Assembly (NCBI RefSeq): GCF_011761265.1
Contig: NZ_JAAOZB010000001.1
Location: 310,001 to 374,000, forward strand
Source of the DNA: Microbacterium halimionae
Lineage (GTDB): Bacteria; Actinomycetota; Actinomycetes; Actinomycetales; Microbacteriaceae
Length of the DNA: 64,000 bases
Reading direction: 5' to 3'
Position 1 is the stretch's first letter. Each line of letters begins with the position of its first letter. The position numbers and the translations under genes are program-made. The notes below the pieces were generated by a model. It worked only from the letters and a program-made list of their open reading frames with translations, was not told the DNA's origin and made no database searches. Below are positions 1 through 64,000 of the stretch, piece after piece.

Positions 1-617
1 CCGTACGCGCCCGTTGCGCCAGCCAGCCAGAACGCGGCGATTTCGTCGGCACGCGCCGCGGGGTCGGGGGCGACTTCTGCAATGAGCCCCCACTCGAGCG
101 CTTCGACGGCGGTGAGCGTGCGGTCTTGCAAGAGCAACTGCAGCGCCCGGCGCTCGCCGATCGCAGCCGGCAGCAGCGTAGAAACGCCGAGGTCGGGGGT
201 GAGGCCGATGTTGGCGTAGCGGCTGACGAACTTGGCGTCTTCAGCGGCCACGATGTAGTCAGCTGAAAGCATGAGGCCGAGTCCGCCGCCCGCAACGGCG
301 CCCTGCACAACAGCGACCATCGGGATATGGGAGTCGACGAAAGTGCGAATGCCCTCGTGAATGACGTGCGCGGCATCCGTGACTGCGTCACCGGCAGCCC
401 CTGACGTCGACATTGCAATCACATCGCCGCCGGCGCAAAAAGCGGGGCCAGCGGCATCGAGCACAATTGCACCGACCGACGGATCGGTTGTGACGGCGCG
501 GGCAACATCACGCCAGCGCGCACCCATCTCGAAGTCCATCGCGTTCAGTCGGTTGGGCCGGTTGAACGTCACACGGGCAAGCCCCTCGGTCACCGACACG
601 AGAATCGAATCGCTCAC
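1..617 (-). CDS. enoyl-CoA hydratase/isomerase family protein (partial, C-terminus outside window)
   Basis: The gene runs off the left edge; about 205 residues are visible, read from the minus strand. It starts at a GTG preceded by GAAGGAGAACTC, a good ribosome binding site. The crotonase fold is clear: an N-terminal VTFNRPNRLNAMD block, the oxyanion-hole segment AFCAGGD near residue 67, and a second oxyanion segment AVAGGGLGLMLSAD followed by the NIGLTPDLG stretch. Crotonases act on acyl-CoA thioesters, typically in beta-oxidation or amino-acid degradation; substrate cannot be told. Residues for hydratase versus isomerase activity were not resolved. Upstream is a 249-base gap containing an inverted-repeat element. 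Confidence 0.9.
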   Translation of the reverse strand, partial: MSDSILVSVTEGLARVTFNRPNRLNAMDFEMGARWRDVARAVTTDPSVGAIVLDAAGPAFCAGGDVIAMSTSGAAGDAVTDAAHVIHEGIRTFVDSHIPMVAVVQGAVAGGGLGLMLSADYIVAAEDAKFVSRYANIGLTPDLGVSTLLPAAIGERRALQLLLQDRTLTAVEALEWGLIAEVAPDPAARADEIAAFWLAGATGAY

Positions 618-765
618 GAGTTCTCCTTCGAACATCGCGCCCTCCGCACATGGAGTGGCATCGGGTCTCAGCCTATGCGGAACCCGGGCCCACGTGCGAG
701 CTCCGCAGCAATCCACACCGTGCGGCCGGCCGGCCAGCGCCGCTACTGCACCTTCCCTGCCTCCC

Positions 766-845
766 CCTGCACGAACTCAGGCAAAATCAGCCCGAGCGGC
801 GCATCACGCCAGCCCGAAGCCCCAATCTGCCTGAGTTGGTGCAGG
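766..845. repeat. inverted-repeat intergenic element, copy 1
   Basis: Two 18-base arms face each other: CCTGCACGAACTCAGGCA at 766-783 and TGCCTGAGTTGGTGCAGG at 828-845, complementary except for one position. The 44-base interior is GC rich and not clearly shared with the other copies. Three more copies lie at 18539-18640, 19790-19891 and 20448-20550. This copy sits between the ecfT-like gene and the enoyl-CoA hydratase gene, both on the minus strand. The rest of the 618-866 gap shows nothing else I can support. Confidence 0.8.
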
Positions 846-866
846 CGCAGCGCGACCGCGACAGGC

Positions 867-1655
867 TCAGCTGAGGCCGAGGATGAAGTTCCAGGTGCCG
901 GCGGCGACCGCCGCGCCAACGGATGCCGCAGCCACACCGGCCGCGATCAGCACGAGGCCGAGATCCGCGGGGTGGAGGCGTGACGGCCGTGCCCAGGTGC
1001 GCTCGACGTCAGCCCCGAATCCGCGGGCTTCCATCGCGGTCGCAAGCTTTGTTCCCCGCCGGATCGCCAAGACGAACAGGGCAAAGGACTGCCCCACGAA
1101 CCTCCGAAGGCGTCCGGTGTCGGCGACGCCTCGGGCCCGCCGAGAGAGCGAAAGCTCGCGCCAGTCCTCGATCAGCAGCCCCACCAAGCGGAGCCCCGCG
1201 AGAGCTCCGAGCACGAATCGCGCGGGAAGCCGCAGTATCTGCGCGAGAGCATCGGCAAGATCGGTCGGGTCGGTTGTCATGAACAGCACAATGCTCGGCA
1301 CAGCGATCGCGAGAACACGCAGAACTATCGCAAGTGCGAGCGAGATCGACCCGTCGCTGATGCGAAGCAACCCGAATTCGAAGTAGATCTGCCCATCGGG
1401 TCGACCGTACAAAACCGTAGCCGCTCCCGCGATCACCGCACCGAGCGCGATCGGCCAGGTGCGCAGCCATAGCGCGCGAGCGGGGATGCGGCAGATAGGA
1501 AGCAGCAGCAGCGTCGCAACAAGGCTTACGCCGGCCGACACGGCGTCGATCGACAGCAGCAGCGTCACCGAAATCACGAGGGCTGCGGCAAGCTTTGCGA
1601 CCGGATTTCGCCGTGCGAGCGGGCTCGCCGAAACGTCGAGTTCGAGCAAGCTCAT
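867..1655 (-). CDS. ykoC: ECF transporter transmembrane (T) component, CbiQ/EcfT family
   Basis: A 262-residue integral membrane protein with about five hydrophobic segments in the first two thirds. The coupling-helix region RFVLGALAGLRLVGLL and the nearby ELSLSRRARG motif (Ala-Arg-Gly) are typical of EcfT proteins, which dock onto the paired ATPases. It starts with an ATG inside the stop of the upstream ATPase gene (ATGA overlap), so the two are translationally coupled. With the ATPase and the YkoE-like substrate component it forms an energy-coupling-factor importer. The TPP riboswitch upstream of the operon indicates a thiamine precursor (in known YkoEDC, hydroxymethylpyrimidine) as cargo; this last step is inference. 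Confidence 0.9.
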   Translation of the reverse strand: MSLLELDVSASPLARRNPVAKLAAALVISVTLLLSIDAVSAGVSLVATLLLLPICRIPARALWLRTWPIALGAVIAGAATVLYGRPDGQIYFEFGLLRISDGSISLALAIVLRVLAIAVPSIVLFMTTDPTDLADALAQILRLPARFVLGALAGLRLVGLLIEDWRELSLSRRARGVADTGRLRRFVGQSFALFVLAIRRGTKLATAMEARGFGADVERTWARPSRLHPADLGLVLIAAGVAAASVGAAVAAGTWNFILGLS

Positions 1656-3121
1656 GGCGCCGTCACCCCCAGCGAGTATTCGCTGTCTGCAATCGCGTCG
1701 ACGAGCGCTCGGTCGTGCGTCACCATGACAACGGCAGTTCCCGCATCGCGCACATCATCGATAAGACCAGCAAGCTCCCGCCACGTGCGGGCATCTTGAC
1801 CGTAGGTTGGCTCGTCGAGCACGAGCATCCGTGGTCTGGTCGCGAGAGTGGCAGCAACCGTGAGCCGTCGTTTTTCGCCGCCCGAGAGGGTGTACGGGTT
1901 CACCGCGGCGAGGTGAGTGAGGCGAAGCCGCTCGAGTAATTCGTCAACCCGGGCACGGATTTCAGCCGCGTCCAGCCCCAGCGCGCGCGGCCCGACTTCA
2001 AGCTCCGCGCGCACCCGCGTTGTGAGGAGCTGATGCTCGGGACTTTGAAACACAGTGCCTATTCGAGTCAGTAGATCACGCGCGCTCCACCGCAGCGGGT
2101 CGGCACCACGGCCGGCACGAAGCGGTTCGGCGGCAACAACCCGACCGGATGCCGCAGGCAGCAGCCCCGCAAGAGTCATTGCGAGCGTCGATTTTCCGGC
2201 GCCATTGTCGCCGGTGATGGCGAGCACCCGACCCGCTGTCACACTGAGATCAATTCCGGATGACACAACGTCAACCGCCCGCGCGCCGAATGGGCGGCGT
2301 CCAACGGCCAGGTCTTCTCCGCGAAGCAGAACGTCGCTCTCGCCGTCGATTCGGCGTGCCGCGGGCTCTCGTTCGACGCGCGCTCCTGGCAACCACACTC
2401 CGGCGGCGGCAAGCTCCGATGCTTGCTCGTGAAACACAGTTTCGGGGCTGCCATCGGCAAGCACCCCACCGCCCGCGGCGAGCACGATCACGCGATCGAC
2501 GGCGTCAGCCCAGAGCTCGACACGGTGCTCCACCACAACGAGCGTTGCACCGGTGCGCTCAGCGGCCGCGATTACCGCATCGCGCACTGCGATAGCGCCG
2601 GCAGGATCAAGGTTTGCTGTTGGCTCGTCGAGAAGCAGCAGTCCCGGCCGCATCGCGAGAATACCCGCCAAGGCGAGTCGCTGTTTTTGCCCACCCGACA
2701 GGTGCGACGTCGAGTGGTCGCGCGCAACGCGCAGCGCGACAGCGTCGAGCGACTCGTCAACGCGCGCCCAGATCTCGTCCGCCGGCACCCCGAGGTTTTC
2801 GCAGGCAAAGGCAACATCATCGCCCACGCGGGCAAGGATGACCTGGGCATCCGGGTCTTGGAGCACCAGGCCCGCGCGCCCACGCACTCGGGCGGGCGGT
2901 GCACCATCGACGAGGAGTTCGCCGGTGGCTTCGCCGTCTTCGACGTCACCGAGTACGCCGGCAAGTCCTCGCAGAAGCGTACTTTTTCCGGCCCCGCTGG
3001 CCCCGAGCAGCAAAATGCGCTGCCCGGGAACCAGATCGAGATCGAGATCTTGCACCGCCCACCGGCGGCGGCCAGCGTGTCGCCACCCCCAGCCGCGGGC
3101 GACGACCCGCGCGCCACTCAC
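1652..3121 (-). CDS. ykoD: ECF transporter ATPase, two fused ABC domains
   Basis: A 489-residue protein with two complete ABC ATPase domains. The first has Walker A GASGAGKST near residue 38, signature LSGGQKQR and Walker B LLLLDEPTANLD. The second has Walker A GDNGAGKST, signature LSGGEKRR and Walker B MLVLDEPTYGQD. It powers uptake by the EcfT-YkoE complex. The GTG start overlaps the stop of the YkoE gene by four bases and its own stop overlaps the EcfT start, so the three genes form one coupled operon. A fused double ATPase is the normal arrangement for the YkoD type. Confidence 0.94.
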   Translation of the reverse strand: MSGARVVARGWGWRHAGRRRWAVQDLDLDLVPGQRILLLGASGAGKSTLLRGLAGVLGDVEDGEATGELLVDGAPPARVRGRAGLVLQDPDAQVILARVGDDVAFACENLGVPADEIWARVDESLDAVALRVARDHSTSHLSGGQKQRLALAGILAMRPGLLLLDEPTANLDPAGAIAVRDAVIAAAERTGATLVVVEHRVELWADAVDRVIVLAAGGGVLADGSPETVFHEQASELAAAGVWLPGARVEREPAARRIDGESDVLLRGEDLAVGRRPFGARAVDVVSSGIDLSVTAGRVLAITGDNGAGKSTLAMTLAGLLPAASGRVVAAEPLRAGRGADPLRWSARDLLTRIGTVFQSPEHQLLTTRVRAELEVGPRALGLDAAEIRARVDELLERLRLTHLAAVNPYTLSGGEKRRLTVAATLATRPRMLVLDEPTYGQDARTWRELAGLIDDVRDAGTAVVMVTHDRALVDAIADSEYSLGVTAP

Positions 3122-3750
3122 GCGGCGTCGACTGGTTCCGGCTCGCGTGAGCGCGCTTCGCGCCCCGAAGCGAATCGGTCAAGCGCGCCCGTTGCGGCGA
3201 GCGCACGCGCAATGACCCACGACAACACACCGGCGATCAGGATGCCGGAAACTACCGCCGAGACGAAGTACACAGCGCGTGCTTCTACCGCGAGGGCAGC
3301 AACCGACGAGAAGTTGGTGTCCATGAGCGCGACGGCAATTCCCGCGAGCGCCCCCGATGTGAGCGCGCCGAGCAGGCGCCAATTGGCGTAGAGGAACAGC
3401 GCGAAGCCGAGCTCAGCCGCGAGGCCTTGCACGACACCCCATACGAGGGTGAGAAACGCCCACTGCGTGCCGAGCGCCATTGAGACAACAGCGGCGACGA
3501 CTTCGGCGTAGAACGCGGCGCCGGGCTTTCGAATGATCAGGCCACCAAGAACTCCGGCAAAGAGCCACCCACCGGCAAGCAGACCGGAAAGACCCGGCGT
3601 GAATGCGAGCGCTGTGTCGAGCGCCGGCCAGGCGAGGCCCCACAGCCAGAAGATGACCCCAGCTGCGACACCGATCACGCTGGCGACGACGATATCGACG
3701 ACTCTCCAGCTGAAACGGTTCGAGGTGGATGAAGACGTGGACGTGTGCAT
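3118..3750 (-). CDS. ykoE: ECF transporter substrate-binding (S) component, YkoE family
   Basis: A 210-residue membrane protein with about five to six hydrophobic segments starting near residue 17. It resembles YkoE proteins, the S component for the thiamine precursor hydroxymethylpyrimidine. It is the first gene of the operon and its start codon is directly behind a TPP riboswitch, whose 3' end (GAAGGGAGTAACG) also supplies the Shine-Dalgarno sequence. The C-terminal 20 residues are polar (REARSREPEPVDAA). The function rests on the family resemblance plus the riboswitch. No YkoF-like periplasmic or soluble HMP-binding protein gene is adjacent. Confidence 0.88.
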   Translation of the reverse strand: MHTSTSSSTSNRFSWRVVDIVVASVIGVAAGVIFWLWGLAWPALDTALAFTPGLSGLLAGGWLFAGVLGGLIIRKPGAAFYAEVVAAVVSMALGTQWAFLTLVWGVVQGLAAELGFALFLYANWRLLGALTSGALAGIAVALMDTNFSSVAALAVEARAVYFVSAVVSGILIAGVLSWVIARALAATGALDRFASGREARSREPEPVDAA

Positions 3751-3751
3751 C

Positions 3752-3849
3752 GTTACTCCCTTCCTGCGCCGGCATGACCCGGATCAGGTTCGACGGTCGA
3801 AGCGTTTTCGCTTCCTCTCAGCCCGGCACACCGGACTCCCGTGGTTTCA
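3752..3849 (-). promoter_or_regulatory. TPP (thiamine pyrophosphate) riboswitch
   Basis: Read on the minus strand, the 5' conserved CTGAGAGG lies at 3821-3814, ACCTGATC at 3789-3782, GGGTCATGCC at 3780-3771 and the closing GCAGGAAGGGAG at 3768-3757, with the opening ACGGGAGTCC in the 3840s-3830s. These are the conserved pyrimidine- and pyrophosphate-sensing elements of the THI box. The last stem contains the ribosome binding site of ykoE, which starts two bases later, so control is most likely at translation initiation. High TPP should switch off the ykoEDC importer. Confidence 0.95.
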
Positions 3850-3887
3850 AGGCGAGTATAACCATGTGCTCGCGCTAACGTTGCTTC

Positions 3888-5426
3888 GTGCCCGACGCCG
3901 ACGAATCTCCGCCGACACGACGAGCGATGCGTGAAAAACAAGACGATCCTGGTACGGACTCCCCCACGGACGCCGCCGAAACGGCCATCGCCGATCCATC
4001 AGCGACCCCCGAGTCCGCGGAGACCACGACGTCCACGGGCGCCGTAATCGTGAAGAATAGAACCAAAAAGCCCGCCCCCGCCCCCAACCCGCGGCGGGCA
4101 CTCACCTGGGTCGAAGCCTCGCAGCTCGCCGCGGCATCCGGACCCGCAGCCCCACTCGAAGCTGCACCCGCTGGCTTCTCACCGGTGTCGCCAGCACTTC
4201 TTTCGCGCCGGCCGCGCCGATCGCCGTTTCGCCCGGGCGTCATTTTTCCGATTTTCATCGTGCTCGCTCTTATCGCGGCCTACGCCGGCACAACGCTGCT
4301 CTGGCCGTTGAGCGCGATCGAGCCAGAGGCCACGAGCACACCGTTGCAGCCAGTTTCAGCGGACGTGTCCGCGCCGGAATGGCCGGAGGTCGGCGCTGCC
4401 GCCGTCTCGGTTGGGGGTATCGATGGCACGCTCGCGTCTACCGATAACACGACGTCTATTGCGAGCATCACAAAGCTCGTCACGGCCCTTTTGGTGCTAG
4501 ACACGGCACCGCTCGCCGTCGGTGAACAGGGGCCGGAATTTGCTTTCACATCAAACGACAGCAGCACGTATTGGTCGTATCTCGCGAACGGCGAGTCAGC
4601 TCTCGACGTGCCCGTCGGCGGCACCCTCACCGAGTATCAAATGCTCCAGGGCATGCTCATTGGCTCGGCCAACAACTACGCCGATCGGCTTGTCGCAACC
4701 TACTGGCCAACGGATGCCGTTTACGCCGCTGCCGCGAACTCTTGGCTGGATCTGCACGGGATCTCAGGCATCACGATTGTCGGCCCATCGGGTATCGATG
4801 CCGGAAACACAGCAAGCCCCGGGGCACTTATCCCGTTGGCGAATCGGGCTCTCGCCGACCCCGTCATTGCCGAGATTGTGCGCACAGTGTCAGTCGATCT
4901 TCCGGGCGCTGGCCTCGTGACGAATACCAACGAGCTTCTTGCCGATCCCGGCGTTATCGGGTTGAAAACCGGAACGCTCGATGGTTACAACCTGCTGGCC
5001 GCAAAAGAAGTCACGGTCGATGACATCACCGTTCGGCTTTATGCCGCAACGCTCGATCAACCCGATTACGACACTCGCAGCGCCGTCACGCGCGGACTTT
5101 TCGACCAACTCGAAAGTGAGCTGCAGCCCGACCCATCGGTGACAGCAGGCAGCCTTGCGGGCCGCGTCGAAACTGTCTGGGGCGAGAGCGTCAACCTCGT
5201 CACTGATGGCGACGCGACAGTCGTGCTCTGGAATGGCGGCACGGCAGAAGTTGTGACGAGTCTCGACCTCGCCGACAACCGGACTGCGGGCGAAACCGTC
5301 GGCACCGTCACAGTCACGGGTCCGCTCAACTCGAGCGTCGTCGATGTTGAGCTCGCAGAAGACATCGAGGGCCCCACTCCGCTCTGGCGACTGACTCACC
5401 CGCTTGAGCTGTTCGGGCTCAGATAG
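3888..5426 (+). CDS. D-alanyl-D-alanine carboxypeptidase-like (penicillin-binding) protein, S11/serine type
   Basis: A 512-residue protein. Residues 1-115 are polar, Pro/Ala/Thr rich and probably cytosolic; one membrane segment spans about 117-139; the catalytic domain is outside. The three penicillin-binding motifs are present: SxxK as SITK at 193-196, SxN as SAN at 260-262 and KTG at 360-362. Such enzymes trim the terminal D-alanine of peptidoglycan stem peptides. The C-terminal 120 residues (PDPSVTAGSLAG onward) are beta-rich, as in the accessory domain of this family. The GTG at 3888 was taken as start; an ATG 13 codons in (MREKQDD) is equally possible. It is divergent from ykoE. Confidence 0.88.
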   Translation: MPDADESPPTRRAMREKQDDPGTDSPTDAAETAIADPSATPESAETTTSTGAVIVKNRTKKPAPAPNPRRALTWVEASQLAAASGPAAPLEAAPAGFSPVSPALLSRRPRRSPFRPGVIFPIFIVLALIAAYAGTTLLWPLSAIEPEATSTPLQPVSADVSAPEWPEVGAAAVSVGGIDGTLASTDNTTSIASITKLVTALLVLDTAPLAVGEQGPEFAFTSNDSSTYWSYLANGESALDVPVGGTLTEYQMLQGMLIGSANNYADRLVATYWPTDAVYAAAANSWLDLHGISGITIVGPSGIDAGNTASPGALIPLANRALADPVIAEIVRTVSVDLPGAGLVTNTNELLADPGVIGLKTGTLDGYNLLAAKEVTVDDITVRLYAATLDQPDYDTRSAVTRGLFDQLESELQPDPSVTAGSLAGRVETVWGESVNLVTDGDATVVLWNGGTAEVVTSLDLADNRTAGETVGTVTVTGPLNSSVVDVELAEDIEGPTPLWRLTHPLELFGLR

Positions 5427-5435
5427 CGTCGCGCG

Positions 5436-5813
5436 CTACGCCTTGAACTGTGCGGAGCCCAAAACGCGTTCGACAGTGATCTCGAGCACCACACGCTCCG
5501 GATTTTCTCGCGGCTGCCGATAGCGTTCGGCGTAGAGCGAGACCGCCAGCGCAACCTCGTCGGGGTCATCGAGCACTCGAGCGGGCCCCTCGAAGCTGAT
5601 CCAGCGCCCACCGTCCACGGTGTTGACGCTCGCGCGTCCAGCTCTTTCAGCATTCAAGAACTTCTGCGAACCACGCGATCCGATAACCCGTACGATGCCA
5701 TCTCGATACGTGATTCCGACGGGCACCGAGTGGATTCGCTGACCTCGTCCGAGAGTCGAGAGCGTAGCGAGCTGATATTCGGCAAGAAATTCGCGGGCAG
5801 CATCAGTAATCAC
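5436..5813 (-). CDS. PPOX-class flavin/F420-dependent protein
   Basis: A 125-residue protein of the split beta-barrel, pyridoxamine-5'-phosphate-oxidase-like superfamily. The N-terminal ATLSTLGRGQRIHSVPVGI block and the central GRASVNTVDGGRWISFEG block are characteristic of the small actinobacterial proteins annotated as PPOX class F420-dependent. These bind FMN, F420 or heme-type cofactors; which one cannot be read from sequence. It starts with GTG, is convergent with the carboxypeptidase gene (9-base gap) and lies 26 bases downstream of the J-domain gene on the same strand. F420 genes further along the window make F420 plausible. Confidence 0.8.
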   Translation of the reverse strand: MITDAAREFLAEYQLATLSTLGRGQRIHSVPVGITYRDGIVRVIGSRGSQKFLNAERAGRASVNTVDGGRWISFEGPARVLDDPDEVALAVSLYAERYRQPRENPERVVLEITVERVLGSAQFKA

Positions 5814-5839
5814 AAGACAAGCCTCCCATTTTCTTCGGG

Positions 5840-6772
5840 TCAGACGTACGTCACGGTCTGATCGAGCCGGGTTCGCACGTCGAACACTTCGTTGCCACCG
5901 ATGTCGCGTGCACCGCTCACACCACGCCTCAGCACCGTGCTGAGCGCGCTTCGAGCGACGACGACAACCGGCATTCCACGGATCTTGCCAAGCTCTGTGA
6001 TGGCCTGTGCCACATCTTCATCTGGCAACACGACAATCGCACCGCTGAACCGCACCCTGGCCGCGCGCGCAACGACCCGCATTCGCCCGAGGAGCTCCGT
6101 GATCGGCGCACCGGGAACGTGTGCCCCGGTGATCTCTCCGCGGCGAAAGCTCACTGGGCCGCCAAAGTCTTCAGACAGCACTCCGTAGAGTCCGCTGGGC
6201 CCGAGCACAACGTGATCGAGCTTGTCGTCGGGGTTTGATCCGCGACCGGCGGCGGCCACGTCGTGCCACACGGTGTAGCCCATGCCGAGATCGGCGACGA
6301 TACGCGCTGAGGCTTCCTCGGCGAGCGCATCAGCGAGCAGGCGCCGCACGTCGAGCGGAGCCGAGCGAACGAGCTGCGGATCGTAGGGGTCTTCGAGATC
6401 AACGCCGCGGCCAGCCCATTCCCGAATGAGGTTCAGGTAGCGCTCACGGCGCCAGCCGCCGGGCTGTCCGTGTGTTCGCGCTCGCGGGCGCGTATCGGGA
6501 CGCGAGCTGGGTGCTCGCCAGCCAGAAGTAGCCGTGGCATCCGGTGCAGTAGTTGGTGCACCGCGACCCCGATCGTATGCCGCGCGTGCTTCGGGCGTGC
6601 CGATAAGTTCCCACGCTCGCTGTACCTGTACGAAGATCGCCGCGTCGCCGCCGGTGTCGGGGTGGGTTTCGCGCAGCTTGGCACGGTAGGCGCGACGAAG
6701 ATCATCCTCAGAAATATCGCTCGCGACGCCGAGCACGTCATAGGGCGATGCCGAGAGTGGACTGTCGAACAC
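5840..6772 (-). CDS. J-domain (DnaJ-like) protein with uncharacterised C-terminal domain
   Basis: A 310-residue protein. The J domain occupies residues about 10-66 (SPYDVLGVASDISEDDLRRA, then the invariant HPD in RETHPDTGGD), which stimulates Hsp70 ATPase. A Pro/Arg/Thr-rich linker follows to about residue 108. The C-terminal 200 residues carry no zinc centre or client-binding motif of classical DnaJ; the stretch VVLGPSGLYGVLSEDFGG resembles the core of NERD-like nuclease-related domains, a tentative reading. It starts with GTG behind GGGGAG. It could be a specialised co-chaperone; the client is unknown. Confidence 0.85.
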   Translation of the reverse strand: MFDSPLSASPYDVLGVASDISEDDLRRAYRAKLRETHPDTGGDAAIFVQVQRAWELIGTPEARAAYDRGRGAPTTAPDATATSGWRAPSSRPDTRPRARTHGQPGGWRRERYLNLIREWAGRGVDLEDPYDPQLVRSAPLDVRRLLADALAEEASARIVADLGMGYTVWHDVAAAGRGSNPDDKLDHVVLGPSGLYGVLSEDFGGPVSFRRGEITGAHVPGAPITELLGRMRVVARAARVRFSGAIVVLPDEDVAQAITELGKIRGMPVVVVARSALSTVLRRGVSGARDIGGNEVFDVRTRLDQTVTYV

Positions 6773-6843
6773 AACGTCTCCCCTCGTTCACACAGCGGCA
6801 TCCAGGCTATCTCCCCCAGATACCCGCGGGCTGCATGCGCTCG

Positions 6844-7380
6844 CTATGCGGTGTCTGGTCGCTTCTCGTTGCGCCTGGCATACGCGGCTGAACTTCTACT
6901 CGACAGTGCAAGCAGAATCAGGATGTCGAGAGCCACCGAGGGAAGAGTGCCAGTGAGGCGTATCTCTTGCCCGTTGAACCACCAGCCGGCGAACGCCGTA
7001 GAGATCGAGAAGACCGAGAACACAAGAATGATCAGGCGAGGCCCGTTTCGGCCGCGGAGGATCATGACCCCCAGGATTCCCTCGACGAGGAAGATCAGTG
7101 ATCCGATGACGAGCACGACTCGAATCGCTAAGGCCAGGTCGTCTCCCGCGAGTGGCACTCCCTCGATTGTGAAGTCGGCATCTCTTACTATCGCCGGCCA
7201 ATCGAGGGTCAGAGCCAAGAGTAGAAAAACGCCGGTTGCAGCACGCAGCAGCACCAGAACGGAGCCGGCCACAGTGCTTGCCGGCCGGCGCATCTCGGGG
7301 TCATGCCTCAGCGGACGCGCGAGGTCTGCGGGGGATTCGAACGCAGCCCTCTTTCTGGGCAATTCTTCGGGCGCGATCAC
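6844..7380 (-). CDS. membrane protein of unknown function, four predicted TM segments
   Basis: A 178-residue protein with about 40 polar N-terminal residues, then four hydrophobic segments at roughly 38-60, 80-108, 116-138 and 150-168. I recognise no family. The GTG start overlaps the stop of the LssY-like gene by four bases, so the two are probably co-expressed and perhaps function together. An internal ATG (MRRPASTV) would shorten the protein by about 29 residues. No catalytic motif is visible. Confidence 0.75.
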   Translation of the reverse strand: MIAPEELPRKRAAFESPADLARPLRHDPEMRRPASTVAGSVLVLLRAATGVFLLLALTLDWPAIVRDADFTIEGVPLAGDDLALAIRVVLVIGSLIFLVEGILGVMILRGRNGPRLIILVFSVFSISTAFAGWWFNGQEIRLTGTLPSVALDILILLALSSRSSAAYARRNEKRPDTA

Positions 7381-8219
7381 GCTGTCACCTCGCTCACATC
7401 GAGAATCAGCAGATTACCGTCGGTCCGAATCGAATCTCCCCCACCGTTTCGCGCGTGATAGCCGGTGGAGAAATCCTGGATGACATCGACTGTCACCGCG
7501 GTTTCGGATTCGGTGAGGGTCTGCACGATGTGATCTCGCTCGATGTCGGTGTTCGCATCAATACGATGCGTGACCTGCAGCGTGAACAGCGAAAGACCGA
7601 CAGCGGTGTCGAACGTGCCGGCAGCAAGCCAGTCCACCCGATGACCACCGGGGAGTAACCAACCATCGGGGCAACGCCAAAATCGCACGTGGTGGCGCTG
7701 CGCCGGATTGCCCGCGACCTCCTGTTGATAGGCAAAGTCCTGCTGACGTCCGAAGAGGAAAAGCGGACTCACGGGCGCCTCGTTGTAGCTGCGCCGACGC
7801 AGCGTCGAGGTGACGATTCGCCACGACGACGAGAACGTCACTGGGTCGGCTTTCGTCCAGCCAGCTGCGTGAAGCGCCTGTTCGATCTGGCCGCTCTCCC
7901 CCATGAGCGCGAGGTTCACCGGGTCTCCGAGTAAGCCGTCCGACGTGCGCGTGCGACCGATGAAGTAGTCGGGAACGTAGACGGTCGTCAAAATGCGATG
8001 AAGGCGCGGCAGTACCAGATAGGCAAGAAGCACCCAGAACACAATTGCCGTGAGGATTCCCCACCAGCCGAACCCGAACGTTTGGGTGAAGCTCAAGTAG
8101 GCGAGCCATACAGCCGCAAAGCCCGCGAAGACGAAGAAGAACCAGTCGAGCGCAAGCCCGATCGAATACCGTCTCCGCGTGCGGCGCTCATGGCGCTGGG
8201 TAGCTTTTGACGTGGTCAT
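7377..8219 (-). CDS. membrane protein with LssY-type C-terminal domain
   Basis: About 280 residues. Two membrane segments lie near residues 22-44 and 52-72, followed by a soluble domain of about 190 residues. The pattern GQIEQALHAAGWTKADPV, the FGRQQDFAYQQ segment, RHHVRFWRC, the GTFDTAVGL segment and a HRIDANTDIERDHI block match the LssY C-terminal domain found alone or fused to PAP2/DedA proteins. Its biochemical function is not established. I chose the ATG at 8219, which overlaps the stop of the upstream hydrolase gene (ATGA); an in-frame GTG four codons upstream is possible. The following gene overlaps by four bases. Confidence 0.82.
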   Translation of the reverse strand: MTTSKATQRHERRTRRRYSIGLALDWFFFVFAGFAAVWLAYLSFTQTFGFGWWGILTAIVFWVLLAYLVLPRLHRILTTVYVPDYFIGRTRTSDGLLGDPVNLALMGESGQIEQALHAAGWTKADPVTFSSSWRIVTSTLRRRSYNEAPVSPLFLFGRQQDFAYQQEVAGNPAQRHHVRFWRCPDGWLLPGGHRVDWLAAGTFDTAVGLSLFTLQVTHRIDANTDIERDHIVQTLTESETAVTVDVIQDFSTGYHARNGGGDSIRTDGNLLILDVSEVTA

Positions 8220-9295
8220 TGTGATGGCCACAACGCGATGTCGGGCACGAAAGCGAACGCCTCAGCGACAGTGTCTGCCGACACGTCGGCAAGCGTCGGC
8301 GGGTCCCACCGCGGCGCACGATCTTTGTCTACGAGCTGCGCGCGTATCCCCTCGGAGATGTCGGGCTGAGTTGCCACAAACCACGACACCAGTGCGTACT
8401 CCTGCTCCAGAGCAAACCGGAGATGAGGCAACTCGCGAGCACGTCGCACAGCTTCGAGGGTCACCGAAAGTGATGTGGGCGAGAGCGTGGTCAACAAATG
8501 TGCAGTCTCGGATGCCTCGGGCTCCGAACTGTCGAGGAGGCGCTTGATGATGTCGGGCACGGTTTCGGCCGAGAACGCCTCATCGATCCAGACTCGCCGC
8601 GCATCTAGCGCTGATGGATCCGGGGTGTCGTCGAAAAGCATCGCGAGTTCCGTCGGGTTGGCTGGGTCGGCACGAGTCTCAAGGGCTTCGTGAAGAGCAG
8701 AAAGATTGGCGACCGGCAGGAGATAGTCAGCGAATCCAGCGGCGATTGCATCGGCGGCATCCATCGTTGCGCCGGTGAGCGCAAGATACTCGCCTAGCCT
8801 GCCCGGAGCTCGCGCCAGCAACCAGGACCCTCCAACGTCGGGGGTGAGACCGATGCGAGTTTCTGGCATCGCGAGCTGCGAACGCGGCGTCACGACGCGG
8901 ACTGCTGCATGGCCCGCAACGCCGATGCCGCCGCCCATCGTGATGCCATCAGCAAAAACAACAACGGGCTTCGGATACTCGGCGATCCGCAGGTTCAGCG
9001 CGTACTCGGCACGAAAAAAGAGCCCAGCGTTCTCGGGGTGCCCGCCCACGATCTGCTCCCGAAGACCGCGTACGTCTCCGCCTGCGCACAGTCCTCGCTC
9101 GCTCGCACTGTCGATGAGAACGATGTCGACATCATGGGCGTTCTCCCACGCCTGCAACGCCCCATCGAGTGCTTGCACCATGTCTAGATCTAGCGCGTTG
9201 AGCGCCCGAGGCCGATCGAGCGTGAGCCGTCCGAGACCGTTTCTCACGTGCACGCGCACATGCTCACTCGACAATTCCGATAGGTCTGCGCTCAC
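8216..9295 (-). CDS. 3-hydroxyisobutyryl-CoA hydrolase-like crotonase family protein
   Basis: A 359-residue crotonase-fold protein, the usual length for 3-hydroxyisobutyryl-CoA hydrolase of valine degradation. Diagnostic segments are LTLDRPRALNALDLDM near the N-terminus, SERGLCAGGDVRGL, GITMGGGIGVAGHAAVRVV and AMPETRIGLTPDVGGSW, followed by a C-terminal half with the EQEYALVSWF and EGIRAQLVDKDRAPRW blocks specific to this subgroup. The GTG at 9295 gives the family length; the frame continues upstream without similarity. No strong Shine-Dalgarno is seen before it, so the exact start is uncertain. It is divergent from the ABC exporter genes. Confidence 0.85.
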   Translation of the reverse strand: MSADLSELSSEHVRVHVRNGLGRLTLDRPRALNALDLDMVQALDGALQAWENAHDVDIVLIDSASERGLCAGGDVRGLREQIVGGHPENAGLFFRAEYALNLRIAEYPKPVVVFADGITMGGGIGVAGHAAVRVVTPRSQLAMPETRIGLTPDVGGSWLLARAPGRLGEYLALTGATMDAADAIAAGFADYLLPVANLSALHEALETRADPANPTELAMLFDDTPDPSALDARRVWIDEAFSAETVPDIIKRLLDSSEPEASETAHLLTTLSPTSLSVTLEAVRRARELPHLRFALEQEYALVSWFVATQPDISEGIRAQLVDKDRAPRWDPPTLADVSADTVAEAFAFVPDIALWPSQ

Positions 9296-9397
9296 GTGCG
9301 CAAGGCTACCGCGTCGGCCTCGTTCGTCATCAAGTCGCTCTGGCGATGGTTTTCCGGGAGTATAGGGAGGATTGCCCGCGTCGACGAGAGGTTCCGG

Positions 9398-10561
9398 ATG
9401 ACTGACGGACAGCTGCTGGAATTTTCCGGCGTCACCAAACGATTTGGCGGCATCACTGCCGTGAACAATTTTCAGGCGCGTATCGAGCCCGGAGTCGTGA
9501 CCGGATTTCTCGGGCCGAACGGCGCTGGGAAGACCACGACCCTTCGGGTGCTCCTCGGTCTCGTTGCACCCACCTCCGGCACAGCCCGCATCGGCGGTAA
9601 GGATTACAGCGAGATCAAAAACCCGTTGCAGTCGGTCGGCGCGGTACTTGAGGCGTCCAGCTTCCACCCCGGCCGGTCGGCGGCCAACCACCTGAAGGTC
9701 TACGCACGTGCGGCGGGGATTCCGATCTCGCGCATCGATGAGACGTTGGCGCTCGTGGGTCTCACAGAAGCTGCGGGCCGTCGTGTCGGCGGATTCTCGC
9801 TCGGTATGCGCCAGCGGCTCGGTCTCGCTGTCGCGCTTCTCGGCGACCCTGGAGTGCTCATCCTCGATGAGCCGTCAAATGGCCTCGACCCGGAAGGCAT
9901 CAAATGGATGCGCGGGTTCTTGCGTCAGCTCGCACGCGACGGTCGTACCGTGCTCATGTCATCGCACCTTCTCGCTGAAATTCAGCAGACAGCGGATGCC
10001 CTCCTCGTCATTTCGCGCGGAAAACTCGTCTACCAGGGCGCCCTCGCCGATCTCGTCGACCCGTCCGAGTACGCGACAATCGTTGACTCCCCCGATCGCG
10101 CAGGACTGTCCGCCGCGCTCGCACGCGAAAACATGCCGACCGAGACGCTTCGCACCGGGCTCGTCGTGCACGACTCCGACACCATTGCCGTTGGAGCTGT
10201 CGCTGCGCGCGCGGGTATCGCGCTCTCATCACTGCAGCGACGCGGACCTGCTCTTGAGGAGGTCTTCCTCGACCTCGTCAGTGGAGTGCGTGTCCATCCT
10301 TCCGGCCAGGACGCGAGCGCCCCGCAGGCAACAGCGGAGCCAGAAGCCGCTTCGACATCAGAAGCTCCTGCAGACGCAGAAGCAGACGCAGAAGCTCCTG
10401 AAACGACAAGCGTTGATGACACTCATCTGATTCCAGTGATTGACGAACGCACGTCAGATCCGTTCGAACCCGCCGAAACCGATGTGCCTGCACCTGCGGC
10501 GCCTCAAGAACGCGAGTTCAACGACGAAGCCAACGACACAGAGGAAGGTGAAAAGCGATGA
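9398..10561 (+). CDS. ABC exporter ATP-binding protein with acidic C-terminal tail
   Basis: A 387-residue ATPase of the DrrA/BcrA-like exporter type. Walker A is GPNGAGKTTT near residue 41, the signature is FSLGMRQRLG and Walker B is VLILDEPSNGLDPEG. After the usual 300-residue core there is an unusual tail of about 80 residues, rich in Ala, Glu, Asp and Pro, partly built from a duplicated 12-base unit (GCAGACGCAGAA twice) around 10375-10400. The start ATG at 9398 follows GAGAGG and begins MTDGQLLEF; the frame is open further upstream but without similarity. It overlaps the permease gene by four bases. Confidence 0.92.
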   Translation: MTDGQLLEFSGVTKRFGGITAVNNFQARIEPGVVTGFLGPNGAGKTTTLRVLLGLVAPTSGTARIGGKDYSEIKNPLQSVGAVLEASSFHPGRSAANHLKVYARAAGIPISRIDETLALVGLTEAAGRRVGGFSLGMRQRLGLAVALLGDPGVLILDEPSNGLDPEGIKWMRGFLRQLARDGRTVLMSSHLLAEIQQTADALLVISRGKLVYQGALADLVDPSEYATIVDSPDRAGLSAALARENMPTETLRTGLVVHDSDTIAVGAVAARAGIALSSLQRRGPALEEVFLDLVSGVRVHPSGQDASAPQATAEPEAASTSEAPADAEADAEAPETTSVDDTHLIPVIDERTSDPFEPAETDVPAPAAPQEREFNDEANDTEEGEKR

Positions 10562-11376
10562 GCCTCGCACGCGCTACCCGTTCTGAGCTCACGAAGCAGT
10601 TCACGACTTCTGGCTGGTGGATTCTCGGGATCGTGCTCCTCGCATACGTCGGCTTCACTACCGCCGGCCTCACGTTCGCCCTCGCCTTCTCGGTAAACGG
10701 ATCTCTTGGCGAGAGTTCGGGTATGGCGGCATCCGCTGACGGCCTTGCAACTCTGCTTTACAGCCTGGCGACATCTATCGGATACGTCTTCCCGCTGCTC
10801 ATTGGAACCCTCATCGTGACGGTGGAGTTCCGTCACAAGACACTTACCCCTACGTTCCTTGCCACACCGGCACGTGGGACCGTGCTCTTGGCAAAAGTTG
10901 CCAGCGGTGTCATCGTGGGGGCGCTCTTCGGCGCCATCGCACTCGTCGCAACTGTCGGCCCCGCAGCCGGAATCCTCAGCGGCTTCGGTCTCGCAACCGA
11001 ACTTGGTTCTCTCGACACCTGGGCGCTGTTCGCACGAACAATTGCCGCCTTCGTGCTGTGGGTTCTGATCGGAATCGGCGTCGGATCGCTCGTTCGCAAT
11101 CAGGTCGCGGCGATCGTCATTGTTCTGGCGTTCACGCAACTCGTCGAGCCGATCGCACGTCTCGCCGCAGGCTTCGTCGACGGTCTTGACAGTGTGACGC
11201 GATTCCTTCCGGGCGCGGCGAGCGACAGCTTGGTGGGAGCGAGCGTGTTCTCGTTCAGCACGACGGCAAGCGCTGATGCACTCTCGTGGTGGCAGGGTGG
11301 CGTGACGCTTCTCGTTTACGCCGCATTATTCGTACTCGCGGGTCACATCTTCAGCTGGCGCCGCGACGTCGAGTGA
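10558..11376 (+). CDS. ABC exporter permease
   Basis: A 272-residue membrane protein with about six hydrophobic segments (near residues 19-43, 60-85, 115-138, 155-178, 180-205, 240-262). The region TVEFRHKTLTPTFLATP after the second segment is typical of ABC-2 type permeases that pair with DrrA/BcrA-like ATPases. It starts in the stop codon of the ATPase gene (ATGA). Together they should form a drug, peptide or lipid exporter; the cargo is unknown. Confidence 0.9.
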   Translation: MSLARATRSELTKQFTTSGWWILGIVLLAYVGFTTAGLTFALAFSVNGSLGESSGMAASADGLATLLYSLATSIGYVFPLLIGTLIVTVEFRHKTLTPTFLATPARGTVLLAKVASGVIVGALFGAIALVATVGPAAGILSGFGLATELGSLDTWALFARTIAAFVLWVLIGIGVGSLVRNQVAAIVIVLAFTQLVEPIARLAAGFVDGLDSVTRFLPGAASDSLVGASVFSFSTTASADALSWWQGGVTLLVYAALFVLAGHIFSWRRDVE

Positions 11377-11385
11377 AGCGAGTAC

Positions 11386-11802
11386 TTACGAGGAGCGCTT
11401 GCGCTTCGTGCTGTTCGTCGCAAGATCGACAACATCTGTCGGTTCTGAGCCGGTTTCGAGCCGAAGCGCTTGCACCAGCGCCACGCCGTGACTCGTCGTC
11501 AAGATGAGACGTTGAAATTCATCAGAACCCTCGAGGTCGATCACAACGCTCGGCTTCCGACGTCGGATGCTGACAAAATCGCGTCCACCCGCAGACTTCC
11601 ATGAACCTGCGGCGATCGCGACGGGTAGGTAGGTGCCCGGGTCGGGTACGCCTCGAAGCCAGGTCCACGAGTCGTCTGTAAGCTGCACGCGCACGATCTG
11701 CGAACGATCGATCATCACATTCCGCTTGCGGAATGTGAGACCTTTTTCAGTGATCGACAGCACGACTTCGAGGTGTGCGGAGTCGAGCATGAGAGTGACC
11801 AT
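11386..11802 (-). CDS. conserved-looking protein of unknown function
   Basis: A 138-residue soluble protein, convergent with the permease gene (9-base gap). Residues 1-110 alternate hydrophobic and polar residues in short beta-like strands (SAHLEVVLSITEKGLTFRKR, then QIVRVQLTDDSWTWLRGV, then PSVVIDLEGSDEFQRLILTT); the tail TNSTKRKRSS is basic. A small beta-sandwich or PH-like domain is possible, but I recognise no family. It is 15 bases downstream of the Lrp-type regulator gene on the same strand and may be co-transcribed. Confidence 0.7.
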   Translation of the reverse strand: MVTLMLDSAHLEVVLSITEKGLTFRKRNVMIDRSQIVRVQLTDDSWTWLRGVPDPGTYLPVAIAAGSWKSAGGRDFVSIRRRKPSVVIDLEGSDEFQRLILTTSHGVALVQALRLETGSEPTDVVDLATNSTKRKRSS

Positions 11803-11817
11803 GTCTCTATCCTGCCG

Positions 11818-12309
11818 TCAATGGAACGACGCCGCGACCTGATTGCGGGTGTATTCGAAGATCACGCTTGTGCGAGTTGACGCAACACTGTCATGCCCTG
11901 AGAGGTGTTCCACGACGAATCTGCGGAGCGCAGACGAGTCTTCGACCGCGACGTGCACGATGAAATCATCGACGCCGCCAACGAAGAACATCTGCGTGAC
12001 CTCGGGGAGTCTTCCGGTGTCTTCCGAGAACCGCGCGATGCTCGCTTGGCGTGCTCCGGGTCGAAGAGTCACTCCCACAAGCGCCTGAAGCGTTTGCCCG
12101 AGTTCGTGCTGCGAGATCACAGCTTCGTAGCCCGCGACGACACCACGACGCTCGAGGCCACGCAGGCGAACGTGCGCGGTTGATTCAGCGACACCGGCGC
12201 GCGCTGCAATTTCACGGTTCGTAGAGCGCGCAGATGACTGCACCGCGGCAAGCACGGCACGGTCGGTCTCATCGAGCGCAGCTTCGCTGCGAGGTTCTTT
12301 CGCCACCAT
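11818..12309 (-). CDS. Lrp/AsnC family transcriptional regulator, probable regulator of ald
   Basis: A 163-residue protein of standard Lrp length. The N-terminal helix-turn-helix covers LDETDRAVLAAVQSS to STAHVRLRGLERRGVV (residues about 11-55) and the C-terminal RAM ligand-binding domain follows (QALVGVTLRPG and VTQMFFVGGVDDFIVHVAV). The ATG at 12309 starts the domain; the frame is open further upstream but without similarity. It is divergent from alanine dehydrogenase, the arrangement of aldR-ald in other actinobacteria, where AldR senses amino acids and controls ald. Control of ald here is inference. Confidence 0.9.
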   Translation of the reverse strand: MVAKEPRSEAALDETDRAVLAAVQSSARSTNREIAARAGVAESTAHVRLRGLERRGVVAGYEAVISQHELGQTLQALVGVTLRPGARQASIARFSEDTGRLPEVTQMFFVGGVDDFIVHVAVEDSSALRRFVVEHLSGHDSVASTRTSVIFEYTRNQVAASFH

Positions 12310-12438
12310 GTCACGTGCCCCTGTTCTTCTCGAAAGAACTCTACGAGAATGACTACAACTTCGAAGCATCTTCGGGCGAAACATGCGCGACACGTGTTTC
12401 GAGGCAGTATCGCGGTAACAGAGCGAGAGAGGTTCGAC
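12310..12438. promoter_or_regulatory. divergent lrp-type/ald control region with two inverted repeats
   Basis: The 129-base gap between the regulator and ald holds two inverted repeats: GTTCTT at 12323-12328 with AAGAAC at 12334-12339, and CGAAACA at 12377-12383 with TGTTTCG at 12395-12401. Both could be binding sites for the adjacent Lrp-type protein, whose family typically binds several spaced degenerate palindromes. The assignment to that protein is inference. Confidence 0.5.
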
Positions 12439-13554
12439 ATGAAAATCGGTATCCCGACAGAACTGAAGAACAGCGAACGGCGCGTCGCGATCACACCCGA
12501 GGGCGTCGACGCCCTCGCGAGACGCGGACACGACGTTCTCATCGAGAAGGGTGCCGGCGCCGGAGCGCGTGTGCCCGACGAGGCCTACGTTGCCGCGGGG
12601 GCGCGAGTCAGCGCATCGGCCGACGATATCTGGGAGCACGGCGATCTACTTCTCAAGGTGAAAGAGCCCATCGCTCCAGAATTCTCGCGCATGCGCGCTG
12701 ATCAAGTGCTCTTCACGTATCTGCACCTCGCAGCATCCGTTGAGTGCGCGAATGCGCTGCTACAGGCCGGCACGACAGCAATCGCCTACGAAACAGTCCA
12801 AACTGCCGACCGCAAGTTGCCGCTCCTGGCACCGATGAGCGAAATCGCTGGACGCCTCTCTGTGCTCGCTGGCGCACACCACCTGATGAGTCCCCTTGGC
12901 GGACGCGGCACCCTCCTCGGTGGGATCGCCGGAGCACGGGCGGCGAAGGTTGTCGTTCTGGGCGGCGGCGTCGCCGGTGAGCACGCAATTCGGAACGCTG
13001 TCGGAATGGGTGCGGACGTCACAGTGCTCGACCTTTCATTGCCGCGTTTGCGCGAGTTACAGGCCGAGTTCGGGCCAGCTCTTCGCACGCGAGTTTCCAC
13101 TCCGCTCGAAATAGCGGCTCAGGTGAGTGAGGCTGATCTCGTTATCGGCGCGGTGCTGGTTCCTGGCGCGACAGCTCCACGGCTCGTCACCACCGACATG
13201 GTGGCGACGATGCCCGAAGGATCGGTACTCGTCGATATCGCGATCGATCAGGGCGGATGCTTCGAAGGCTCCAAACCGACGACGTACTCCGACCCGACCT
13301 TTGCCGTGCACAGCTCGCAGTATTACTGCGTCGCGAATATGCCTGGCGCTGTGCCAGAAACCGCCACTCGTGCCCTCACGAACGCCACGCTCCCCTACGT
13401 GATTGCCCTCGCAGAACGCGGATGGCGTGCCGCAGTGCGCACCGATCCGGCACTTGCCGCGGGACTCAACACCCACGCCGGGTTGGTCACGAATGCACCC
13501 GTGGCGGCGGCCCTCGGAACACAGTTTGTTGCGCCGACCGATCTTCCAGTGTGA
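12439..13554 (+). CDS. ald: alanine dehydrogenase
   Basis: A 371-residue protein, the normal length. It catalyses the reversible NAD-dependent oxidative deamination of L-alanine to pyruvate and ammonia. The start MKIGIPTELKNSERRVAITP, the catalytic lysine region LLLKVKEP, the FTYLHLAAS block with the active histidine, the Rossmann motif VVLGGGVAGEHA near residue 175, and the VADxAIDQGG-like VLVDIAIDQGGC block all fit. The ATG at 12439 follows GAGAGAGG. It is divergent from an Lrp/AsnC regulator, the usual control for ald. Confidence 0.96.
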   Translation: MKIGIPTELKNSERRVAITPEGVDALARRGHDVLIEKGAGAGARVPDEAYVAAGARVSASADDIWEHGDLLLKVKEPIAPEFSRMRADQVLFTYLHLAASVECANALLQAGTTAIAYETVQTADRKLPLLAPMSEIAGRLSVLAGAHHLMSPLGGRGTLLGGIAGARAAKVVVLGGGVAGEHAIRNAVGMGADVTVLDLSLPRLRELQAEFGPALRTRVSTPLEIAAQVSEADLVIGAVLVPGATAPRLVTTDMVATMPEGSVLVDIAIDQGGCFEGSKPTTYSDPTFAVHSSQYYCVANMPGAVPETATRALTNATLPYVIALAERGWRAAVRTDPALAAGLNTHAGLVTNAPVAAALGTQFVAPTDLPV

Positions 13555-13575
13555 GCGCGGTGCAAGACTAGAGGG

Positions 13576-15969
13576 ATGACACTGCTCGATCCCGCACCCA
13601 CCCCCGCGGGCGAGCAGGGCTCTGCGCGTTCAGCCCTGCTGGCAGCATCAGCTGGTCGAGAGCTGACTGCCGCAGAAACAGAAGCTCTTCTCGGCGCAAC
13701 GGGCGCTGATTTCGACGAGCTTCTTACACTCGCAAGTGCGTTGCGCGATGCGGGCCTCCACCACATCGGGCGCCCGGGCATCATCACCTACTCGCGCAAA
13801 GTTTTTGTGCCACTCACAACGCTCTGCCGCGACCGCTGTCACTACTGCGTTTTCGTGGACACCCCCGGTCAGCTGCTGAAAAAGAACAAGCCGGTGTTCA
13901 TGTCACCCGAGCAGGTGCTTGCTGTCGTGCAACAGGGCCACGCCCTCGGTTGCAAAGAAGTGCTGCTGACCCTCGGGGATCGTCCCGAAGAGCGCTGGCC
14001 CGAGGCACGTGCATGGCTCGATGAACACGGCTACGGCTCCACCCTTGACTACGTCGGCGATATCGCGCGGCGCATCACTGCCGAGACCGGGCTCCTCGCG
14101 CACCTGAACCCCGGCGTGATGACGTATGACGAACTCGTTGCGCTGCGTCCGACGGCACCATCGATGGGAATGATGCTCGAGACAACGTCGCGGCGCTTGT
14201 TCGAAGAACCCGGCCAAGTGCACTACGGCTCCCCCGACAAAGACCCCGACGTGCGACTCAAGGTCATCGACGACGCGGGGCGCGCCAGCATCCCGTTCAC
14301 CACCGGAATTCTCATCGGCATCGGCGAGACGCTGCGTGATCGTGCCGAGTCGCTGATCGCGCTTCGCGATTCCCACGCGCGCGGAGGACATGTGCAAGAA
14401 GTGATCGTGCAGAACTTCCGCGCGAAACCTCGGACCGCCATGGCTGGGGCGCCCGATGCGGAGCTTCGCGAGTACCTCGCTGCTGTCGCAACAGCGCGAG
14501 TTGTGATGGGCGCTGACATGCGCATCCAGGTGCCGCCGAACCTCTCCGACGTCACAGAGTTCGAGCTACTCGTTCGCGCTGGCATCGACGACTGGGGCGG
14601 GGTTTCACCGCTCACTGCCGACCACGTCAACCCGGAGCGCCCATGGCCGCACATTGACGAACTCGCTGAGCGCACCCGCGCCCTCGGTTTTGAACTGCAA
14701 GAACGCTTAACAGCTCACGCCGAGTTCATTCGTGACGCCGACCGCTGGATAGATCCAGAGCTCGCTCCGGCGGTGCACGCTCTCGCCGATCCGATATCAG
14801 GCTTGGCCGCTGCGATGCCCGCTACGAACGATGGTGCGACCGTCGATAGCGGCGTGACTCGCGATGCCGCGCCCTCGCGTTCCGGCGCAATCCGCCTACC
14901 CTCGACCGCACGTCAACTCGCCGAGCGCGCCGCCGCCGACCCGCTTTCGCTCGACGACAACGAGTGGGTGAGTTTGCTGCATGCGTCCGGTGGTGACCTT
15001 GACGCTCTCACCCAGACGGCCAACGATGTGCGCCGTTACACGGTCGGTGAAGCCGTGAGTCTTGTGGTCAATCGCAACCTGACATCTTCGGGGCTGAGGG
15101 CTCGGGCATCCGACGACGAATCGACATTCACGCTCGACGATGTCCCGGCGATCGCGCGCGACGCATGGGAGCTCGGCGCGACCGAAATCTGCGTGCAGGG
15201 CATGATTCCAGCCGACGTCGACGCGGGTGCATACCCCGCGATTGCGCGATCCATCAAGGCCGCAACACCGCATATGCACGTACATGCATATCGCCCACAA
15301 GACGTTTGGGACTTCGCCGAGCGCAGTGGCCTCACTCTCGATGACGCACTCGCCGCGCTCCGCGATGCCGGTGTCGACACCATGCCGGGCACCGGCCTCA
15401 AGGTGCTGAGCGAACGGGTCCGCGAGCTTGTTGCCCCGGGCGACCTCGACATTGCTCGCTGGGTCGAGGCGATAACTGCCGCTCACCGCGCCGAGTTCCG
15501 CTCCACATCGGTGCTTTTCTACGGCCACGTCGAAACTGCGGCAGAGCGCATTTTGCACGTGCGGATGCTGCGGGAAATCCAGAATTCCACCGGCGGCTTC
15601 ACCGAATTCGTGCCCATCCCGCTTCCGGGTGGAGACGTGCCCCTCGTGCCGAGTCGAGCGCCGCTTGACGAACACCGCGCCATGGTCGCTGTCTCGCGTT
15701 TGCTGCTTTCAGGCTCGATCAGCCACATCCAGATTCCGTGGACAAGGCACGGGCGAGACGCCTCCGCTGCCCTCCTCAGCGCCGGCGGCGATGACCTCGG
15801 CGGCAGTCTGCTCGATGGCCGCGTGCTCCCTCGCACCGGCATCGAGCACGGCCAAGAGCTCGCCGTCGCGGACGCCGCACGGATTGCTCAACACCTCTTC
15901 CGCCCGTTCCGCCAACGCACGACCGAGTACCGGGAGCCCGCGGCAGGCCGAAAGATCGTTGTCCGATGA
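13576..15969 (+). CDS. fbiC: FbiC-like FO synthase with an intact CofG half and a CofH half lacking the iron-sulfur motif
   Basis: A 797-residue protein aligned over its length with bifunctional CofG-CofH FO synthase (7,8-didemethyl-8-hydroxy-5-deazariboflavin for F420). The CofG half has the radical-SAM motif CRDRCHYC (C84, C88, C91), the CKEVLLTLGDRPEERW block and GGVSPLTADHVNPERPWP. The CofH half starts VVNRN at about 497-501, where the family continues with a CxxxCxxC motif; here the next about 22 residues (LTSSGLRARASDD...) contain no cysteine and are about 11 residues shorter. Later CofH blocks remain (MHVHAYRPQD, MPGTG, LFYGHVET, GGFTEFVPIPL, HGxxxxAVADAARIA-like end, RPFRQRTTEY). The reading frame is unbroken. 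It overlaps the next gene by four bases. Confidence 0.9.
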   Translation: MTLLDPAPTPAGEQGSARSALLAASAGRELTAAETEALLGATGADFDELLTLASALRDAGLHHIGRPGIITYSRKVFVPLTTLCRDRCHYCVFVDTPGQLLKKNKPVFMSPEQVLAVVQQGHALGCKEVLLTLGDRPEERWPEARAWLDEHGYGSTLDYVGDIARRITAETGLLAHLNPGVMTYDELVALRPTAPSMGMMLETTSRRLFEEPGQVHYGSPDKDPDVRLKVIDDAGRASIPFTTGILIGIGETLRDRAESLIALRDSHARGGHVQEVIVQNFRAKPRTAMAGAPDAELREYLAAVATARVVMGADMRIQVPPNLSDVTEFELLVRAGIDDWGGVSPLTADHVNPERPWPHIDELAERTRALGFELQERLTAHAEFIRDADRWIDPELAPAVHALADPISGLAAAMPATNDGATVDSGVTRDAAPSRSGAIRLPSTARQLAERAAADPLSLDDNEWVSLLHASGGDLDALTQTANDVRRYTVGEAVSLVVNRNLTSSGLRARASDDESTFTLDDVPAIARDAWELGATEICVQGMIPADVDAGAYPAIARSIKAATPHMHVHAYRPQDVWDFAERSGLTLDDALAALRDAGVDTMPGTGLKVLSERVRELVAPGDLDIARWVEAITAAHRAEFRSTSVLFYGHVETAAERILHVRMLREIQNSTGGFTEFVPIPLPGGDVPLVPSRAPLDEHRAMVAVSRLLLSGSISHIQIPWTRHGRDASAALLSAGGDDLGGSLLDGRVLPRTGIEHGQELAVADAARIAQHLFRPFRQRTTEYREPAAGRKIVVR

Positions 15970-17489
15970 GCGCTCCCCGCGCGACGATGACCGTCGACGA
16001 ACTCATCGTTGGGGCAGGTTTCGCCGGTATCGGCATGGCACTCCAACTTCAGCGCAGTGGCCGATCGAACTTCGCGATCATCGAGCGCGGGGCATCCGTC
16101 GGTGGCACCTGGCGCGACAACACCTATCCGGGTGTTGCGTGCGACGTACCGAGCCACCTCTACGGCTTCGCGTCGCACCCCAATCCAGAATGGTCGGCGC
16201 TCTTCGCGCGCGGTGATGAGATTCACGGTTACCTGCAGAAGATTGTGCGCGATGAACGCCTTGAGGGGCAGCTTCTCCTCAACACCACGCTCACGAACGC
16301 CCAATGGGATGCCGCCCGCTCGTTGTGGGTTGTTTCTATCTCGGGCGATGCACCCGGTGTGATCGAAGCGAGCACTCTCGTGCTGGCATGCGGCCGCTTG
16401 ACGGAGCCGGTGATCCCCGACGTGCCAGGCCTTGACACTTTCACCGGTCCGCTGTTCCACTCCGCCCGCTGGGACCACAACGCGGAGCTTGCTGGCAAGC
16501 GCGTTGCCGTCATTGGCACCGGAGCCTCGGCGGTGCAGCTTGTTCCCGAGCTCGCCCGAACGACGGCACACGTCACGGTATTTCAGCGCACAGCGCCCTG
16601 GATTGTGCCGCGCGATGCGCGCCGATATTCCGCCGAGGAACTTTCCACGTTTCGTGACGATCCGGCAGCGCTCGCGCGGCTGCGTGAGGAGCTGTATTTC
16701 GAAGGTGAAGCGCGGTACGCCGCGCGTTCAGGCGACGCCGCCGCGGCAGCTGACGCGACAGCGATTGCCGATGCGCACCGAGAGGCGCACGTCGCCGATC
16801 CAGCGCTTCGAGCTGCACTTCGGCCCACGTACGCGTTCGGTTGCAAGCGCGTCTTACTCTCAGACGACTACTACCCCGCGGTGGCGTCCGACAGGGTGAC
16901 AGTTGAGGCATCCGCTCTCGAAAGCGTCGCAGGCAGCACGCTGACCGCTGCGAGCGGCGAGCGCTACGACGTCGACATTGTGGTGTTGGCGACAGGTTTT
17001 GCCGCAGCGCAGCAGCCATATGCCCACCTGATCATGGGCGAGACCGGCCAGACCCTCGCTGAGCATTGGCACGCGGGCATGACATCGTTCGCCTCGACCG
17101 TCGTTTCAGGATTCCCGCAGATGTTCGTTCTCAACGGACCCAACGCCTCGCTTGGCCACAACTCTTCAGTGCTGATGGCCGAAGCACAGGCCGAGTACGT
17201 CACACAGTGCCTCGACCGCGCGCCTGGGCGTGGCGGCATCCTGCGGGTACGACCAGAAGCCGAGGCCGCATACAGCGCCGCGATCGATGTCGCTGCGGCC
17301 GCGACGCCGTGGATGAGCGGCGGATGTCACAACTGGTACGTCGACGACCGCTCTGGCCGCCTCACCCTGTTGTGGCCGGGAACCGTCCAGGCCTTCCGCG
17401 ACATGCTCGCCACCACCACCACCACCACCGGGGACGAGTTTTTTCCCACCGATGTTTGTTCACCGTCCGCTTCGATTGGAGCATCATGA
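15966..17489 (+). CDS. flavin-containing monooxygenase, Baeyer-Villiger type
   Basis: A 507-residue FAD- and NADPH-binding protein. The N-terminal Rossmann motif is GAGFAGIGMA near residue 17, the NADPH motif is GTGASAVQ near residue 180, and the Baeyer-Villiger fingerprint appears as FTGPLFHSARWDH just before it. Such enzymes insert oxygen next to a ketone; the substrate is unknown. The C-terminus carries six ACC threonine codons in a row (about 17412-17429), a simple repeat prone to slippage. It starts in the fbiC stop and ends in the fgd start (ATGA at both ends), so it is translated in one operon with F420 genes. Confidence 0.93.
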   Translation: MSAPRATMTVDELIVGAGFAGIGMALQLQRSGRSNFAIIERGASVGGTWRDNTYPGVACDVPSHLYGFASHPNPEWSALFARGDEIHGYLQKIVRDERLEGQLLLNTTLTNAQWDAARSLWVVSISGDAPGVIEASTLVLACGRLTEPVIPDVPGLDTFTGPLFHSARWDHNAELAGKRVAVIGTGASAVQLVPELARTTAHVTVFQRTAPWIVPRDARRYSAEELSTFRDDPAALARLREELYFEGEARYAARSGDAAAAADATAIADAHREAHVADPALRAALRPTYAFGCKRVLLSDDYYPAVASDRVTVEASALESVAGSTLTAASGERYDVDIVVLATGFAAAQQPYAHLIMGETGQTLAEHWHAGMTSFASTVVSGFPQMFVLNGPNASLGHNSSVLMAEAQAEYVTQCLDRAPGRGGILRVRPEAEAAYSAAIDVAAAATPWMSGGCHNWYVDDRSGRLTLLWPGTVQAFRDMLATTTTTTGDEFFPTDVCSPSASIGAS

Positions 17490-18499
17490 CAGTTCCCCTG
17501 CGCTTTGGCTACAAGGCATCCGCTGAGCAGTTCAACCCCGCCGAACTCGCCGACTTCGCCGTACTCGCCGAGGAATCGGGCTTCGATTCGGTGTTCATCT
17601 CCGACCACTTTCAGCCCTGGATGCACGAAGGCGGACACGCGCCCGCAGCACTCCCCTGGCTCGGAGCCGTCGGCGCACGCACGTCGCGGGTACTTCTCGG
17701 CACCTCAGTTCTGACCCCCACCTTTCGCTACCACCCCGCCGTCGTCGCTCAGGCATTCGCGACGCTGGGCGTGATGTTCCCGGGCCGCATCATCCTGGGC
17801 GTCGGCACCGGAGAAGCGCTCAACGAAGTGACCCTTGGCCTCGACTGGCCCGAAGCGCCCGAGCGGTTTCAGCGCCTCAAAGAGTCGATCATCCTCATGG
17901 AAAAGCTGTGGGCGGGCGAGCGCGTCACCTACGAAGGCAATTTCTGGAATGTGAAAGACGCCACGATCTACGACCGTCCCGAGACGCCGGTACCGATCTA
18001 CATCGGTGCCGCCGGCCCCGCCGCGACCCGCCTCGCGGGACGCATGGCGAACGGATTCATCACGACGAGCGGCAAAGATCGAGCGCTGTACACAGAGACA
18101 CTGCTTCCCGCCCTCGCTGAAGGCATAGACAAAGCGGGGCGTAGCTCCGACGACGTCGACACCCTCATGGAGGTCAAGGTGTCGCTCGCCGACACCCGCG
18201 AACAGGCACTCGAAAAAACGCGCTTCTGGGCACCCCTTGCACTCTCACCCGAAGAGAAAATGGGCGTCCACGACCCCATCGAGATGCAGCGACGTGCCGA
18301 TGAACTGCCGATCGAGCGCGCGGCATCCCGCTTCATCGTCTCGACCGATCCCGAAGAGCACGTCGAACGCATCGCCGAGTACGTCGACATGGGTTTCCGG
18401 CATTTGGTCTTCCACGACCCGGGATTCGACCAGGCCGGATTTTTGCGGATGTACGGCGAAGAGGTACTGCCGCGCCTCCGCGCCCGGTTCGGCGCCTAA
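17486..18499 (+). CDS. fgd: F420-dependent glucose-6-phosphate dehydrogenase
   Basis: A 337-residue TIM-barrel protein of the luciferase-like F420 family, close to mycobacterial Fgd1. Matching blocks are LRFGYKASAEQF at the start, SDHFQPWMHEGGHAP, LLGTSVLTPTFRYHP, LGVGTGEALNEV, TRFWAPLALSPEEK, DPIEMQRRADELPIE and the HLVFHDPGFDQ end. It oxidises glucose-6-phosphate to 6-phosphogluconolactone and reduces F420. The ATG at 17486 follows TTGGAG and overlaps the monooxygenase stop. The inverted-repeat element copy 2 begins 40 bases after its stop. Confidence 0.95.
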   Translation: MTVPLRFGYKASAEQFNPAELADFAVLAEESGFDSVFISDHFQPWMHEGGHAPAALPWLGAVGARTSRVLLGTSVLTPTFRYHPAVVAQAFATLGVMFPGRIILGVGTGEALNEVTLGLDWPEAPERFQRLKESIILMEKLWAGERVTYEGNFWNVKDATIYDRPETPVPIYIGAAGPAATRLAGRMANGFITTSGKDRALYTETLLPALAEGIDKAGRSSDDVDTLMEVKVSLADTREQALEKTRFWAPLALSPEEKMGVHDPIEMQRRADELPIERAASRFIVSTDPEEHVERIAEYVDMGFRHLVFHDPGFDQAGFLRMYGEEVLPRLRARFGA

Positions 18500-18538
18500 A
18501 CGCGTGCCCAGCGCTACCTCGGCGGCCACGCACACTTC

Positions 18539-18640
18539 CCTGCACGAACTCAGGCAATATTTGTCGTGCAGCAGCGGTGCATCGCGTGTTTCCGGCAATC
18601 CGGCACCGGAGCAGCAACATGCAGCCTGAGTACGTGCAGG
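18539..18640. repeat. inverted-repeat intergenic element, copy 2
   Basis: The arms are CCTGCACGAACTCAGGCA at 18539-18556 and AGCCTGAGTACGTGCAGG at 18623-18640, with two mismatches. It fills the gap between fgd and fbiD and its right arm extends into the start of the fbiD reading frame, encoding codons 2 to 8. The left arm is identical to the left arm of copy 1. Confidence 0.8.
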
Positions 18641-19260
18641 GCACGAGCGAAGCCCACGGCGCGTGGGTTGTCATTGTCCCCGTGAAACCGAGTGCCATCG
18701 GCAAGTCGCGGCTCGTCGGTGCCGGAATTGAGCGGATGCCACTAGCCCGAGCCATCGCACTCGACACGATTGCGGCGGCCGCTGCCGCGACCGAGGTGTC
18801 ACGCGTCATCGTGGTCACCGACGATGAGCTCATCGCAGCGGAGTGTGCACCCGTCGCGGGGGTCGAGGTCGTGGCCGAAGGCGCGGCATCCGGTCTGAAT
18901 GCTGCCATCGCACACGGTGCTGCTCAGGCCGACGGCACCTATCGAGCAGCGCTGCTGGGCGATCTTCCCGCCCTGCGCCCAACCGACCTCGACCAGGCGC
19001 TACGTGCGGCACTCGGTGTGGACCGCGCTGTTGTTCCGGATGCCGAAGGCACCGGGTCGACGCTCGTCACTGCCCGTGTCGGCGTAGCGTGGCGAAGCGA
19101 GTTCGGTGCCGATTCGTTCGAACGGCACCGAACTGCCGGGTTTGCGCCGCTAACTCTCCGCGTCGACTCGTCTCTCCGACGAGACGTCGATACGCTCGCG
19201 CAACTGAACGACGCGAAAGCGTTGGGCCTCGGCCCGCGCACGCATCAGCTCGTCAGTTGA
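18619..19260 (+). CDS. fbiD: phospho(enol)pyruvate/2-phospholactate guanylyltransferase of F420 synthesis
   Basis: A 213-residue CofC/FbiD-type nucleotidyltransferase. It activates phosphoenolpyruvate or 2-phospholactate with GTP to give the donor used by FbiA. The family pattern is WVVIVPVKPSAIGKSRL (residues about 16-32), then VIVVTDDE, EGAASGLNAAIAHG, and ALLGDLPALRPTDL with the metal-binding aspartate. The ATG at 18619 follows GGAG at good spacing. The first eight codons lie in an inverted-repeat element, giving an N-terminal stretch (MQPEYVQG) that is longer than the few residues family members usually have before the first strand. A GTG at codon 6 is the only other in-frame start there. 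Confidence 0.9.
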   Translation: MQPEYVQGTSEAHGAWVVIVPVKPSAIGKSRLVGAGIERMPLARAIALDTIAAAAAATEVSRVIVVTDDELIAAECAPVAGVEVVAEGAASGLNAAIAHGAAQADGTYRAALLGDLPALRPTDLDQALRAALGVDRAVVPDAEGTGSTLVTARVGVAWRSEFGADSFERHRTAGFAPLTLRVDSSLRRDVDTLAQLNDAKALGLGPRTHQLVS

Positions 19261-19261
19261 C

Positions 19262-19705
19262 CTAAACCGTGTCAGCCATGCAGTGGCCTGCCGGGGCGGC
19301 GCAGCTCACCGCAGGTTGCACGCTCGTCGATGCTGCTTCTGCCGAGAACCGGCCAGTTGGCACCTGAAAGAGGAACGCGGCGATTAGGGCGCAAAGGAAT
19401 GCGGTCGCAGTGAGGGCGATAAGCCCGTTTTTTCGACGAAGCGCTGCCGCGACGAGCGCGCCAAGAAGTGCGCCGACGGCGATTCCCGCCGTCCACACGT
19501 ACCGGTCATTCTGTGCCGCGGTCACTTCGACGGGCGCCGACCCCATCCGGAAATACATCTGCAACCACTGCACCGGGAGCGCGAATGCGAGCGAGCCCCC
19601 GATAGTGAGCAACATTATGGCGAGCCCGGCGAGCGCTCTGGAGGAAGAAACGGTGGAGCTCGCTGGCGCTGGCGTCGTTGCTGCAGCAGTTGTCGTCGTC
19701 GACAT
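19262..19705 (-). CDS. small membrane protein of unknown function, three TM segments
   Basis: A 147-residue protein with a Thr/Ala/Pro-rich N-terminus (about 25 residues), then three hydrophobic segments at about 27-52, 72-95 and 100-122, and a C-terminal tail containing two cysteines (AVSCAAPAGHC). I recognise no family. The ATG at 19705 starts MSTTTTAAA; the frame continues 13 codons upstream without support. It is convergent with fbiD, one base apart, and divergent from the GrpB-family gene. Confidence 0.72.
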   Translation of the reverse strand: MSTTTTAAATTPAPASSTVSSSRALAGLAIMLLTIGGSLAFALPVQWLQMYFRMGSAPVEVTAAQNDRYVWTAGIAVGALLGALVAAALRRKNGLIALTATAFLCALIAAFLFQVPTGRFSAEAASTSVQPAVSCAAPAGHCMADTV

Positions 19706-19789
19706 GCCCGAAGCATAGCCAGCAACCCGGCCTACGACCAGCATTGATTCACATCCGCTGTGGGTAGGTGCCCGTCGCTCCGCTCGGCG

Positions 19790-19891
19790 CTTGCACGTAC
19801 TCAGGCAAATCGGAAAGAGCGCGATCGGAGAACGACGGAATATCAGGGCTTTGGGAGCGTAGCACTCACACGCTGCCTGAGTTAGTGCACG
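19790..19891. repeat. inverted-repeat intergenic element, copy 3
   Basis: The arms are CTTGCACGTACTCAGGCA at 19790-19807 and TGCCTGAGTTAGTGCACG at 19874-19891, with three mismatches against each other. The element is 102 bases long, the same as copy 2, and lies between two divergent genes, so here it is in a promoter region rather than behind a gene. Confidence 0.78.
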
Positions 19892-19914
19892 GGGATTTTG
19901 TGAGAGCCTGAAGC

Positions 19915-20436
19915 GTGGACGGTGTGGAGCTGATTGGCGGCGTCGAGCCGCGCGCGATAGTTATCGTCGATCCCGACCCGGCTTGGGCGGAAAGGTTCGT
20001 TCGGGCGCACGCTCGGATCAGCGCCGCGCTCGGTACTTTCGCCCGTCGCATTGACCACATCGGTTCGACTTCGGTGCCGGGGCTGCCTGCTAAACCCATC
20101 ATCGACATCGACGTCAGCGTGGCAGACGTCGAAGACGAAACCGGATACGTGCCCGCGCTAGTGGCGGCAGGCTATCTGCTCCGTGTTCGCGAGCCCGGCC
20201 ACCGCATGCTGCGCACTCCCAACCTCGATACCCATGTGCATATCTGCACTGTCGGCAGCGAGTGGGAAGAAGACCACCTGCTCTTTCGCGATTGGCTCCG
20301 GCAGCATCCCGCAGATCGAGATGCCTACGCGGTACTAAAACGGCAACTCGCGACCCGCGACTGGACAGATATGAACGAATATTCGGATGCCAAAACTTCG
20401 TTCATTGCCGAAATCCTGAGCCGCGCGCGCAGCTGA
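19915..20436 (+). CDS. GrpB family (UPF0157) nucleotidyltransferase-fold protein
   Basis: A 173-residue protein. The hallmark segment RRIDHIGSTSVPGLPAKPII at about residues 42-61 followed by DIDVSV is the GrpB signature (nucleotidyltransferase fold with GS and DxD-like residues), and the later THVHICTVGSEWEEDHLLFR and SDAKTSFIAEIL blocks also match. Family members are mostly of unknown role; some are fused to CoaE. It starts with GTG at 19915, 23 bases after inverted-repeat copy 3, and ends 11 bases before copy 4. Confidence 0.88.
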   Translation: MDGVELIGGVEPRAIVIVDPDPAWAERFVRAHARISAALGTFARRIDHIGSTSVPGLPAKPIIDIDVSVADVEDETGYVPALVAAGYLLRVREPGHRMLRTPNLDTHVHICTVGSEWEEDHLLFRDWLRQHPADRDAYAVLKRQLATRDWTDMNEYSDAKTSFIAEILSRARS

Positions 20437-20447
20437 CATAGCCCGCG

Positions 20448-20550
20448 CCTGCACTAACTCAGGCTGTGCGGATTAGGCACGACGAAGCTCCCGCAGAAAT
20501 CCGGGGGGCGTGACACAGCCGCACCTGCGCGTTGCCTGAGTTAGTGCAGG
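20448..20550. repeat. inverted-repeat intergenic element, copy 4
   Basis: The arms are CCTGCACTAACTCAGGCT at 20448-20465 and TGCCTGAGTTAGTGCAGG at 20533-20550, complementary except for the last base pair. It lies between the convergent GrpB-family gene and fbiA. A G-rich tandem repeat begins at its right end. Confidence 0.82.
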
Positions 20551-20600
20551 GCAAGGGCGGGGGTACGGGCAAGGGCAAGGGCAAGGGCGGGGCGGGGCGG
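20548..20600 (+). repeat. G-run repeat (GGGCAA/GGGCGG units) behind fbiA
   Basis: Fifty-three bases made mainly of GGGCAA and GGGCGG units, with at least seven runs of three or more G on the plus strand separated by 1-5 bases. This satisfies the usual sequence pattern for G-quadruplex formation. It ends three bases before the fbiA stop on the minus strand, so in the fbiA transcript it would be a C-rich 3' segment. Confidence 0.65.
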
Positions 20601-20602
20601 CC

Positions 20603-21562
20603 TCAGCGGCCGGCGGAAATTGCGGCCACGGCGAGCGCTTCTGCGGTCTCGGCATCGCGCATCCACAGCGGTACGACGTCGACGGAGATACCCAGGGCCT
20701 CGACGGATGCCGCAAGCTCAGCGTCTTCTTCGGCTATCAGCCACGTGTCGAGCACGCCGCCGTCGAGGCGCGCACCGTAGTGGGCAGCTACCGCGTCGGC
20801 CGCTGTGCGAACGCCCACGGCGCCGAGGCATACGTCGGCCATACCGCGGACGACGTTGCCCCCGATGATGGGCGACACTCCGATGACGGGGCCACCGGTT
20901 GCTCGCAGGGCTTCACGGATTTCGGGCACGGCCAAGATCGGGCCAATCGACACCACGGGGTTCGACGGCGCGATCAGCACGAGGTCGGCGTCTTCGATGG
21001 CCTCGACAACACCGGGCGCCGCGAACGAGCCGGCAATGCCGGGGTTCTCGAAGCCCGCGGGCGGCAGTTGGGCGCGATATCTCGTCCACCACTCCTGAAA
21101 GTGCAGCCGCTCGCCGTTCTTCAGCAGCACGTGGGTGTCTACTTCGTCGTCGGTCATCGGCAGCAGCTTCGCGCCGAGCGGCCACCGCTTCGACAACCGC
21201 TCGAGTACTTCTGTGGGGCTCAGCCCGTCGCGCAACCACCCGGTGCGAGCGATGTGCGTGCCGAGGTCGAGGTCTCCGAGAGTGAACCACGGCCACCCCG
21301 TACCCCAGGCCTGCAGCTCGGTGTTCACACGCTCGGTGTCGCCGGCTCGGCCCCACCCGCGTTCGGTGTCGTTCGCTCCGGCGAGCGCGTAAATCATCGA
21401 GTCAACGTCTGGTTGAAGCCGCACACCCGACAACCAGATGTCGTCTCCGGTGTTGACGATGACTGTCGCCTCGGGCTCACCGAGCGTTGCAAGCGCAGCG
21501 CGCACGCCGAGGGTGAATTTCGACCCGCCGACGCCGCCGGCGAGTACGACGACTCCACTCAC
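20603..21562 (-). CDS. fbiA: 2-phospho-L-lactate (or PEP) transferase of F420 synthesis
   Basis: A 319-residue CofD/FbiA protein that joins the phospholactyl or phosphoenolpyruvyl group to FO to give F420-0 or its dehydro form. It opens with [17 protein letters not shown], then [70 protein letters not shown] and [16 protein letters not shown], all family blocks. The GTG start overlaps the hemL stop by four bases, so an F420 gene is translationally coupled to the end of the heme operon. FbiB is not in the window. Confidence 0.94.
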
Positions 21563-22911
21563 GGACGCACTGCCTCCGCGGCCGCCCGCGCGGCCCTCGG
21601 CAGCGCGGCGAGCACGCGCGCGAGAGCGTCGTCGTCGTGGGCCGCGGTCAAGAACCAGGCTTCGAACACGCTCGGCGGCAGCGAAACTCCGGAATCGAGC
21701 ATCGCGTGGAAGAACGCCGGGTAACGCCACGATTCTTGCTCGAGAGCTTCGGCGTACCTGCGCGGAGCCTCGTCGGCAAACACAACGCCGAACAACGAGC
21801 CCGCACGCGGCACGGCGTGCGCGATACCCTCCATCGCCAGCGCTCCCGAGAGCGCGGTCGAAACAGCGGATGCCGCAGCATCCACTCGCGCGTAGACCTC
21901 AGGGGTTGCAAGCCTCAGCGTCGCAAGTCCTGCCGCGACCGAAAGCGGGTTGCCCGACAGCGTGCCCGCTTGGTAGACGGGACCCAGGGGTGCAAGTGAG
22001 TCCATGACATCGGCGCGTCCTCCGAGGGCGGCCAGAGGCATCCCGCCGCCGACGACCTTGCCGAAGGCAAAGATGTCGGGGGTGTAGATTTCCCCCGCTT
22101 CTTGCTGGAGCCCCCAGTAGCCGGCGGGGTGCACCCGGAAACCCGTGAGCACCTCATCGAGGATAAGGAGTGCCCCGTGCTCGTGCGTGATGTCGGCGAG
22201 CGCGGCGTTGTAGCCGGCATCGGGCGCAACAACGCCCATGTTGGCCGCGGCGGCCTCAACGATGACACCGGCGATCTTGTCGCCGTGCACGGCGAACACC
22301 TCTCGCACAGCGTCAAGGTCGTTGTACGGCAAGACGAGGGTTTGCGCGGCAATCGGAGCCGGCACCCCGGCCGAGCCCGGCAAAGCGAGGGTTGCCACGC
22401 CAGATCCAGCCGCCGCAAGCAGTCCGTCGGAGTGGCCGTGGTAGTGCCCGGCGAACTTCACGAGCAGGTCGCGACCGGTATATCCGCGAGCGAGGCGAAT
22501 CGCCGTCATCGTGGCTTCTGTGCCGGTCGAAACCAAACGCACGCGCTCGACGGGGCGACGAACCTCAGCGCCTTCACCCGGCGCAACAACACGCTCAGAG
22601 ATCACGGTGGCGAGGTCGACCTCAGCCTCGGTGGGCGCACCGAACGACAGACCGCGGGATGCCGCATCCTGCACCGCCGCGACAACCTCGGGGTGAGCGT
22701 GGCCCAGCAGCGCCGGGCCCCACGACGCCACGAGGTCGACATAAGAGGTACCCGCAGCGTCCGTCACGTACGGTCCTGTTGCCGAAGCAAGAAAACGCGG
22801 GGCTCCGCCAACGGAGCCGTAGGCGCGCACGGGAGAGTTCACTCCTCCCGGAATCACTTCGCGCGCATGGGCGAAGAGGTCGTCGTTACGGTCGTGAGTC
22901 GGCTGATTCAC
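21559..22911 (-). CDS. hemL: glutamate-1-semialdehyde 2,1-aminomutase
   Basis: A 450-residue PLP enzyme converting glutamate-1-semialdehyde to 5-aminolevulinate in the C5 route of heme synthesis. The PLP lysine lies in [20 protein letters not shown]; other blocks are [15 protein letters not shown] near the N-terminus, [20 protein letters not shown] and [13 protein letters not shown]. The GTG start follows AAGGAGG. It is 9 bases downstream of hemB and coupled to fbiA at its 3' end. HemA, the enzyme making its substrate, is encoded divergently at the other end of the cluster. Confidence 0.97.
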
Positions 22912-22920
22912 CGGTCCTCC

Positions 22921-23904
22921 TTATAGTTCTTCGCGGAGCCACTGAGCAGCTTCGATTGCCCAGTAGGTGAGCACAGCATCTGCGCCCGCGCGACGGATCG
23001 ACGTAATCGACTCGAGCACTGCGCGACGGCGGTCGATCCAGCCCTGTGCTGCAGCGGCTTCGACCATCGCGTATTCGCCCGACACCTGGTAGGCCCACAC
23101 CGGCACATCAACGGCTGCGCGCACATCGGCGAGCACGTCGAGGTATGGCAACGCGGGCTTCACCATGACGATGTCGGCGCCCTCTTCTACATCGAGCAGC
23201 GCTTCGCGCACACCCTCGCGCCCGTTGGCCGGGTCGAGCTGATACGTGCGACGATCGCCGACGAGCTGCGAATCAACTGCCTCGCGGAACGGGCCGTAGA
23301 AAGCACCGGCGTATTTTGCCGAGTAGGCCATGATCACGGTGTCGGTGAAACCAGCACCTTCAAGCGCTGCGCGAACAGCGAGCACTTGGCCATCCATCAT
23401 CCCCGACAGGCCCAACAGGTGCGATCCTGCCTCAGCCTGAGCAAGCCCCATCGCGGCGTAGCGCTCAAGCGTCCGGTCGTTGTCGACGGCACCCGATGCG
23501 GTGAGCACTCCGCAGTGGCCGTGGTCGGTGAATTCGTCAAGGCAAAGGTCGGTCTGAACGACGAGCGCGTCACCGACCTCTTCAATGAGTGCCCGAGTTG
23601 CGACATTCAGGATGCCGTTGGGGTCATCGGCGCCGGAGCCTTCGGCGTCACGCACGGCGGGAACCCCGAACAGCATGACTCCGCCGACGCCCGCGGCTGC
23701 GGCATCCGCAGCTGCGCGCTTGAGCGAGTCGAGCGTATGTTGCATGACGCCCGGCATCGAGCTGATCGGAACAGCCTCTGAGATGCCCTCGCGCACGAAC
23801 ATCGGCAGTACGAGTTGGCTCGGCACCGGCCAGGTCTCGCGCGCGAGCCGTCGCATCGCCGGGGCCGAGCGCAAACGGCGCGGCCGGTGAGCGGGAAAAC
23901 TCAC
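22921..23904 (-). CDS. hemB: delta-aminolevulinic acid dehydratase (porphobilinogen synthase)
   Basis: A 327-residue protein that condenses two 5-aminolevulinates to porphobilinogen. The two catalytic lysine regions are [20 protein letters not shown] and [14 protein letters not shown]. The metal-site loop reads [12 protein letters not shown], so two of the three zinc cysteines are kept and the middle one is aspartate, a mixed type. The GTG start overlaps the hemD stop by four bases. Confidence 0.97.
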
Positions 23905-24719
23905 GACTGGGCCTCGTCGAGTGCATGCGGCAGGGCGTAACGCGAGACAGCGTCGATCAACGCTGTCGCTGTTTGTTCGTCAGCGATCACGTCAACGTCG
24001 AGCCCGGCATGCTTGGCATCTTTTGCCGTGCGGGGCCCGATGGCCGCAATCACCGTGTCAGCGGGAATTTCGGGAAACTGTAGGTGCACCTGCTCGGCAA
24101 CAGAACCACTCGTCACCAAAATGGCGTTGATACGGCCACTCGCAACGTCTGTGGCGATTTTCTGAGTGACGGGCACTCCCACCGTGCGGTAGGCGACGAC
24201 TGAGCGCACTCGGTGACCCGCCTCGATGAGGTGGCGCGTGAGCACTGGCTTTGCGATTTCGCTCCGCAGCGTCAAAATGTCCCGCGGTTCAGGCTCAAGC
24301 TCGACGAGCTGCTCTGCCATGCCAGCCGCTGAGTTATCTCTTTCGGGCACCAGGTCGACGCGGTATCCCACGGCCTGAAGAGCCGCGGATGTCGTTTCTC
24401 CGACAGCGGCAACCTTCGTTTCGTGCGGAATTGTCGCGCGGTAAGAGACGAGCACATCTACCGTCGTCGCGCTGGTGATTGTCAGCCAATCGAACTTTCC
24501 GGCGGCAAGATCGGCGAGCGCTGTTTCGAGCGTCGCCTGGTCATTCGTCGAGGCGAAATTGATGAGCGGGGCAACGACCGGAACCGCGCCCTGCTTGCGA
24601 AGATTTGCGGCAACGCTGTCGCCCCACGGGCCACCACGAGGCACCAGCACTCGCCAACCGGCGAGGGGCTTGGCCTCATCGGTGCTGCGTAACTGTGAGT
24701 TCATGGAGTCGACTTTCAC
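23901..24719 (-). CDS. hemD: uroporphyrinogen-III synthase
   Basis: A 272-residue protein (GTG start) that closes and flips ring D of hydroxymethylbilane. The family diverges strongly; support comes from the two-lobed pattern ([14 protein letters not shown] at the start, [33 protein letters not shown], then [14 protein letters not shown] and [16 protein letters not shown]) and the position between hemC and hemB. The GTG at 24719 overlaps the hemC stop (GTGA); an ATG five codons later (MNSQLRS) is an alternative. Confidence 0.92.
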
Positions 24720-25720
24720 GGTGCGAGGTCAGCCGCTCCACGTTCGAGCAACCGACGTGCGACATCTTCTCCGACGCCGCGGGCTCTCGCGTCGGATGTT
24801 GCGCCGTCGGCAGCTTCTGCACCATCGCCACTGCCTGATTTTCGAGCATACCCCGACCCGAGAGGCGTCGTTTCGTCAAGGCCGATGCTTTTTTTGCCAT
24901 CGAGCGCATAAACCATGGCGTTCAGCCGCACCTCGTCGCCATCAAGCGTCGCGTGCACTCCCACCGGTGCATGACAGCCAGCATCCAGGCCCGCAAGAAC
25001 TGCACGCTCGGCGTCGACGGCGGCGCGGGTTTCGGCGTGGTCGAGTTCACCCAACGCTGCACGCAGATCTGACTGCGCGTCCACGCGGGTTTCGATGGCC
25101 AGGGCGCCCTGTCCCGGGGCCGTCGGCCACTCGTTGAGGTCGAGGTATTCGAGGTGCAATCCGTCTGTCACAGGGCGTCCATCGGCACCGAGGCGCGAGA
25201 TCCCCGCAGCGGCAAGAATCACAGCGTCAAGTTCGCCCGAGCGCACGCGTGAAAGCCGAGAGTCAACGTTGCCGCGAATATCTCTCACGTCGAGCTGTGG
25301 GTTGCTCGCGAGTGCTTGCGCGCGTCGGCGTGGTGAACCGGTGCCAACCGTTGCAGCAACGGGCAGGTCGTGAAGTTCTGTGCCGTCACGTGTGATGACG
25401 ACATCGCGAGCATCAACGCGCGAAGGAATAGCCGCGATCACGAGCCCGGGAGCCGGAGCGGTGGGTAGGTCTTTCAATGAGTGCACAAGCAGGTCGCACT
25501 CACCCGCGGCGAGTGCTTCGCGCAAGCGTGTCGCGAAGACGCCCTGCCCGCCGAGACTCGATAGTGACGCGCGGGAAACATCACCTTCGGAAGTGATCGG
25601 CACGAGCACGACGTCACGGCCCGATGCTGCCGAGAGTGCGTCAGCCACCTGCTGCGATTGCGCAGTTGCGAGTGCACTCCGCCGCGTTCCCAAGCGCCAC
25701 GGCGTGGGCGCTGACGTCAC
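24716..25720 (-). CDS. hemC: hydroxymethylbilane synthase (porphobilinogen deaminase)
   Basis: A 334-residue protein that polymerises four porphobilinogens. The cofactor-attaching cysteine is in LAGLDAGCHAPVGVHA; the start LGTRRSALATAQSQQVADAL, the LVHSLKDLPTAP block and the GTGSPRRRAQ block are conserved. The GTG start overlaps the chdC stop by four bases. The C-terminal about 30 residues (SGSGDGAEAADGATSDARAR) are a polar extension before a final short helix. Confidence 0.97.
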   Translation of the reverse strand: MTSAPTPWRLGTRRSALATAQSQQVADALSAASGRDVVLVPITSEGDVSRASLSSLGGQGVFATRLREALAAGECDLLVHSLKDLPTAPAPGLVIAAIPSRVDARDVVITRDGTELHDLPVAATVGTGSPRRRAQALASNPQLDVRDIRGNVDSRLSRVRSGELDAVILAAAGISRLGADGRPVTDGLHLEYLDLNEWPTAPGQGALAIETRVDAQSDLRAALGELDHAETRAAVDAERAVLAGLDAGCHAPVGVHATLDGDEVRLNAMVYALDGKKSIGLDETTPLGSGYARKSGSGDGAEAADGATSDARARGVGEDVARRLLERGAADLAP

Positions 25721-26427
25721 GCCAGAACCTCGGGGATGGCCTCGATTTCGATGCGACGACCCGTATAGAAGGGAACTTCTTCACGCACATGGCGGCGCGC
25801 TTCGGTGTAACGAAGGTCGCGCATCATGTCGACGAGATCGGTGAGCACGTCTGCTTCCATCGGTAGCAACCACTCGTAATCGCCGAGGGCGAAGCTTGCG
25901 ACGGTGTTCGCCGTCACTCCGGTGAACGCAGCACCCTTGCGGCCGTGCTCGGCAAGCATCTGACGACGCTCAGCCTCGGGAAGCAGGTACCACTCATAGC
26001 TGCGCACGAACGGGTAGAGACACAGCCACTCGCGTGCCGGCACGTCGCGCAAGAAACCGGGCACGTGGGCACGATTGAATTCGGCATCGCGGTGCACGCC
26101 CATGGCGTTCCACACCGGCAAAAGTGGGCGCAGCAACTCGGTGCGACGAAGGCGCCGCAAGTCGCGCTGTAGGTCTTCGGGGTTGGGGCCGTGCAGCCAC
26201 ACCATGAGATCAGCGTCGGCGCGAAGTCCGCTCACGTCGTAAAAGCCGCGAACGGTGACGCCACCCTGCTCAATGAGCGAGACGATGTCTTCGAGTTCGG
26301 TCGAGTCGGTCTCAACGACGGGGTGCTCCGGGTCGCGGCTGAAGATCGCCCACAGTGTGTACTGCGTACCGGGTCCTTCAGTGTTCGCTGCGGAATCTTC
26401 CCGGTGGTCGTAGTGCTCAGAAGCCAT
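25717..26427 (-). CDS. chdC: coproheme decarboxylase (HemQ type)
   Basis: A 236-residue protein of the chlorite-dismutase-like family. It converts iron coproporphyrin III to heme b, the last step of the coproporphyrin-dependent route in Gram-positives. The catalytic tyrosine lies in LCLYPFVRSYEWYLLPEAER; the proximal histidine probably falls in the following MLAEHGRKGAAF block. The ATG at 26427 follows GGTGAG and begins MASEHYD. It is the first gene of the tightly coupled chdC-hemC-hemD-hemB-hemL-fbiA run; an 80-base gap separates it from the envelope genes upstream. Confidence 0.94.
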   Translation of the reverse strand: MASEHYDHREDSAANTEGPGTQYTLWAIFSRDPEHPVVETDSTELEDIVSLIEQGGVTVRGFYDVSGLRADADLMVWLHGPNPEDLQRDLRRLRRTELLRPLLPVWNAMGVHRDAEFNRAHVPGFLRDVPAREWLCLYPFVRSYEWYLLPEAERRQMLAEHGRKGAAFTGVTANTVASFALGDYEWLLPMEADVLTDLVDMMRDLRYTEARRHVREEVPFYTGRRIEIEAIPEVLA

Positions 26428-26507
26428 ACTCACCAGTGTCTCTCTCCCTACGCGCGATACCAAACGGGCAGGATGCTGGGTACGCCCGTGTGGGTGTTAC
26501 TTCGTTT

Positions 26508-26810
26508 TCAGCGCAGGTAGATGCGGACTGCGCCCCACACCACAACACCGACCGCTGTTGCGAGCCCGACAGCTCCCACAACAGCAGCTGCAGGCTTGCG
26601 CTTCGCGAACGCACGCGCGCGCGTTCCTGCGCGATCAGCCGCGATTCCGGCTCGCTTAGGCAAGTTCGCCTTTTCTTCGATTGCTGACAGAGCTGCCTTC
26701 AGCTCGGCGCGCGCCTTTTCGACGGGATCAGTGATCCCAAGAGGAACTCCGGTACGCGGTACGGGAACCGGCGAGTTCGCCGACGATGCTCCCTGCAGAT
26801 TAGAACTCAT
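26508..26810 (-). CDS. DUF3618-type small membrane protein
   Basis: A 100-residue protein. Residues 27-55 (DPVEKARAELKAALSAIEEK) form a charged helix as in DUF3618 proteins, and a single membrane segment spans about 72-97, ending at the C-terminus with VWGAVRIYLR. It overlaps the preceding holin-like gene by 11 bases. With the next two genes it makes a three-gene envelope module often seen together in actinobacteria, here placed inside the heme gene cluster. The function is unknown. Confidence 0.8.
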   Translation of the reverse strand: MSSNLQGASSANSPVPVPRTGVPLGITDPVEKARAELKAALSAIEEKANLPKRAGIAADRAGTRARAFAKRKPAAAVVGAVGLATAVGVVVWGAVRIYLR

Positions 26811-27213
26811 CTGTGGCCTCCTTCACGGCACGCACATCTTCTGCGATCGATTGGCCGGGATTCTTCGCGCGCGAAATCTTGCGGAACTTCATCAGCCCGA
26901 GCAACGCAAGCACAGCAACGATCAAGATCATGACCACGAACACGACAAGCGCCGAGAGCCATGCGGGCCACCACGAGGCAAGGCCGATGATCACGAAGGC
27001 GCCGAGCGCGGGTACTGACCAGAAGAGAACGAAAAGCGCGGCAACGAACCACCCGGCGCCGATTCCGACATCTTTAGCGGTGCGCGTCACCCACGACTTT
27101 GCAGAATCAACTTCGGCAACCACAAGATTGCGCACGAGTTCGGGCACTTCACCCATAAGGGTGAGGAGGCCATCATCGGCGCGGTCGCGGAATCCACGAG
27201 GCGTCGTCATCAT
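26800..27213 (-). CDS. phage-holin-3-superfamily (DUF1469-like) membrane protein
   Basis: A 137-residue protein. An amphipathic N-terminal helix (LLTLMGEVPELVRNLVVAEV) is followed by two long hydrophobic segments at about 50-80 and 82-105 and a charged tail. This is the pattern of the actinobacterial holin-like family PF07332, which in chromosomes is not phage-related but is encoded with YtxH and DUF3618 proteins. It overlaps the YtxH-like gene by four bases and the DUF3618 gene by 11 bases. Confidence 0.83.
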   Translation of the reverse strand: MMTTPRGFRDRADDGLLTLMGEVPELVRNLVVAEVDSAKSWVTRTAKDVGIGAGWFVAALFVLFWSVPALGAFVIIGLASWWPAWLSALVVFVVMILIVAVLALLGLMKFRKISRAKNPGQSIAEDVRAVKEATDEF

Positions 27214-27599
27214 TTGCCGCCGTTGAGTTTCTCGTCGATGTCGTCGGCTGCTTTCTTCGCGGCAGCTTCAGCTTCTTCGGCCGTAACCGTCGCGGCATCT
27301 GCGATGTCACGCTTCGACTTCTGGGCTGCGGCAACTCCGGCATCGACACGATCACCGGCGCTGCCCTTCGCAGCAACTGCCTTGGTGATTTTGACGGCAC
27401 CGTCCCACAGCGCGTTCGGAACAGCCAGGGCTGCCGACGTGCCGAAATCCTTCACTTTGCTGACCTGGTTCTGTACCGGGTCAAGCTCCCATACTTTCTG
27501 GGCTTGGGTTTTAATCTGCTCGTACCGCTTGCGACCGGCACGGGTGCCGAGAACGTAGCCTGCGGCGAGTCCGACAACGAGTCCTACTTTGCCCCTCAT
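27210..27599 (-). CDS. YtxH-like envelope protein
   Basis: A 129-residue protein. The first 20 residues (MRGKVGLVVGLAAGYVLGTR) form a glycine-rich hydrophobic segment followed by AGRKRYEQI, the YtxH hallmark; the rest is an Ala/Lys-rich helix. The ATG follows GGAGACCCC. It is first in the three-gene envelope module, with a palindrome 28-42 bases upstream of the start that could be an operator. YtxH proteins are linked to general stress, but no precise role is known. Confidence 0.84.
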   Translation of the reverse strand: MRGKVGLVVGLAAGYVLGTRAGRKRYEQIKTQAQKVWELDPVQNQVSKVKDFGTSAALAVPNALWDGAVKITKAVAAKGSAGDRVDAGVAAAQKSKRDIADAATVTAEEAEAAAKKAADDIDEKLNGGK

Positions 27600-27626
27600 G
27601 GGGTCTCCTCACGCTCGGTGGAGGTG

Positions 27627-27641
27627 CTGGTGTCACACCAG
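27627..27641. promoter_or_regulatory. 15-base palindrome upstream of the YtxH-like gene, possible operator
   Basis: CTGGTGTCACACCAG is a perfect palindrome around a central base, in the 106-base gap between cgoX and the YtxH-like gene. A TTGTCA hexamer on the minus strand lies further upstream (about 27670s), so the palindrome would sit near the transcription start. The binding protein is unknown. Confidence 0.45.
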
Positions 27642-27705
27642 GCTATCGCCGTATTCCAAATCCGGCATCCGCTTGACAAACACCGGCTTGATTAAGACCA
27701 TCGCT

Positions 27706-29172
27706 TCACTCGTGTTGAGCGTGATGACCCCAAAGCGCGGCACGCCGCACCCGATCAGCTTCAGCGACAGCATCCGGCACGACCTGCGCAAGGCCTGTGC
27801 CCGAGAGCCATGCACCCACAGCGCCGAGCCCCGAGACCGCCCTGATGGCGCCACGCGCGGCTGCCACAGCTTCTGGTCGCCCGCGCGTTGCCGCGGGTTG
27901 CGACTGCACGTAGCCGTCGCGGTGCCAGCCCCGTACTCTCTGCGGATGCAGGGTAACACCCAAGAGAGCGGATGCCTCCGCCACAGCGAGCGCAACGGCA
28001 TCCGCGTCGTTCAGGTCTTTTGTCGCAGGCACTTCGCCCTGAGCGCCGAACGACACCCGCACAACGTGCGTGCCGGGTTCGGTGAGTGCGTCAAGCCATG
28101 GCCATTTCGCCGTCGAGTGTGTGAGCGCCTTCGCAACATGAGAATTCGGCACAGTGAGTACACCCGTGCCACGAGGGTGGGTGTCGAGGTCGGGGGCATC
28201 GATCACGAGCGTGATGAGTTCAATTTCAGGGGCAGCTGCCGTTTCTGCTTCGAGCGCCGAAACCACGGGAGACAGGAGCGCCCGCGCTTCGGGCTCAGTA
28301 ACAGCGACGATGACTGCGGCGAATTCCTCGGCACCCTCGGTTGCGGCACCGTCAGTGGTGAGACCCCAGCCGGTGGGTGTCTCGGCGAGAGCCGTGACCG
28401 ACGTGTCGACGCGGATGTCGACGCCGAGGTCAAGGAGTCGAGCACTCAGCGCCTCGACAAGACGAGTCATACCACCGGCGAGTCCCTGCACGGCACCGCC
28501 GGGTGCGCTCTGTCGACCGCCCACGAGGTCGGCAACAGCACCCGAAAGCGATCCGGTGCGGGTGAGCGCAGCATTCAACCCCGGGGCTGCGAGATCGACG
28601 TCGATGTCGTCTGGACGCGCGGAATAGACCCCGGTCGTGACGGGGGCCACCAAACGATCGAGCACACGCTGCCCCATACGCTTTCGCACAAGGTGACCGA
28701 GACTGCGGTCATGGCCGATCGTCAGTGGTGGTCGCAGTCGGTCGACATACGCACGCCAGGCCCCGCTCCACCCGAGAATGCGGCGCACGTCTTCGCGCCA
28801 TGGGTTATCCGGGATCCCCAATACACTGCCGCCCGGAAGGGGCGCGGCGCCCGCGGGGAGCCCGGCCACCCACGCACCGACAGGGTTCGGTGACGCCACG
28901 GCATCTGAGAGGTCGAGTTCGTCGATGAGCGCGCGCACGTGCCCGCCGCGCGTTGCGAAACTCTCGGCTCCCACATCCACAGTTAGTCCGGCGATGTCGG
29001 CAGATCGCAGCACTCCGCCAACGCGATCGGATGCCTCGAACACCGTGACGTGCAACCCCACCCGGGCGCACTCCATCGCCGCGACGAGACCCGAGATGCC
29101 GCCACCGACGACAGCTACTCGCGTGTGGCCCGCCTGCTCGGCGAGGTGCGCGAGGTCTTCGACGCCACTCAC
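27706..29172 (-). CDS. cgoX: coproporphyrinogen III oxidase (HemY/CgoX type)
   Basis: A 488-residue FAD protein. The dinucleotide-binding motif VAVVGGGISGLVAAMECAR lies near the N-terminus and a second FAD block (GVGAWLSGTGLAQVVPDAV-like: LGAVGAWLSGTGLAQVV) near the C-terminus. In bacteria with ChdC, this oxidase makes coproporphyrin III rather than protoporphyrin IX, so cgoX is the better name than hemY. The GTG at 29172 overlaps the hemE stop by four bases; the frame is open for another 50 codons upstream in a shadow of hemE. The ferrochelatase gene that often sits nearby is not in the window. Confidence 0.93.
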   Translation of the reverse strand: MSGVEDLAHLAEQAGHTRVAVVGGGISGLVAAMECARVGLHVTVFEASDRVGGVLRSADIAGLTVDVGAESFATRGGHVRALIDELDLSDAVASPNPVGAWVAGLPAGAAPLPGGSVLGIPDNPWREDVRRILGWSGAWRAYVDRLRPPLTIGHDRSLGHLVRKRMGQRVLDRLVAPVTTGVYSARPDDIDVDLAAPGLNAALTRTGSLSGAVADLVGGRQSAPGGAVQGLAGGMTRLVEALSARLLDLGVDIRVDTSVTALAETPTGWGLTTDGAATEGAEEFAAVIVAVTEPEARALLSPVVSALEAETAAAPEIELITLVIDAPDLDTHPRGTGVLTVPNSHVAKALTHSTAKWPWLDALTEPGTHVVRVSFGAQGEVPATKDLNDADAVALAVAEASALLGVTLHPQRVRGWHRDGYVQSQPAATRGRPEAVAAARGAIRAVSGLGAVGAWLSGTGLAQVVPDAVAEADRVRRAALWGHHAQHE

Positions 29173-30245
29173 ACGCCCGCCTCGTGTGCGAGAGCGACGA
29201 TGCGCGTCAACACCTCGGGGTCGGTGTCGGGAGGAACACCGTGACCGAGGTTCAAAATGTGTGCGCGCGCGACGCGGCCGCGGTTGATCACGTCGTGAAC
29301 ATGGGCTTCGAGCACCGGCCACGGCGCCTGGAGCAACGCGGGGTCGATGTTTCCCTGCACTGTGACGTCAGGGCCCAAAAGCTGCGCCGCTTCATCGAGC
29401 GGTGTGCGCCAGTCAACTCCCACGGCGTCAACGATGCCGCCAAGACGCATGTCAGTGAGGAACCGATCGGTGCCTACCCCGAAGTGGATGCGCGGGACGG
29501 TAACGCCTGCGAGAGCCGCGGTTGAGTGAGGTGCCACGAACGCACGATAATCAGCAACCGAGAGCGAGCCCGCCCACGAATCGAAGAGCTGCACGGCGCT
29601 GGCGCCGCCATCCGTTTGCGCTTTCAAGAACGCTGCCGACACTTCAGCGAGCCAACCAGCAAGTCGGTGCCAAGACTCGGGATCGGCATGCATCATGGCG
29701 CGGGCACGCAGGTGCTCTTTGGAAGGACCGCCCTCGACAAGGTACGCGGCGAGGGTGAAGGGGGCGCCGGCAAACCCGACGAGCGGAGTGTCTCCGAGTT
29801 CGCGGCAGACCATCGCAACGGCTTCGCGGATCGGCGCAGCGGCCGCCGCGACTTCTGCCGGGTCGACCATCGTGATGCGGTCGACATCTGCGGTGCTGCG
29901 GACGGGGTGTGCAAATACCGGTCCGCGGCCGGGCTCGATTTCTACCTCGATACCCGCAAGACGCAGCGGTACAACGATGTCACTAAAGAACACAGCGGCG
30001 TCGACACCGTGGCGGCGCACCGGCTGCAGCGTAATCTCAGCGGCAAGCTCAGGCTCAAGGCACACATCGAGCATGCGGGTACCGACTCGCAGCTCGCGGT
30101 ACTCCGGAAGCGAGCGGCCGGCCTGGCGCATAAACCACACGGGCAGGCGGTCGCTTCGTTCACCATGCAGCGCCCGAACGAGAGCGGATGCCGCGGGGCC
30201 CGTGGGCGCCACCTGGTCGAGGTCGTTCGAGATGTCACTGAGCAC
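29169..30245 (-). CDS. hemE: uroporphyrinogen decarboxylase
   Basis: A 358-residue protein that removes four carboxyls from uroporphyrinogen III to give coproporphyrinogen III. The signature blocks are LPVWFMRQAGRSLPEYR near residue 35, the FSDIVVPL block, the GFAGAPFTLAAYLVEG block, VQLFDSWAG and NLGHGVPPDTDPEVL near the C-terminus. It starts with GTG and is first in the minus-strand heme operon, with hemA divergent 77 bases away. Confidence 0.97.
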   Translation of the reverse strand: MLSDISNDLDQVAPTGPAASALVRALHGERSDRLPVWFMRQAGRSLPEYRELRVGTRMLDVCLEPELAAEITLQPVRRHGVDAAVFFSDIVVPLRLAGIEVEIEPGRGPVFAHPVRSTADVDRITMVDPAEVAAAAAPIREAVAMVCRELGDTPLVGFAGAPFTLAAYLVEGGPSKEHLRARAMMHADPESWHRLAGWLAEVSAAFLKAQTDGGASAVQLFDSWAGSLSVADYRAFVAPHSTAALAGVTVPRIHFGVGTDRFLTDMRLGGIVDAVGVDWRTPLDEAAQLLGPDVTVQGNIDPALLQAPWPVLEAHVHDVINRGRVARAHILNLGHGVPPDTDPEVLTRIVALAHEAGV

Positions 30246-30322
30246 GGCTCTATTCTCCCATTGCCCTCCCTGTGGGAGGCCTGACTCAGCCCCACTGCAT
30301 CAGGGGCGCATAGAATGTTCTG
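30246..30322. promoter_or_regulatory. divergent hemE/hemA promoter region
   Basis: A 77-base gap holding a perfect short hairpin, CCTCCC at 30265-30270 and GGGAGG at 30274-30279 with a three-base loop. It lies about 20 bases before the hemE start and could be an operator or an mRNA leader structure. No clear promoter hexamers could be assigned. Confidence 0.4.
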
Positions 30323-31648
30323 GTGCTGCTGTGTTTAAGCGCGAGTCATAAGACCGCCCCGTTCGAGCTCCTCGAACGATTGAGCACCCCCAGCACCTCT
30401 GTTGCTCCGCTTATCGCCGCCCACGGCGAGTGCGTGCAGGGCGCTGTTGTTGTGGCGACGTGCAATCGTTTCGAGGCGTACGTCGAGATGGACGAGCCTG
30501 TGACCGCAGCAGACGCTGTCGGCGTCGAAGCAGCGCTCGCTGCGATCGAATCGGCGACCTCGGTGACGATCGCGGAGCTTGAAGGTTCATACGAAGTTAT
30601 CACCGGGTCAGCGGTAGCCGAGCACCTTTTCTCCGTCGCATCAGGACTTGAGTCGGTTGTTGTCGGCGAGGGTGAGATCGCGGGCCAGGTGCGGCGCGCG
30701 CTGACCGAGGCACGTACCGACGGAACTACCTCCCCTGAGCTTGAGCGTCTCTTTCAGCGCGCTTCTGAAGCGCAGCGCGACGTGAAGAACTCAACGGCCC
30801 TCCAGCGCGCTGGGCGTTCACTCGTGCGTCTCGCGCTCGATTTGGCCGACAGTCGAATCATCGATTGGGCTGAGCTTCGCGTGCTGCTGGTCGGCACCGG
30901 CTCGTATGCCGCAGCAACTCTTGCGGCGCTTCGCGACCACGGCGCCGAAGACATCACCGTGCATTCTCCCTCTGGCCGCGCCGAGGCGTTCGCAACGAAG
31001 CACGGCATCGCGGCCGTCTCCCCCGAGCACTTCCCGCTGGCCGCAGCCCACGCAGACCTTGTCATCACGTGCACGAGTTCAGAGCTTCCTGTCGTGAACG
31101 CAGCTCTCCTCGGCGGTGCGGCCATTGCAGACACAGCAGCTGCAGCCGGATGCCCGGTGGACCATTCCGCGACCAGGCGCATCGTGATCGACCTCGGTCT
31201 TCCCCGAAACGTCGACGCTGATGTCGCAGAGCTCGCTGGAGTCGACCTGCTCGACCTCGAGACCATTCGCTTGCACGCGCCACTCGAAGAGCTGCAGGCG
31301 ACGGATGCCGCGCGAGATGTTGTGCGAAACGCTGCCGCTCGATTCAGCGTTGTCGGCGAGCGCCGCAGCATCACCCCCGCCGTTGTTGCGCTTCGAAGCC
31401 ATGTCTTCGGCGTGCTCGAGGGCGAGATCGCTCGTGCCCAGGGTCGCGGCGACGACGGCCGCACCGAACAGGCACTTCGACACCTCGTCGGCGTGCTGCT
31501 CCACAGCCCGACCGCCCGGGCCCACCAACTCGCTGAATCTGGTCGCGGTGATGACTTCATCGCCGGGCTCGACGCCGTGTTCGGTATCGAGCTGCCAGAC
31601 GCTGTCGCTATTGCAGACGACGAGCCTGAGGCATCCGCCACCGCTTGA
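30323..31648 (+). CDS. hemA: glutamyl-tRNA reductase
   Basis: A 441-residue protein that reduces glutamyl-tRNA(Glu) to glutamate-1-semialdehyde, the first step of the C5 heme route. The catalytic cysteine is in VVVATCNRFEAYVE near residue 50; LSASHKTAPFELLERLS at the start, SVVVGEGEIAGQVRRAL and the NADPH-binding VLLVGTGSYAAATLAAL blocks are typical. In VDLLDLETI the dimerisation part begins. It starts with GTG. Its 3' end overlaps the convergent DMT transporter gene by 41 bases. Confidence 0.96.
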   Translation: MLLCLSASHKTAPFELLERLSTPSTSVAPLIAAHGECVQGAVVVATCNRFEAYVEMDEPVTAADAVGVEAALAAIESATSVTIAELEGSYEVITGSAVAEHLFSVASGLESVVVGEGEIAGQVRRALTEARTDGTTSPELERLFQRASEAQRDVKNSTALQRAGRSLVRLALDLADSRIIDWAELRVLLVGTGSYAAATLAALRDHGAEDITVHSPSGRAEAFATKHGIAAVSPEHFPLAAAHADLVITCTSSELPVVNAALLGGAAIADTAAAAGCPVDHSATRRIVIDLGLPRNVDADVAELAGVDLLDLETIRLHAPLEELQATDAARDVVRNAAARFSVVGERRSITPAVVALRSHVFGVLEGEIARAQGRGDDGRTEQALRHLVGVLLHSPTARAHQLAESGRGDDFIAGLDAVFGIELPDAVAIADDEPEASATA

Positions 31649-32543
31649 TCTGGGCGAGTAAGCCCGTTGTGATGGCGACGCCCACGAGTAGTGCTCCACC
31701 ACCGACGAGTTCAGCGACCGTCGGAACTTCGTCTTGCACGAGCCAGGCAGCAAAAATCCCCACGACTGGAACCAGCATCGTGAACGGTACGACAGCCGAG
31801 GCCTGGTACTTGCCAAGCAGTGTGTTCCAGATGCCGTAGCCCACGAGGCTTGCAAGCCAGGCTGTATAGGCGGTTGAGAGCAACTGCGGCACGGTGAGGT
31901 GCGTGAGCGCGTAGCCGACGGCGCTCGGGCCGTCGAACAACATCGAAATCGCAAAGGCCGGAATAGGCACGACGAGCGCCGACCAGACAGTCATCGAGAG
32001 GCCAGCGAGCGGCGCCGGCGTGCCTCCGGGCGCGCTTCGCCCCACCCGGCGGGTGAGTACGTTGCCGATTGCCCACGCAGTCGCGGCCCCCACCGAACAC
32101 ATGAACGCCAACAGCGCCACGTCACCGCCCCGGCCGAATCCGATGATCAACAGGCCGAGGGCGCCCACCGAGATACCGATGAGCTGAATACGGGTCGGCA
32201 CTTCGTGCAGCGCCATCGCCGCGAACACGACAGTGAGCACGACCTGCCCCTGCACGACGAGAGATGCAAGCCCCGGCGGCATCCCGAGCGAAAGTGAAAT
32301 GTAGAGCATCGAGAATTGGGCGAGACTCAAAAAGAAGCCGATCGCAGCGATATCGCGCCAGCGCGCGGCAGGCTTCGGCACGAAGAAGATCGCGGGAATG
32401 ATGACAACCACGAAGCGGATCGCGAGAAAGAGAAGCGGCGGCATCCCCTCGAGACCCGCATCGATCACGACGAAGTTCATGCCCCAGATGAGGGCGACCA
32501 GGAGTGCGGCAAGCGTCGCGCGTAGGGGCATGTGTCTACTCAA
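31608..32543 (-). CDS. EamA/DMT family transporter
   Basis: A 311-residue membrane protein with about ten hydrophobic segments in two EamA repeats (first repeat from LAALLVALIWGMNFVVIDAG; second from AWAIGNVLTRRVGRSAPGG). These proteins export metabolites such as amino acids or purines. It is divergent from a LysR regulator, which probably controls it. The C-terminal 14 codons overlap the end of hemA on the other strand, unusual but consistent with both frames being full length. Confidence 0.92.
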   Translation of the reverse strand: MSRHMPLRATLAALLVALIWGMNFVVIDAGLEGMPPLLFLAIRFVVVIIPAIFFVPKPAARWRDIAAIGFFLSLAQFSMLYISLSLGMPPGLASLVVQGQVVLTVVFAAMALHEVPTRIQLIGISVGALGLLIIGFGRGGDVALLAFMCSVGAATAWAIGNVLTRRVGRSAPGGTPAPLAGLSMTVWSALVVPIPAFAISMLFDGPSAVGYALTHLTVPQLLSTAYTAWLASLVGYGIWNTLLGKYQASAVVPFTMLVPVVGIFAAWLVQDEVPTVAELVGGGALLVGVAITTGLLAQIKRWRMPQARRLQ

Positions 32544-32619
32544 GCGGTATTAAGCGTGTACGTCCAGCGCACGTTTATGCATGATTATCGGTGCCAAAAC
32601 TGCATGGTAGCGTGACGCC
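32544..32619. promoter_or_regulatory. divergent DMT transporter/LysR control region
   Basis: A 76-base gap between the two divergent genes. It is the most AT-rich short stretch nearby (GTTTATGCATGATTATCGG), as expected for overlapping promoters with a LysR-type binding site of the T-N11-A form. The exact site could not be fixed. Confidence 0.4.
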
Positions 32620-33543
32620 ATGATTGACCTCGACTCGATCGAATCGCTCATCGCTATCGAGCGCACCGGCACAGTGCACGCCGCAGCGAGCACTCTCGGC
32701 TTTACCGCTTCGGCCGTCTCGCAGCAGGTAAAGCGACTCGAGCGCGACCTCGGCGTGCGGCTACTCGAACGTGAGGGGCGCGGTGTTGTCTTGACCGCGG
32801 CCGGTCGCCGAGTCGCCGACGAAGGCCGCTCACTGCGCGTGCAGATCGAGACGCTCCGCTCGGGGCTCCACGACGCGGGAGACCGCCCGACGGGCACGAT
32901 TCGTTTGGGCGCCTTCGCCACCGGTGTGCGCGGACTCGTCCCCGAGCTCATCAGCCACGCCCACGAGAACGCGCCCGATCTTAGGGTCGTGATCGACGAG
33001 ATCGACCCGTGGGATGCCGTCGCCGCCGTCACCGCGGGCTCGCTCGATGTCGCACTCATCCACCACTGGGAGGGCGTGGGCATCACACTGCCGCCCAGCC
33101 TTCGAAGCGAAGAGCTGTTTCGAGACGTTGCCGATCTGCTGGTGCACCGTGACGACCCGGCCGCCTCACGCGACGCCGTGACTCCGCACGATGTGCACGA
33201 CCGCTCATGGGCGTGCACCCCAGACGGAACCATCTGCCACGACTGGTTTCGACACATGTTTCAAAACGAACCCCACACGCCCCACATCGACTACCGGTGC
33301 CTCGAGTTCGCGTCGCAAACGGCGTTGGTCGCGAGCGGACTCGCAGTGGCTCTCGTGCCACGGTTGGGGCGAGGCATCCTGCCCGACAACGTCGTGGCAG
33401 TGCCCGTGCATGAGCCGGTGCCCACTCGACCGGTCAGCCTCGCGTGGCGCGCCAGCATGACGAGCGCTCCGGCGGTGCGGTACCTCCGCAGCGCGCTGCG
33501 CGAGCTTTCGCCACAGCAGCACGAGCTGTCAGGCGCGAAGTGA
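32620..33543 (+). CDS. LysR family transcriptional regulator
   Basis: A 307-residue protein. The N-terminal winged helix-turn-helix covers residues about 3-62 (TVHAAASTLGFTASAVSQQV and LERDLGVRLLEREGRGVVLT), followed by the two-lobed effector domain starting TGTIRLGAFATGVRG. It is divergent from the DMT transporter gene and probably regulates it in response to the exported metabolite. The inducer cannot be told. Confidence 0.93.
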   Translation: MIDLDSIESLIAIERTGTVHAAASTLGFTASAVSQQVKRLERDLGVRLLEREGRGVVLTAAGRRVADEGRSLRVQIETLRSGLHDAGDRPTGTIRLGAFATGVRGLVPELISHAHENAPDLRVVIDEIDPWDAVAAVTAGSLDVALIHHWEGVGITLPPSLRSEELFRDVADLLVHRDDPAASRDAVTPHDVHDRSWACTPDGTICHDWFRHMFQNEPHTPHIDYRCLEFASQTALVASGLAVALVPRLGRGILPDNVVAVPVHEPVPTRPVSLAWRASMTSAPAVRYLRSALRELSPQQHELSGAK

Positions 33544-33555
33544 GAAACTGGCGGG

Positions 33556-34131
33556 ATGAGTCTGCACATCACTGACGACGCCGCTGCCGACACGCTGCTG
33601 AGCGAAAGCCCGCTGGCGCTGTTGATCGGCATGCTGCTTGACCAGCAGGTTGCGATGGAGACGGCGTTCGCTGGCCCCTTGAAGATTCAAGAGCGAATCG
33701 GCTCAGTCGACGCCGAGACGATCGCGTCGTACGATCCCGATGACTTCGTCGAAGCGTTCAAGGTCTCGCCCGCTGTGCACCGGTATCCCGGCTCGATGGC
33801 GGGCCGCGTGCAGAGTCTCTGTAGCGCGATCGCATCGGACTGGAATGGGGATGCCGCCGCCCTCTGGACGCGAGACGACCCCACCGGGGCCGAGGTCTTT
33901 AAGCGGCTCAAGGCACTTCCGGGGTTCGGCGATCAGAAGGCGAAGATCTTTCTCGCGCTGCTCGGCAAACAGTGTGGCTTTTCGGGCGACGGATGGCGCG
34001 AGGCATCCGCTCCTTACGGCGAAGACGGGTCATACCGCTCGGTCGCCGACATCACGAGCCCCGAGGCGCTCGGCAAGGTGCGCGAGCACAAGCGCGAAAT
34101 GAAGGCCGCGGCAAAGGCCGCAAAGAGCTGA
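33556..34131 (+). CDS. HhH-GPD-type base-excision DNA repair protein
   Basis: A 191-residue protein of the short HhH-GPD family. The helix-hairpin-helix is LKALPGFGDQKAKIFLALLG at about residues 117-136, preceded by the DNA-glycosylase-like LLIGMLLDQQVAMETAFAGP block. The aspartate that completes HhH-GPD catalysis is not obvious, and no 4Fe-4S cysteine loop is present. Substrate is unknown. It starts 12 bases after the LysR stop and is convergent with pflA (3-base gap). Confidence 0.87.
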   Translation: MSLHITDDAAADTLLSESPLALLIGMLLDQQVAMETAFAGPLKIQERIGSVDAETIASYDPDDFVEAFKVSPAVHRYPGSMAGRVQSLCSAIASDWNGDAAALWTRDDPTGAEVFKRLKALPGFGDQKAKIFLALLGKQCGFSGDGWREASAPYGEDGSYRSVADITSPEALGKVREHKREMKAAAKAAKS

Positions 34132-34134
34132 GGC

Positions 34135-34947
34135 TCAGAACGTCGTCAGACCGCGCGATCGAAACTGCTCGCGCACGCGCTCGAGGAGTTCCGGTTCGGG
34201 CGAGCGAGTGTCGGTGAGCGAGTACGGCTTGTTGAGGCGTTCCCACTTCGAGATGCCCATTTGGTGAAACGGCAGCACTTCGACGCGTTCGACGTTTGGC
34301 CACTTCGCGACGATGTCGGCGGCAGCGTCAACGTTGTCGACGGCATCCGTCAGCCCTGGCACGAGCACGAAGCGCACCCATGCGGGCACGTGCCGCGCGG
34401 CGAGTCTGTTGCCAAAGTCGATCGTCGGCTGCAGCTCGCGCCCCGTCACTTCGCGATAGGTCTCGGGCAGGCCAGACTTCACGTCGAGCAGCACGAGACT
34501 CAAGTCGTCGAGCAGAGCGTCGGAGGCGTTTCGCCCCAAAAACCCCGAGGTATCAAGAGCCGTGCGGATGCCGAGAGCCGCTGTCTCGCGAACGAGCCGC
34601 GTCACGAACCTGGCCTGCTGCAACGGTTCGCCGCCCGAGATCGTGAGGCCGCCGCCCGTGGTCTCGAAGACGCTGCGGTAGCGGACTACCCGGGCGAAGA
34701 TCTCGTCGAAAGACGTCTCCGTGCCGTTTCGCTGCAGCCAGGTGTCGGGGTTTTGGCAGTACTGGCACCGCAGCGGGCACCCTGACAAAAACAGTGTCAT
34801 GCGAGTCCCCGGGCCATCAACAGCCGTCACGAGTTCCCAAGAGTGCACACTCGCAACGTCTCCCCGACGCACCGCGCCGAGGTGCGCGTGACGCTCCTCG
34901 GCGCGGTCGGAGATGACCGTCGGTGTGGATAGTGAGACGGTCGCCAT
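34135..34947 (-). CDS. pflA: pyruvate formate-lyase activating enzyme
   Basis: A 270-residue radical-SAM protein. The cluster motif is CPLRCQYC following the SWELVTAVDGPGTRMTLFLSG-type start (VDGPGTRMTLFLSGC), and the GGLTISGGEPLQQ block binds S-adenosylmethionine. It makes the glycyl radical on PflB under anoxic conditions. The first about 30 residues are a polar extension relative to short activases. It is two bases downstream of pflB on the same strand, forming one operon. Confidence 0.95.
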   Translation of the reverse strand: MATVSLSTPTVISDRAEERHAHLGAVRRGDVASVHSWELVTAVDGPGTRMTLFLSGCPLRCQYCQNPDTWLQRNGTETSFDEIFARVVRYRSVFETTGGGLTISGGEPLQQARFVTRLVRETAALGIRTALDTSGFLGRNASDALLDDLSLVLLDVKSGLPETYREVTGRELQPTIDFGNRLAARHVPAWVRFVLVPGLTDAVDNVDAAADIVAKWPNVERVEVLPFHQMGISKWERLNKPYSLTDTRSPEPELLERVREQFRSRGLTTF

Positions 34948-34949
34948 GA

Positions 34950-37223
34950 TTAGACTCCGGCGTGGAACGTGCGGCTGAGCACGTCGAGCTGCTGCTCGCG
35001 AGTGAGTCGCACGAAGTTGACGGCGTATCCCGAAACACGGATCGTCAACTGCGGGTACTCCTCGGGGTGTTCCATCGCGTCTTCGAGAGTTTCGCGATTG
35101 AGCACGTTGACGTTCAGGTGGTAGCCACCCGATGCCATCTGCGTATCGAGCAGGCCCACCAGGTTTGTCACCCGCTCATCGGCGGTGCGCCCAAGCCCCG
35201 CAGGAACAACCGTTGTCGTCAGCGAAATCCCGTCTTGGCCCTGATCGAACGGCAGCTTTGCGACCGACAGGGTTGCCGCCAGCATCCCGTGCGTGTCACG
35301 CCCGTTCATGGGGTTGGCGCCCGGGGCGAACGGCTCACCCAAACGGCGACCATCGGGAGTGTTGCCCGTGGCCTTGCCGTAGACAACGTTCGACGTGATC
35401 GTCAGCACCGACTGGGTGTGCACGGCGTCGCGATACGTCGGGTGCTTCCGCAGCATCTCCATGAACTCGGTCATGAGGTCGCGAGCAATGTCATCTGCGC
35501 GGTCATCGTCGTTTCCATAGACGGGGAATTCACCCTCGACCGTGTAGTCGACAACGAGCCCGGTTTCGTCTCGCACCGGCGTGACCTTGGCGTACTTGAT
35601 CGCTGACAACGAGTCAGCAACGACCGAGAGACCGGCGATTCCGCAGGCCATCGTGCGCATGACGTCTTGGTCGTGAAGTGCCATTTCAAGGCGCTCGTAG
35701 GCGTACTTGTCGTGCATGAAGTGGATGCAGTTAAGCGCATCGACGTAGGTCTCAGCGAGCCACTCCATCGTCGTCTGAAGCTTTGCCTTCACATCGGCGT
35801 ACTCGAGCACATCGCCCGTGACCGCTGGCATGACCGGCGCAACCTGCTTGCCGCTCACTTCGTCGCGACCACCATTGATCGCGTACAACATCGTCTTTGC
35901 AAGGTTGACGCGAGCGCCGAAGAACTGCATCTGCTTGCCCACGGCCATGGGCGACACACAGCACGCGATGGCCGCATCGTCACCGCAGAGCCCGCGAATC
36001 AGGGCATCGGATTCGTACTGAATCGACGACGTGTCGATCGAGACCTGTGCGCAGAACTCCTTGAAGCCCTGGGGTAGGTCGTTCGACCAGAACACCGTGA
36101 GGTTGGGCTCGGGAGCCGGGCCCAGGTTGTAGAGCGTCTGCAAGAACCGGAACGACGTCTTCGTGACCATCGTGCGGCCGTCAACGCCGGTGCCCCCGAG
36201 CGTCTCCGTCACCCAGGTCGGGTCGCCGGAGAACAGGGCGTCGTATTCGGGCGTGCGCAAGAACCGCACGATCCGAAGCTTGATGACGAGATCGTCAATG
36301 AGTTCTTGTGCCTGAGACTCCGTGAGTACACCCGCTGCAAAATCGCGCTCGATGTAGGCATCGAGGAAGGCGCCGTTCCGGCCGAAGCTCATGGCCGCGC
36401 CGTTTTGCTCCTTCACTGCTCCGAGGTAGGCGAAGTACAACCACTGCACGGCTTCTTGCGCGGTGGCTGCGGGCTGAGAGATATCGAAGCCGTACGAGGC
36501 TGCCATCGCAGTGAGTTCGCGAAGCGCCTTGATCTGCTCGGAGTTCTCTTCGCGGTCCCGAATGATCGACTCGGTCGAAAAGTGCATGTCGAGCTCGGCG
36601 TGGTCGGCCTTCTTCGCGGCGATCAGCGCTGTGGTTCCGTAGAGTGCCACGCGCCGGTAGTCACCAATGATGCGGCCGCGGCCGTAGGCATCCGGCAGTC
36701 CAGTGATGAGGTGGCTGTTGCGTGCGCGACGGACGGCCGGCGGGTACACGTCGAAGACACCATCGTTGTGGGTCTTGCGGTAGGTCGTGAAGATCTTCTC
36801 GAGGTCTTGGGATACCTCGTAGCCGTACGTTTCGAGGGCGCCTTTCACCATGCGCCACCCGCCGTAGGGCATGATCGCGCGCTTGAGCGGAGCATCCGTC
36901 TGAAGTCCAACGATCAGTTCGTCTTCGCGAGCGATGTAGCCCGGCTCGTGAGCCGTGATCGATGACGGGGTCGTGGCGTCGATGTCGTAGACACCGCGCT
37001 CACGCTCTTGCGGAAACATGTCGACGATGTGGTTCCAGACCCGCTCGGTGCGGGGCGTCACACCCTCGAGAAATTTTGCGTCGCCGGTATAGGGCGTGTA
37101 GTTGCGCTGGATGAAGTCACGCACATCGATGTTGTCTTGCCACGGGCCTGCAACAAAGCCGCTCCAAGCCGTGGGAATCGCGTCGTCGGGGTGGCTGAGG
37201 GGTGTGGTGGTTACGGTGCTCAT
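34950..37223 (-). CDS. pflB: formate C-acetyltransferase (pyruvate formate-lyase)
   Basis: A 757-residue glycyl-radical enzyme, normal length. It splits pyruvate and CoA into acetyl-CoA and formate without oxygen. The adjacent catalytic cysteines are in [20 protein letters not shown] (C421, C422) and the radical glycine is G732 in [13 protein letters not shown]. The ATG at 37223 follows GAAGGAGATC and begins MSTVTTTPL; the frame is open a further 62 codons upstream without support. The gene pair shows the organism can ferment; two palindromic sites lie in the upstream gap. Confidence 0.97.
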
Positions 37224-37368
37224 AGTGCCGATCTCCTTCGTGGGTGTCGAAGTTCTAGGTACTCGGCTCGGGGCGGCGGGATGCCGCCACCACCGTGGGG
37301 AGTGCTTCCATGCCTGAACGTACTCCCCTTCTTGTCGCCCCGAAGGAATGTGCACGATGCGTCCAACA

Positions 37369-37410
37369 TATGTGGTCTGACCACACGATTTGTTGTGGTC
37401 AGACCACATA
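37369..37410. promoter_or_regulatory. tandem palindromic operator, FadR/LldR (GntR)-like
   Basis: Two 15-base palindromes, TGTGGTCTGACCACA at 37371-37385 and TGTGGTCAGACCACA at 37394-37408, 23 bases centre to centre. Together they form a perfect 17-base inverted repeat around an 8-base spacer. Each contains TGGTCTGACCA or its complement, which fits the TNGTNNNACNA consensus of FadR-subfamily GntR regulators such as LldR. They lie about 150-185 bases before the pflB start and about 150-190 before menC. The regulator gene is not in the window. Confidence 0.65.
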
Positions 37411-37437
37411 CGGCTCGTGCGAGCCCTGCCTCACTAC

Positions 37438-37503
37438 GTCGGAGAATCACACTCAGTCGGAGGGATGCTGCGCTCTGGCTCCGACGGAATGTGATTCTCC
37501 GAC
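37438..37503. repeat. 25-base-arm inverted repeat (hairpin) upstream of menC
   Basis: Arms at 37438-37462 (starting GTCGGAGAATCACA) and 37479-37503 (ending TGTGATTCTCCGAC) pair at 23 of 25 positions around a 16-base loop. TCGGAG also repeats inside each arm. It could be a mobile palindromic repeat or a regulatory stem. I saw no second copy in the window. Confidence 0.7.
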
Positions 37504-37557
37504 CGAGCGAGGTGGGCGAGGGCACACGGCGGCGCGGGGTCTCGCTACTGTGGGCTC

Positions 37558-38691
37558 ATGCCAGTCACGCAGCGCGCAGCATCCGTCACTCTTGAGGGCT
37601 TCGAGCTGCGGGTGCTTCACGTACCTCTCGTCTCGCCGTTCACGACGTCGTTCGGCACCGAGTCGGTGCGCGAAGTCATCGTCGTGCGGGCGCTCACGAG
37701 CGACGGCGACGGCTGGGGCGAGATCGTGACGCAGGCATCTCCCCTCTATTCGAGCGAGTACACGCGCGGCGCGTGGGACGTATCGCTGCGGTGGCTCATG
37801 CCCGCGCTGCTTGATCGCCGCACGGTGGCACCCCACGAGGTGGCCGAAATACTTGAGCCGTTCGTCGGACACCGCATGGCCAAAGCGGGCCTCGAACTTG
37901 CAGTGACGGATGCCGCGCTCCGCACCGACGGAATGGCACTCGGCACGTACCTCGGCGCCGTGCACGACCGGGTGCCGTCGGGGGTCTCCGTCGGCATTCA
38001 GCGCGATGCCGCAGCTCTCGTCGACGTCGTCGGCGGTTACCTGGATGAGGGGTACGCGCGCATCAAGATCAAGATCAAACCCGGGCGTGATGTCGCCGAC
38101 ACCGCTGCCGTCCGCGATGCCTTCGGTGCGATCGGGCTTCAGGTAGATGCGAATTCTGCGTACACCCTGGCCGACATCGAGACGCTCGCCGAGCTCGATC
38201 GATTCGACCTGCTGCTCATCGAACAGCCGCTGCAAGAAGACGACATCGTCGATCACGCGACCCTCGCGGCGCGAGTTCGCACCCCCATCTGCCTCGATGA
38301 GTCGATCACGTCTCTCAAGGCCGCGACCGATGCGCTGGCGCTTCGGTCGGCATCGATCATCAACATCAAAGCCGGGCGCGTTGGCGGCTACCTCGAAGCC
38401 GTCCGCATCCACGATCTTTGCCGAGCTGCGGGAATTCCGGTCTGGTGCGGAGGCATGCTCGAGACCGGAATCGGACGTGCGGCAAACGCAGCGCTTGCGG
38501 CGCTCCCCGGCTTCACCCTGCCGGGAGATGTGAGCGCATCGAACCGCTTCTATCTTCGCGACATCGTGACGGAGCCTGCCCTTCTCGAAGACGGACATGT
38601 GCGGGTTCCGACTGGGCCGGGCCTCGGTATCGAGATCGATCCGGTCGCTCTCGAAGACATGACCGTCGCGCGTGAGATTCTCCGACGGTAG
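37558..38691 (+). CDS. menC: o-succinylbenzoate synthase / N-succinylamino acid racemase family
   Basis: A 377-residue enolase-superfamily protein. The catalytic residues of the muconate-lactonizing subgroup are visible: KxK-type lysine in YARIKIKIKPG, metal ligands in QVDANSAY, LLIEQPLQEDD and ICLDESI, and the second lysine in IINIKAGRVGG. MenC dehydrates SHCHC to o-succinylbenzoate for menaquinone; the same fold also gives N-acylamino acid racemases and the two activities are not separable by sequence alone. No other men gene is adjacent. The ATG at 37558 lies 55 bases after a long hairpin. Confidence 0.86.
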   Translation: MPVTQRAASVTLEGFELRVLHVPLVSPFTTSFGTESVREVIVVRALTSDGDGWGEIVTQASPLYSSEYTRGAWDVSLRWLMPALLDRRTVAPHEVAEILEPFVGHRMAKAGLELAVTDAALRTDGMALGTYLGAVHDRVPSGVSVGIQRDAAALVDVVGGYLDEGYARIKIKIKPGRDVADTAAVRDAFGAIGLQVDANSAYTLADIETLAELDRFDLLLIEQPLQEDDIVDHATLAARVRTPICLDESITSLKAATDALALRSASIINIKAGRVGGYLEAVRIHDLCRAAGIPVWCGGMLETGIGRAANAALAALPGFTLPGDVSASNRFYLRDIVTEPALLEDGHVRVPTGPGLGIEIDPVALEDMTVAREILRR

Positions 38692-38796
38692 CTTTAATGC
38701 GAACGCGTCTAAAGAGCACCGCGCGGCTAGACTGAGCGGATGCCACGGCCGCCTCCGGCCGCCGGCACATCATCCTCAGCGACCATTGGAGCCACC

Positions 38797-40182
38797 GTGG
38801 CCGAGCAGTCCCGTCTCGACAAAGTCATCGCCCTCGCCCGCCATCGCGGGTTCGTCTTTCAAGCCGGCGAAATCTACGGCGGATCGCGCTCAGCGTGGGA
38901 TTACGGCCCCCTCGGCACTGAGCTCAAAGAAAACATCCGCCGCCAGTGGTGGCAGACCTTCGTTCGCGGACGTGGCGACATGGTGGGTCTCGACTCGTCG
39001 ATCATCCTTCCGAAGCGCGTGTGGGAGGCATCCGGTCACGTCGCAACGTTCACCGACCCGCTCGTTGAGTGCCTGCAGTGCCACAAGCGCTTCCGCGCCG
39101 ACAATCTGATCGAAGACTTCGAAGCACGCAAGGGCCGCAAAGCCGAAAACGGCCTCGCCGATATTCCGTGCCCCAACTGCGGCACAAAGGGCCAGTACAC
39201 CGAGCCGAAGGCATTCTCCGGTCTTGTGAAGGCGTACCTCGGTGTCGTCGATGACGAGTCGGGCCTCCACTACCTCCGCCCAGAAACGGCGCAGGGCATC
39301 TTCGTCAACTTCTCCAACGTGTTGACGGCGAGCCGCAAGAAGCCGCCGTTCGGCATCGGCCAGGTCGGAAAATCATTCCGCAACGAGATCACGCCCGGAA
39401 ACTTCATCTTCCGCACGCGCGAATTCGAGCAGATGGAAATCGAATTCTTCACCCCGCCCGAAGAAGCCGGTGAGTGGTTCGACCACTGGGTTGAGGCGTG
39501 CTGGAACTGGTTCATCGACCTCGGCATCGACCCCGAGAACATGCGTCAGTTCGACGTTCCGAAAGAAGACCGCGCCCACTATTCGGCCGGCACGATCGAC
39601 GTCGAGTACCGCTTCGGCTTCACCGGCAAAGAGTGGGGCGAGCTCATGGGCGTCGCCAACCGCACCGACTACGACCTCAACAGTCACTCCGAGGCATCCG
39701 GTCAGAAGCTTTCGTACTTCGATCAGGCAAGCGGCGCGAGCTACACGCCGTACGTTATCGAGCCGTCTTTCGGACTCACCCGCGCCATGATGGCGTTCCT
39801 CGTCGACTCGTACGTCGAAGAAGAGGTACCGAACGCCAAAGGCGGCACCGACACTCGCACGGTGCTGAAGCTTGACCCGCGTCTGGCCCCCGTCAAGGTT
39901 GCCGTGCTGCCGCTGTCACGCAATGAGAAGCTCTCGCCCCTCGCACGCGAGGTTTCAGAGAATCTGCGCGGCGCGTGGAACGTCGACTTCGACGATGCCG
40001 GTGCCATCGGGCGCCGCTATCGCCGCCAGGACGAGATCGGCACGCCGTTCTGCGTCACGATCGACTTCGACTCACTCGACGACCGCGCCGTCACAGTGCG
40101 CGACCGCGACACCATGGCGCAGGAACGCATCTCTATCGACGAGCTGCACGCCTACCTCGCTGAGCGCCTGCGCGGCGCCTAG
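38797..40182 (+). CDS. glyS: glycyl-tRNA synthetase (single-subunit, class II dimer type)
   Basis: A 461-residue protein that charges tRNA-Gly. Class II motifs are seen as [18 protein letters not shown] (motif 1 region), [20 protein letters not shown] (motif 2) and the C-terminal [15 protein letters not shown] (motif 3), followed by the anticodon-binding domain ([16 protein letters not shown]). Two CxxC pairs, CLQCHKRF and CPNCGTKG, form the zinc-like insertion. The GTG at 38797 follows TTGGAG; the frame is open 19 codons further upstream but the ribosome site supports GTG. Confidence 0.96.
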
Positions 40183-40198
40183 CCTGCAGCATCCGCTT

Positions 40199-40236
40199 AC
40201 GCCCGGGTACGCCTCCACGCGTGCCCGGGCGTTTTC
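40199..40236 (+). terminator. intrinsic terminator after glyS
   Basis: A 14-base stem, 40199-40212 with 40219-40232, around a 6-base loop, GC rich with a single T/G pair, followed by TTTT. It ends 11 bases before the stop of the first small membrane-protein gene on the other strand, so it may terminate both directions. Confidence 0.75.
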
Positions 40237-40246
40237 GCGCGCCGTT

Positions 40247-40393
40247 TTAGAGGTAAAAGCGGAACGTGTATAGGACGAACCAAATGAAGAGCCCGATCGT
40301 CACGGCGCCAGCTGCAATCGCAAAAAAGAAAGCGAAGATACGAAAGCCGCGATATGGCGCTCGCCCATTGGGCCCATCCCACGGAGCCCGCAT
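40247..40393 (-). CDS. 48-residue single-pass membrane protein, paralog of its neighbour
   Basis: Short protein beginning MRAPWDGPNGRAPYRG, then a hydrophobic segment at about 18-40, and ending WFVLYTFRFYL. The ending of 11 residues and the start (RAPWD) are shared with the protein encoded at 40482-40631, and the 3' 31 bases (up to the stop) are nearly identical, so the two genes come from a duplication. The ATG has a weak GGAG 11 bases upstream. The gene is separated from its twin by 88 bases. It lies at the tail of the T7SS side cluster. No family is recognised. Confidence 0.75.
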   Translation of the reverse strand: MRAPWDGPNGRAPYRGFRIFAFFFAIAAGAVTIGLFIWFVLYTFRFYL

Positions 40394-40481
40394 TACGCGC
40401 ACTCCGGCGCTGAGTCAGCGGCGGCCACGCATGTGAAAGAACTCGTGTAAGACAAAAAGTGCCTCAGCTTCGTTATGGGCG

Positions 40482-40631
40482 TTAGAGGTAAAAGCGGAAC
40501 GTGTACAGGACGAACCAAATAACAGCGGCACTACCGGCCACACCGCACGCAATTGCGGTGAAGAAGATGAAGATGCGCAGTCGACGAGTCGCGGCTGACT
40601 CGCCAGGACGATCCCACGGAGCGCGGGCCAT
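40482..40631 (-). CDS. 49-residue single-pass membrane protein, coupled to the 247-residue gene
   Basis: Begins MARAPWDRPGESAATRR, has one hydrophobic segment at about 20-42 and ends WFVLYTFRFYL like its paralog. Its ATG shares one base with the stop codon of the upstream 247-residue gene (TAATG), which means translational coupling and argues strongly that it is real. With the paralog it could act as an inhibitor or immunity partner of the membrane-hairpin protein; this is a hypothesis from gene order only. Confidence 0.8.
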   Translation of the reverse strand: MARAPWDRPGESAATRRLRIFIFFTAIACGVAGSAAVIWFVLYTFRFYL

Positions 40632-41374
40632 TACGCCAACACCGCCGGCCATGCCGGAACTTCAGCCTCTAGGGCACCGCCGACAGACTCACGAACCGAG
40701 TTCGTTGAGTCAACGAGGTCGACAATCGAGAAGACCAGAGTTACCAGAGAGATCACCGCGCCAATGATGCCGAGCACGCCGATCACGATCGTCTCCCAGC
40801 CGACGATGATTGCGACGATCGAAATGATGAGTCCCAGCAACGACAGGGCCATGTCGCGCAAGCTGCGGTAGTAACTCTCGATTTCGTCGGCGAGTTCGCC
40901 GAGCGCTCCAGAGATCGGCGAGGAGTATGTCTCAACCCCCTGGACTGCGGCGTCGCGGCCATCGATAGCCGCGACATAGCTCTCGCTCGCGATGCCATCC
41001 GAGTAGTTCGACGGCAGGGCTGAGGGGATATTTCCGAGCACCAATCGCGATGCGAGCTCACGCGTTGCGGCGATGACTTTGTCGTCGATAACGCTTGCCG
41101 CGGCACGCAGATTGTCGGGGCTGCCGACGAACTGTATCTCTTTCCGGAAGAGTTCGACTCCCTCTCTTCCGGTCTCGACTGCCTTGGCCAATTCCTCTTT
41201 GGCACGGTCAGCAATCGGGTTCACCGCGAAGCCCATGACCGGGTACGCCGCGAGGTAGACGTTCAGCAGGTGATCAATGATCACGGGCCCGTTCTGCGCT
41301 ATCCAGTCCAGATTTTCGTCTGACTGGTTGAGCGCGTCTTCGATGGCGTGTTTCATGTCGTCGACAAAACTCAT
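40631..41374 (-). CDS. helical protein with C-terminal membrane hairpin, candidate T7SS substrate/effector
   Basis: A 247-residue protein. The N-terminal 80 residues are helical; residues about 84-100 read FVGSPDNLRAAASVIDD, like the GDPxxLRAAA pattern common in actinobacterial T7SS substrates. Residues about 165-220 hold two hydrophobic helices, MALSLLGLIISIVAIIVGW and IGVLGIIGAVISLVTLVFSI, with several small residues spaced as in glycine-zipper membrane proteins. A polar end follows. There is no signal peptide. It overlaps the upstream gene by four bases and is coupled to a small membrane protein gene. Toxicity is not shown; a structural role in the T7SS is the alternative. Confidence 0.72.
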   Translation of the reverse strand: MSFVDDMKHAIEDALNQSDENLDWIAQNGPVIIDHLLNVYLAAYPVMGFAVNPIADRAKEELAKAVETGREGVELFRKEIQFVGSPDNLRAAASVIDDKVIAATRELASRLVLGNIPSALPSNYSDGIASESYVAAIDGRDAAVQGVETYSSPISGALGELADEIESYYRSLRDMALSLLGLIISIVAIIVGWETIVIGVLGIIGAVISLVTLVFSIVDLVDSTNSVRESVGGALEAEVPAWPAVLA

Positions 41375-41691
41375 ACGTCGATCTCCCCTTCAAGCGCTGC
41401 GATCTCAGCGTCGGTCATTCCATGGGCCTCGCCGTAAACTATCGCCGCCTCGAGAAGGTTCTTTTCAAACTTCAGAAACTCGGTGCTACCACCGTCGAGA
41501 TACGCGCTGAGCGCCTTGACCGCTCCGTTGTACGCCGCGGACAGGGCGGCGGCATCGAACGCGCTAGAGAAGTCTGGCGTCGCAATCTCCGGTAGCGCAC
41601 CCTTTGCATCAATGAGCCGCTCACTCGCGTCTTCCCACATGTTCTCGGCATCATCGGTGATCACGTCGATATTGACGACGACATCGCTCAT
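41371..41691 (-). CDS. 106-residue helical protein of the T7SS side cluster
   Basis: A WXG100-sized acidic protein without a clear WxG turn. It reads as a helical hairpin: helix 1 about residues 12-35, then PEIATPDFSSAFD, helix 2 about 46-80. MWEDASERLIDAKG near the start and TEFLKFEKNLLEAAIVYGEA near the end are amphipathic. It may serve as the partner or chaperone of the membrane-hairpin protein, as small helical proteins do for LXG toxins in firmicutes; this is inference. Overlaps both neighbours by four bases. Confidence 0.7.
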   Translation of the reverse strand: MSDVVVNIDVITDDAENMWEDASERLIDAKGALPEIATPDFSSAFDAAALSAAYNGAVKALSAYLDGGSTEFLKFEKNLLEAAIVYGEAHGMTDAEIAALEGEIDV

Positions 41692-42221
41692 GAAAGTTCT
41701 TCTTCCTCTTCGGAGGCGGCGCTCCGCGCCAACCGCACGACAGTTTCACTGAATTCTTTCGACGACATCGCTAACAAGACCCCCGGCTGAGCGCTGACCC
41801 CAATGGGTCGACCCAACAGCGCCGTGAGCGTGATGGTCCTGTCGACACTGATGAATTCTTTGAAAGGCTTAGCGCCCCTGTCTTCTCGAAGGCTCCGCAT
41901 CATGTCAGGACTACCGACGAGCCGCGCAAGTGCCGAGCGAGGCAACGGGGCGGTCGCAAATGCAGCCTTCACTGAGGCGAGAAACTCTTCTTCGGACATG
42001 CGCCGCCGGGCCGTGTCGTCAACCTCAACAGAATCAAGCACCCCTTCGGAATCGAAGGCTAGCTTCACCGCGTACCCATTCGATTCGGAAATGGCATCGC
42101 TCAGCTGCGACTGAAGCTTTTCGGCAGAGGCGAGAAGTGCCGTCGCGCGCGCGCGTAAGTCTGAGCTCGCCTTGAGGCGGTCTTCGTGAGCCGCGGCAAA
42201 TTCGTTGTTCGTCATTTCCAT
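41688..42221 (-). CDS. YbaB/EbfC-like protein of the T7SS side cluster
   Basis: A 177-residue protein. Residues about 15-45 form a coiled helix and 48-90 (NGYAVKLAFDSEGVLDSVEV, then EEEFLASVKAAFATA) resemble the beta-helix core of YbaB/EbfC proteins, which are often encoded with actinobacterial ESX genes. The C-terminal half (FKEFISVDRTITLTALLG) is not recognised. Its start overlaps the WXG100 gene by ten bases and its end overlaps the next gene by four. Confidence 0.7.
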   Translation of the reverse strand: MEMTNNEFAAAHEDRLKASSDLRARATALLASAEKLQSQLSDAISESNGYAVKLAFDSEGVLDSVEVDDTARRRMSEEEFLASVKAAFATAPLPRSALARLVGSPDMMRSLREDRGAKPFKEFISVDRTITLTALLGRPIGVSAQPGVLLAMSSKEFSETVVRLARSAASEEEEELS

Positions 42222-42514
42222 AGCGCAGCCACCCGTTCACGCGCTTCGAGGTGTCGATCAACCGCCGAACCAGCAAGACCCGACGCCGACTGCAAGACTC
42301 GCTCTAAGCGTGCCATCGACGCGTTCCACTCGGACTGTGCCGCCACATACGCGGCGGATGCCTCGCCAGTCCACTCCGTACTCAACACATCGAGCCGCGC
42401 CTGCAGCGCATCGAGATCCCCCCGAATCCCTGACACTGCTCCCGATAGCGCGCTCTGAAGTCCCCTCATCGACTCCGTGCCCATTGAATAATTTCCCGCA
42501 TTCGATGCCGACAC
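42212..42514 (-). CDS. WXG100 family protein, first gene of the T7SS side cluster
   Basis: A 100-residue protein with the WxG turn as STEWTGEASAAY at about residues 46-57, flanked by two helices (RGLQSALSGAVSGIRGDLDA and EWNASMARLERVLQSASGL). It has no YxxxD secretion motif at its C-terminus, so it is more likely the non-signal half of a secreted dimer. The GTG start at 42514 was taken; an internal ATG (MGTESMRG) is 10 codons in. Divergent from an FHA gene. Confidence 0.85.
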   Translation of the reverse strand: MSASNAGNYSMGTESMRGLQSALSGAVSGIRGDLDALQARLDVLSTEWTGEASAAYVAAQSEWNASMARLERVLQSASGLAGSAVDRHLEARERVAALWK

Positions 42515-42542
42515 GTACTTGCGACCCCCTAGGTCATGACTG

Positions 42543-42591
42543 GCATCGGAAAAAGCTCCGATGCGGCCGACCTCAATTTAACAAAGGTCGG
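42543..42591. promoter_or_regulatory. two adjacent short inverted repeats in the WXG100/FHA divergent region
   Basis: GCATCGGA at 42543-42550 pairs with TCCGATGC at 42557-42564, and CCGACCT at 42567-42573 pairs with AGGTCGG at 42585-42591. They fill the centre of the 181-base gap between divergent genes and could be operators or leader hairpins. Nothing else is identified in the gap. Confidence 0.45.
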
Positions 42592-42695
42592 AGATTGTGA
42601 AACTAAGTTATCCACATCTCGAAGCGCAACTGCAAGGGGCGAAATCTTCGCGCCGACAACTTGCCGAAAATGCCTGACCGACGCATGATGAACCA

Positions 42696-43562
42696 GTGAC
42701 AGATGGATCAGCAGCAGCGGCGCTTATTGCTCTCGCTGGAGCCCTCGTAGCTGTATCCCTCCTCGGCTGTTGGCACGTGTGGTACGCCCTTTCACTTTCA
42801 CGCCTATTCGCGCGCCACGAAACCGACGTCTGGCGTGCGTGGGTTCCCATTCTCAACGAAGCCGAAGTTTTTCGATTGGGCGGCCAAGATCCGACACGCG
42901 CCGCGTTATTTCTCATTCCTGTCGTCAACGTTTACGCCCTCGTACTCAAAGCAATCGCGGCACACCGCTTAGGCGCTGATTCGGGCCGAGCAGCGGGACT
43001 CACGGCCCTCGCCGTCGTACTGCCCCCGGTGTGGGCTATCGCCGCAGCTCAGCCAGTGACTGCTTCGAGAGTTGAGAACCTTTCGCCCTCGGATGCCGAG
43101 GCTCCGGTCATCGCCAATGTGGCGGCGATCCCCCACAAAGCGTCTGCTCAAGCCGGAACTCGTGAGCCCGACGCGCCACTCACCCGAAGAGCACTCCGCG
43201 AAAGCGACGAATCCACCATGATCGTTCGTTCCCCGGGAGCGTGGGAGCTCCTCCTCCCGTCAGGCGAGCGAGTTGCCGTGACAAAGCGCAGTGTCCTTTT
43301 GGGCCGAAAGCCGACGTCCGATGATTCCAACGAGCAGTGCATAGCGATTGACGACCAGGGACGCACGGTATCGAAAAACCATGCGCGGCTCCAATGGAAT
43401 GGGACGAGTTGGCAGATCACCGACCTGGAATCCACAAACGGCGTTTCAACGTTTGCGGATGACGGAACCGAGACTGCTCTCGCCCCCGGATCGACCTTGC
43501 CAGTGAACCTGCGTTTCCTTTTGGGCGACGCTGCCCTCAGCGTGAGCCGACCGCGCGCCTGA
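42696..43562 (+). CDS. FHA-domain membrane protein (DUF5684-like N-terminus)
   Basis: A 288-residue protein. The N-terminal 115 residues hold about four hydrophobic segments in the DUF5684-like pattern (WRAWVPILNEAEVFRLGG is the loop). The C-terminal FHA domain spans about 185-288, with GRKP, SKNHARL and DLESTNGV as the phosphothreonine-binding signature. FHA proteins tied to ESX loci link to Ser/Thr kinases. It starts with GTG and is convergent with mycP, with one base between stop codons. Confidence 0.82.
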   Translation: MTDGSAAAALIALAGALVAVSLLGCWHVWYALSLSRLFARHETDVWRAWVPILNEAEVFRLGGQDPTRAALFLIPVVNVYALVLKAIAAHRLGADSGRAAGLTALAVVLPPVWAIAAAQPVTASRVENLSPSDAEAPVIANVAAIPHKASAQAGTREPDAPLTRRALRESDESTMIVRSPGAWELLLPSGERVAVTKRSVLLGRKPTSDDSNEQCIAIDDQGRTVSKNHARLQWNGTSWQITDLESTNGVSTFADDGTETALAPGSTLPVNLRFLLGDAALSVSRPRA

Positions 43563-43563
43563 T

Positions 43564-44877
43564 CTACGTCCGCGGCGGAGCACCATCGTTATATAGACCG
43601 CGCCCTTCACGTCGCGTCGCCGGGTTCACGCGTGCACGGTAACGAACGAGAAAGACTCCGAGTGCGCCAGCGATCGCAAGTAGAACAAGGGCTCCGACCG
43701 AAATCACGCCACCAATCCGCAGCGCCTCAGCATCCGGCTGTTCCTCATTGACGATCCGCACAGGCTCGACGCTCGCGCCGAGATCCTCGTCCGTCACGGC
43801 ATCTCCGAATGGTGACGAGGGCCCCTCGATTCCTGCGCCCGGGATCAGCGCGATTGCCTCGTAAGGCTGCACCACGCCCCAGCCCGAAGAGTCGTTTCGC
43901 TGATCTGCTATCGGGCGAACTGCAGTCGCCTTTAGGCGGTACGCCCACTGCTGCGGTGTCTCATCGGGATGCGCGGCGGCAACCAACGCGGCGGCAGCCG
44001 AGACATAACCGGTCGCGAAGCTGGTTGCTGGGGCGTCAGACGCGTAGACACAATCGCCTCCAGCAGCCGATGTGGTGAGCACGTTTTGTCCAAGCGCACT
44101 GACAGCCACGTGAGAGCCGTGGATGCTTTCCTCCGTGACAATCCCATCCTCGTCGGTAGCCGCAACTCCCAACACTGCCGGGTCGGCTGCGGGGTATCTG
44201 GACCCGTCAGCATCGTCTTCTTCAACCGCGAGTGTCGAATCTCGGTTGCCAGAACTCGCGACCACCAGGCTTCCCACGCCCTGTGCATACGTCACCGCTG
44301 CGTGCAACGACGGTTCATCGACAGTCGTGCTCATCGAAACGTTGATGATCTGGGCCCCGTGGTCTGCTGCCCAGCGGATACCTTCGGCTAGTCGCTCAGC
44401 AGATGGGCCGTAGCCCGCGTCAACCTGATTCGAACCGGTGCCTGCAAATACGCGCACTGAGAGTATTCGTGTCTCGGGCGCGAGGCCAACAACCCCTGAC
44501 CCATCCGTCTCACGCGCCGCGATCTGGCCAGCGATCGCGGTGCCGTGCCCGTAAGAATCCGTGAAGCCAGAGGCATCCGTCCCGTCTCCAACGAGGTTTA
44601 TGCCCCCGGAAACTGCGCGCGCAAGATGCGGATTTTTCACGTTGACGCCCGAATCGACGACCGCAACCGTCACGCCCTCACCGCGGGTGATTCCCCACGC
44701 AAGTCCACTTTGCATGAGATCCAACGCCGCAACAGGTTGATCAATCCGGGTTGACGCAGTGCATTGGTCCTGCGCCACCGCGGCCAGGGGAACCGCCTGC
44801 GCCGCTGTCGCGGCGCACACGTTAATACACAGTGCGGCGACGGCCACTGCCCCACCCCAACGGGCAATCCGCGTCAT
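43564..44877 (-). CDS. mycP: mycosin (subtilisin-family serine protease) of the type VII secretion system
   Basis: A 437-residue protein. A signal peptide (about 1-28, MTRIARWGGAVAVAALCINV...) precedes the S8 domain: Asp in VAVVDSGVN, His in SYGHGTAIAGQIAA, Asn in VVASSGN and Ser in ATSFATGYVSAAAALV. A single TM segment at about 385-410 anchors it, followed by a short tail. This is the usual membrane mycosin of ESX systems. It starts in the eccB stop (ATGA). Confidence 0.94.
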   Translation of the reverse strand: MTRIARWGGAVAVAALCINVCAATAAQAVPLAAVAQDQCTASTRIDQPVAALDLMQSGLAWGITRGEGVTVAVVDSGVNVKNPHLARAVSGGINLVGDGTDASGFTDSYGHGTAIAGQIAARETDGSGVVGLAPETRILSVRVFAGTGSNQVDAGYGPSAERLAEGIRWAADHGAQIINVSMSTTVDEPSLHAAVTYAQGVGSLVVASSGNRDSTLAVEEDDADGSRYPAADPAVLGVAATDEDGIVTEESIHGSHVAVSALGQNVLTTSAAGGDCVYASDAPATSFATGYVSAAAALVAAAHPDETPQQWAYRLKATAVRPIADQRNDSSGWGVVQPYEAIALIPGAGIEGPSSPFGDAVTDEDLGASVEPVRIVNEEQPDAEALRIGGVISVGALVLLAIAGALGVFLVRYRARVNPATRREGRGLYNDGAPPRT

Positions 44878-46208
44878 TCGTCGCTCGCCACAACCGAGGG
44901 AGAGATCCCGGCGGCGGCCTCAGTTAGGGCAGGACCCTGCGTGAACAGATCTACCCAGACATCCCCGGCATCCCCGATGTCATCGATGTCATAGCCCAAA
45001 CGATTTACCGTCTCTTCTGTCGCACCTGGCAGGGCGAACGACGTGCCAGTAGCGTCGATGAGAGTCAGGATGCCGGTACTCTGCTCGCCTCGCCCGCCCG
45101 CTTGAACAAGAGCGCCGGCTCCTGGCTCAACCGACACCCCAGCCTCGACTGCGTCGCTTGCGGGCTGAGTTGCGAGCACTGTACGCACGCCCGAGGAATC
45201 GCTTTGCAGGAGCGCACATGGGCGCTGATCCGCCTCGATCGACTCGAATCCGCCAGCCGGCCAGTCTTCGCCACCCACCGGACGCGCCGCAGTTTCAAGC
45301 CCAGAGACCTCTGAGGCTGCCACTGTCGTCACCTCACTGCTTGCGCCCGAGGCCAATTGATACAGCTGCCACGCGATGGGGGTCAACACTGCGAGCGACG
45401 TGGACGATTGCACGAGATAGCGCTCGGACTCGTCGGCTCCCTCCACACTGATCACATCACCGACGAGAAGGTCGGTGCCGGCAACAGATTTTCCGGCACC
45501 ATCGACCGTGACGGGCGCAAGCTCTGTCCCCGGGGTGAAGAGATTGAGCCACTCAACCGACACCTCAACCGGGTTAAGTGCCGTAACTCCCGCGGCGCGC
45601 AAGATGGCGTCACTGTCTTTATCGGCGACGGCGTAACTCTTTTCTCCGTCTACGACGTATCGATCGCCGTCAGATTCGACAACCACCGCTTTGCCATCCG
45701 TTTCGACCGCCGAGCTTCCGCCCAGCCGAAGATCAATGTCCGCCTCGTCCGTGACGCACGCACTCCAATCAGAGTTTTGCAACGCACTGGGGGCCGGTAA
45801 TTCGTCAGGTGCACCGACGATCCCCAACGTGTCTCCGAGCGACACTCCAGAAAGGTTGGATTGATCGGTCGCGATGACAGAAAAGCCGCTCGATGGCAGC
45901 AACAGTCGCGCGCTCGCCGTATTCACGACCGGATGCAGAAAACCCTCAATAGTCACAAAGCGCGCGCCGGTGTCAGTGACGACGATGAGCGTGCCGTTGT
46001 CCCAGCCGTTCGGAAGACCCGGCTTGATCAAGCCCCAGAAGACGCCCACCAAGACGACTGCGACAGTGAGTGCGATGGCCGCGATCACAGCGCGCAGCGG
46101 CGCCTTCGGCTCAAGTTCTTTGCCGCCCGGTGCGCCACTCACAAAAGCTGTGAGAAGACGTCTCCGAGAGAAAGTTTGCGCTTCGATCAGGTCGTTCTTC
46201 GTCGCCAT
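44874..46208 (-). CDS. eccB: type VII secretion protein EccB
   Basis: A 444-residue protein with a single TM segment at about 40-62 after a short cytosolic part (KNDLIEAQTFSRRRLLTAFVSG), then a large extracytoplasmic domain with the repeated VTDTGARFVTIEGFLHPVVN block. This matches EccB, a membrane-complex core subunit with ATPase-like repeats outside. The ATG at 46208 begins MATKND, four bases after the eccD stop; a TTG eight codons upstream is less likely. It overlaps mycP. Confidence 0.94.
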   Translation of the reverse strand: MATKNDLIEAQTFSRRRLLTAFVSGAPGGKELEPKAPLRAVIAAIALTVAVVLVGVFWGLIKPGLPNGWDNGTLIVVTDTGARFVTIEGFLHPVVNTASARLLLPSSGFSVIATDQSNLSGVSLGDTLGIVGAPDELPAPSALQNSDWSACVTDEADIDLRLGGSSAVETDGKAVVVESDGDRYVVDGEKSYAVADKDSDAILRAAGVTALNPVEVSVEWLNLFTPGTELAPVTVDGAGKSVAGTDLLVGDVISVEGADESERYLVQSSTSLAVLTPIAWQLYQLASGASSEVTTVAASEVSGLETAARPVGGEDWPAGGFESIEADQRPCALLQSDSSGVRTVLATQPASDAVEAGVSVEPGAGALVQAGGRGEQSTGILTLIDATGTSFALPGATEETVNRLGYDIDDIGDAGDVWVDLFTQGPALTEAAAGISPSVVASDE

Positions 46209-46212
46209 CTCG

Positions 46213-47553
46213 TCAGACCAGCCCGGCAGCAATCACGCCAATAGGCAACAGCACCGCCAAGATAACAAGCTCGGCTACATCTGCCAGGCGGGTCATTCTG
46301 ACTCGGGCCTTTGGAGAGAGCACCGTCAAGGTCACGACGAGTACGGCCGCAACAGCGACCGTCACGATCAGAATGACCCGCAGGTCAGGCTGCGTGATCG
46401 ACGTTGTCAGGCCCGAAACTGCGAGCCCCACAGTGGCCAAGACCATGACCGCGAGGACACTGCTTCGGGCGAATGCCTGCCGCGCGGGAAACATCATGCT
46501 CACAAAGGCGAGCGCACACAGCAGTGCACCGAGCGGGCTTTGCGCCGCGACCAGCGGAGTCGCCGCGAGCACCGCGATACCCAGAGAGATGCGAAGAGCA
46601 ACGAGAATGCGCTGCCCCCGTACCGCGCGCTCAGCTACATCCTCGGCGTTGATCGGCGCCGGGTCATCGAACATTTCCGCATCGCTCTGAGGCGAAATCA
46701 CGCGGATCCTGGTTGAACTCAGCGCGAGCCACGGCAATGATCCGCCGAGCGTTGCCACAATTCCAATCATCAGAGCGAACGGCGCCGCGTTCGTTCCCGG
46801 CAGGAGTGCAGCCAAAACCGCTGTGACGCCGACGACGCCGCCTACGACAAGGGGCACAAGTTGCACGTCAGATCGTTCCGGCAGGAGCGCGAGCGAGATC
46901 CCAGCCGAGAGCATCATCGCAAGCCCGGCAGCACCGAGCGGCCAGCCCCAGAGATCAAAACTTGCCGGCACCACAAGGTATCCAGTCAGGCTCGCGAATA
47001 CTGCCGCTGCAATGCCAAAGCCCTGCCCCGCCTCCACCTGTCCGAGCCGGGAAATCACCGCCGCAATGACCAGAAGAACGACGGCTCCTCCTCCCGACAT
47101 CAGGGCGCCCAGCGACAATGACGGGCCTGCGGCCAGCAGAAGCAACGCACACAGACCGAGAAGCGTCAGACTCACCGCGAGGGCTGTGCGCGCGTTGTCT
47201 TGCGGTGTCCACGGCTTGTTCAACCGCCCAGTTGCGTCGATTACCGCTTCGACGATGTCGTCGTACACCCGGGGCTGGGCAAGCAGCCCGCCGCGGGTGA
47301 GCGTGAGTACCGCGCCGTCTTCAACGGACTGCGCAGCAGCGCCCTGCGCAACATCGAGGGTTGACCCATCCGCTCGCTGCAGCCCGTAGCCCGCGTACGT
47401 CAAGGTCGGGTCGAGAACTCCGAGGCTGCGCGCGAAACCGGGCATGAATTCGATGAGGGGCACATGGGCCGGAACACCGATGTCGAGTCGGCGTCCTTCG
47501 CTCTGCACGGAAATGCGAAGTAGAGCTCTGGACGCACTGATGATCTGTGCCAC
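46213..47553 (-). CDS. eccD: type VII secretion channel protein EccD (copy 1)
   Basis: A 446-residue protein. The N-terminal ubiquitin-like domain spans about 10-90 (LRISVQSEGRRLDIGVPAHV and the GAVLTLTRGGLL end), then about 11 hydrophobic segments from residue 110 to the end. EccD forms the membrane channel of ESX. I chose the GTG at 47553 (start VAQIISAS) behind AGGAGAACAAG; the ATG seven codons upstream lacks a ribosome site. A second EccD (52415-53788) is on the opposite strand. Confidence 0.92.
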   Translation of the reverse strand: MAQIISASRALLRISVQSEGRRLDIGVPAHVPLIEFMPGFARSLGVLDPTLTYAGYGLQRADGSTLDVAQGAAAQSVEDGAVLTLTRGGLLAQPRVYDDIVEAVIDATGRLNKPWTPQDNARTALAVSLTLLGLCALLLLAAGPSLSLGALMSGGGAVVLLVIAAVISRLGQVEAGQGFGIAAAVFASLTGYLVVPASFDLWGWPLGAAGLAMMLSAGISLALLPERSDVQLVPLVVGGVVGVTAVLAALLPGTNAAPFALMIGIVATLGGSLPWLALSSTRIRVISPQSDAEMFDDPAPINAEDVAERAVRGQRILVALRISLGIAVLAATPLVAAQSPLGALLCALAFVSMMFPARQAFARSSVLAVMVLATVGLAVSGLTTSITQPDLRVILIVTVAVAAVLVVTLTVLSPKARVRMTRLADVAELVILAVLLPIGVIAAGLV

Positions 47554-47677
47554 AGTTCTTGTTCTCCTCGGCATCGCCGGTGGTGCTGTTCGGATTATCC
47601 GGTCAGTCTAGTGTTCACGTTACGTCGGGCTTGAGTATGGCGACAGCTATCTAAATCCACGCTGCCAGCGCGGCTAC

Positions 47678-47693
47678 ATGAGAACATTCTCAT
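47678..47693. promoter_or_regulatory. 16-base near-palindrome in the eccD/esx divergent promoter region
   Basis: ATGAGAACATTCTCAT has two perfect 7-base arms around a CA centre. It lies between divergent T7SS operons (gap 47554-47822, 269 bases), in a position where one regulator could control both. The rest of the gap shows AT-rich patches (ATCTAAATCC, TTACATAG) that may be promoters. Confidence 0.5.
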
Positions 47694-47822
47694 TTTCATG
47701 CGGCGCAAGGGCTTGCCGAAACGGAACGAGGTTACATAGCGTTCAGACTGTTGGTTCACACGCGCAATGGGTCGCGGCCAACGGAAGAAGCCCGTTACAG
47801 GGGATTCGAAGAGGGGGATGTC

Positions 47823-48137
47823 GTGGCAGATGTGATTTCCGCTGAAGAAGGCGCGCTCAAGCGGGGCGCCGAAGCAGTGAACACGGCGAAGGCCGGTATC
47901 GACCAGCAGGTCAAGAAGGTCCGCGGTGAGATCGAGCAGGTGGCTGGCTTCTGGACGGGCGCCGCAGCCGGGTCTTACACACAGCTAATGGCTCGCTGGA
48001 ACCAAGAGACCACGAAGCTCAACGATGTTCTCGTCACTCTCGAAGATGCCCTCTCTGGCACCGAGCGTGACCAGGCCGCGTCGGAAGAGTCGCACCAGCA
48101 GACCATCTCTGGCCTGTCGTCCATGATGGGGTCCTGA
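47823..48137 (+). CDS. WXG100 family protein (first of pair 1)
   Basis: A 104-residue protein, start GTG after GAGGGGGAT. The WxG turn is GFWTGAAAG near residue 42, flanked by helices IDQQVKKVRGEIEQVA and NQETTKLNDVLVTLEDAL. The C-terminus ends SHQQTISGLSSMMGS; no YxxxD motif is present. It is close to the protein at 51675, whose tail ends GLGAMMGSE. It likely forms a heterodimer with the next gene product and is a secreted substrate or targeting factor. Confidence 0.9.
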   Translation: MADVISAEEGALKRGAEAVNTAKAGIDQQVKKVRGEIEQVAGFWTGAAAGSYTQLMARWNQETTKLNDVLVTLEDALSGTERDQAASEESHQQTISGLSSMMGS

Positions 48138-48174
48138 CCCGTTCGCGGATCAGGGAATAAGAAAAGGTACTTTC

Positions 48175-48465
48175 ATGCAATCAATGTCAGTTCGCCCAGA
48201 ACAGGTCATCGCTCTCTCCGGACAAATCCGCGTCGGCGCGAACGGAATCAAGTCTCAGCTCGAGCAGCTCGAATCCGAGGTCGGAAAGCTTCGTTCCTCA
48301 TGGAACGGTGAAGCGCAGACCGCGTACGACGAGGCCCAGCGCAAATGGACCCAGTCGCTGACCGCCCTCAACACACTTCTCGAGCAGATCTCAGCCAAAA
48401 CCGAAGAGATGTCGCAGGGATACGTCTCGACAGACAAGTCCGCAGCGGGTCGTTTCTCCGCGTAG
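48175..48465 (+). CDS. WXG100 family protein with YxxxD secretion motif (second of pair 1)
   Basis: A 96-residue protein. The WxG turn is SSWNGEAQTA near residue 42. The C-terminal helix-turn is followed by GYVSTDKSAAG, which contains the YxxxD motif (YVSTD) used for ESX secretion. It starts with ATG 37 bases after its partner, behind AAAGG. An internal ATG three codons in is possible. A strong hairpin follows the gene. Confidence 0.9.
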   Translation: MQSMSVRPEQVIALSGQIRVGANGIKSQLEQLESEVGKLRSSWNGEAQTAYDEAQRKWTQSLTALNTLLEQISAKTEEMSQGYVSTDKSAAGRFSA

Positions 48466-48479
48466 CACTACCTCCCGTT

Positions 48480-48524
48480 CGGGCCGGTGGCCGGTATGCA
48501 TAGCTGCAACCGGGCGCCGGCCCG
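48480..48524 (+). terminator. strong hairpin after WXG100 pair 1, possible terminator or attenuator
   Basis: A 16-base arm at 48480-48495 (CGGGCCGG...) pairs at 14 of 16 positions with 48509-48524 (...CCGGCCCG) around a 13-base loop; TCCCGGTTTAATTC follows. It lies 15 bases after the stop and inside what would otherwise be one operon, so it may lower transcription of the downstream genes relative to the WXG100 pair. Confidence 0.65.
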
Positions 48525-48561
48525 GTCCCGGTTTAATTCTCTTGAAAGCACGATCCCGCAC

Positions 48562-48966
48562 ATGCGCATCAGTATCGAAGGCGACAACGCCGCCCACTAC
48601 TCATCCCGTCTGAGCGAGCAGAGCTCAGGAATGCCAGACCCGGGTGCAGTGCTCGAAGTTCTCGGCAACAGCACTGAGCTAGCGGCCGCGCGAGTCACGG
48701 CGCGCTTGCGTAACGCGGCACTGAGCATGGCCTCACACACGAACTACATCCGGTCGGCTGTTGCCCAAAACGCCGAAGCACTCGGTCAGGCTGTTGTGCG
48801 ATTGCAAGAAACTGACAGCTTGAGCGAAACAGCCGCTGCGCGAGGAAATGCTGTTATCGACAGCATCGTTCAGGCTGACGCCGCCTCCGCCGCGCCATCT
48901 TCATCACCCGCGCCAACGTCGTCCGCTGCACCAGCGAGCGGGTCCTCCGAAAAACGAGCTTTCTAA
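48562..48966 (+). CDS. small helical ESX-associated protein of unknown function
   Basis: A 134-residue protein. Residues 30-105 are helical and Ala rich (LAAARVTARLRNAALSMASH), resembling small EspC-like ESX proteins. The tail is Ala/Ser/Pro rich (SSSPAPTSSAAPASGSS). The ATG at 48562 was taken because the open frame upstream crosses a hairpin; no good ribosome site is seen. It is followed three bases later by the mycosin-like gene. Confidence 0.65.
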   Translation: MRISIEGDNAAHYSSRLSEQSSGMPDPGAVLEVLGNSTELAAARVTARLRNAALSMASHTNYIRSAVAQNAEALGQAVVRLQETDSLSETAAARGNAVIDSIVQADAASAAPSSSPAPTSSAAPASGSSEKRAF

Positions 48967-48969
48967 GCC

Positions 48970-50304
48970 GTGCCCCGCTCAATTCTTCTTCGCATAATCG
49001 CGACGCATAGGCGCGTCAGACTGAGCACCGTCGGCGCAACTGTTGCACTGAGCGCGACCCTCGCCGCAGGAGCGGCGTTGCCAGCCAACGCGGCGGACGG
49101 CTCTCAGTACTGGTACGACGCGTACGGGGTGCCCGCTGCACAGTCCGAGGGTTGGACAGGTGCCGGCACAAAGATTGCCGTCATCGATGACCAGATCAAT
49201 CCCGAGCTTCCTGTGTTCGCGGACGCAAACCTCACCATCAGTGAGGTTCCGATTTGCGCCGAAGGATCGGCGACATCGACGCAGTGGAACACCGGCGCGA
49301 GCCACGGATCGACGAGCACGGCCTTGCTCGTCGGCAATGGCGAGGGCCAAGGGGCAGTGCGAGGCATCGCGCCTGAGGCCGAAGTGACGTTCTACGGTTT
49401 TGGGCGCGGAGACGCAGCAGGAACTGAAGATTGCGGAGTGCCACAAGAGGCCACCGATCAACGGCTGAGCCGCATGGGGTGGGGAATAGAACGCGCCATG
49501 AACGACGGCGCCGATGTCATCTCTATTTCCATGGGTGCGACAAACTTCGATGTAGGCGATGAAGGTGTCATTTCCGAAGCGATCGCGACCGGCGTCGTCA
49601 TCGTCGCGTCAACGGACAATTCCGCGATCGAGCCGGTTGATGAGTTCCCCTGGAGTTTCAATGGCGTCGTTGCTGTCAACGCCATGGATGCCGATACCAA
49701 TCTTCAAACTGAAGACACAGAGCCATTCGACCCAGTGACTTTCCCGGCGACCACTGTCGTCGCACTCGGCGTCAATTTTTCTACGATAGGCGGCCAATCC
49801 GGCTGGGACTCTTCACCGACGGCAACGGGTGCCTCGCTTGCAACACCGCTCGTCGCAGGGATGTTGGCCCTCACCAAACAGAAGTATCCGGATGCGACCG
49901 GAAACCAACTCATTCAGTCACTGATCCACAACACCTGGGCCGACGATCATGCTCTCGAACGTGACACGGTCGGTGGGTTTGGGTACGGCGCAGCCTCATT
50001 GACACATCTCTTACGCGAGGATCCCTCGCAGTATGCGGATGACAACCCGCTTATGGACAAACCCTGGGGCTCGCCGACCGCGGAACAGGTTGCCGCCGTG
50101 TCGGGCACAGCGCCGACGCCGTCAGCGTCAGCAACGCCCGCCGCGGTCGAGGTCCCCGCGGAAACTGATTCAGAGATGCCCGGCTGGCTTCTTGCAACCA
50201 TAATCGGCGGCATCGTCCTCGTCATCGCGCTCATCGCAGCGACCATTCTCGTCGTCGTTCTCATCACGCGGCGCAAGAAGAACATCACCGGGGGAAAAAA
50301 ATGA
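48970..50304 (+). CDS. second mycosin-like serine protease of the T7SS locus
   Basis: A 444-residue protein with a signal peptide (ends about ALPANA/ADG, residue 42), an S8 domain and a C-terminal TM anchor at about 410-435 followed by KKNITGGKK. The triad is Asp in IAVIDDQIN, His in GASHGSTSTAL and Ser in TGASLATPLVAGML; the oxyanion Asn is in ASTDNS. HGS and GAS replace the usual HGT and GTS, but the key residues remain. Its sequence is clearly different from the 43564 mycosin, so it is not a recent copy. Overlaps the next gene by four bases. Confidence 0.9.
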   Translation: MPRSILLRIIATHRRVRLSTVGATVALSATLAAGAALPANAADGSQYWYDAYGVPAAQSEGWTGAGTKIAVIDDQINPELPVFADANLTISEVPICAEGSATSTQWNTGASHGSTSTALLVGNGEGQGAVRGIAPEAEVTFYGFGRGDAAGTEDCGVPQEATDQRLSRMGWGIERAMNDGADVISISMGATNFDVGDEGVISEAIATGVVIVASTDNSAIEPVDEFPWSFNGVVAVNAMDADTNLQTEDTEPFDPVTFPATTVVALGVNFSTIGGQSGWDSSPTATGASLATPLVAGMLALTKQKYPDATGNQLIQSLIHNTWADDHALERDTVGGFGYGAASLTHLLREDPSQYADDNPLMDKPWGSPTAEQVAAVSGTAPTPSASATPAAVEVPAETDSEMPGWLLATIIGGIVLVIALIAATILVVVLITRRKKNITGGKK

Positions 50305-51623
50305 GCACATGGGAAGAGAGACTTCGTAACCTGGCGCACGGTGGAGATTCATGGGATCTCCCGTCGCAGGCCGAGCTCGATAGTGCACTATCTAATCTTC
50401 GCCCGATTCTCACTCGCGCTTCGAGCGATCATGGGCTGACCGGCGCCACAGGCCTCGCAGCGTCAGAGAGCATGGCTCAAGCGGCCACCGAGGCTGCGCG
50501 CGTTGAGCAGTATCTAGCTCAGGTCAAGGAGTTCGTCTCACAGGCGAACCGCATTAGAAACCTCGCATCAGATCGTCTACAAGCGCTCGGCACAGGACAG
50601 CTCGATTCCGGACAGGAAGCAATCGTTCGAGGCGCTACGGCGGGCGCAACCATCTGGATGGGGCCGATTTCTTTCGTCGCTGGCGAGGGCGCCGTCCAAG
50701 CCATGAACTGGTTCCTTGGTTCACAGCGTGAAGAACAGTCGAAAGCCGCAGTAGCTGAGGTGAGCGACGCCTTAGATGCGCTTCCCGAACCGAATCCGCT
50801 CCCTGCTCCGCCGGTGCTCGACGGAGCAAAGTCTGATGTCGAGCAAGGTTCGACGGATCCTTCTCCCGTGCCAGTTCCGGGAGAAGGCAGCAGAAGCGTG
50901 GACAACTACCCGGACTTCGGAGCGCCCCCCGCGTCTCCCCCGACCGGTATTAGCTACGGCGGGGGCAGCGGTGCCGGCTACACCGGCGGTGGCCAGTCCG
51001 GCGTCGAACACTTCTCCCCAACAACTCCCACGTACATCTCTCCCGAGACGCCGATCATTGTTGCACCGACGCCCGACGGACCAATGTCTGGTGGAACGTC
51101 CACACCGGGCTTCTCAACGTCTCCGGGGCACGGCCTCATCGGTGGTGGATCTTCTGACTCTTCCAGTGGCGGTCTTACGCAGGGATTGATGGCAGGTGCG
51201 GGGGGCGCGGCCGCGATGGGAGGCCTCAAGCGCGCCGCCTCAGCCGGTGGCTTTGGCCGCGTGGGCGGTATCGGCTCGTCGACCGCGGGAGGCATCGGTT
51301 CTTCGTCTGCTGGCGCGGCTGGACGTGGCGCATTCGGAAGCAGTCTCACTGCAAATGCTGGCGGCGCACCAGGCGCCGGCTCATCTAGCAATGGGCTGCT
51401 CGGCGCCCGCGGTGGTGGCGCCTCAGCAGGTGCCGCCGCCGAAGGGATGGGTGCCCGCGGCAGCGGCACGAGCATGGCCGGAGGTGGCGGCGGCGCGCCC
51501 GGCAACGCGGGCAGCCGCGCTGAGAAGAAGGGACGCGGTCTCGGGGGCCCGATCGCGCCGAAAATCGATGACGATGACGAATTGGGGCCGCGGTCCGAAA
51601 ACGCAGGCGCTGGTGGGCGGTAG
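50301..51623 (+). CDS. T7SS-associated protein with glycine-rich C-terminus, possible substrate
   Basis: A 440-residue protein. Residues 1-165 are helical (QAELDSALSNLRPILTRASS, EAARVEQYLAQVKEFVSQA) with one short hydrophobic stretch at about 110-130; residues about 175-430 are low-complexity Gly/Ser/Ala/Pro with GGSGAGYTGGG-type runs. This looks like the helical domain plus glycine-rich tail of some ESX substrates (PPE-like), although no PPE motif is present. A structural role is possible. Starts in the stop of the mycosin gene (ATGA). Confidence 0.65.
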   Translation: MSTWEERLRNLAHGGDSWDLPSQAELDSALSNLRPILTRASSDHGLTGATGLAASESMAQAATEAARVEQYLAQVKEFVSQANRIRNLASDRLQALGTGQLDSGQEAIVRGATAGATIWMGPISFVAGEGAVQAMNWFLGSQREEQSKAAVAEVSDALDALPEPNPLPAPPVLDGAKSDVEQGSTDPSPVPVPGEGSRSVDNYPDFGAPPASPPTGISYGGGSGAGYTGGGQSGVEHFSPTTPTYISPETPIIVAPTPDGPMSGGTSTPGFSTSPGHGLIGGGSSDSSSGGLTQGLMAGAGGAAAMGGLKRAASAGGFGRVGGIGSSTAGGIGSSSAGAAGRGAFGSSLTANAGGAPGAGSSSNGLLGARGGGASAGAAAEGMGARGSGTSMAGGGGGAPGNAGSRAEKKGRGLGGPIAPKIDDDDELGPRSENAGAGGR

Positions 51624-51674
51624 TGATGTGCGTTCCGATCGCGTTAGACGGTTTTCGCTACAGAGGGGGAAAAG

Positions 51675-51992
51675 ATGAGTGAACAAATCTCAGCTCAAGA
51701 GGGCGCACTGGTTCGCGGCGCCGAGGCTGTCTCTGGCGCTCACCTCGATATTGCCGACAGCACAAATCGGGTGCGGTCTGAATTGGATCAAATCCAGGCG
51801 ATTTGGTCGGGGGACGCGGCGCGCGCGTACGGCGAAATGGTGAACACGTGGACCGCGGGAGCGGCACGAATAAACCTCACCCTCGTGCGGCTAGAAGAAG
51901 CGCTTCGACTCACACACCGCGATCAGAGTGCGCTCGAAGAGAACCATCAGACGACCATCGGTGGCCTCGGCGCGATGATGGGAAGCGAGTAG
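51675..51992 (+). CDS. WXG100 family protein (first of pair 2)
   Basis: A 105-residue protein with the WxG turn AIWSGDAARAY near residue 43. It is similar in length and ends (EENHQTTIGGLGAMMGSE) to the protein at 47823, so the two pairs are paralogous. ATG follows GAGGGGGAAAAG, a strong ribosome site. No YxxxD motif is present. Confidence 0.9.
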   Translation: MSEQISAQEGALVRGAEAVSGAHLDIADSTNRVRSELDQIQAIWSGDAARAYGEMVNTWTAGAARINLTLVRLEEALRLTHRDQSALEENHQTTIGGLGAMMGSE

Positions 51993-51994
51993 TC

Positions 51995-52288
51995 ATGCCA
52001 GATCTCAATGTCTCGCCAGAAGCACTTACCGCGTCAGCTGGCGAACTCCGGCGCGAGTCGCAGCGAATCGAAGCGGCGCTCCGAAGCCTGGAACAAGAAG
52101 CGGCTCGCCTTCGTGGATCGTGGGATGGCGCTGCGCGAGTTGCCTACGACAACGCCCACAGGGAGTGGTCGACGACATTCGAGCAGATGAAAAGCCTGCT
52201 CGGAAGTATCGCGACAGCGACGGAGCAAATCTCGGAAAACTACGTCGAGACCGACCGAAACTCCGCCAAACTCTTCACCCACAATTAG
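51995..52288 (+). CDS. WXG100 family protein with YxxxD secretion motif (second of pair 2)
   Basis: A 97-residue protein with the WxG turn GSWDGAARVAYD near residue 44 and the YxxxD motif in SENYVETDRNS near the C-terminus. It starts two bases after the stop of its partner, and the upstream open frame is not coding. It parallels the protein at 48175 (GYVSTD). The pair probably forms one exported heterodimer. Confidence 0.9.
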   Translation: MPDLNVSPEALTASAGELRRESQRIEAALRSLEQEAARLRGSWDGAARVAYDNAHREWSTTFEQMKSLLGSIATATEQISENYVETDRNSAKLFTHN

Positions 52289-52414
52289 CGTGCCCCATCA
52301 GCCCCAGCAGCGCTCCGCAGGCGCAAGCGTCAGCCGCTACGCTGTGGGAACCGCGACGAGATCGTGCGGAGAAATGGAACACGCATGATCCGCCATCACG
52401 AGATTCAATAACGA

Positions 52415-53788
52415 ATGCCCACCGAGACTGTTGAACGCCGCCGCGTTGCAATCATGGATGGTGAGAATCGCCACGATCTGCTCCTCCCACTCGATGCGAC
52501 GCTCAGCGATGCCTTCCGGACTGTAGGAATTGCAGCGCATGCGGGACGCGACGTCATCGTGGAACTCAGCGGCCGCGAAGTCAGCGCACTCTCACGCGCC
52601 AAGGACCTCACGGATGGCACCGTTCTTGTGCTCGTCAATCTCTCAGAACGTGCCGCGACAACGCGCTCGCGTCGACGTCTCGCACTCGTCTCCGGCGCGA
52701 CGGCCGTTGGCCCGTGGTGGGCGCTCACCGCGATCGGAGTGCTGATCGCGGCGCTCGTGCTCTTATTGCCGAGTGCGTTCGACGAAGGTGTCAGAGCGGG
52801 ACTTTGCCTCGTGGCAGCCACGGGAGCCGCGACGGCCGGGGTCTTTTTCGCCGTCCGAGCTACCCCACATAGCCGTCGGAACAGTTCAGCGATTATCAGC
52901 ATCCTTCTTCTCGCCTTCGCTGCTGGCGTGGCGGCTGTGCCTAACTTGCCGTCGGCGACCACGATCGCGTCAGTATTTGTTGGGCTGCTCTTCGCCGCGG
53001 TGCTGGCGGGTGTCCTCCGTCTCGTAAGCCGGGACGCTGCAATCAGCGCGGAGCTTGCTGCGACGACAGCGATACTGCTCATTCTTAGCGCCGTCTGGGC
53101 AGCAGCACTGTTTTTGCATTTCAATATCGAGACCCCCGCAGCCATAACGCTCGGGCTCGCACCCGTCGCGCTGCGTGTACTGACAGCAACGCTCGTCGAT
53201 GTTCCCCCGGGCGTTTTCATCGACTATGCGCGATACCAGTCCACCCGCTGGAGCGTGCGCCAAACTCTCCCAGACGAGATCAACTCCGTGACCGCGATCG
53301 ACGCTCGCGACCTTGTTGCTCGCTCGACAGGACGTTTGGTGGCCGGGACTGTCGTCTTCAGTATCGCTGCGGTGTTGTGCGCGCCGCTCGCGCTTTCGTC
53401 GTTCGAATCCTCAGATCCCCTCGTGCTGTCGGGACGAATTGCGCTAGCCGTGACCACAGTGACCGCACTCCTACTCGGAGCTCGGCGTTCATCGATCGCG
53501 TTGGTGCGGTGGCTGCCGCGCGCGGCAGCCGGAGCGATTGCGACAACTGCGATCTATGCGGCGACCCGCGGCTCAGCTGAAACCTGGACTCTCGCACTCG
53601 CCGGCGTATGCCTGTTGGTTGGAGCGGCGACAGCTTTCGCAGTCGTTCCCGCGAGCCGCGGTGCACAATCATTGTTTTGGTCGCGCTTGGGCGACACCGT
53701 CGAATGGATTGCAGTCGCCCTATCGTTGCCTGCCGCGTTGCTGGCCGCCGATACCATCGACATCCTGCGTGGAATGGTGAACTCATGA
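52415..53788 (+). CDS. second EccD-like type VII secretion channel protein
   Basis: A 457-residue protein. Residues 10-80 form a ubiquitin-like domain (RRVAIMDGENRHDLLLPLDA, DGTVLVLVNLSE), then about 11 hydrophobic segments, the last ending SLPAALLAADTIDILRGMVN. It is clearly EccD-like but differs widely from the copy at 46213. ESX systems use two EccD molecules per protomer, normally from one gene, so a heterodimer is a possible explanation. It overlaps the next gene by four bases. Confidence 0.88.
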   Translation: MPTETVERRRVAIMDGENRHDLLLPLDATLSDAFRTVGIAAHAGRDVIVELSGREVSALSRAKDLTDGTVLVLVNLSERAATTRSRRRLALVSGATAVGPWWALTAIGVLIAALVLLLPSAFDEGVRAGLCLVAATGAATAGVFFAVRATPHSRRNSSAIISILLLAFAAGVAAVPNLPSATTIASVFVGLLFAAVLAGVLRLVSRDAAISAELAATTAILLILSAVWAAALFLHFNIETPAAITLGLAPVALRVLTATLVDVPPGVFIDYARYQSTRWSVRQTLPDEINSVTAIDARDLVARSTGRLVAGTVVFSIAAVLCAPLALSSFESSDPLVLSGRIALAVTTVTALLLGARRSSIALVRWLPRAAAGAIATTAIYAATRGSAETWTLALAGVCLLVGAATAFAVVPASRGAQSLFWSRLGDTVEWIAVALSLPAALLAADTIDILRGMVNS

Positions 53789-54780
53789 CCCTCCCGTCCC
53801 AATTCGTCGGCACACCGGCGAGCGTCAGCACGCGAATATTGGCGTTTAGCATCGACGCGGCTATCGTGCTTGCGATTTCTCTTACCTCGTGGGCCATCTC
53901 GGGGTCGCTCGTCTTTGCTGGATTCCTGACCTTCGAAGCCCTGTTGGCGTTGTGGATACTGCAGGCGAATACCGGAGCTGGGCCCGGCAAAGCGCTCCTC
54001 GGTCTCCGCGTGGCGCGCGTCGAAGCGCCGTTTTCTCCCGGTTCGGGTCGCTCATTCGTGCGTGGCTCGCTCATCCTTCTCGGTGGCATCATCTTCGCGG
54101 CCGGAGCATGGGTGGTGCAGGGTTCGGCTGCGTGGGACCGTTCCGGGCTGCGGCGCTCGTGGGCCGACTACGCCGCGCAAACAGTTGTCGTACTCGCTCC
54201 CCGGCGCAGCACACTGCAGCAAGAAACCGGCGATGAGTCGGACTCGAAAGAGCTGGCTTCACCGATCGTTGTTGCCGGGCCTCGGGACTTTGGCACCACA
54301 GGACGTTCACACATCACTCGACGCGCGAACAACAACAGCACAGTGATCGATGCGCTTCACATTCCGCTAGCCCCAAAGTGGGGGGCACCGATGAAAGCGA
54401 AGACAAGCGAATCGCACGCACTCGAGGACGTGAGCGGGGAGTTGCTTCTCATTTTCGACACCGGCCAGCGGGCACAGTTCTCGCTCCCTGTAGCCATCAA
54501 CCTGGGTCGCGATCCTGAGCAGACAGAGCCAACCGACGCGATCCTTGTCGTGAGCGATCCGGACTCGAGCGTCTCGAAGTCGCATGTGCGCCTTGAACAC
54601 GATCGTTCAGGTACCTGGATCACCGATATCGGATCGACAAACGGCACCGACCTGATCGACGAAGATAGCGAGCCCCACATGCTCAGCCCCCATGCACGCA
54701 CCTACGTCGACGAGGGAACCCGCATCCGCATGGGTAACCGAGTATTTACCGTCAGCCGGCTGATCGGAGATCCCTCGTGA
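53785..54780 (+). CDS. RDD-domain and FHA-domain protein
   Basis: A 331-residue protein. The N-terminal RDD-type membrane domain has about four hydrophobic segments between residues 15 and 115 (ARVEAPFSPGSG loop); a C-terminal FHA domain spans about 225-325 with LGRDPEQ, KSHVRLEHD and IGSTNGTDL. FHA proteins recognise phosphothreonine, so a kinase may signal to the secretion complex. No kinase is in the window. ATGA overlaps upstream and GTGA overlaps downstream. Confidence 0.88.
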   Translation: MTLPSQFVGTPASVSTRILAFSIDAAIVLAISLTSWAISGSLVFAGFLTFEALLALWILQANTGAGPGKALLGLRVARVEAPFSPGSGRSFVRGSLILLGGIIFAAGAWVVQGSAAWDRSGLRRSWADYAAQTVVVLAPRRSTLQQETGDESDSKELASPIVVAGPRDFGTTGRSHITRRANNNSTVIDALHIPLAPKWGAPMKAKTSESHALEDVSGELLLIFDTGQRAQFSLPVAINLGRDPEQTEPTDAILVVSDPDSSVSKSHVRLEHDRSGTWITDIGSTNGTDLIDEDSEPHMLSPHARTYVDEGTRIRMGNRVFTVSRLIGDPS

Positions 54781-57700
54781 ACAAGGGGCCACGCCTTGAG
54801 CCGCCCGCGGTACCCAGCGGGCGGATAGTTCTACAGCCGCCGCCGGAGCTGGTTCCCAACGAGGGAGGCAGCAGCATGTTGACGTCGCTGCTCCCCATGC
54901 TCGGTAGCGTCGGCGCCATCGTGATGGTCACAGTCTCGAACGCCGGCCCTACCGGGTTCATCACAGGCGGAATGTTTCTGCTTTCGTCGCTTGGATTCGT
55001 CGCTGTCAACGGCTGGCGTCAGCGATCCCAGCGAAATGCTCAGGTGCTCGGCAACCGCCGCGAGTACCTCGCGTACCTCGCGGATCTGCGGGAGACAGTG
55101 CGGACAGCAGCGAAGAAACAGCGCCGACACGGCGCATGGATCACCCCAGCGCCGGCATCACTGCCCTATATCGCCGAGGAACGCACGCGCGTGTGGGAAC
55201 GCGAAGCCGGAGATGAGAGGTTTCTTCTTACCCGAATCGGTACCTCTGATCAGCCGCTCTCGCTCGCTCTCGAGGCGCCAGAACTTCCCCCACTCGCGCA
55301 GCTGGACCCGGTCGCAGCCTCTGCAGCGCACCGCTTCATGCTCACTCATGAAACGCAACCCGCGCTCCCACTCGGAATTACGCTGACCAACTACGCCAAG
55401 GTTGAAATCGTTGGCTCCGACGAAAACGCCGTCCGAGCACTGGCTCGCGCAATGGCTATCGGCGCAGCAACGCTCCATGATCCCGAAGATGTCATCATCG
55501 CCGTTCTCACGGGAACGCCGCAGGCTCCGGCATGGGAGTGGACGAAGTGGCTTCCGCATTGCATGTCGACACGCGCGAGCGACAAGCTCGGACCTGCTCG
55601 CCTGATCGCGTCCTCGCTCGATGACCTCGAGGATCTGCTGCCGACGGACCTCCGCGAGCGTCCTCGCTTCGCTCGTGGCGGTGGCATTTCACCTCATGTT
55701 CTCCTGTTCGTCGACGGCGTGCGCCTGCCGATGAACAACCCACTCGTCAGTGGCGACGGGATGCTGGGAGTCACCGTCGTCGATCTGCCCGAGCACTGGG
55801 CGGAGCTGGAAAATCCGGCAATCGCGCGACTCGCACTCCCGGCCGCTGAAGCATCCGAGCGGCAAGCAGAGTTCATCGACCTGACGACTGGTTCGCAGTT
55901 GTTCACCGCGGATTCCACCACCATCGCTGAGGCAGAAGCGACGGCGCGTCGCCTGATGCCGCTGCACACCAACCCGACAGCTCTCACCGAGACCGGCGGG
56001 GCACTGCAGGGTCAGCGTGAACTTGTGGAGCTCTTGGGACTGCCGGATGTGCGCGAGATCGATTTCGACCGTGCGTGGGCTGGTCGGCTAGAGCGCGATC
56101 GACTTCGCGTACCGATCGGCCAAGACATCAACGGCGTGCCACTCGTCCTCGATCTGAAGGAAGCAGCCCAGCAGGGCATGGGTCCGCACGGTGTGATGAT
56201 CGGTGCGACAGGGTCGGGAAAGTCCGAAGTGCTCCGCACACTCGTGCTCGCCCTCGCGCTCACCCACTCCCCCGAGCATCTCAACTTCGTGCTGGTCGAC
56301 TTCAAGGGTGGTGCGACGTTTGCTGGCATGGCCGGAATGCCACATGTCTCAGCGATCATCACGAACCTCGGCAGCGAACTCGCGCTCGTCGACCGCTTCC
56401 AAGATGCACTTCAGGGCGAGATCGTGCGACGGCAGGAGCTCCTGCGCGCAGCAGGAAACTTCGCCAACGTGTCGGATTATGAAAAAGCTCGCAAGGGCGG
56501 GCGCACCGACCTTGCGCCTCTTCCTGCACTGCTGATCGTGGCCGACGAGTTCTCTGAACTTCTCGCGGCAAAGCCCGAATTTGTTGAAAGCTTTGTCAAT
56601 ATCGGACGCGTCGGTCGATCACTGCAGGTGCATCTGCTTCTCGCCTCGCAGCGACTCGAAGAGGGAAAACTCCGCGGCCTCGACACGTACCTGTCGTATC
56701 GGATCGGACTCCGAACGTTCTCGGCGGCGGAGTCCCGCACAATCATTGGGACTCCCGATGCCTACACGCTGCCGCAAGAACCCGGCGTGGGTTACCTCAA
56801 GGCCGATACAGACAATCTGCTGCAGTTCAAAGCTGCATACGTATCGGGAATTCCGACGACCAATATGCGTGGCGTCGGGCCGACGGCATCCGACGATCAG
56901 GGGGAGAGCGCAACGCAAATTGCTCTTTTCACCGCGTCGCCGCAACCACTCGACCGCACTGACGAACTATCGACCCCGGCGCGGCCCGCTCTCTCGCAGC
57001 CGAGAGAAGAGCGTTCAAACTTCCAGATCGCTGTTGAACGCATGTCGGGCCGTGGACCGGCGGCTCACCAGGTCTGGCTCCCGCCACTCAGCGACTCTCC
57101 TTCGCTCGACGAGCTGATGCCAGATCTCACCGTGGATGCGAACTACGGCCTCATCTCGCCGAAGTGGCGCGCGCTCGGCTCGCTGACAGTGCCACTCGGA
57201 ATGGTCGATGTGCCGCTCGAGCAGCGACGCGAGAACCTGGTCGTGTCCCTCGGCGGTGCCGCTGGCCACGTGGCAATAGTCGGAAGCCCGCTCAGCGGCA
57301 AGTCAACGATGGCTCGCACGCTTGTTTCCGCGCTTGCTCTGACAAGCACACCCCTTGAACTACAGTTCTACGTACTCGACTTCGGCGGCGGCAGCTTTAC
57401 TGGCTTGCAAAACCACCCCCACGTCGCGGGTGTCGCCACCCGCACCGAAGCTGACGCTGTCCGGCGAACGGTCGCGGAGGTCGAGTCGATCATCGATGAC
57501 CGCGAGAAGTTCTTCCGGAGCGCTGGAATCGACTCCATCGACACGTACCGACTTCGCCGCCGTCAAGGTGCCGTCGATGACGGATACGGTGATGTCTTTC
57601 TCGTCGTAGACGGGTGGGCAACGCTTCGCACCGAGTACGAAGAGCTCGAGACACGAGTGCAGACAATCGCGGCACGAGGGCTCAGCTTCGGCGTTCACGT

Positions 57701-58751
57701 GATCGTGACAGCAAACAGATGGCTCGAGGTACGAGCAAGCCTCAAAGACCTTATCCAGACGCGGCTCGAACTACGACTTGGTGACCCAACCGATTCGGAG
57801 ATCGACCGAAAGCAGGCGGCAAACGTGCCCTCTGGTCAACCAGGACGCGGGCTCAGCGCGAAACGCCTGCAGATGCTCTCGGGGCTTCCGCGCATCGATG
57901 GGTCAAGCGATGCGACCGCACTTGTCGACGGCATCGAAGACATGATCGCTCGCGTCGCAGCGGCCTGGCAGGGGCCAAAAGCGCCGAAGCTCCGCCTTCT
58001 TCCCGAGCACATCGGGCTCGATGAGGTGCGCGCCCACGCGACGGATGCTGAGCGCACAATTCTTTTGGGCGTCGATGAGGCGCAGCTTGCGCCTTTCGGT
58101 ATCGACCCACGCAAAGAGTCGCACCTTTATTTGTATGGCGATGCCGGGACCGGAAAGTCGGCGTTCTTGCGCGGTATCACGCAAGAGATCATGCGCATCT
58201 ACGGCCCGTCGGAAGCCAAGATTTTTGCCGTCGACTACCGCAGGTCACTGCTCGGCGAAATTCCGGAAGAGTACCTCGGCGCGTATCTCACCTCACACGA
58301 CCCAGCCTCGAACGGTCTCGCTGAGCTCTCGGCCTTCTTCACCGGTCGAATTCCAGGTCCCGATGTGACACCGGCCGAGTTGCGCGATCGAAGCTGGTGG
58401 AAGGGAGCTGAAGGCTTCGTTATCGTCGATGACTACGATCTCGTCGCAACGAGTCAGGGGAACCCTTTGGCCGTGCTGCAGCCCCTGCTAGCGCAAGCTG
58501 GCGACGTCGGACTCCACGTCATCATCACTCGTCGGACGGGTGGCGCCAGTCGCGCCGCCTATGACCCCATCATCCAGCGATTCACAGACCTTGGCGTCAC
58601 TGGCATCCTGCTCGGAGGAAACCCCGAGGAAGGCCCCCTCATCGGCCGAGTGAAAGCCGTGCCCGCGGCTCCCGGACGCGCACAAGTCATCAGCCGGGAA
58701 CACGGTTTCATAGCGGCCCAGCTGGCCTACTCTCCACCACAGATGAAGTGA
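54777..58751 (+). CDS. eccC: type VII secretion motor ATPase EccC
   Basis: A 1324-residue FtsK/SpoIIIE-family protein. Two TM segments lie at about 38-82. Three ATPase domains follow: Walker A GATGSGKSE at about residue 476 with Walker B LLIVADEFSEL at about 587; GSPLSGKST at about 836 with VFLVVDGWA near 940; and GDAGTGKSA at about 1120 with FVIVDDYDL near 1217. EccC drives export of WXG100 dimers, and its C-terminal domain binds the YxxxD signal. It is a single gene, not split into EccCa/EccCb. GTG start within the preceding stop. Confidence 0.96.
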   Translation: MNKGPRLEPPAVPSGRIVLQPPPELVPNEGGSSMLTSLLPMLGSVGAIVMVTVSNAGPTGFITGGMFLLSSLGFVAVNGWRQRSQRNAQVLGNRREYLAYLADLRETVRTAAKKQRRHGAWITPAPASLPYIAEERTRVWEREAGDERFLLTRIGTSDQPLSLALEAPELPPLAQLDPVAASAAHRFMLTHETQPALPLGITLTNYAKVEIVGSDENAVRALARAMAIGAATLHDPEDVIIAVLTGTPQAPAWEWTKWLPHCMSTRASDKLGPARLIASSLDDLEDLLPTDLRERPRFARGGGISPHVLLFVDGVRLPMNNPLVSGDGMLGVTVVDLPEHWAELENPAIARLALPAAEASERQAEFIDLTTGSQLFTADSTTIAEAEATARRLMPLHTNPTALTETGGALQGQRELVELLGLPDVREIDFDRAWAGRLERDRLRVPIGQDINGVPLVLDLKEAAQQGMGPHGVMIGATGSGKSEVLRTLVLALALTHSPEHLNFVLVDFKGGATFAGMAGMPHVSAIITNLGSELALVDRFQDALQGEIVRRQELLRAAGNFANVSDYEKARKGGRTDLAPLPALLIVADEFSELLAAKPEFVESFVNIGRVGRSLQVHLLLASQRLEEGKLRGLDTYLSYRIGLRTFSAAESRTIIGTPDAYTLPQEPGVGYLKADTDNLLQFKAAYVSGIPTTNMRGVGPTASDDQGESATQIALFTASPQPLDRTDELSTPARPALSQPREERSNFQIAVERMSGRGPAAHQVWLPPLSDSPSLDELMPDLTVDANYGLISPKWRALGSLTVPLGMVDVPLEQRRENLVVSLGGAAGHVAIVGSPLSGKSTMARTLVSALALTSTPLELQFYVLDFGGGSFTGLQNHPHVAGVATRTEADAVRRTVAEVESIIDDREKFFRSAGIDSIDTYRLRRRQGAVDDGYGDVFLVVDGWATLRTEYEELETRVQTIAARGLSFGVHVIVTANRWLEVRASLKDLIQTRLELRLGDPTDSEIDRKQAANVPSGQPGRGLSAKRLQMLSGLPRIDGSSDATALVDGIEDMIARVAAAWQGPKAPKLRLLPEHIGLDEVRAHATDAERTILLGVDEAQLAPFGIDPRKESHLYLYGDAGTGKSAFLRGITQEIMRIYGPSEAKIFAVDYRRSLLGEIPEEYLGAYLTSHDPASNGLAELSAFFTGRIPGPDVTPAELRDRSWWKGAEGFVIVDDYDLVATSQGNPLAVLQPLLAQAGDVGLHVIITRRTGGASRAAYDPIIQRFTDLGVTGILLGGNPEEGPLIGRVKAVPAAPGRAQVISREHGFIAAQLAYSPPQMK

Positions 58752-58892
58752 CAGCGGCCACACGCTGGCAAGAGGACGTGGAGTTGTGGCGGCAACGCTG
58801 TCAACCCCATTCCTCCCCAGAGCGTCGGGTGATTCTGTAGTGGTTGGCGCGAAACTTGCGCCGACACTGCAGACCCAGCGCGAAGGAGCATC

Positions 58893-60485
58893 ATGCCTCA
58901 GCTTCCCGAATCGAACGACCGCACCTCGATTGCCACGAACCCCTCCGCTGAAGCGGAGCTCGGCTCAACGACAGACACGGGTGCGCCGGCGCCGAGCGAC
59001 CGCAACAGCCTGACGGTGGGCGCCGATGGCCCGATCGTGCTGCACGACGTGCACTTCTTGAACCAGATGGCGCACTTCAATCGCGAACGTACCCCCGAAC
59101 GAAACGTGCACGCAAAAGGATCGGGCGCTTTCGGACACTTCGAGACGACGGGCGACGTCACCGCGTATACAAAGGCGGGGCTTTTTCAGCCCGGGGTGAA
59201 AACCGAAATGCTCGCGCGGTTCTCAACCGTCGCCGGCGAGCAGGGCTCCCCCGACACCTGGCGTGACCCGCGCGGCTTTGCACTCAAGTTCTACACCGAC
59301 GAAGGTAACTACGACCTCGTTGGCAATAACACGCCCGTCTTCTTCATTCGCGACACGATGAAGTTTCCCCACTTCATCCGTTCGCAAAAGCGTCGCGGAG
59401 GTAATGGTCTGCGTGACAACAACATGCAGTGGGACTTCTGGAGCCTGAACCCGGAGTCCGCCCACCAGGTCACCTACCTCATGGGTGATCGCGGCATCCC
59501 GGCGTCGTATCGACAGATGAACGGATACGGCTCGCACACCTACATGTGGGTCAACGCTGAGGGTGAGAAGTGCTGGGTGAAATATCACTTCCACAGCAAT
59601 CAGGGCGTCGCCGGACTCACCGACCAAGACGCCACTCGCATTGCGGGTGAGGATGCCGACTTCCACCGCCGCGATCTGTACAGCTCAATCGAGCAGGGCG
59701 ACTTTCCATCCTGGACGCTGTCGGTGCAGATCATGCCCTACGAAGATGCCAAGGACTACCGCATCAACCCGTTCGACCTAACGAAGATCTGGCCGCACGC
59801 GGACTACCCGCTCATCGAGGTCGGCACGATGACTCTTGATCGGAACCCCGACAACTTCTTCGCCCAGATCGAGCAGGCAGCATTCGAGCCGTCGGCGCTC
59901 GTGCCCGGCATCGGTTTCTCGCCCGACAAAATGCTGCTCGGGCGCGCGTTCGCCTACTCCGACACTCACCGACACCGCATCGGCGCGAACTACCAGCAGC
60001 TGCCGGTTAATCGCCCGCACGTCGAACTCAACACCTACACGCAGGACGGCCCAATGGCCTACGACCACCGCGGCGATGACCCGGTCTACGCACCGAACTC
60101 ATTCGGTCGTGGCTACGCCGACAACGTCGGCGAGGTGGATCCCGGGTGGGAGTCTGACGGCCCGATGGTGCGTCAGGCGTACACGCTGCGCGCCGAGGAC
60201 GACGACTTTTCGCAGGCGGGGTCACTCGTTCGCGATGTGTGGAACGACGAGCAGCGCGCGGCTTTCGTAAAGACAGTGGCGGGGCACCTGCTCGGTGGGG
60301 TCACGGGCGATGTTCTCGAGCGGGCGTTCGCGTATTGGAAGGCAGTGGATGCCGCAACCGGCGCGAGCATCGAAGAACTCGTGCGGGAGAAGGCGAATCT
60401 GGGCGCACCGGGCGCACAGCCGGACGCGGCAAAAGCTGCGGCATCCGACCCGATCACTGAACCAGACACCAACGCCGCGAAGTAA
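58893..60485 (+). CDS. katA: catalase (monofunctional, heme-containing)
   Basis: A 530-residue clade-type catalase. The distal His is in [15 protein letters not shown], Asn in [15 protein letters not shown] and the heme-ligating Tyr in [29 protein letters not shown] ribosome site precedes the ATG. It removes hydrogen peroxide. The extra 40 N-terminal residues are polar. The C-terminal portion ([14 protein letters not shown]) is a short polar tail. It is not linked to the T7SS genes by overlap; a 141-base gap lies between. Confidence 0.96.
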
Positions 60486-60516
60486 CGCGCGTCGACGCAA
60501 CGGAAGGCACGTTCAC

Positions 60517-60693
60517 ATGAGCGATGACAAGATGACCGATGACGAAAAGCGCCACGACCAGCTGACGAGCGCACCCAACGCGACAGAGTCTGACGCGGCC
60601 CCTCGCATCGACGTCAGCCATCCACGCGAGGGCGTCACCCGGGTGGATGTGCGCGACGACGCTGAGGTTCGCCCGGGCGACGTCGACGACTGA
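60517..60693 (+). CDS. 58-residue acidic protein of unknown function
   Basis: A short, highly charged protein (MSDDKMTDDEKRHDQLTS, then DVSHPREGVTRVDVRDDAEV) without hydrophobic segment or cysteine, probably unstructured. It lies 31 bases behind the catalase gene with a ribosome site GGAAGG, so it is probably co-transcribed. No family is recognised. Confidence 0.6.
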   Translation: MSDDKMTDDEKRHDQLTSAPNATESDAAPRIDVSHPREGVTRVDVRDDAEVRPGDVDD

Positions 60694-60698
60694 TCGAC

Positions 60699-60747
60699 CG
60701 GAGGAGATCTGCCGTGCGGAGGTGAGTTTCACAGCGACCCTCCTCCG
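60699..60747. terminator. possible bidirectional terminator
   Basis: CGGAGGAG at 60699-60706 and CTCCTCCG at 60740-60747 are complementary around a 33-base loop, between the plus-strand small gene and the convergent GNAT gene. No T-run follows, so the evidence is weak. Confidence 0.35.
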
Positions 60748-60782
60748 CTGGGCATATCTACTCCCCAAGGCGAGCGTGAGCG

Positions 60783-61481
60783 CTAAGAAGCGACGAGCAG
60801 GTACCCACGGGTATCAAACCCAGCGATGATCAGCCCCGCATCGAGGTGAGTGCGCAGTTCTTCGCGCACGCGCACACGGTGAGCTGCGGCATCCGACGGG
60901 TTGCTCTTCCTGAGCTCATGAATGTCCGCGGGAACAGCGACGGTTGCCGCAACCTGTACGGGGGTTCTCGCGGGCGCCGAAGCGACAGCCCACGACACCA
61001 GGATGCGGTCGGTCTCGTCTCCCCGGTTGACGCCATCGTTCATGCGGCCGTACATGTCGACGACGTACGCCGTGGCACGCGCGCCCAGCACTGACAGGTT
61101 GAACCGGGCGTTGCGGGCAACAAGTGGATCAAAGGTCCAGGTGATTGTGCCGACGTCGCGCGCAAGCGCCCACGCGCGCTGATGCTGCTTGAGAACGCGG
61201 CCGAGCCCCATACTTTGGTACTCAGGCAGCACGCCGGTGATGTGCGAATGCATCGATCGCGCCGCAGGAGATGCAAAAAACGCGACGGATGCCCCCACCA
61301 AGCGCTCGTCGTCATAAAGACCGACCACGTAATTGCCGGTGTGCGCGAGCGCGATCATGAGGTTTGTCGGCACCGAGTCACGGTCGGTACGCCACACCTC
61401 ACGAAGCACTGCGGCCGCAGCAACAACATCGTCGACTGTGGCGAGTTCGCGGATCGCCATCCCCGCCGGAAGCCCTGTCAT
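60783..61481 (-). CDS. GNAT family acetyltransferase
   Basis: A 232-residue protein. The acetyl-CoA pyrophosphate-binding QxxGxG is seen in LPEYQSMGLGRVLKQHQRAW near residue 95 and the preceding MHSHITGVLP strand is typical. The C-terminal 110 residues (ATAYVVDMYGRM... onward) form a second domain as in COG3375-type predicted acetyltransferases. The substrate is unknown. The ATG at 61481 was used; MAIREL seven codons later is equally plausible. Divergent from the MFS gene. Confidence 0.82.
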   Translation of the reverse strand: MTGLPAGMAIRELATVDDVVAAAAVLREVWRTDRDSVPTNLMIALAHTGNYVVGLYDDERLVGASVAFFASPAARSMHSHITGVLPEYQSMGLGRVLKQHQRAWALARDVGTITWTFDPLVARNARFNLSVLGARATAYVVDMYGRMNDGVNRGDETDRILVSWAVASAPARTPVQVAATVAVPADIHELRKSNPSDAAAHRVRVREELRTHLDAGLIIAGFDTRGYLLVAS

Positions 61482-61532
61482 CACAACAGTCTGACAGCGC
61501 CAGTGCCCTCGTACGACGCATAAGCTGATCTG

Positions 61533-62975
61533 ATGCGCGCGCACGGGAACGACGAACGAAACCGGCTCACCCGGATGCCACGCCAAGGCGCGATTGTTGC
61601 CGTTCTCGCAATCGCGGGAATGTGCTCGTCGTTCATGTTCACGCTCGTCGTTCCGATTCAGTCAAAGCTTCCCGAGCTCCTCCACGCGAGCCGCGACGAC
61701 ACAGCGTGGGTCGTGACAGCGACACTTCTCGCGGCGGCTGTCATCACCCCCATCTCCGGCCGTCTCGGCGACATGTACGGTAAGCGCCGCATCGTTCTCG
61801 TGCTGATGGCAACGATGGTGCTGGGTTCGGTTATCGCCGCGTTTTCGCCGGGCATCGTGGGTATCATCGTGGGCCGAGCGCTGCAGGGTGCAGTCGTCGG
61901 CGTCGTGCCGTTGGGAATCTCGATCCTTCGTGATGTGCTGCACAAAGACCGCGTCGATTCAGCAATTGCGCTGATCAGCGCAACGCTCGGTGTGGGCGGC
62001 GCACTCGGTCTTCCGCTCAGCGCGTTCGTCACCGAAAAAGCCGACTGGCACCTGCTGTTCTGGGTCGCCGCGGCCCTCGGCTCTGTCGTCTTCGCACTTG
62101 TCTTATGGATTGTTCCCGTCAGCGTGCTTCGCACCGCCGGCAGGTTCGACTACACCGGGGCTGCGGGGCTCGCGATCGGTCTCATCGGAGTGCTGCTCGC
62201 GATTTCGCGCGGCAACACGTGGGGCTGGTTCTCGGTCACAACCCTTGCAACCGGGATTGGCGGCATCCTCGTGCTGCTCGTCTGGGGCTGGTACGAGCTA
62301 CGAATCGCGGAGCCGCTGCTTGACCTCCGCGTCGCGGCACGACGCCCGGTACTGCTCACCAATATCGCGTCGGTGGCCATGGGCTTCTCGCTCTTTGCCT
62401 CGAACGTTTCTTACCCGCAAATCTTGGAGCTGCCCGAAAGCTTGGGCGGTTTTGGACTCTCGCTCATTGGCGCAAGCCTCATTGTGATGCCTTCGGGCAT
62501 CGTGATGATGGTGCTCTCACCGTTTTCGGGGCGTATCGCCCGCACGGTCGGCCCCAAACTACTGCTGATTCTCGGCGCAATTGCACTCATGGCCGCGTAC
62601 GGATTCACGATCTTGTTCTCGGCCGAGGTGTGGCAAATCTTGGTGGCAAACATATTGATCGGCGTCGGGATCGGATTCGGGTACGCAGCGATGCCAATGC
62701 TCATCATGAGGTCGGTACCGCAGTCTGAGACCGGCGCATCCAACGGCCTGAATGCCCTGTTCCGCTCGCTCGGCACAAGCACTGCAGCAGCAATCATCGC
62801 GGCGGTGCTCGCGAGCTCTGCAGCTGTCGTCGACGGCGTACAGATTCCGAGCTCCGGGGGTTTCCAGTCCTCGTTCGTTCTCGGCGGTATAGCTGCACTT
62901 CTTGCACTCATCTGCGCAGCGTTCATCCCGACGCGCCAAACGTTCGAAGAAAAACATCCCTCGCTGCCGGAGTAA
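61533..62975 (+). CDS. MFS transporter, DHA2-like drug exporter
   Basis: A 480-residue membrane protein with about 14 hydrophobic segments. The loop motif GRLGDMYGKRRIVLV after the second segment and ASRDDTAWVVTATLLAAA are typical of DHA2 (14-TM) drug:H+ antiporters. The substrate is not known. The ATG at 61533 was used; a second ATG 14 codons in (MPRQGAI) is possible. Confidence 0.9.
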   Translation: MRAHGNDERNRLTRMPRQGAIVAVLAIAGMCSSFMFTLVVPIQSKLPELLHASRDDTAWVVTATLLAAAVITPISGRLGDMYGKRRIVLVLMATMVLGSVIAAFSPGIVGIIVGRALQGAVVGVVPLGISILRDVLHKDRVDSAIALISATLGVGGALGLPLSAFVTEKADWHLLFWVAAALGSVVFALVLWIVPVSVLRTAGRFDYTGAAGLAIGLIGVLLAISRGNTWGWFSVTTLATGIGGILVLLVWGWYELRIAEPLLDLRVAARRPVLLTNIASVAMGFSLFASNVSYPQILELPESLGGFGLSLIGASLIVMPSGIVMMVLSPFSGRIARTVGPKLLLILGAIALMAAYGFTILFSAEVWQILVANILIGVGIGFGYAAMPMLIMRSVPQSETGASNGLNALFRSLGTSTAAAIIAAVLASSAAVVDGVQIPSSGGFQSSFVLGGIAALLALICAAFIPTRQTFEEKHPSLPE

Positions 62976-62994
62976 CCACCGCTACTCTTTCGGA

Positions 62995-64000
62995 ATGACC
63001 ACAGCTGATCAGTCTCCCGACGTCGAGGACACCGCAGACCACGACGCCCGCTTCTTCGGCCAGCCGTGGGCGCTCGCGCACGTGTTCGGCGTGGAGATGT
63101 GGGAGCGCTTCAGCTTCTACGGCATGCAGGGCATCCTGCTCATCTACCTGTACTACTCGGCGGCGCAGGGTGGCCTCGGAATCGACGAGGCGGTGGCTAC
63201 CGGAATCGTCGGAGCCTACGGCGGTGCTGTCTATCTCTCCACCATTCTCGGAGCATGGATCGCAGATCGTCTGCTCGGGTCGGAACGAGTGCTGTTCTAC
63301 AGCGCTGTCGTCATCATGTTCGGCCACATCGCTCTCGCGGTACTCCCCGGCATCCCGGGAGTCACCGTCGGCCTCATCCTGATCGCCGTCGGCTCGGGCG
63401 GCCTGAAAGCAAACGCCACCTCGGTAGTGGGCGCTCTCTACAGTGAAGAAGACACGCGGCGGGATGCCGGTTTCTCGCTGTTCTACCTCGGCATCAACCT
63501 CGGCGCTTTCTTCGGCCCGATCTTCACCGGGCTCCTGCAGACTACGATGGGCTTCCACTGGGGCTTCGGGCTCGCGGCAGTCGGAATGGGTGTCGGCCTC
63601 ATCCAGTACTCGATCGGGCGAAAAGGGATGCCAGCATCTGCTCGCATCGTTCCGAACCCACTGCCGAAGAACAAACGCGTCCGGATGATCACAATCGGGG
63701 TTGCCGGGCTCGCGGTCATCATTGCGCTCATTCTCATCGGGGTGATTCGCGCCGATAACCTGTCGACGGTCGTGATCATCGTCACTCTCGCGGCAGCGAT
63801 CGCATACTTTGCCGTCATCATCGCCTCACGACAGATCACGTCGATCGAGCGCTCGCGCGTGTTCGGCTTTATTCCGCTGTTCATTGTGAGCGTCGGGTTC
63901 TGGTCGCTCTACCAACAGCAGTTCACAGTGCTGACGATCTACTCCGATAAGCGACTCGACCGCAGCCTCTTCGGTTGGGAAATGCCGGTTTCGTGGGTGC
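62995..64000 (+). CDS. POT/PTR family peptide:proton symporter (partial, 3' end outside window)
   Basis: About 335 residues of a proton-coupled oligopeptide transporter. The family signature appears as FGVEMWERFSFYGMQGIL (E-R-F-S-Y-Y-like motif) near residue 32, then GLKANATSVVGALYSEED and FSLFYLGINLGAFFGP. The visible part holds about eight TM segments. It imports di- and tripeptides. The ATG at 62995 is the only start with a (weak) CGGA upstream. Confidence 0.92.
   Translation, partial: MTTADQSPDVEDTADHDARFFGQPWALAHVFGVEMWERFSFYGMQGILLIYLYYSAAQGGLGIDEAVATGIVGAYGGAVYLSTILGAWIADRLLGSERVLFYSAVVIMFGHIALAVLPGIPGVTVGLILIAVGSGGLKANATSVVGALYSEEDTRRDAGFSLFYLGINLGAFFGPIFTGLLQTTMGFHWGFGLAAVGMGVGLIQYSIGRKGMPASARIVPNPLPKNKRVRMITIGVAGLAVIIALILIGVIRADNLSTVVIIVTLAAAIAYFAVIIASRQITSIERSRVFGFIPLFIVSVGFWSLYQQQFTVLTIYSDKRLDRSLFGWEMPVSWV

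Follow-up and report, generated by a model that had tools for sequence, protein, structure and literature searches.

In the window, by which we mean the whole stretch of 64,000 nucleotides of Microbacterium halimionae DNA that was analysed, a fused FbiC-like protein has lost the iron-sulfur cysteines of its CofH half, and its gene is directly followed by one encoding a type I Baeyer-Villiger-like flavin monooxygenase. The linkage of the two is strict, as the monooxygenase gene stands after the cysteine-less cofH in every locus read far enough. According to passages of PMC8498797, FO is made in all studied producers by two SAM-radical domains: in CofH a SAM radical breaks tyrosine and the p-hydroxybenzyl unit is joined to 5-amino-6-ribitylaminouracil, CofG then closes the ring, and the two halves of FbiC appear to hand over the product by diffusion. 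We consider it likely that the monooxygenase and the cysteine-less CofH replace the CofH step, and we predict that FO is likely still made, with the monooxygenase supplying the 4-hydroxybenzyl unit by means of O2 and NADPH. The features on which the analysis is based are the following.

13576..15969, forward strand: fbiC-like gene for a CofG-CofH fusion of 797 aa with a CofH half devoid of iron-sulfur cysteines (open frame, motif scan and profile scores)
13576..14808, forward strand: CofG half, residues 1-411 (NCBIfam TIGR03550, CofG, 465.7 bits, over the cut-off of 213.35)
13825-13848, forward strand: CxxxCxxC of the CofG half, C84/C88/C91, motif intact
14896..15966, forward strand: cysteine-less CofH half, residues 441-797 (under the TIGR03551 cut-off; conserved columns in 100 cysteine-less sequences)
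15079..15129, forward strand: what is left of the cluster-binding loop, degenerate and shortened, residues 502-518 (sequence comparison)
15292..15294, forward strand: codon of Arg573, invariant in 100/100 cysteine-less CofH, Ser in 96% of 26 cysteine-containing ones
15966..17489, forward strand: type I Baeyer-Villiger-like flavin monooxygenase, 507 aa, start overlapping the fbiC stop (ATGA)
16440..16475, forward strand: fingerprint FxGxxxHxxxW[PD] of Baeyer-Villiger monooxygenases (BVMOs), residues 159-170, reading FTGPLFHSARWD (motif match)
17486..18499, forward strand: fgd, F420-dependent glucose-6-phosphate dehydrogenase (TIGR03554, 463.1 bits, cut-off 420; start codon placed by hand)
18577..19260, forward strand: cofC/fbiD (TIGR03552, 119.7 bits, cut-off 105)
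20603..21730, reverse strand: cofD/fbiA (TIGR01819, 308 bits, cut-off 257.45; PF01933)

The fbiC-like frame is open from its first to its last position, and the motif of the CofG half is the sole CxxxCxxC of the whole fusion protein, in agreement with a preliminary description of this DNA that had reported an unbroken frame and an intact CofG motif. The same description had found no cysteine in the CofH half after VVNRN (residues 497-501), where the protein indeed reads LTSSGLRARASDDESTFTLDD, and had put the shortening of this segment at about 11 residues. The shortening is real but its size was overestimated: 17 residues separate NRN from the following TL versus 26 in the cysteine-containing L021, so the loop is 9 residues shorter. 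It runs NRN-LTSSGLRARASDDESTF in the window protein and NRN-INFTNVCYTGCRFCAFAQRR in the cysteine-containing CofH of the family. No hidden CxxxCxxC was found in any of the six frames between positions 14980 and 15260. Against the CofH family of NCBIfam (TIGR03551, cut-off 374.1), the CofH half reaches 309 bits, and other cysteine-less CofH proteins also score low (248.3 for L189, 283.5 for L209), with 518.2 and 503.7 for the cysteine-containing L074 and L021.

The absence of the cysteines is a property of a clade. The preliminary description had raised the prospect of close relatives all carrying cysteines at this position; the opposite was found, as in all 119 other homologues among the matches listed (the best 120 of 7998) only one motif is present, that of CofG. 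Where they are named, these homologues belong almost throughout to Microbacterium. A set of CofH proteins collected from whole genomes comprises 126 distinct sequences, of which 26 have cysteine in all three cluster columns and 100 have it in none. Since the 119 listed homologues and the 100 distinct cysteine-less sequences agree without exception, the loss is not a sequencing error in a single strain. A frameshift or assembly error hiding the motif is likewise ruled out by the six-frame reading together with the loss common to all 119 relatives. In a tree computed from one alignment with the loop masked, the cysteine-less CofH proteins form one branch, split from the 26 cysteine-containing ones with support 1.0; because they form a single clade, the cysteines were probably lost in one event. 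Common descent with CofH is indicated both by this split and by the best NCBIfam domain match of the cysteine-less half, which is CofH (TIGR03551). The alignment with relatives that had been proposed earlier thus places the loss across the clade.

The cysteine-less half has changed in many positions and is still under constraint. What stands in place of the lost segment differs greatly among the cysteine-less proteins, some having a very short stretch there and others a long repetitive insert, as would be expected of a loop that has no cluster-holding role. Among the columns conserved in cysteine-containing CofH, 68 remain conserved in the cysteine-less set and 98 are altered, SAM-side columns as well as others; the Gly after QG and the Glu of GTAAE, which we take to be SAM-side positions from the motifs of radical-SAM enzymes, are fixed in the cysteine-containing form and lost in the cysteine-less one. 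New in the latter are Arg573 (100/100), Glu653 (99%), Thr644 (98%), Gly748 (98%) and Pro752 (97%). In the seven pairs for which dN/dS was computed (nine were tried), the ratio is 0.10-0.20 for the cysteine-less half and 0.009-0.12 for the CofG half, and it is higher in the former in all seven, a comparison restricted to these two halves, with cysteine-containing CofH outside it. The cysteine-less half is therefore constrained, though less than CofG, and the constraint on it may be somewhat relaxed. Purifying selection of this strength rules out decay after a loss of function.

The association with the monooxygenase was examined in two samples. Of 398 genomes drawn evenly from the family and searched with the FbiC protein, 92 matched, 66 of them with a cysteine-less CofH, 25 with a cysteine-containing one and one with a fragment. 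The monooxygenase gene lies downstream on the same strand in 65 of the 66 cysteine-less loci, at a gap of -18 to 1166 nt; in the remaining one (G161) the contig breaks off 154 nt past cofH, and the monooxygenase opens another contig, preceded there by the cut-off end of a hydrolase gene. It was found near none of the 25 cysteine-containing fbiC genes: nine of these loci were read for at least 1.5 kb downstream, and the genomes of the other 16 were searched for the monooxygenase at E up to 1e-60, with scoring of three candidates in each; a relative of the monooxygenase (38-42%) occurs elsewhere in the genome in two of the 25. In the second sample, consisting of the best 80 of 478 loci from named GTDB genomes and partly overlapping with the first, the partner is present in 62/62 cysteine-less and 0/18 cysteine-containing loci (17 of the 18 read beyond 1.5 kb), although the genomes of both samples are related and the counts do not represent independent events. 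Six matches came from outside the family: G041 and G048 are cysteine-less and have the partner, G049, G052 and G056 are cysteine-containing and lack it, and G050 is in pieces and was left unclassed. Named carriers of the pair include Terrabacter, Promicromonospora, Millisia, Gordonia, Aeromicrobium, an Actinomycetospora MAG, Actinoplanes lutulentus and Kineococcus rubinsiae, and the carriers looked up belong to Micrococcales, Mycobacteriales, Propionibacteriales, Kineosporiales and Micromonosporales; Kineococcus xinjiangensis has the cysteine-containing form.

The fused FbiC is the common form within the family, and this, together with the complete motif of CofG, would suit a different reading, according to which CofH survives only as a structural remnant, the cleavage of tyrosine has passed to the CofG half, and the monooxygenase-like flavoprotein only oxidises or reduces an intermediate. 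The flavoprotein could then replace the oxidation by its cluster that CofH normally needs, as described in passages of PMC8498797. We regard this reading as unlikely in view of the loci in which cofG is apart. G198 and Actinoplanes lutulentus have cofG on a different contig, and in the Kineococcus-type loci it is a separate gene, but the cysteine-less cofH and the monooxygenase gene stay together in all of these. The pairing also persists with cofG elsewhere in L069 and L283, and in L209, from outside the order, the gene order is cofH-monooxygenase-cofG. Among loci of other families of the order that were chosen by their monooxygenase matches, cofG and cofH are separate in two families (f8 and f15), with the monooxygenase after cofH and not after cofG, and fused in a third (f9). 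Because cofH and the monooxygenase gene remain together where cofG is separate, the partner of the monooxygenase is CofH and not CofG. A mere remnant is also at odds with the 68 columns that the CofH half keeps and with its gain of an invariant Arg.

The monooxygenase itself has the hallmarks of a type I BVMO, whose motifs are defined in PMC6058054. In addition to the fingerprint, which also occurs in 113 of 120 listed homologues, the window protein contains the second motif [AG]GxWxxxx[FY]P[GM]xxxD as GGTWRDNTYPGVACD, and two Rossmann motifs GxGxx[GA], namely GAGFAG (16-21) and GTGASA (184-189). It aligns to cyclohexanone and phenylacetone monooxygenases, with a profile score of about 240 bits against the CHMO and PAMO chains. 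Asp60, His165 and Arg295 are present in 94/94 CofH-linked monooxygenases, the last position of the fingerprint being Asp or Pro in just 67 of the 94. Arg295 and Asp60 were aligned to CHMO, and catalytic roles of Arg337 and Asp63 in a fungal BVMO are described in PMC4966971. The window protein thus shares both motifs and the Asp and Arg equivalents with cyclohexanone, steroid and phenylacetone monooxygenases but differs from them in being linked to cofactor synthesis, and the CofH-linked enzymes differ in forming a branch of their own marked by Gly83, Arg144, Ala394 and Leu468. In a tree of 120 monooxygenases a single branch, with support 0.999, parts the 94 CofH-linked from 26 unlinked ones. 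In one relative (P0127) the monooxygenase is fused to CofC; an apparent CofH-monooxygenase fusion (P0143) was not counted, as the join reads as a shifted CofH tail. In databases the monooxygenase is annotated as CzcO-like, flavin-containing or hydroxyacetophenone monooxygenase and the cysteine-less FbiC relatives as FO synthase or CofG, names that the present reading corrects.

The rest of the F420 pathway is present in the host, whose genome (99.9% complete, three contigs) carries cofC and cofD within the window, with cofE located elsewhere. CofC, CofD, CofE and Fgd all score over the family cut-offs (TIGR03552, TIGR01819, TIGR01916 and TIGR03554, respectively); the true start of cofD is likely further in, the family match spanning residues 60-370. 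In the window fbiC, the monooxygenase gene, fgd and cofC constitute one operon with two ATGA overlaps, the second of which joins the monooxygenase stop to the hand-placed fgd start. The preliminary description had taken the operon with fgd as an argument for a working F420 system, and the 463.1 bits of Fgd against TIGR03554 sustain it; the host should have a need of FO. The description had also offered three readings of the cysteine loss. The first, a separate CofH elsewhere in the genome, was abandoned: a search of the host genome for a second CofH or FbiC with CxxxCxxC, which it had itself proposed, found none, and the other eight Pfam radical-SAM matches are MoaA, MiaB, HemW, an Rv2578c-family protein, PFL activase, LipA, RlmN and NrdG2. 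The identities of these eight also rule out a ThiH- or HydG-like radical-SAM substitute. No second CofH was found in 13 of 14 named cysteine-less genomes searched; the 14th, Actinoplanes lutulentus, has two further weak CofH-like matches (34%). The third reading, that the protein does something new, is favoured by the downstream monooxygenase, which accompanies the cysteine-less form only.

The second reading, that FO is no longer made, can be weighed against the distribution of the genes. In the form considered here, FO would be taken up from neighbours for CofD, CofE and Fgd, and FbiC and the monooxygenase would serve another function. Among 35 genomes of the genus, fbiC and the monooxygenase occur in exactly the same 19 and CofD in 20; both genes are found in 19 of the 20 CofD genomes and in none of the 15 without CofD. 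In one genome (G002), fgd, cofC and cofD are present and fbiC and the monooxygenase are both absent, as though the two formed a module for FO synthesis that can be removed as a whole, so members of the genus may make use of external FO. Nevertheless, uptake in place of synthesis appears quite unlikely, given this joint distribution, the single operon with fgd and cofC, the fusion of the monooxygenase to CofC in P0127 and the purifying selection on relatives of the gene. No measurement of FO, which is fluorescent, or of F420 in a species with the cysteine-less form was found in the literature searched, which lay largely outside the subscription journals; a Microbacterium genome note mentions an F420-dependent oxidoreductase (PMC5408115). 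For Streptomyces venezuelae, PMC12282290 describes that autofluorescence is lost when fbiC is deleted.

It could also be imagined that the pair makes a modified deazaflavin instead of FO, for example from another aryl donor, and the columns that have changed together in CofH (Arg573, Thr644, Glu653 and Gly748) would agree with such a change of product; yet CofC, CofD and Fgd exceed the cut-offs of the ordinary F420 families and CofG is strongly conserved, so we give this reading little credence. Coincidence by descent, in which the monooxygenase adjoined the ancestor that lost its cysteines and merely stayed, draws on the single clade and the probably single loss but is very improbable, as the adjacency survives changed gene orders, an inserted hydrolase, a split cofG and a patchy occurrence across several orders, none of the unlinked monooxygenases sampled belongs to the linked branch, and both genes are present or absent jointly in the genus.

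The hydrolase offers a hint at the origin of the partnership. Of the 26 unlinked monooxygenase genes, 12 have an alpha/beta-hydrolase gene beside them, and the stretches retrieved around these 12 contain no CofH; a related hydrolase lies between fbiC and the monooxygenase gene in some members of the Microbacteriaceae and also in G608. None was found in the Microbacterium loci read, and in L043 the hydrolase has lost its Ser. Because the 12 sister monooxygenases sit by a hydrolase in loci devoid of CofH, the monooxygenase-hydrolase pair has another, probably older job, and a pair making and opening an ester was probably the ancestral unit that was later joined to CofH. In 14 loci of 7-14 kb each, analysed with rough ORF picking, no additional neighbour proved to be conserved, for instance an aminotransferase that would supply 4-hydroxyphenylpyruvate; the only recurrent neighbours there are cofG, cofC, cofD, fgd and the hydrolase, and no unknown ORF resembles more than one ORF from another locus.

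For the favoured reading, in which the monooxygenase and the cysteine-less CofH together perform the CofH step, a particular ester and quinone-methide chemistry can be proposed tentatively. The 4-hydroxybenzyl unit, which canonical CofH obtains from tyrosine by radical chemistry, would here come from the monooxygenase, which would insert oxygen beside the carbonyl group of a ketone derived from tyrosine, the simplest candidate being 4-hydroxyphenylpyruvate; this substrate is a guess from fold and motif. With the oxygen placed between the benzylic carbon and the carbonyl, a 4-hydroxybenzyl ester would arise, whose good leaving group would be eliminated to give a p-quinone methide; in those genera where an alpha/beta-hydrolase stands between the two genes, it is predicted to aid the cleavage of the ester. 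The cysteine-less CofH barrel would bind both partners, independently of SAM and cluster, and guide the addition to C5 of 5-amino-6-ribitylaminouracil, so that this nucleophilic carbon would capture the quinone methide and yield the normal CofH product by a non-radical path. A possible role of Arg573 in this process is to hold an acid group, and the intact CofG half would close the ring to FO by radical chemistry.

The window protein shares with the FbiC and CofG+CofH type of FO synthase the fusion order, the CofG half, the homology of the CofH barrel and the linkage to cofC, cofD and fgd, but it differs in that its CofH half lacks the CxxxCxxC loop and stays under the family cut-off, and in the monooxygenase neighbour found in all sufficiently read loci of the cysteine-less form. 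MqnE, aminodeoxyfutalosine synthase, is a radical-SAM enzyme of the CofH superfamily. It is the best relative of the CofH half by sequence among solved structures (PDB 6xi9/6xig), unlike which the window CofH half has no cluster cysteines. No report of a cysteine-less CofH paired with a monooxygenase was found in the literature searched, which was largely that outside subscription journals. In swaps of the HemN/HemF type an oxygen-independent radical-SAM enzyme and an oxygen-dependent enzyme carry out one and the same step. The same logic would hold here, O2 replacing the SAM radical, except that the radical-SAM protein itself is retained in a cluster-free form and is the proposed coupling partner.

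We put forward with reserve the wider possibility that a former radical-SAM enzyme is now a cluster-free C-C coupling enzyme fed by an O2-dependent BVMO, on a second, aerobic route to FO across actinobacteria. FO synthesis is described, in passages of PMC8498797, as universally proceeding via two oxygen-sensitive radical-SAM domains, and such a route, if true, would be a second solution to this step. Many actinobacteria would have swapped one radical-SAM domain for an O2-dependent flavoenzyme and kept the old barrel as a non-radical catalyst, which would be an example from nature of an enzyme that has given up radical-SAM chemistry while staying in its pathway, and would offer a component less sensitive to oxygen for making F420 in ordinary hosts.

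The monooxygenase encoded directly downstream of fbiC is further hinted to be part of F420 synthesis by a single database protein, P0127 (705 aa), in which CofC and the monooxygenase are joined in one polypeptide. A sister monooxygenase gene adjoins an alpha/beta-hydrolase gene in L167, L168, L169, L170, L171, L197, L207 and L220-L224; CofH was not found within these fetched loci, which probably reflect an older role of the pair.

Upstream of fbiC and farther downstream, two other genes of the window were assigned by profiles:

12349-13554, + strand, alanine dehydrogenase gene (TIGR00518, over cut-off)
34342-34788, - strand, pyruvate-formate-lyase activating enzyme (TIGR02493, over cut-off)

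The former ends 21 nt before the fbiC start, and a relative lies close to fbiC in only one of the 40 regions compared (L073).

In Cys-less CofH, the remnant of the cluster loop, the segment that holds CxxxCxxC in Cys-containing forms, is shown to be unconstrained by long insertions that enlarge it in L285, where the insertion is repeat-like, and in L065, L066 and L146. Three loci that are actinobacterial (Microbacteriaceae-like) come from public records titled Planococcus or Acidobacteria (L235, L276 and L277), which are likely mislabelled or mis-binned.

Another member of the genus Microbacterium, G002, carries fgd, cofC and cofD (locus L188, C3 328000-347900) and lacks both fbiC and the monooxygenase; it is possibly a scavenger of the F420 precursor FO, or its F420 pathway may be being lost. 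Within the genus Kineococcus, Cys-less and Cys-containing CofH substitute for each other, the former being found together with the monooxygenase in K. rubinsiae and the latter in K. xinjiangensis (loci L296 and L298).
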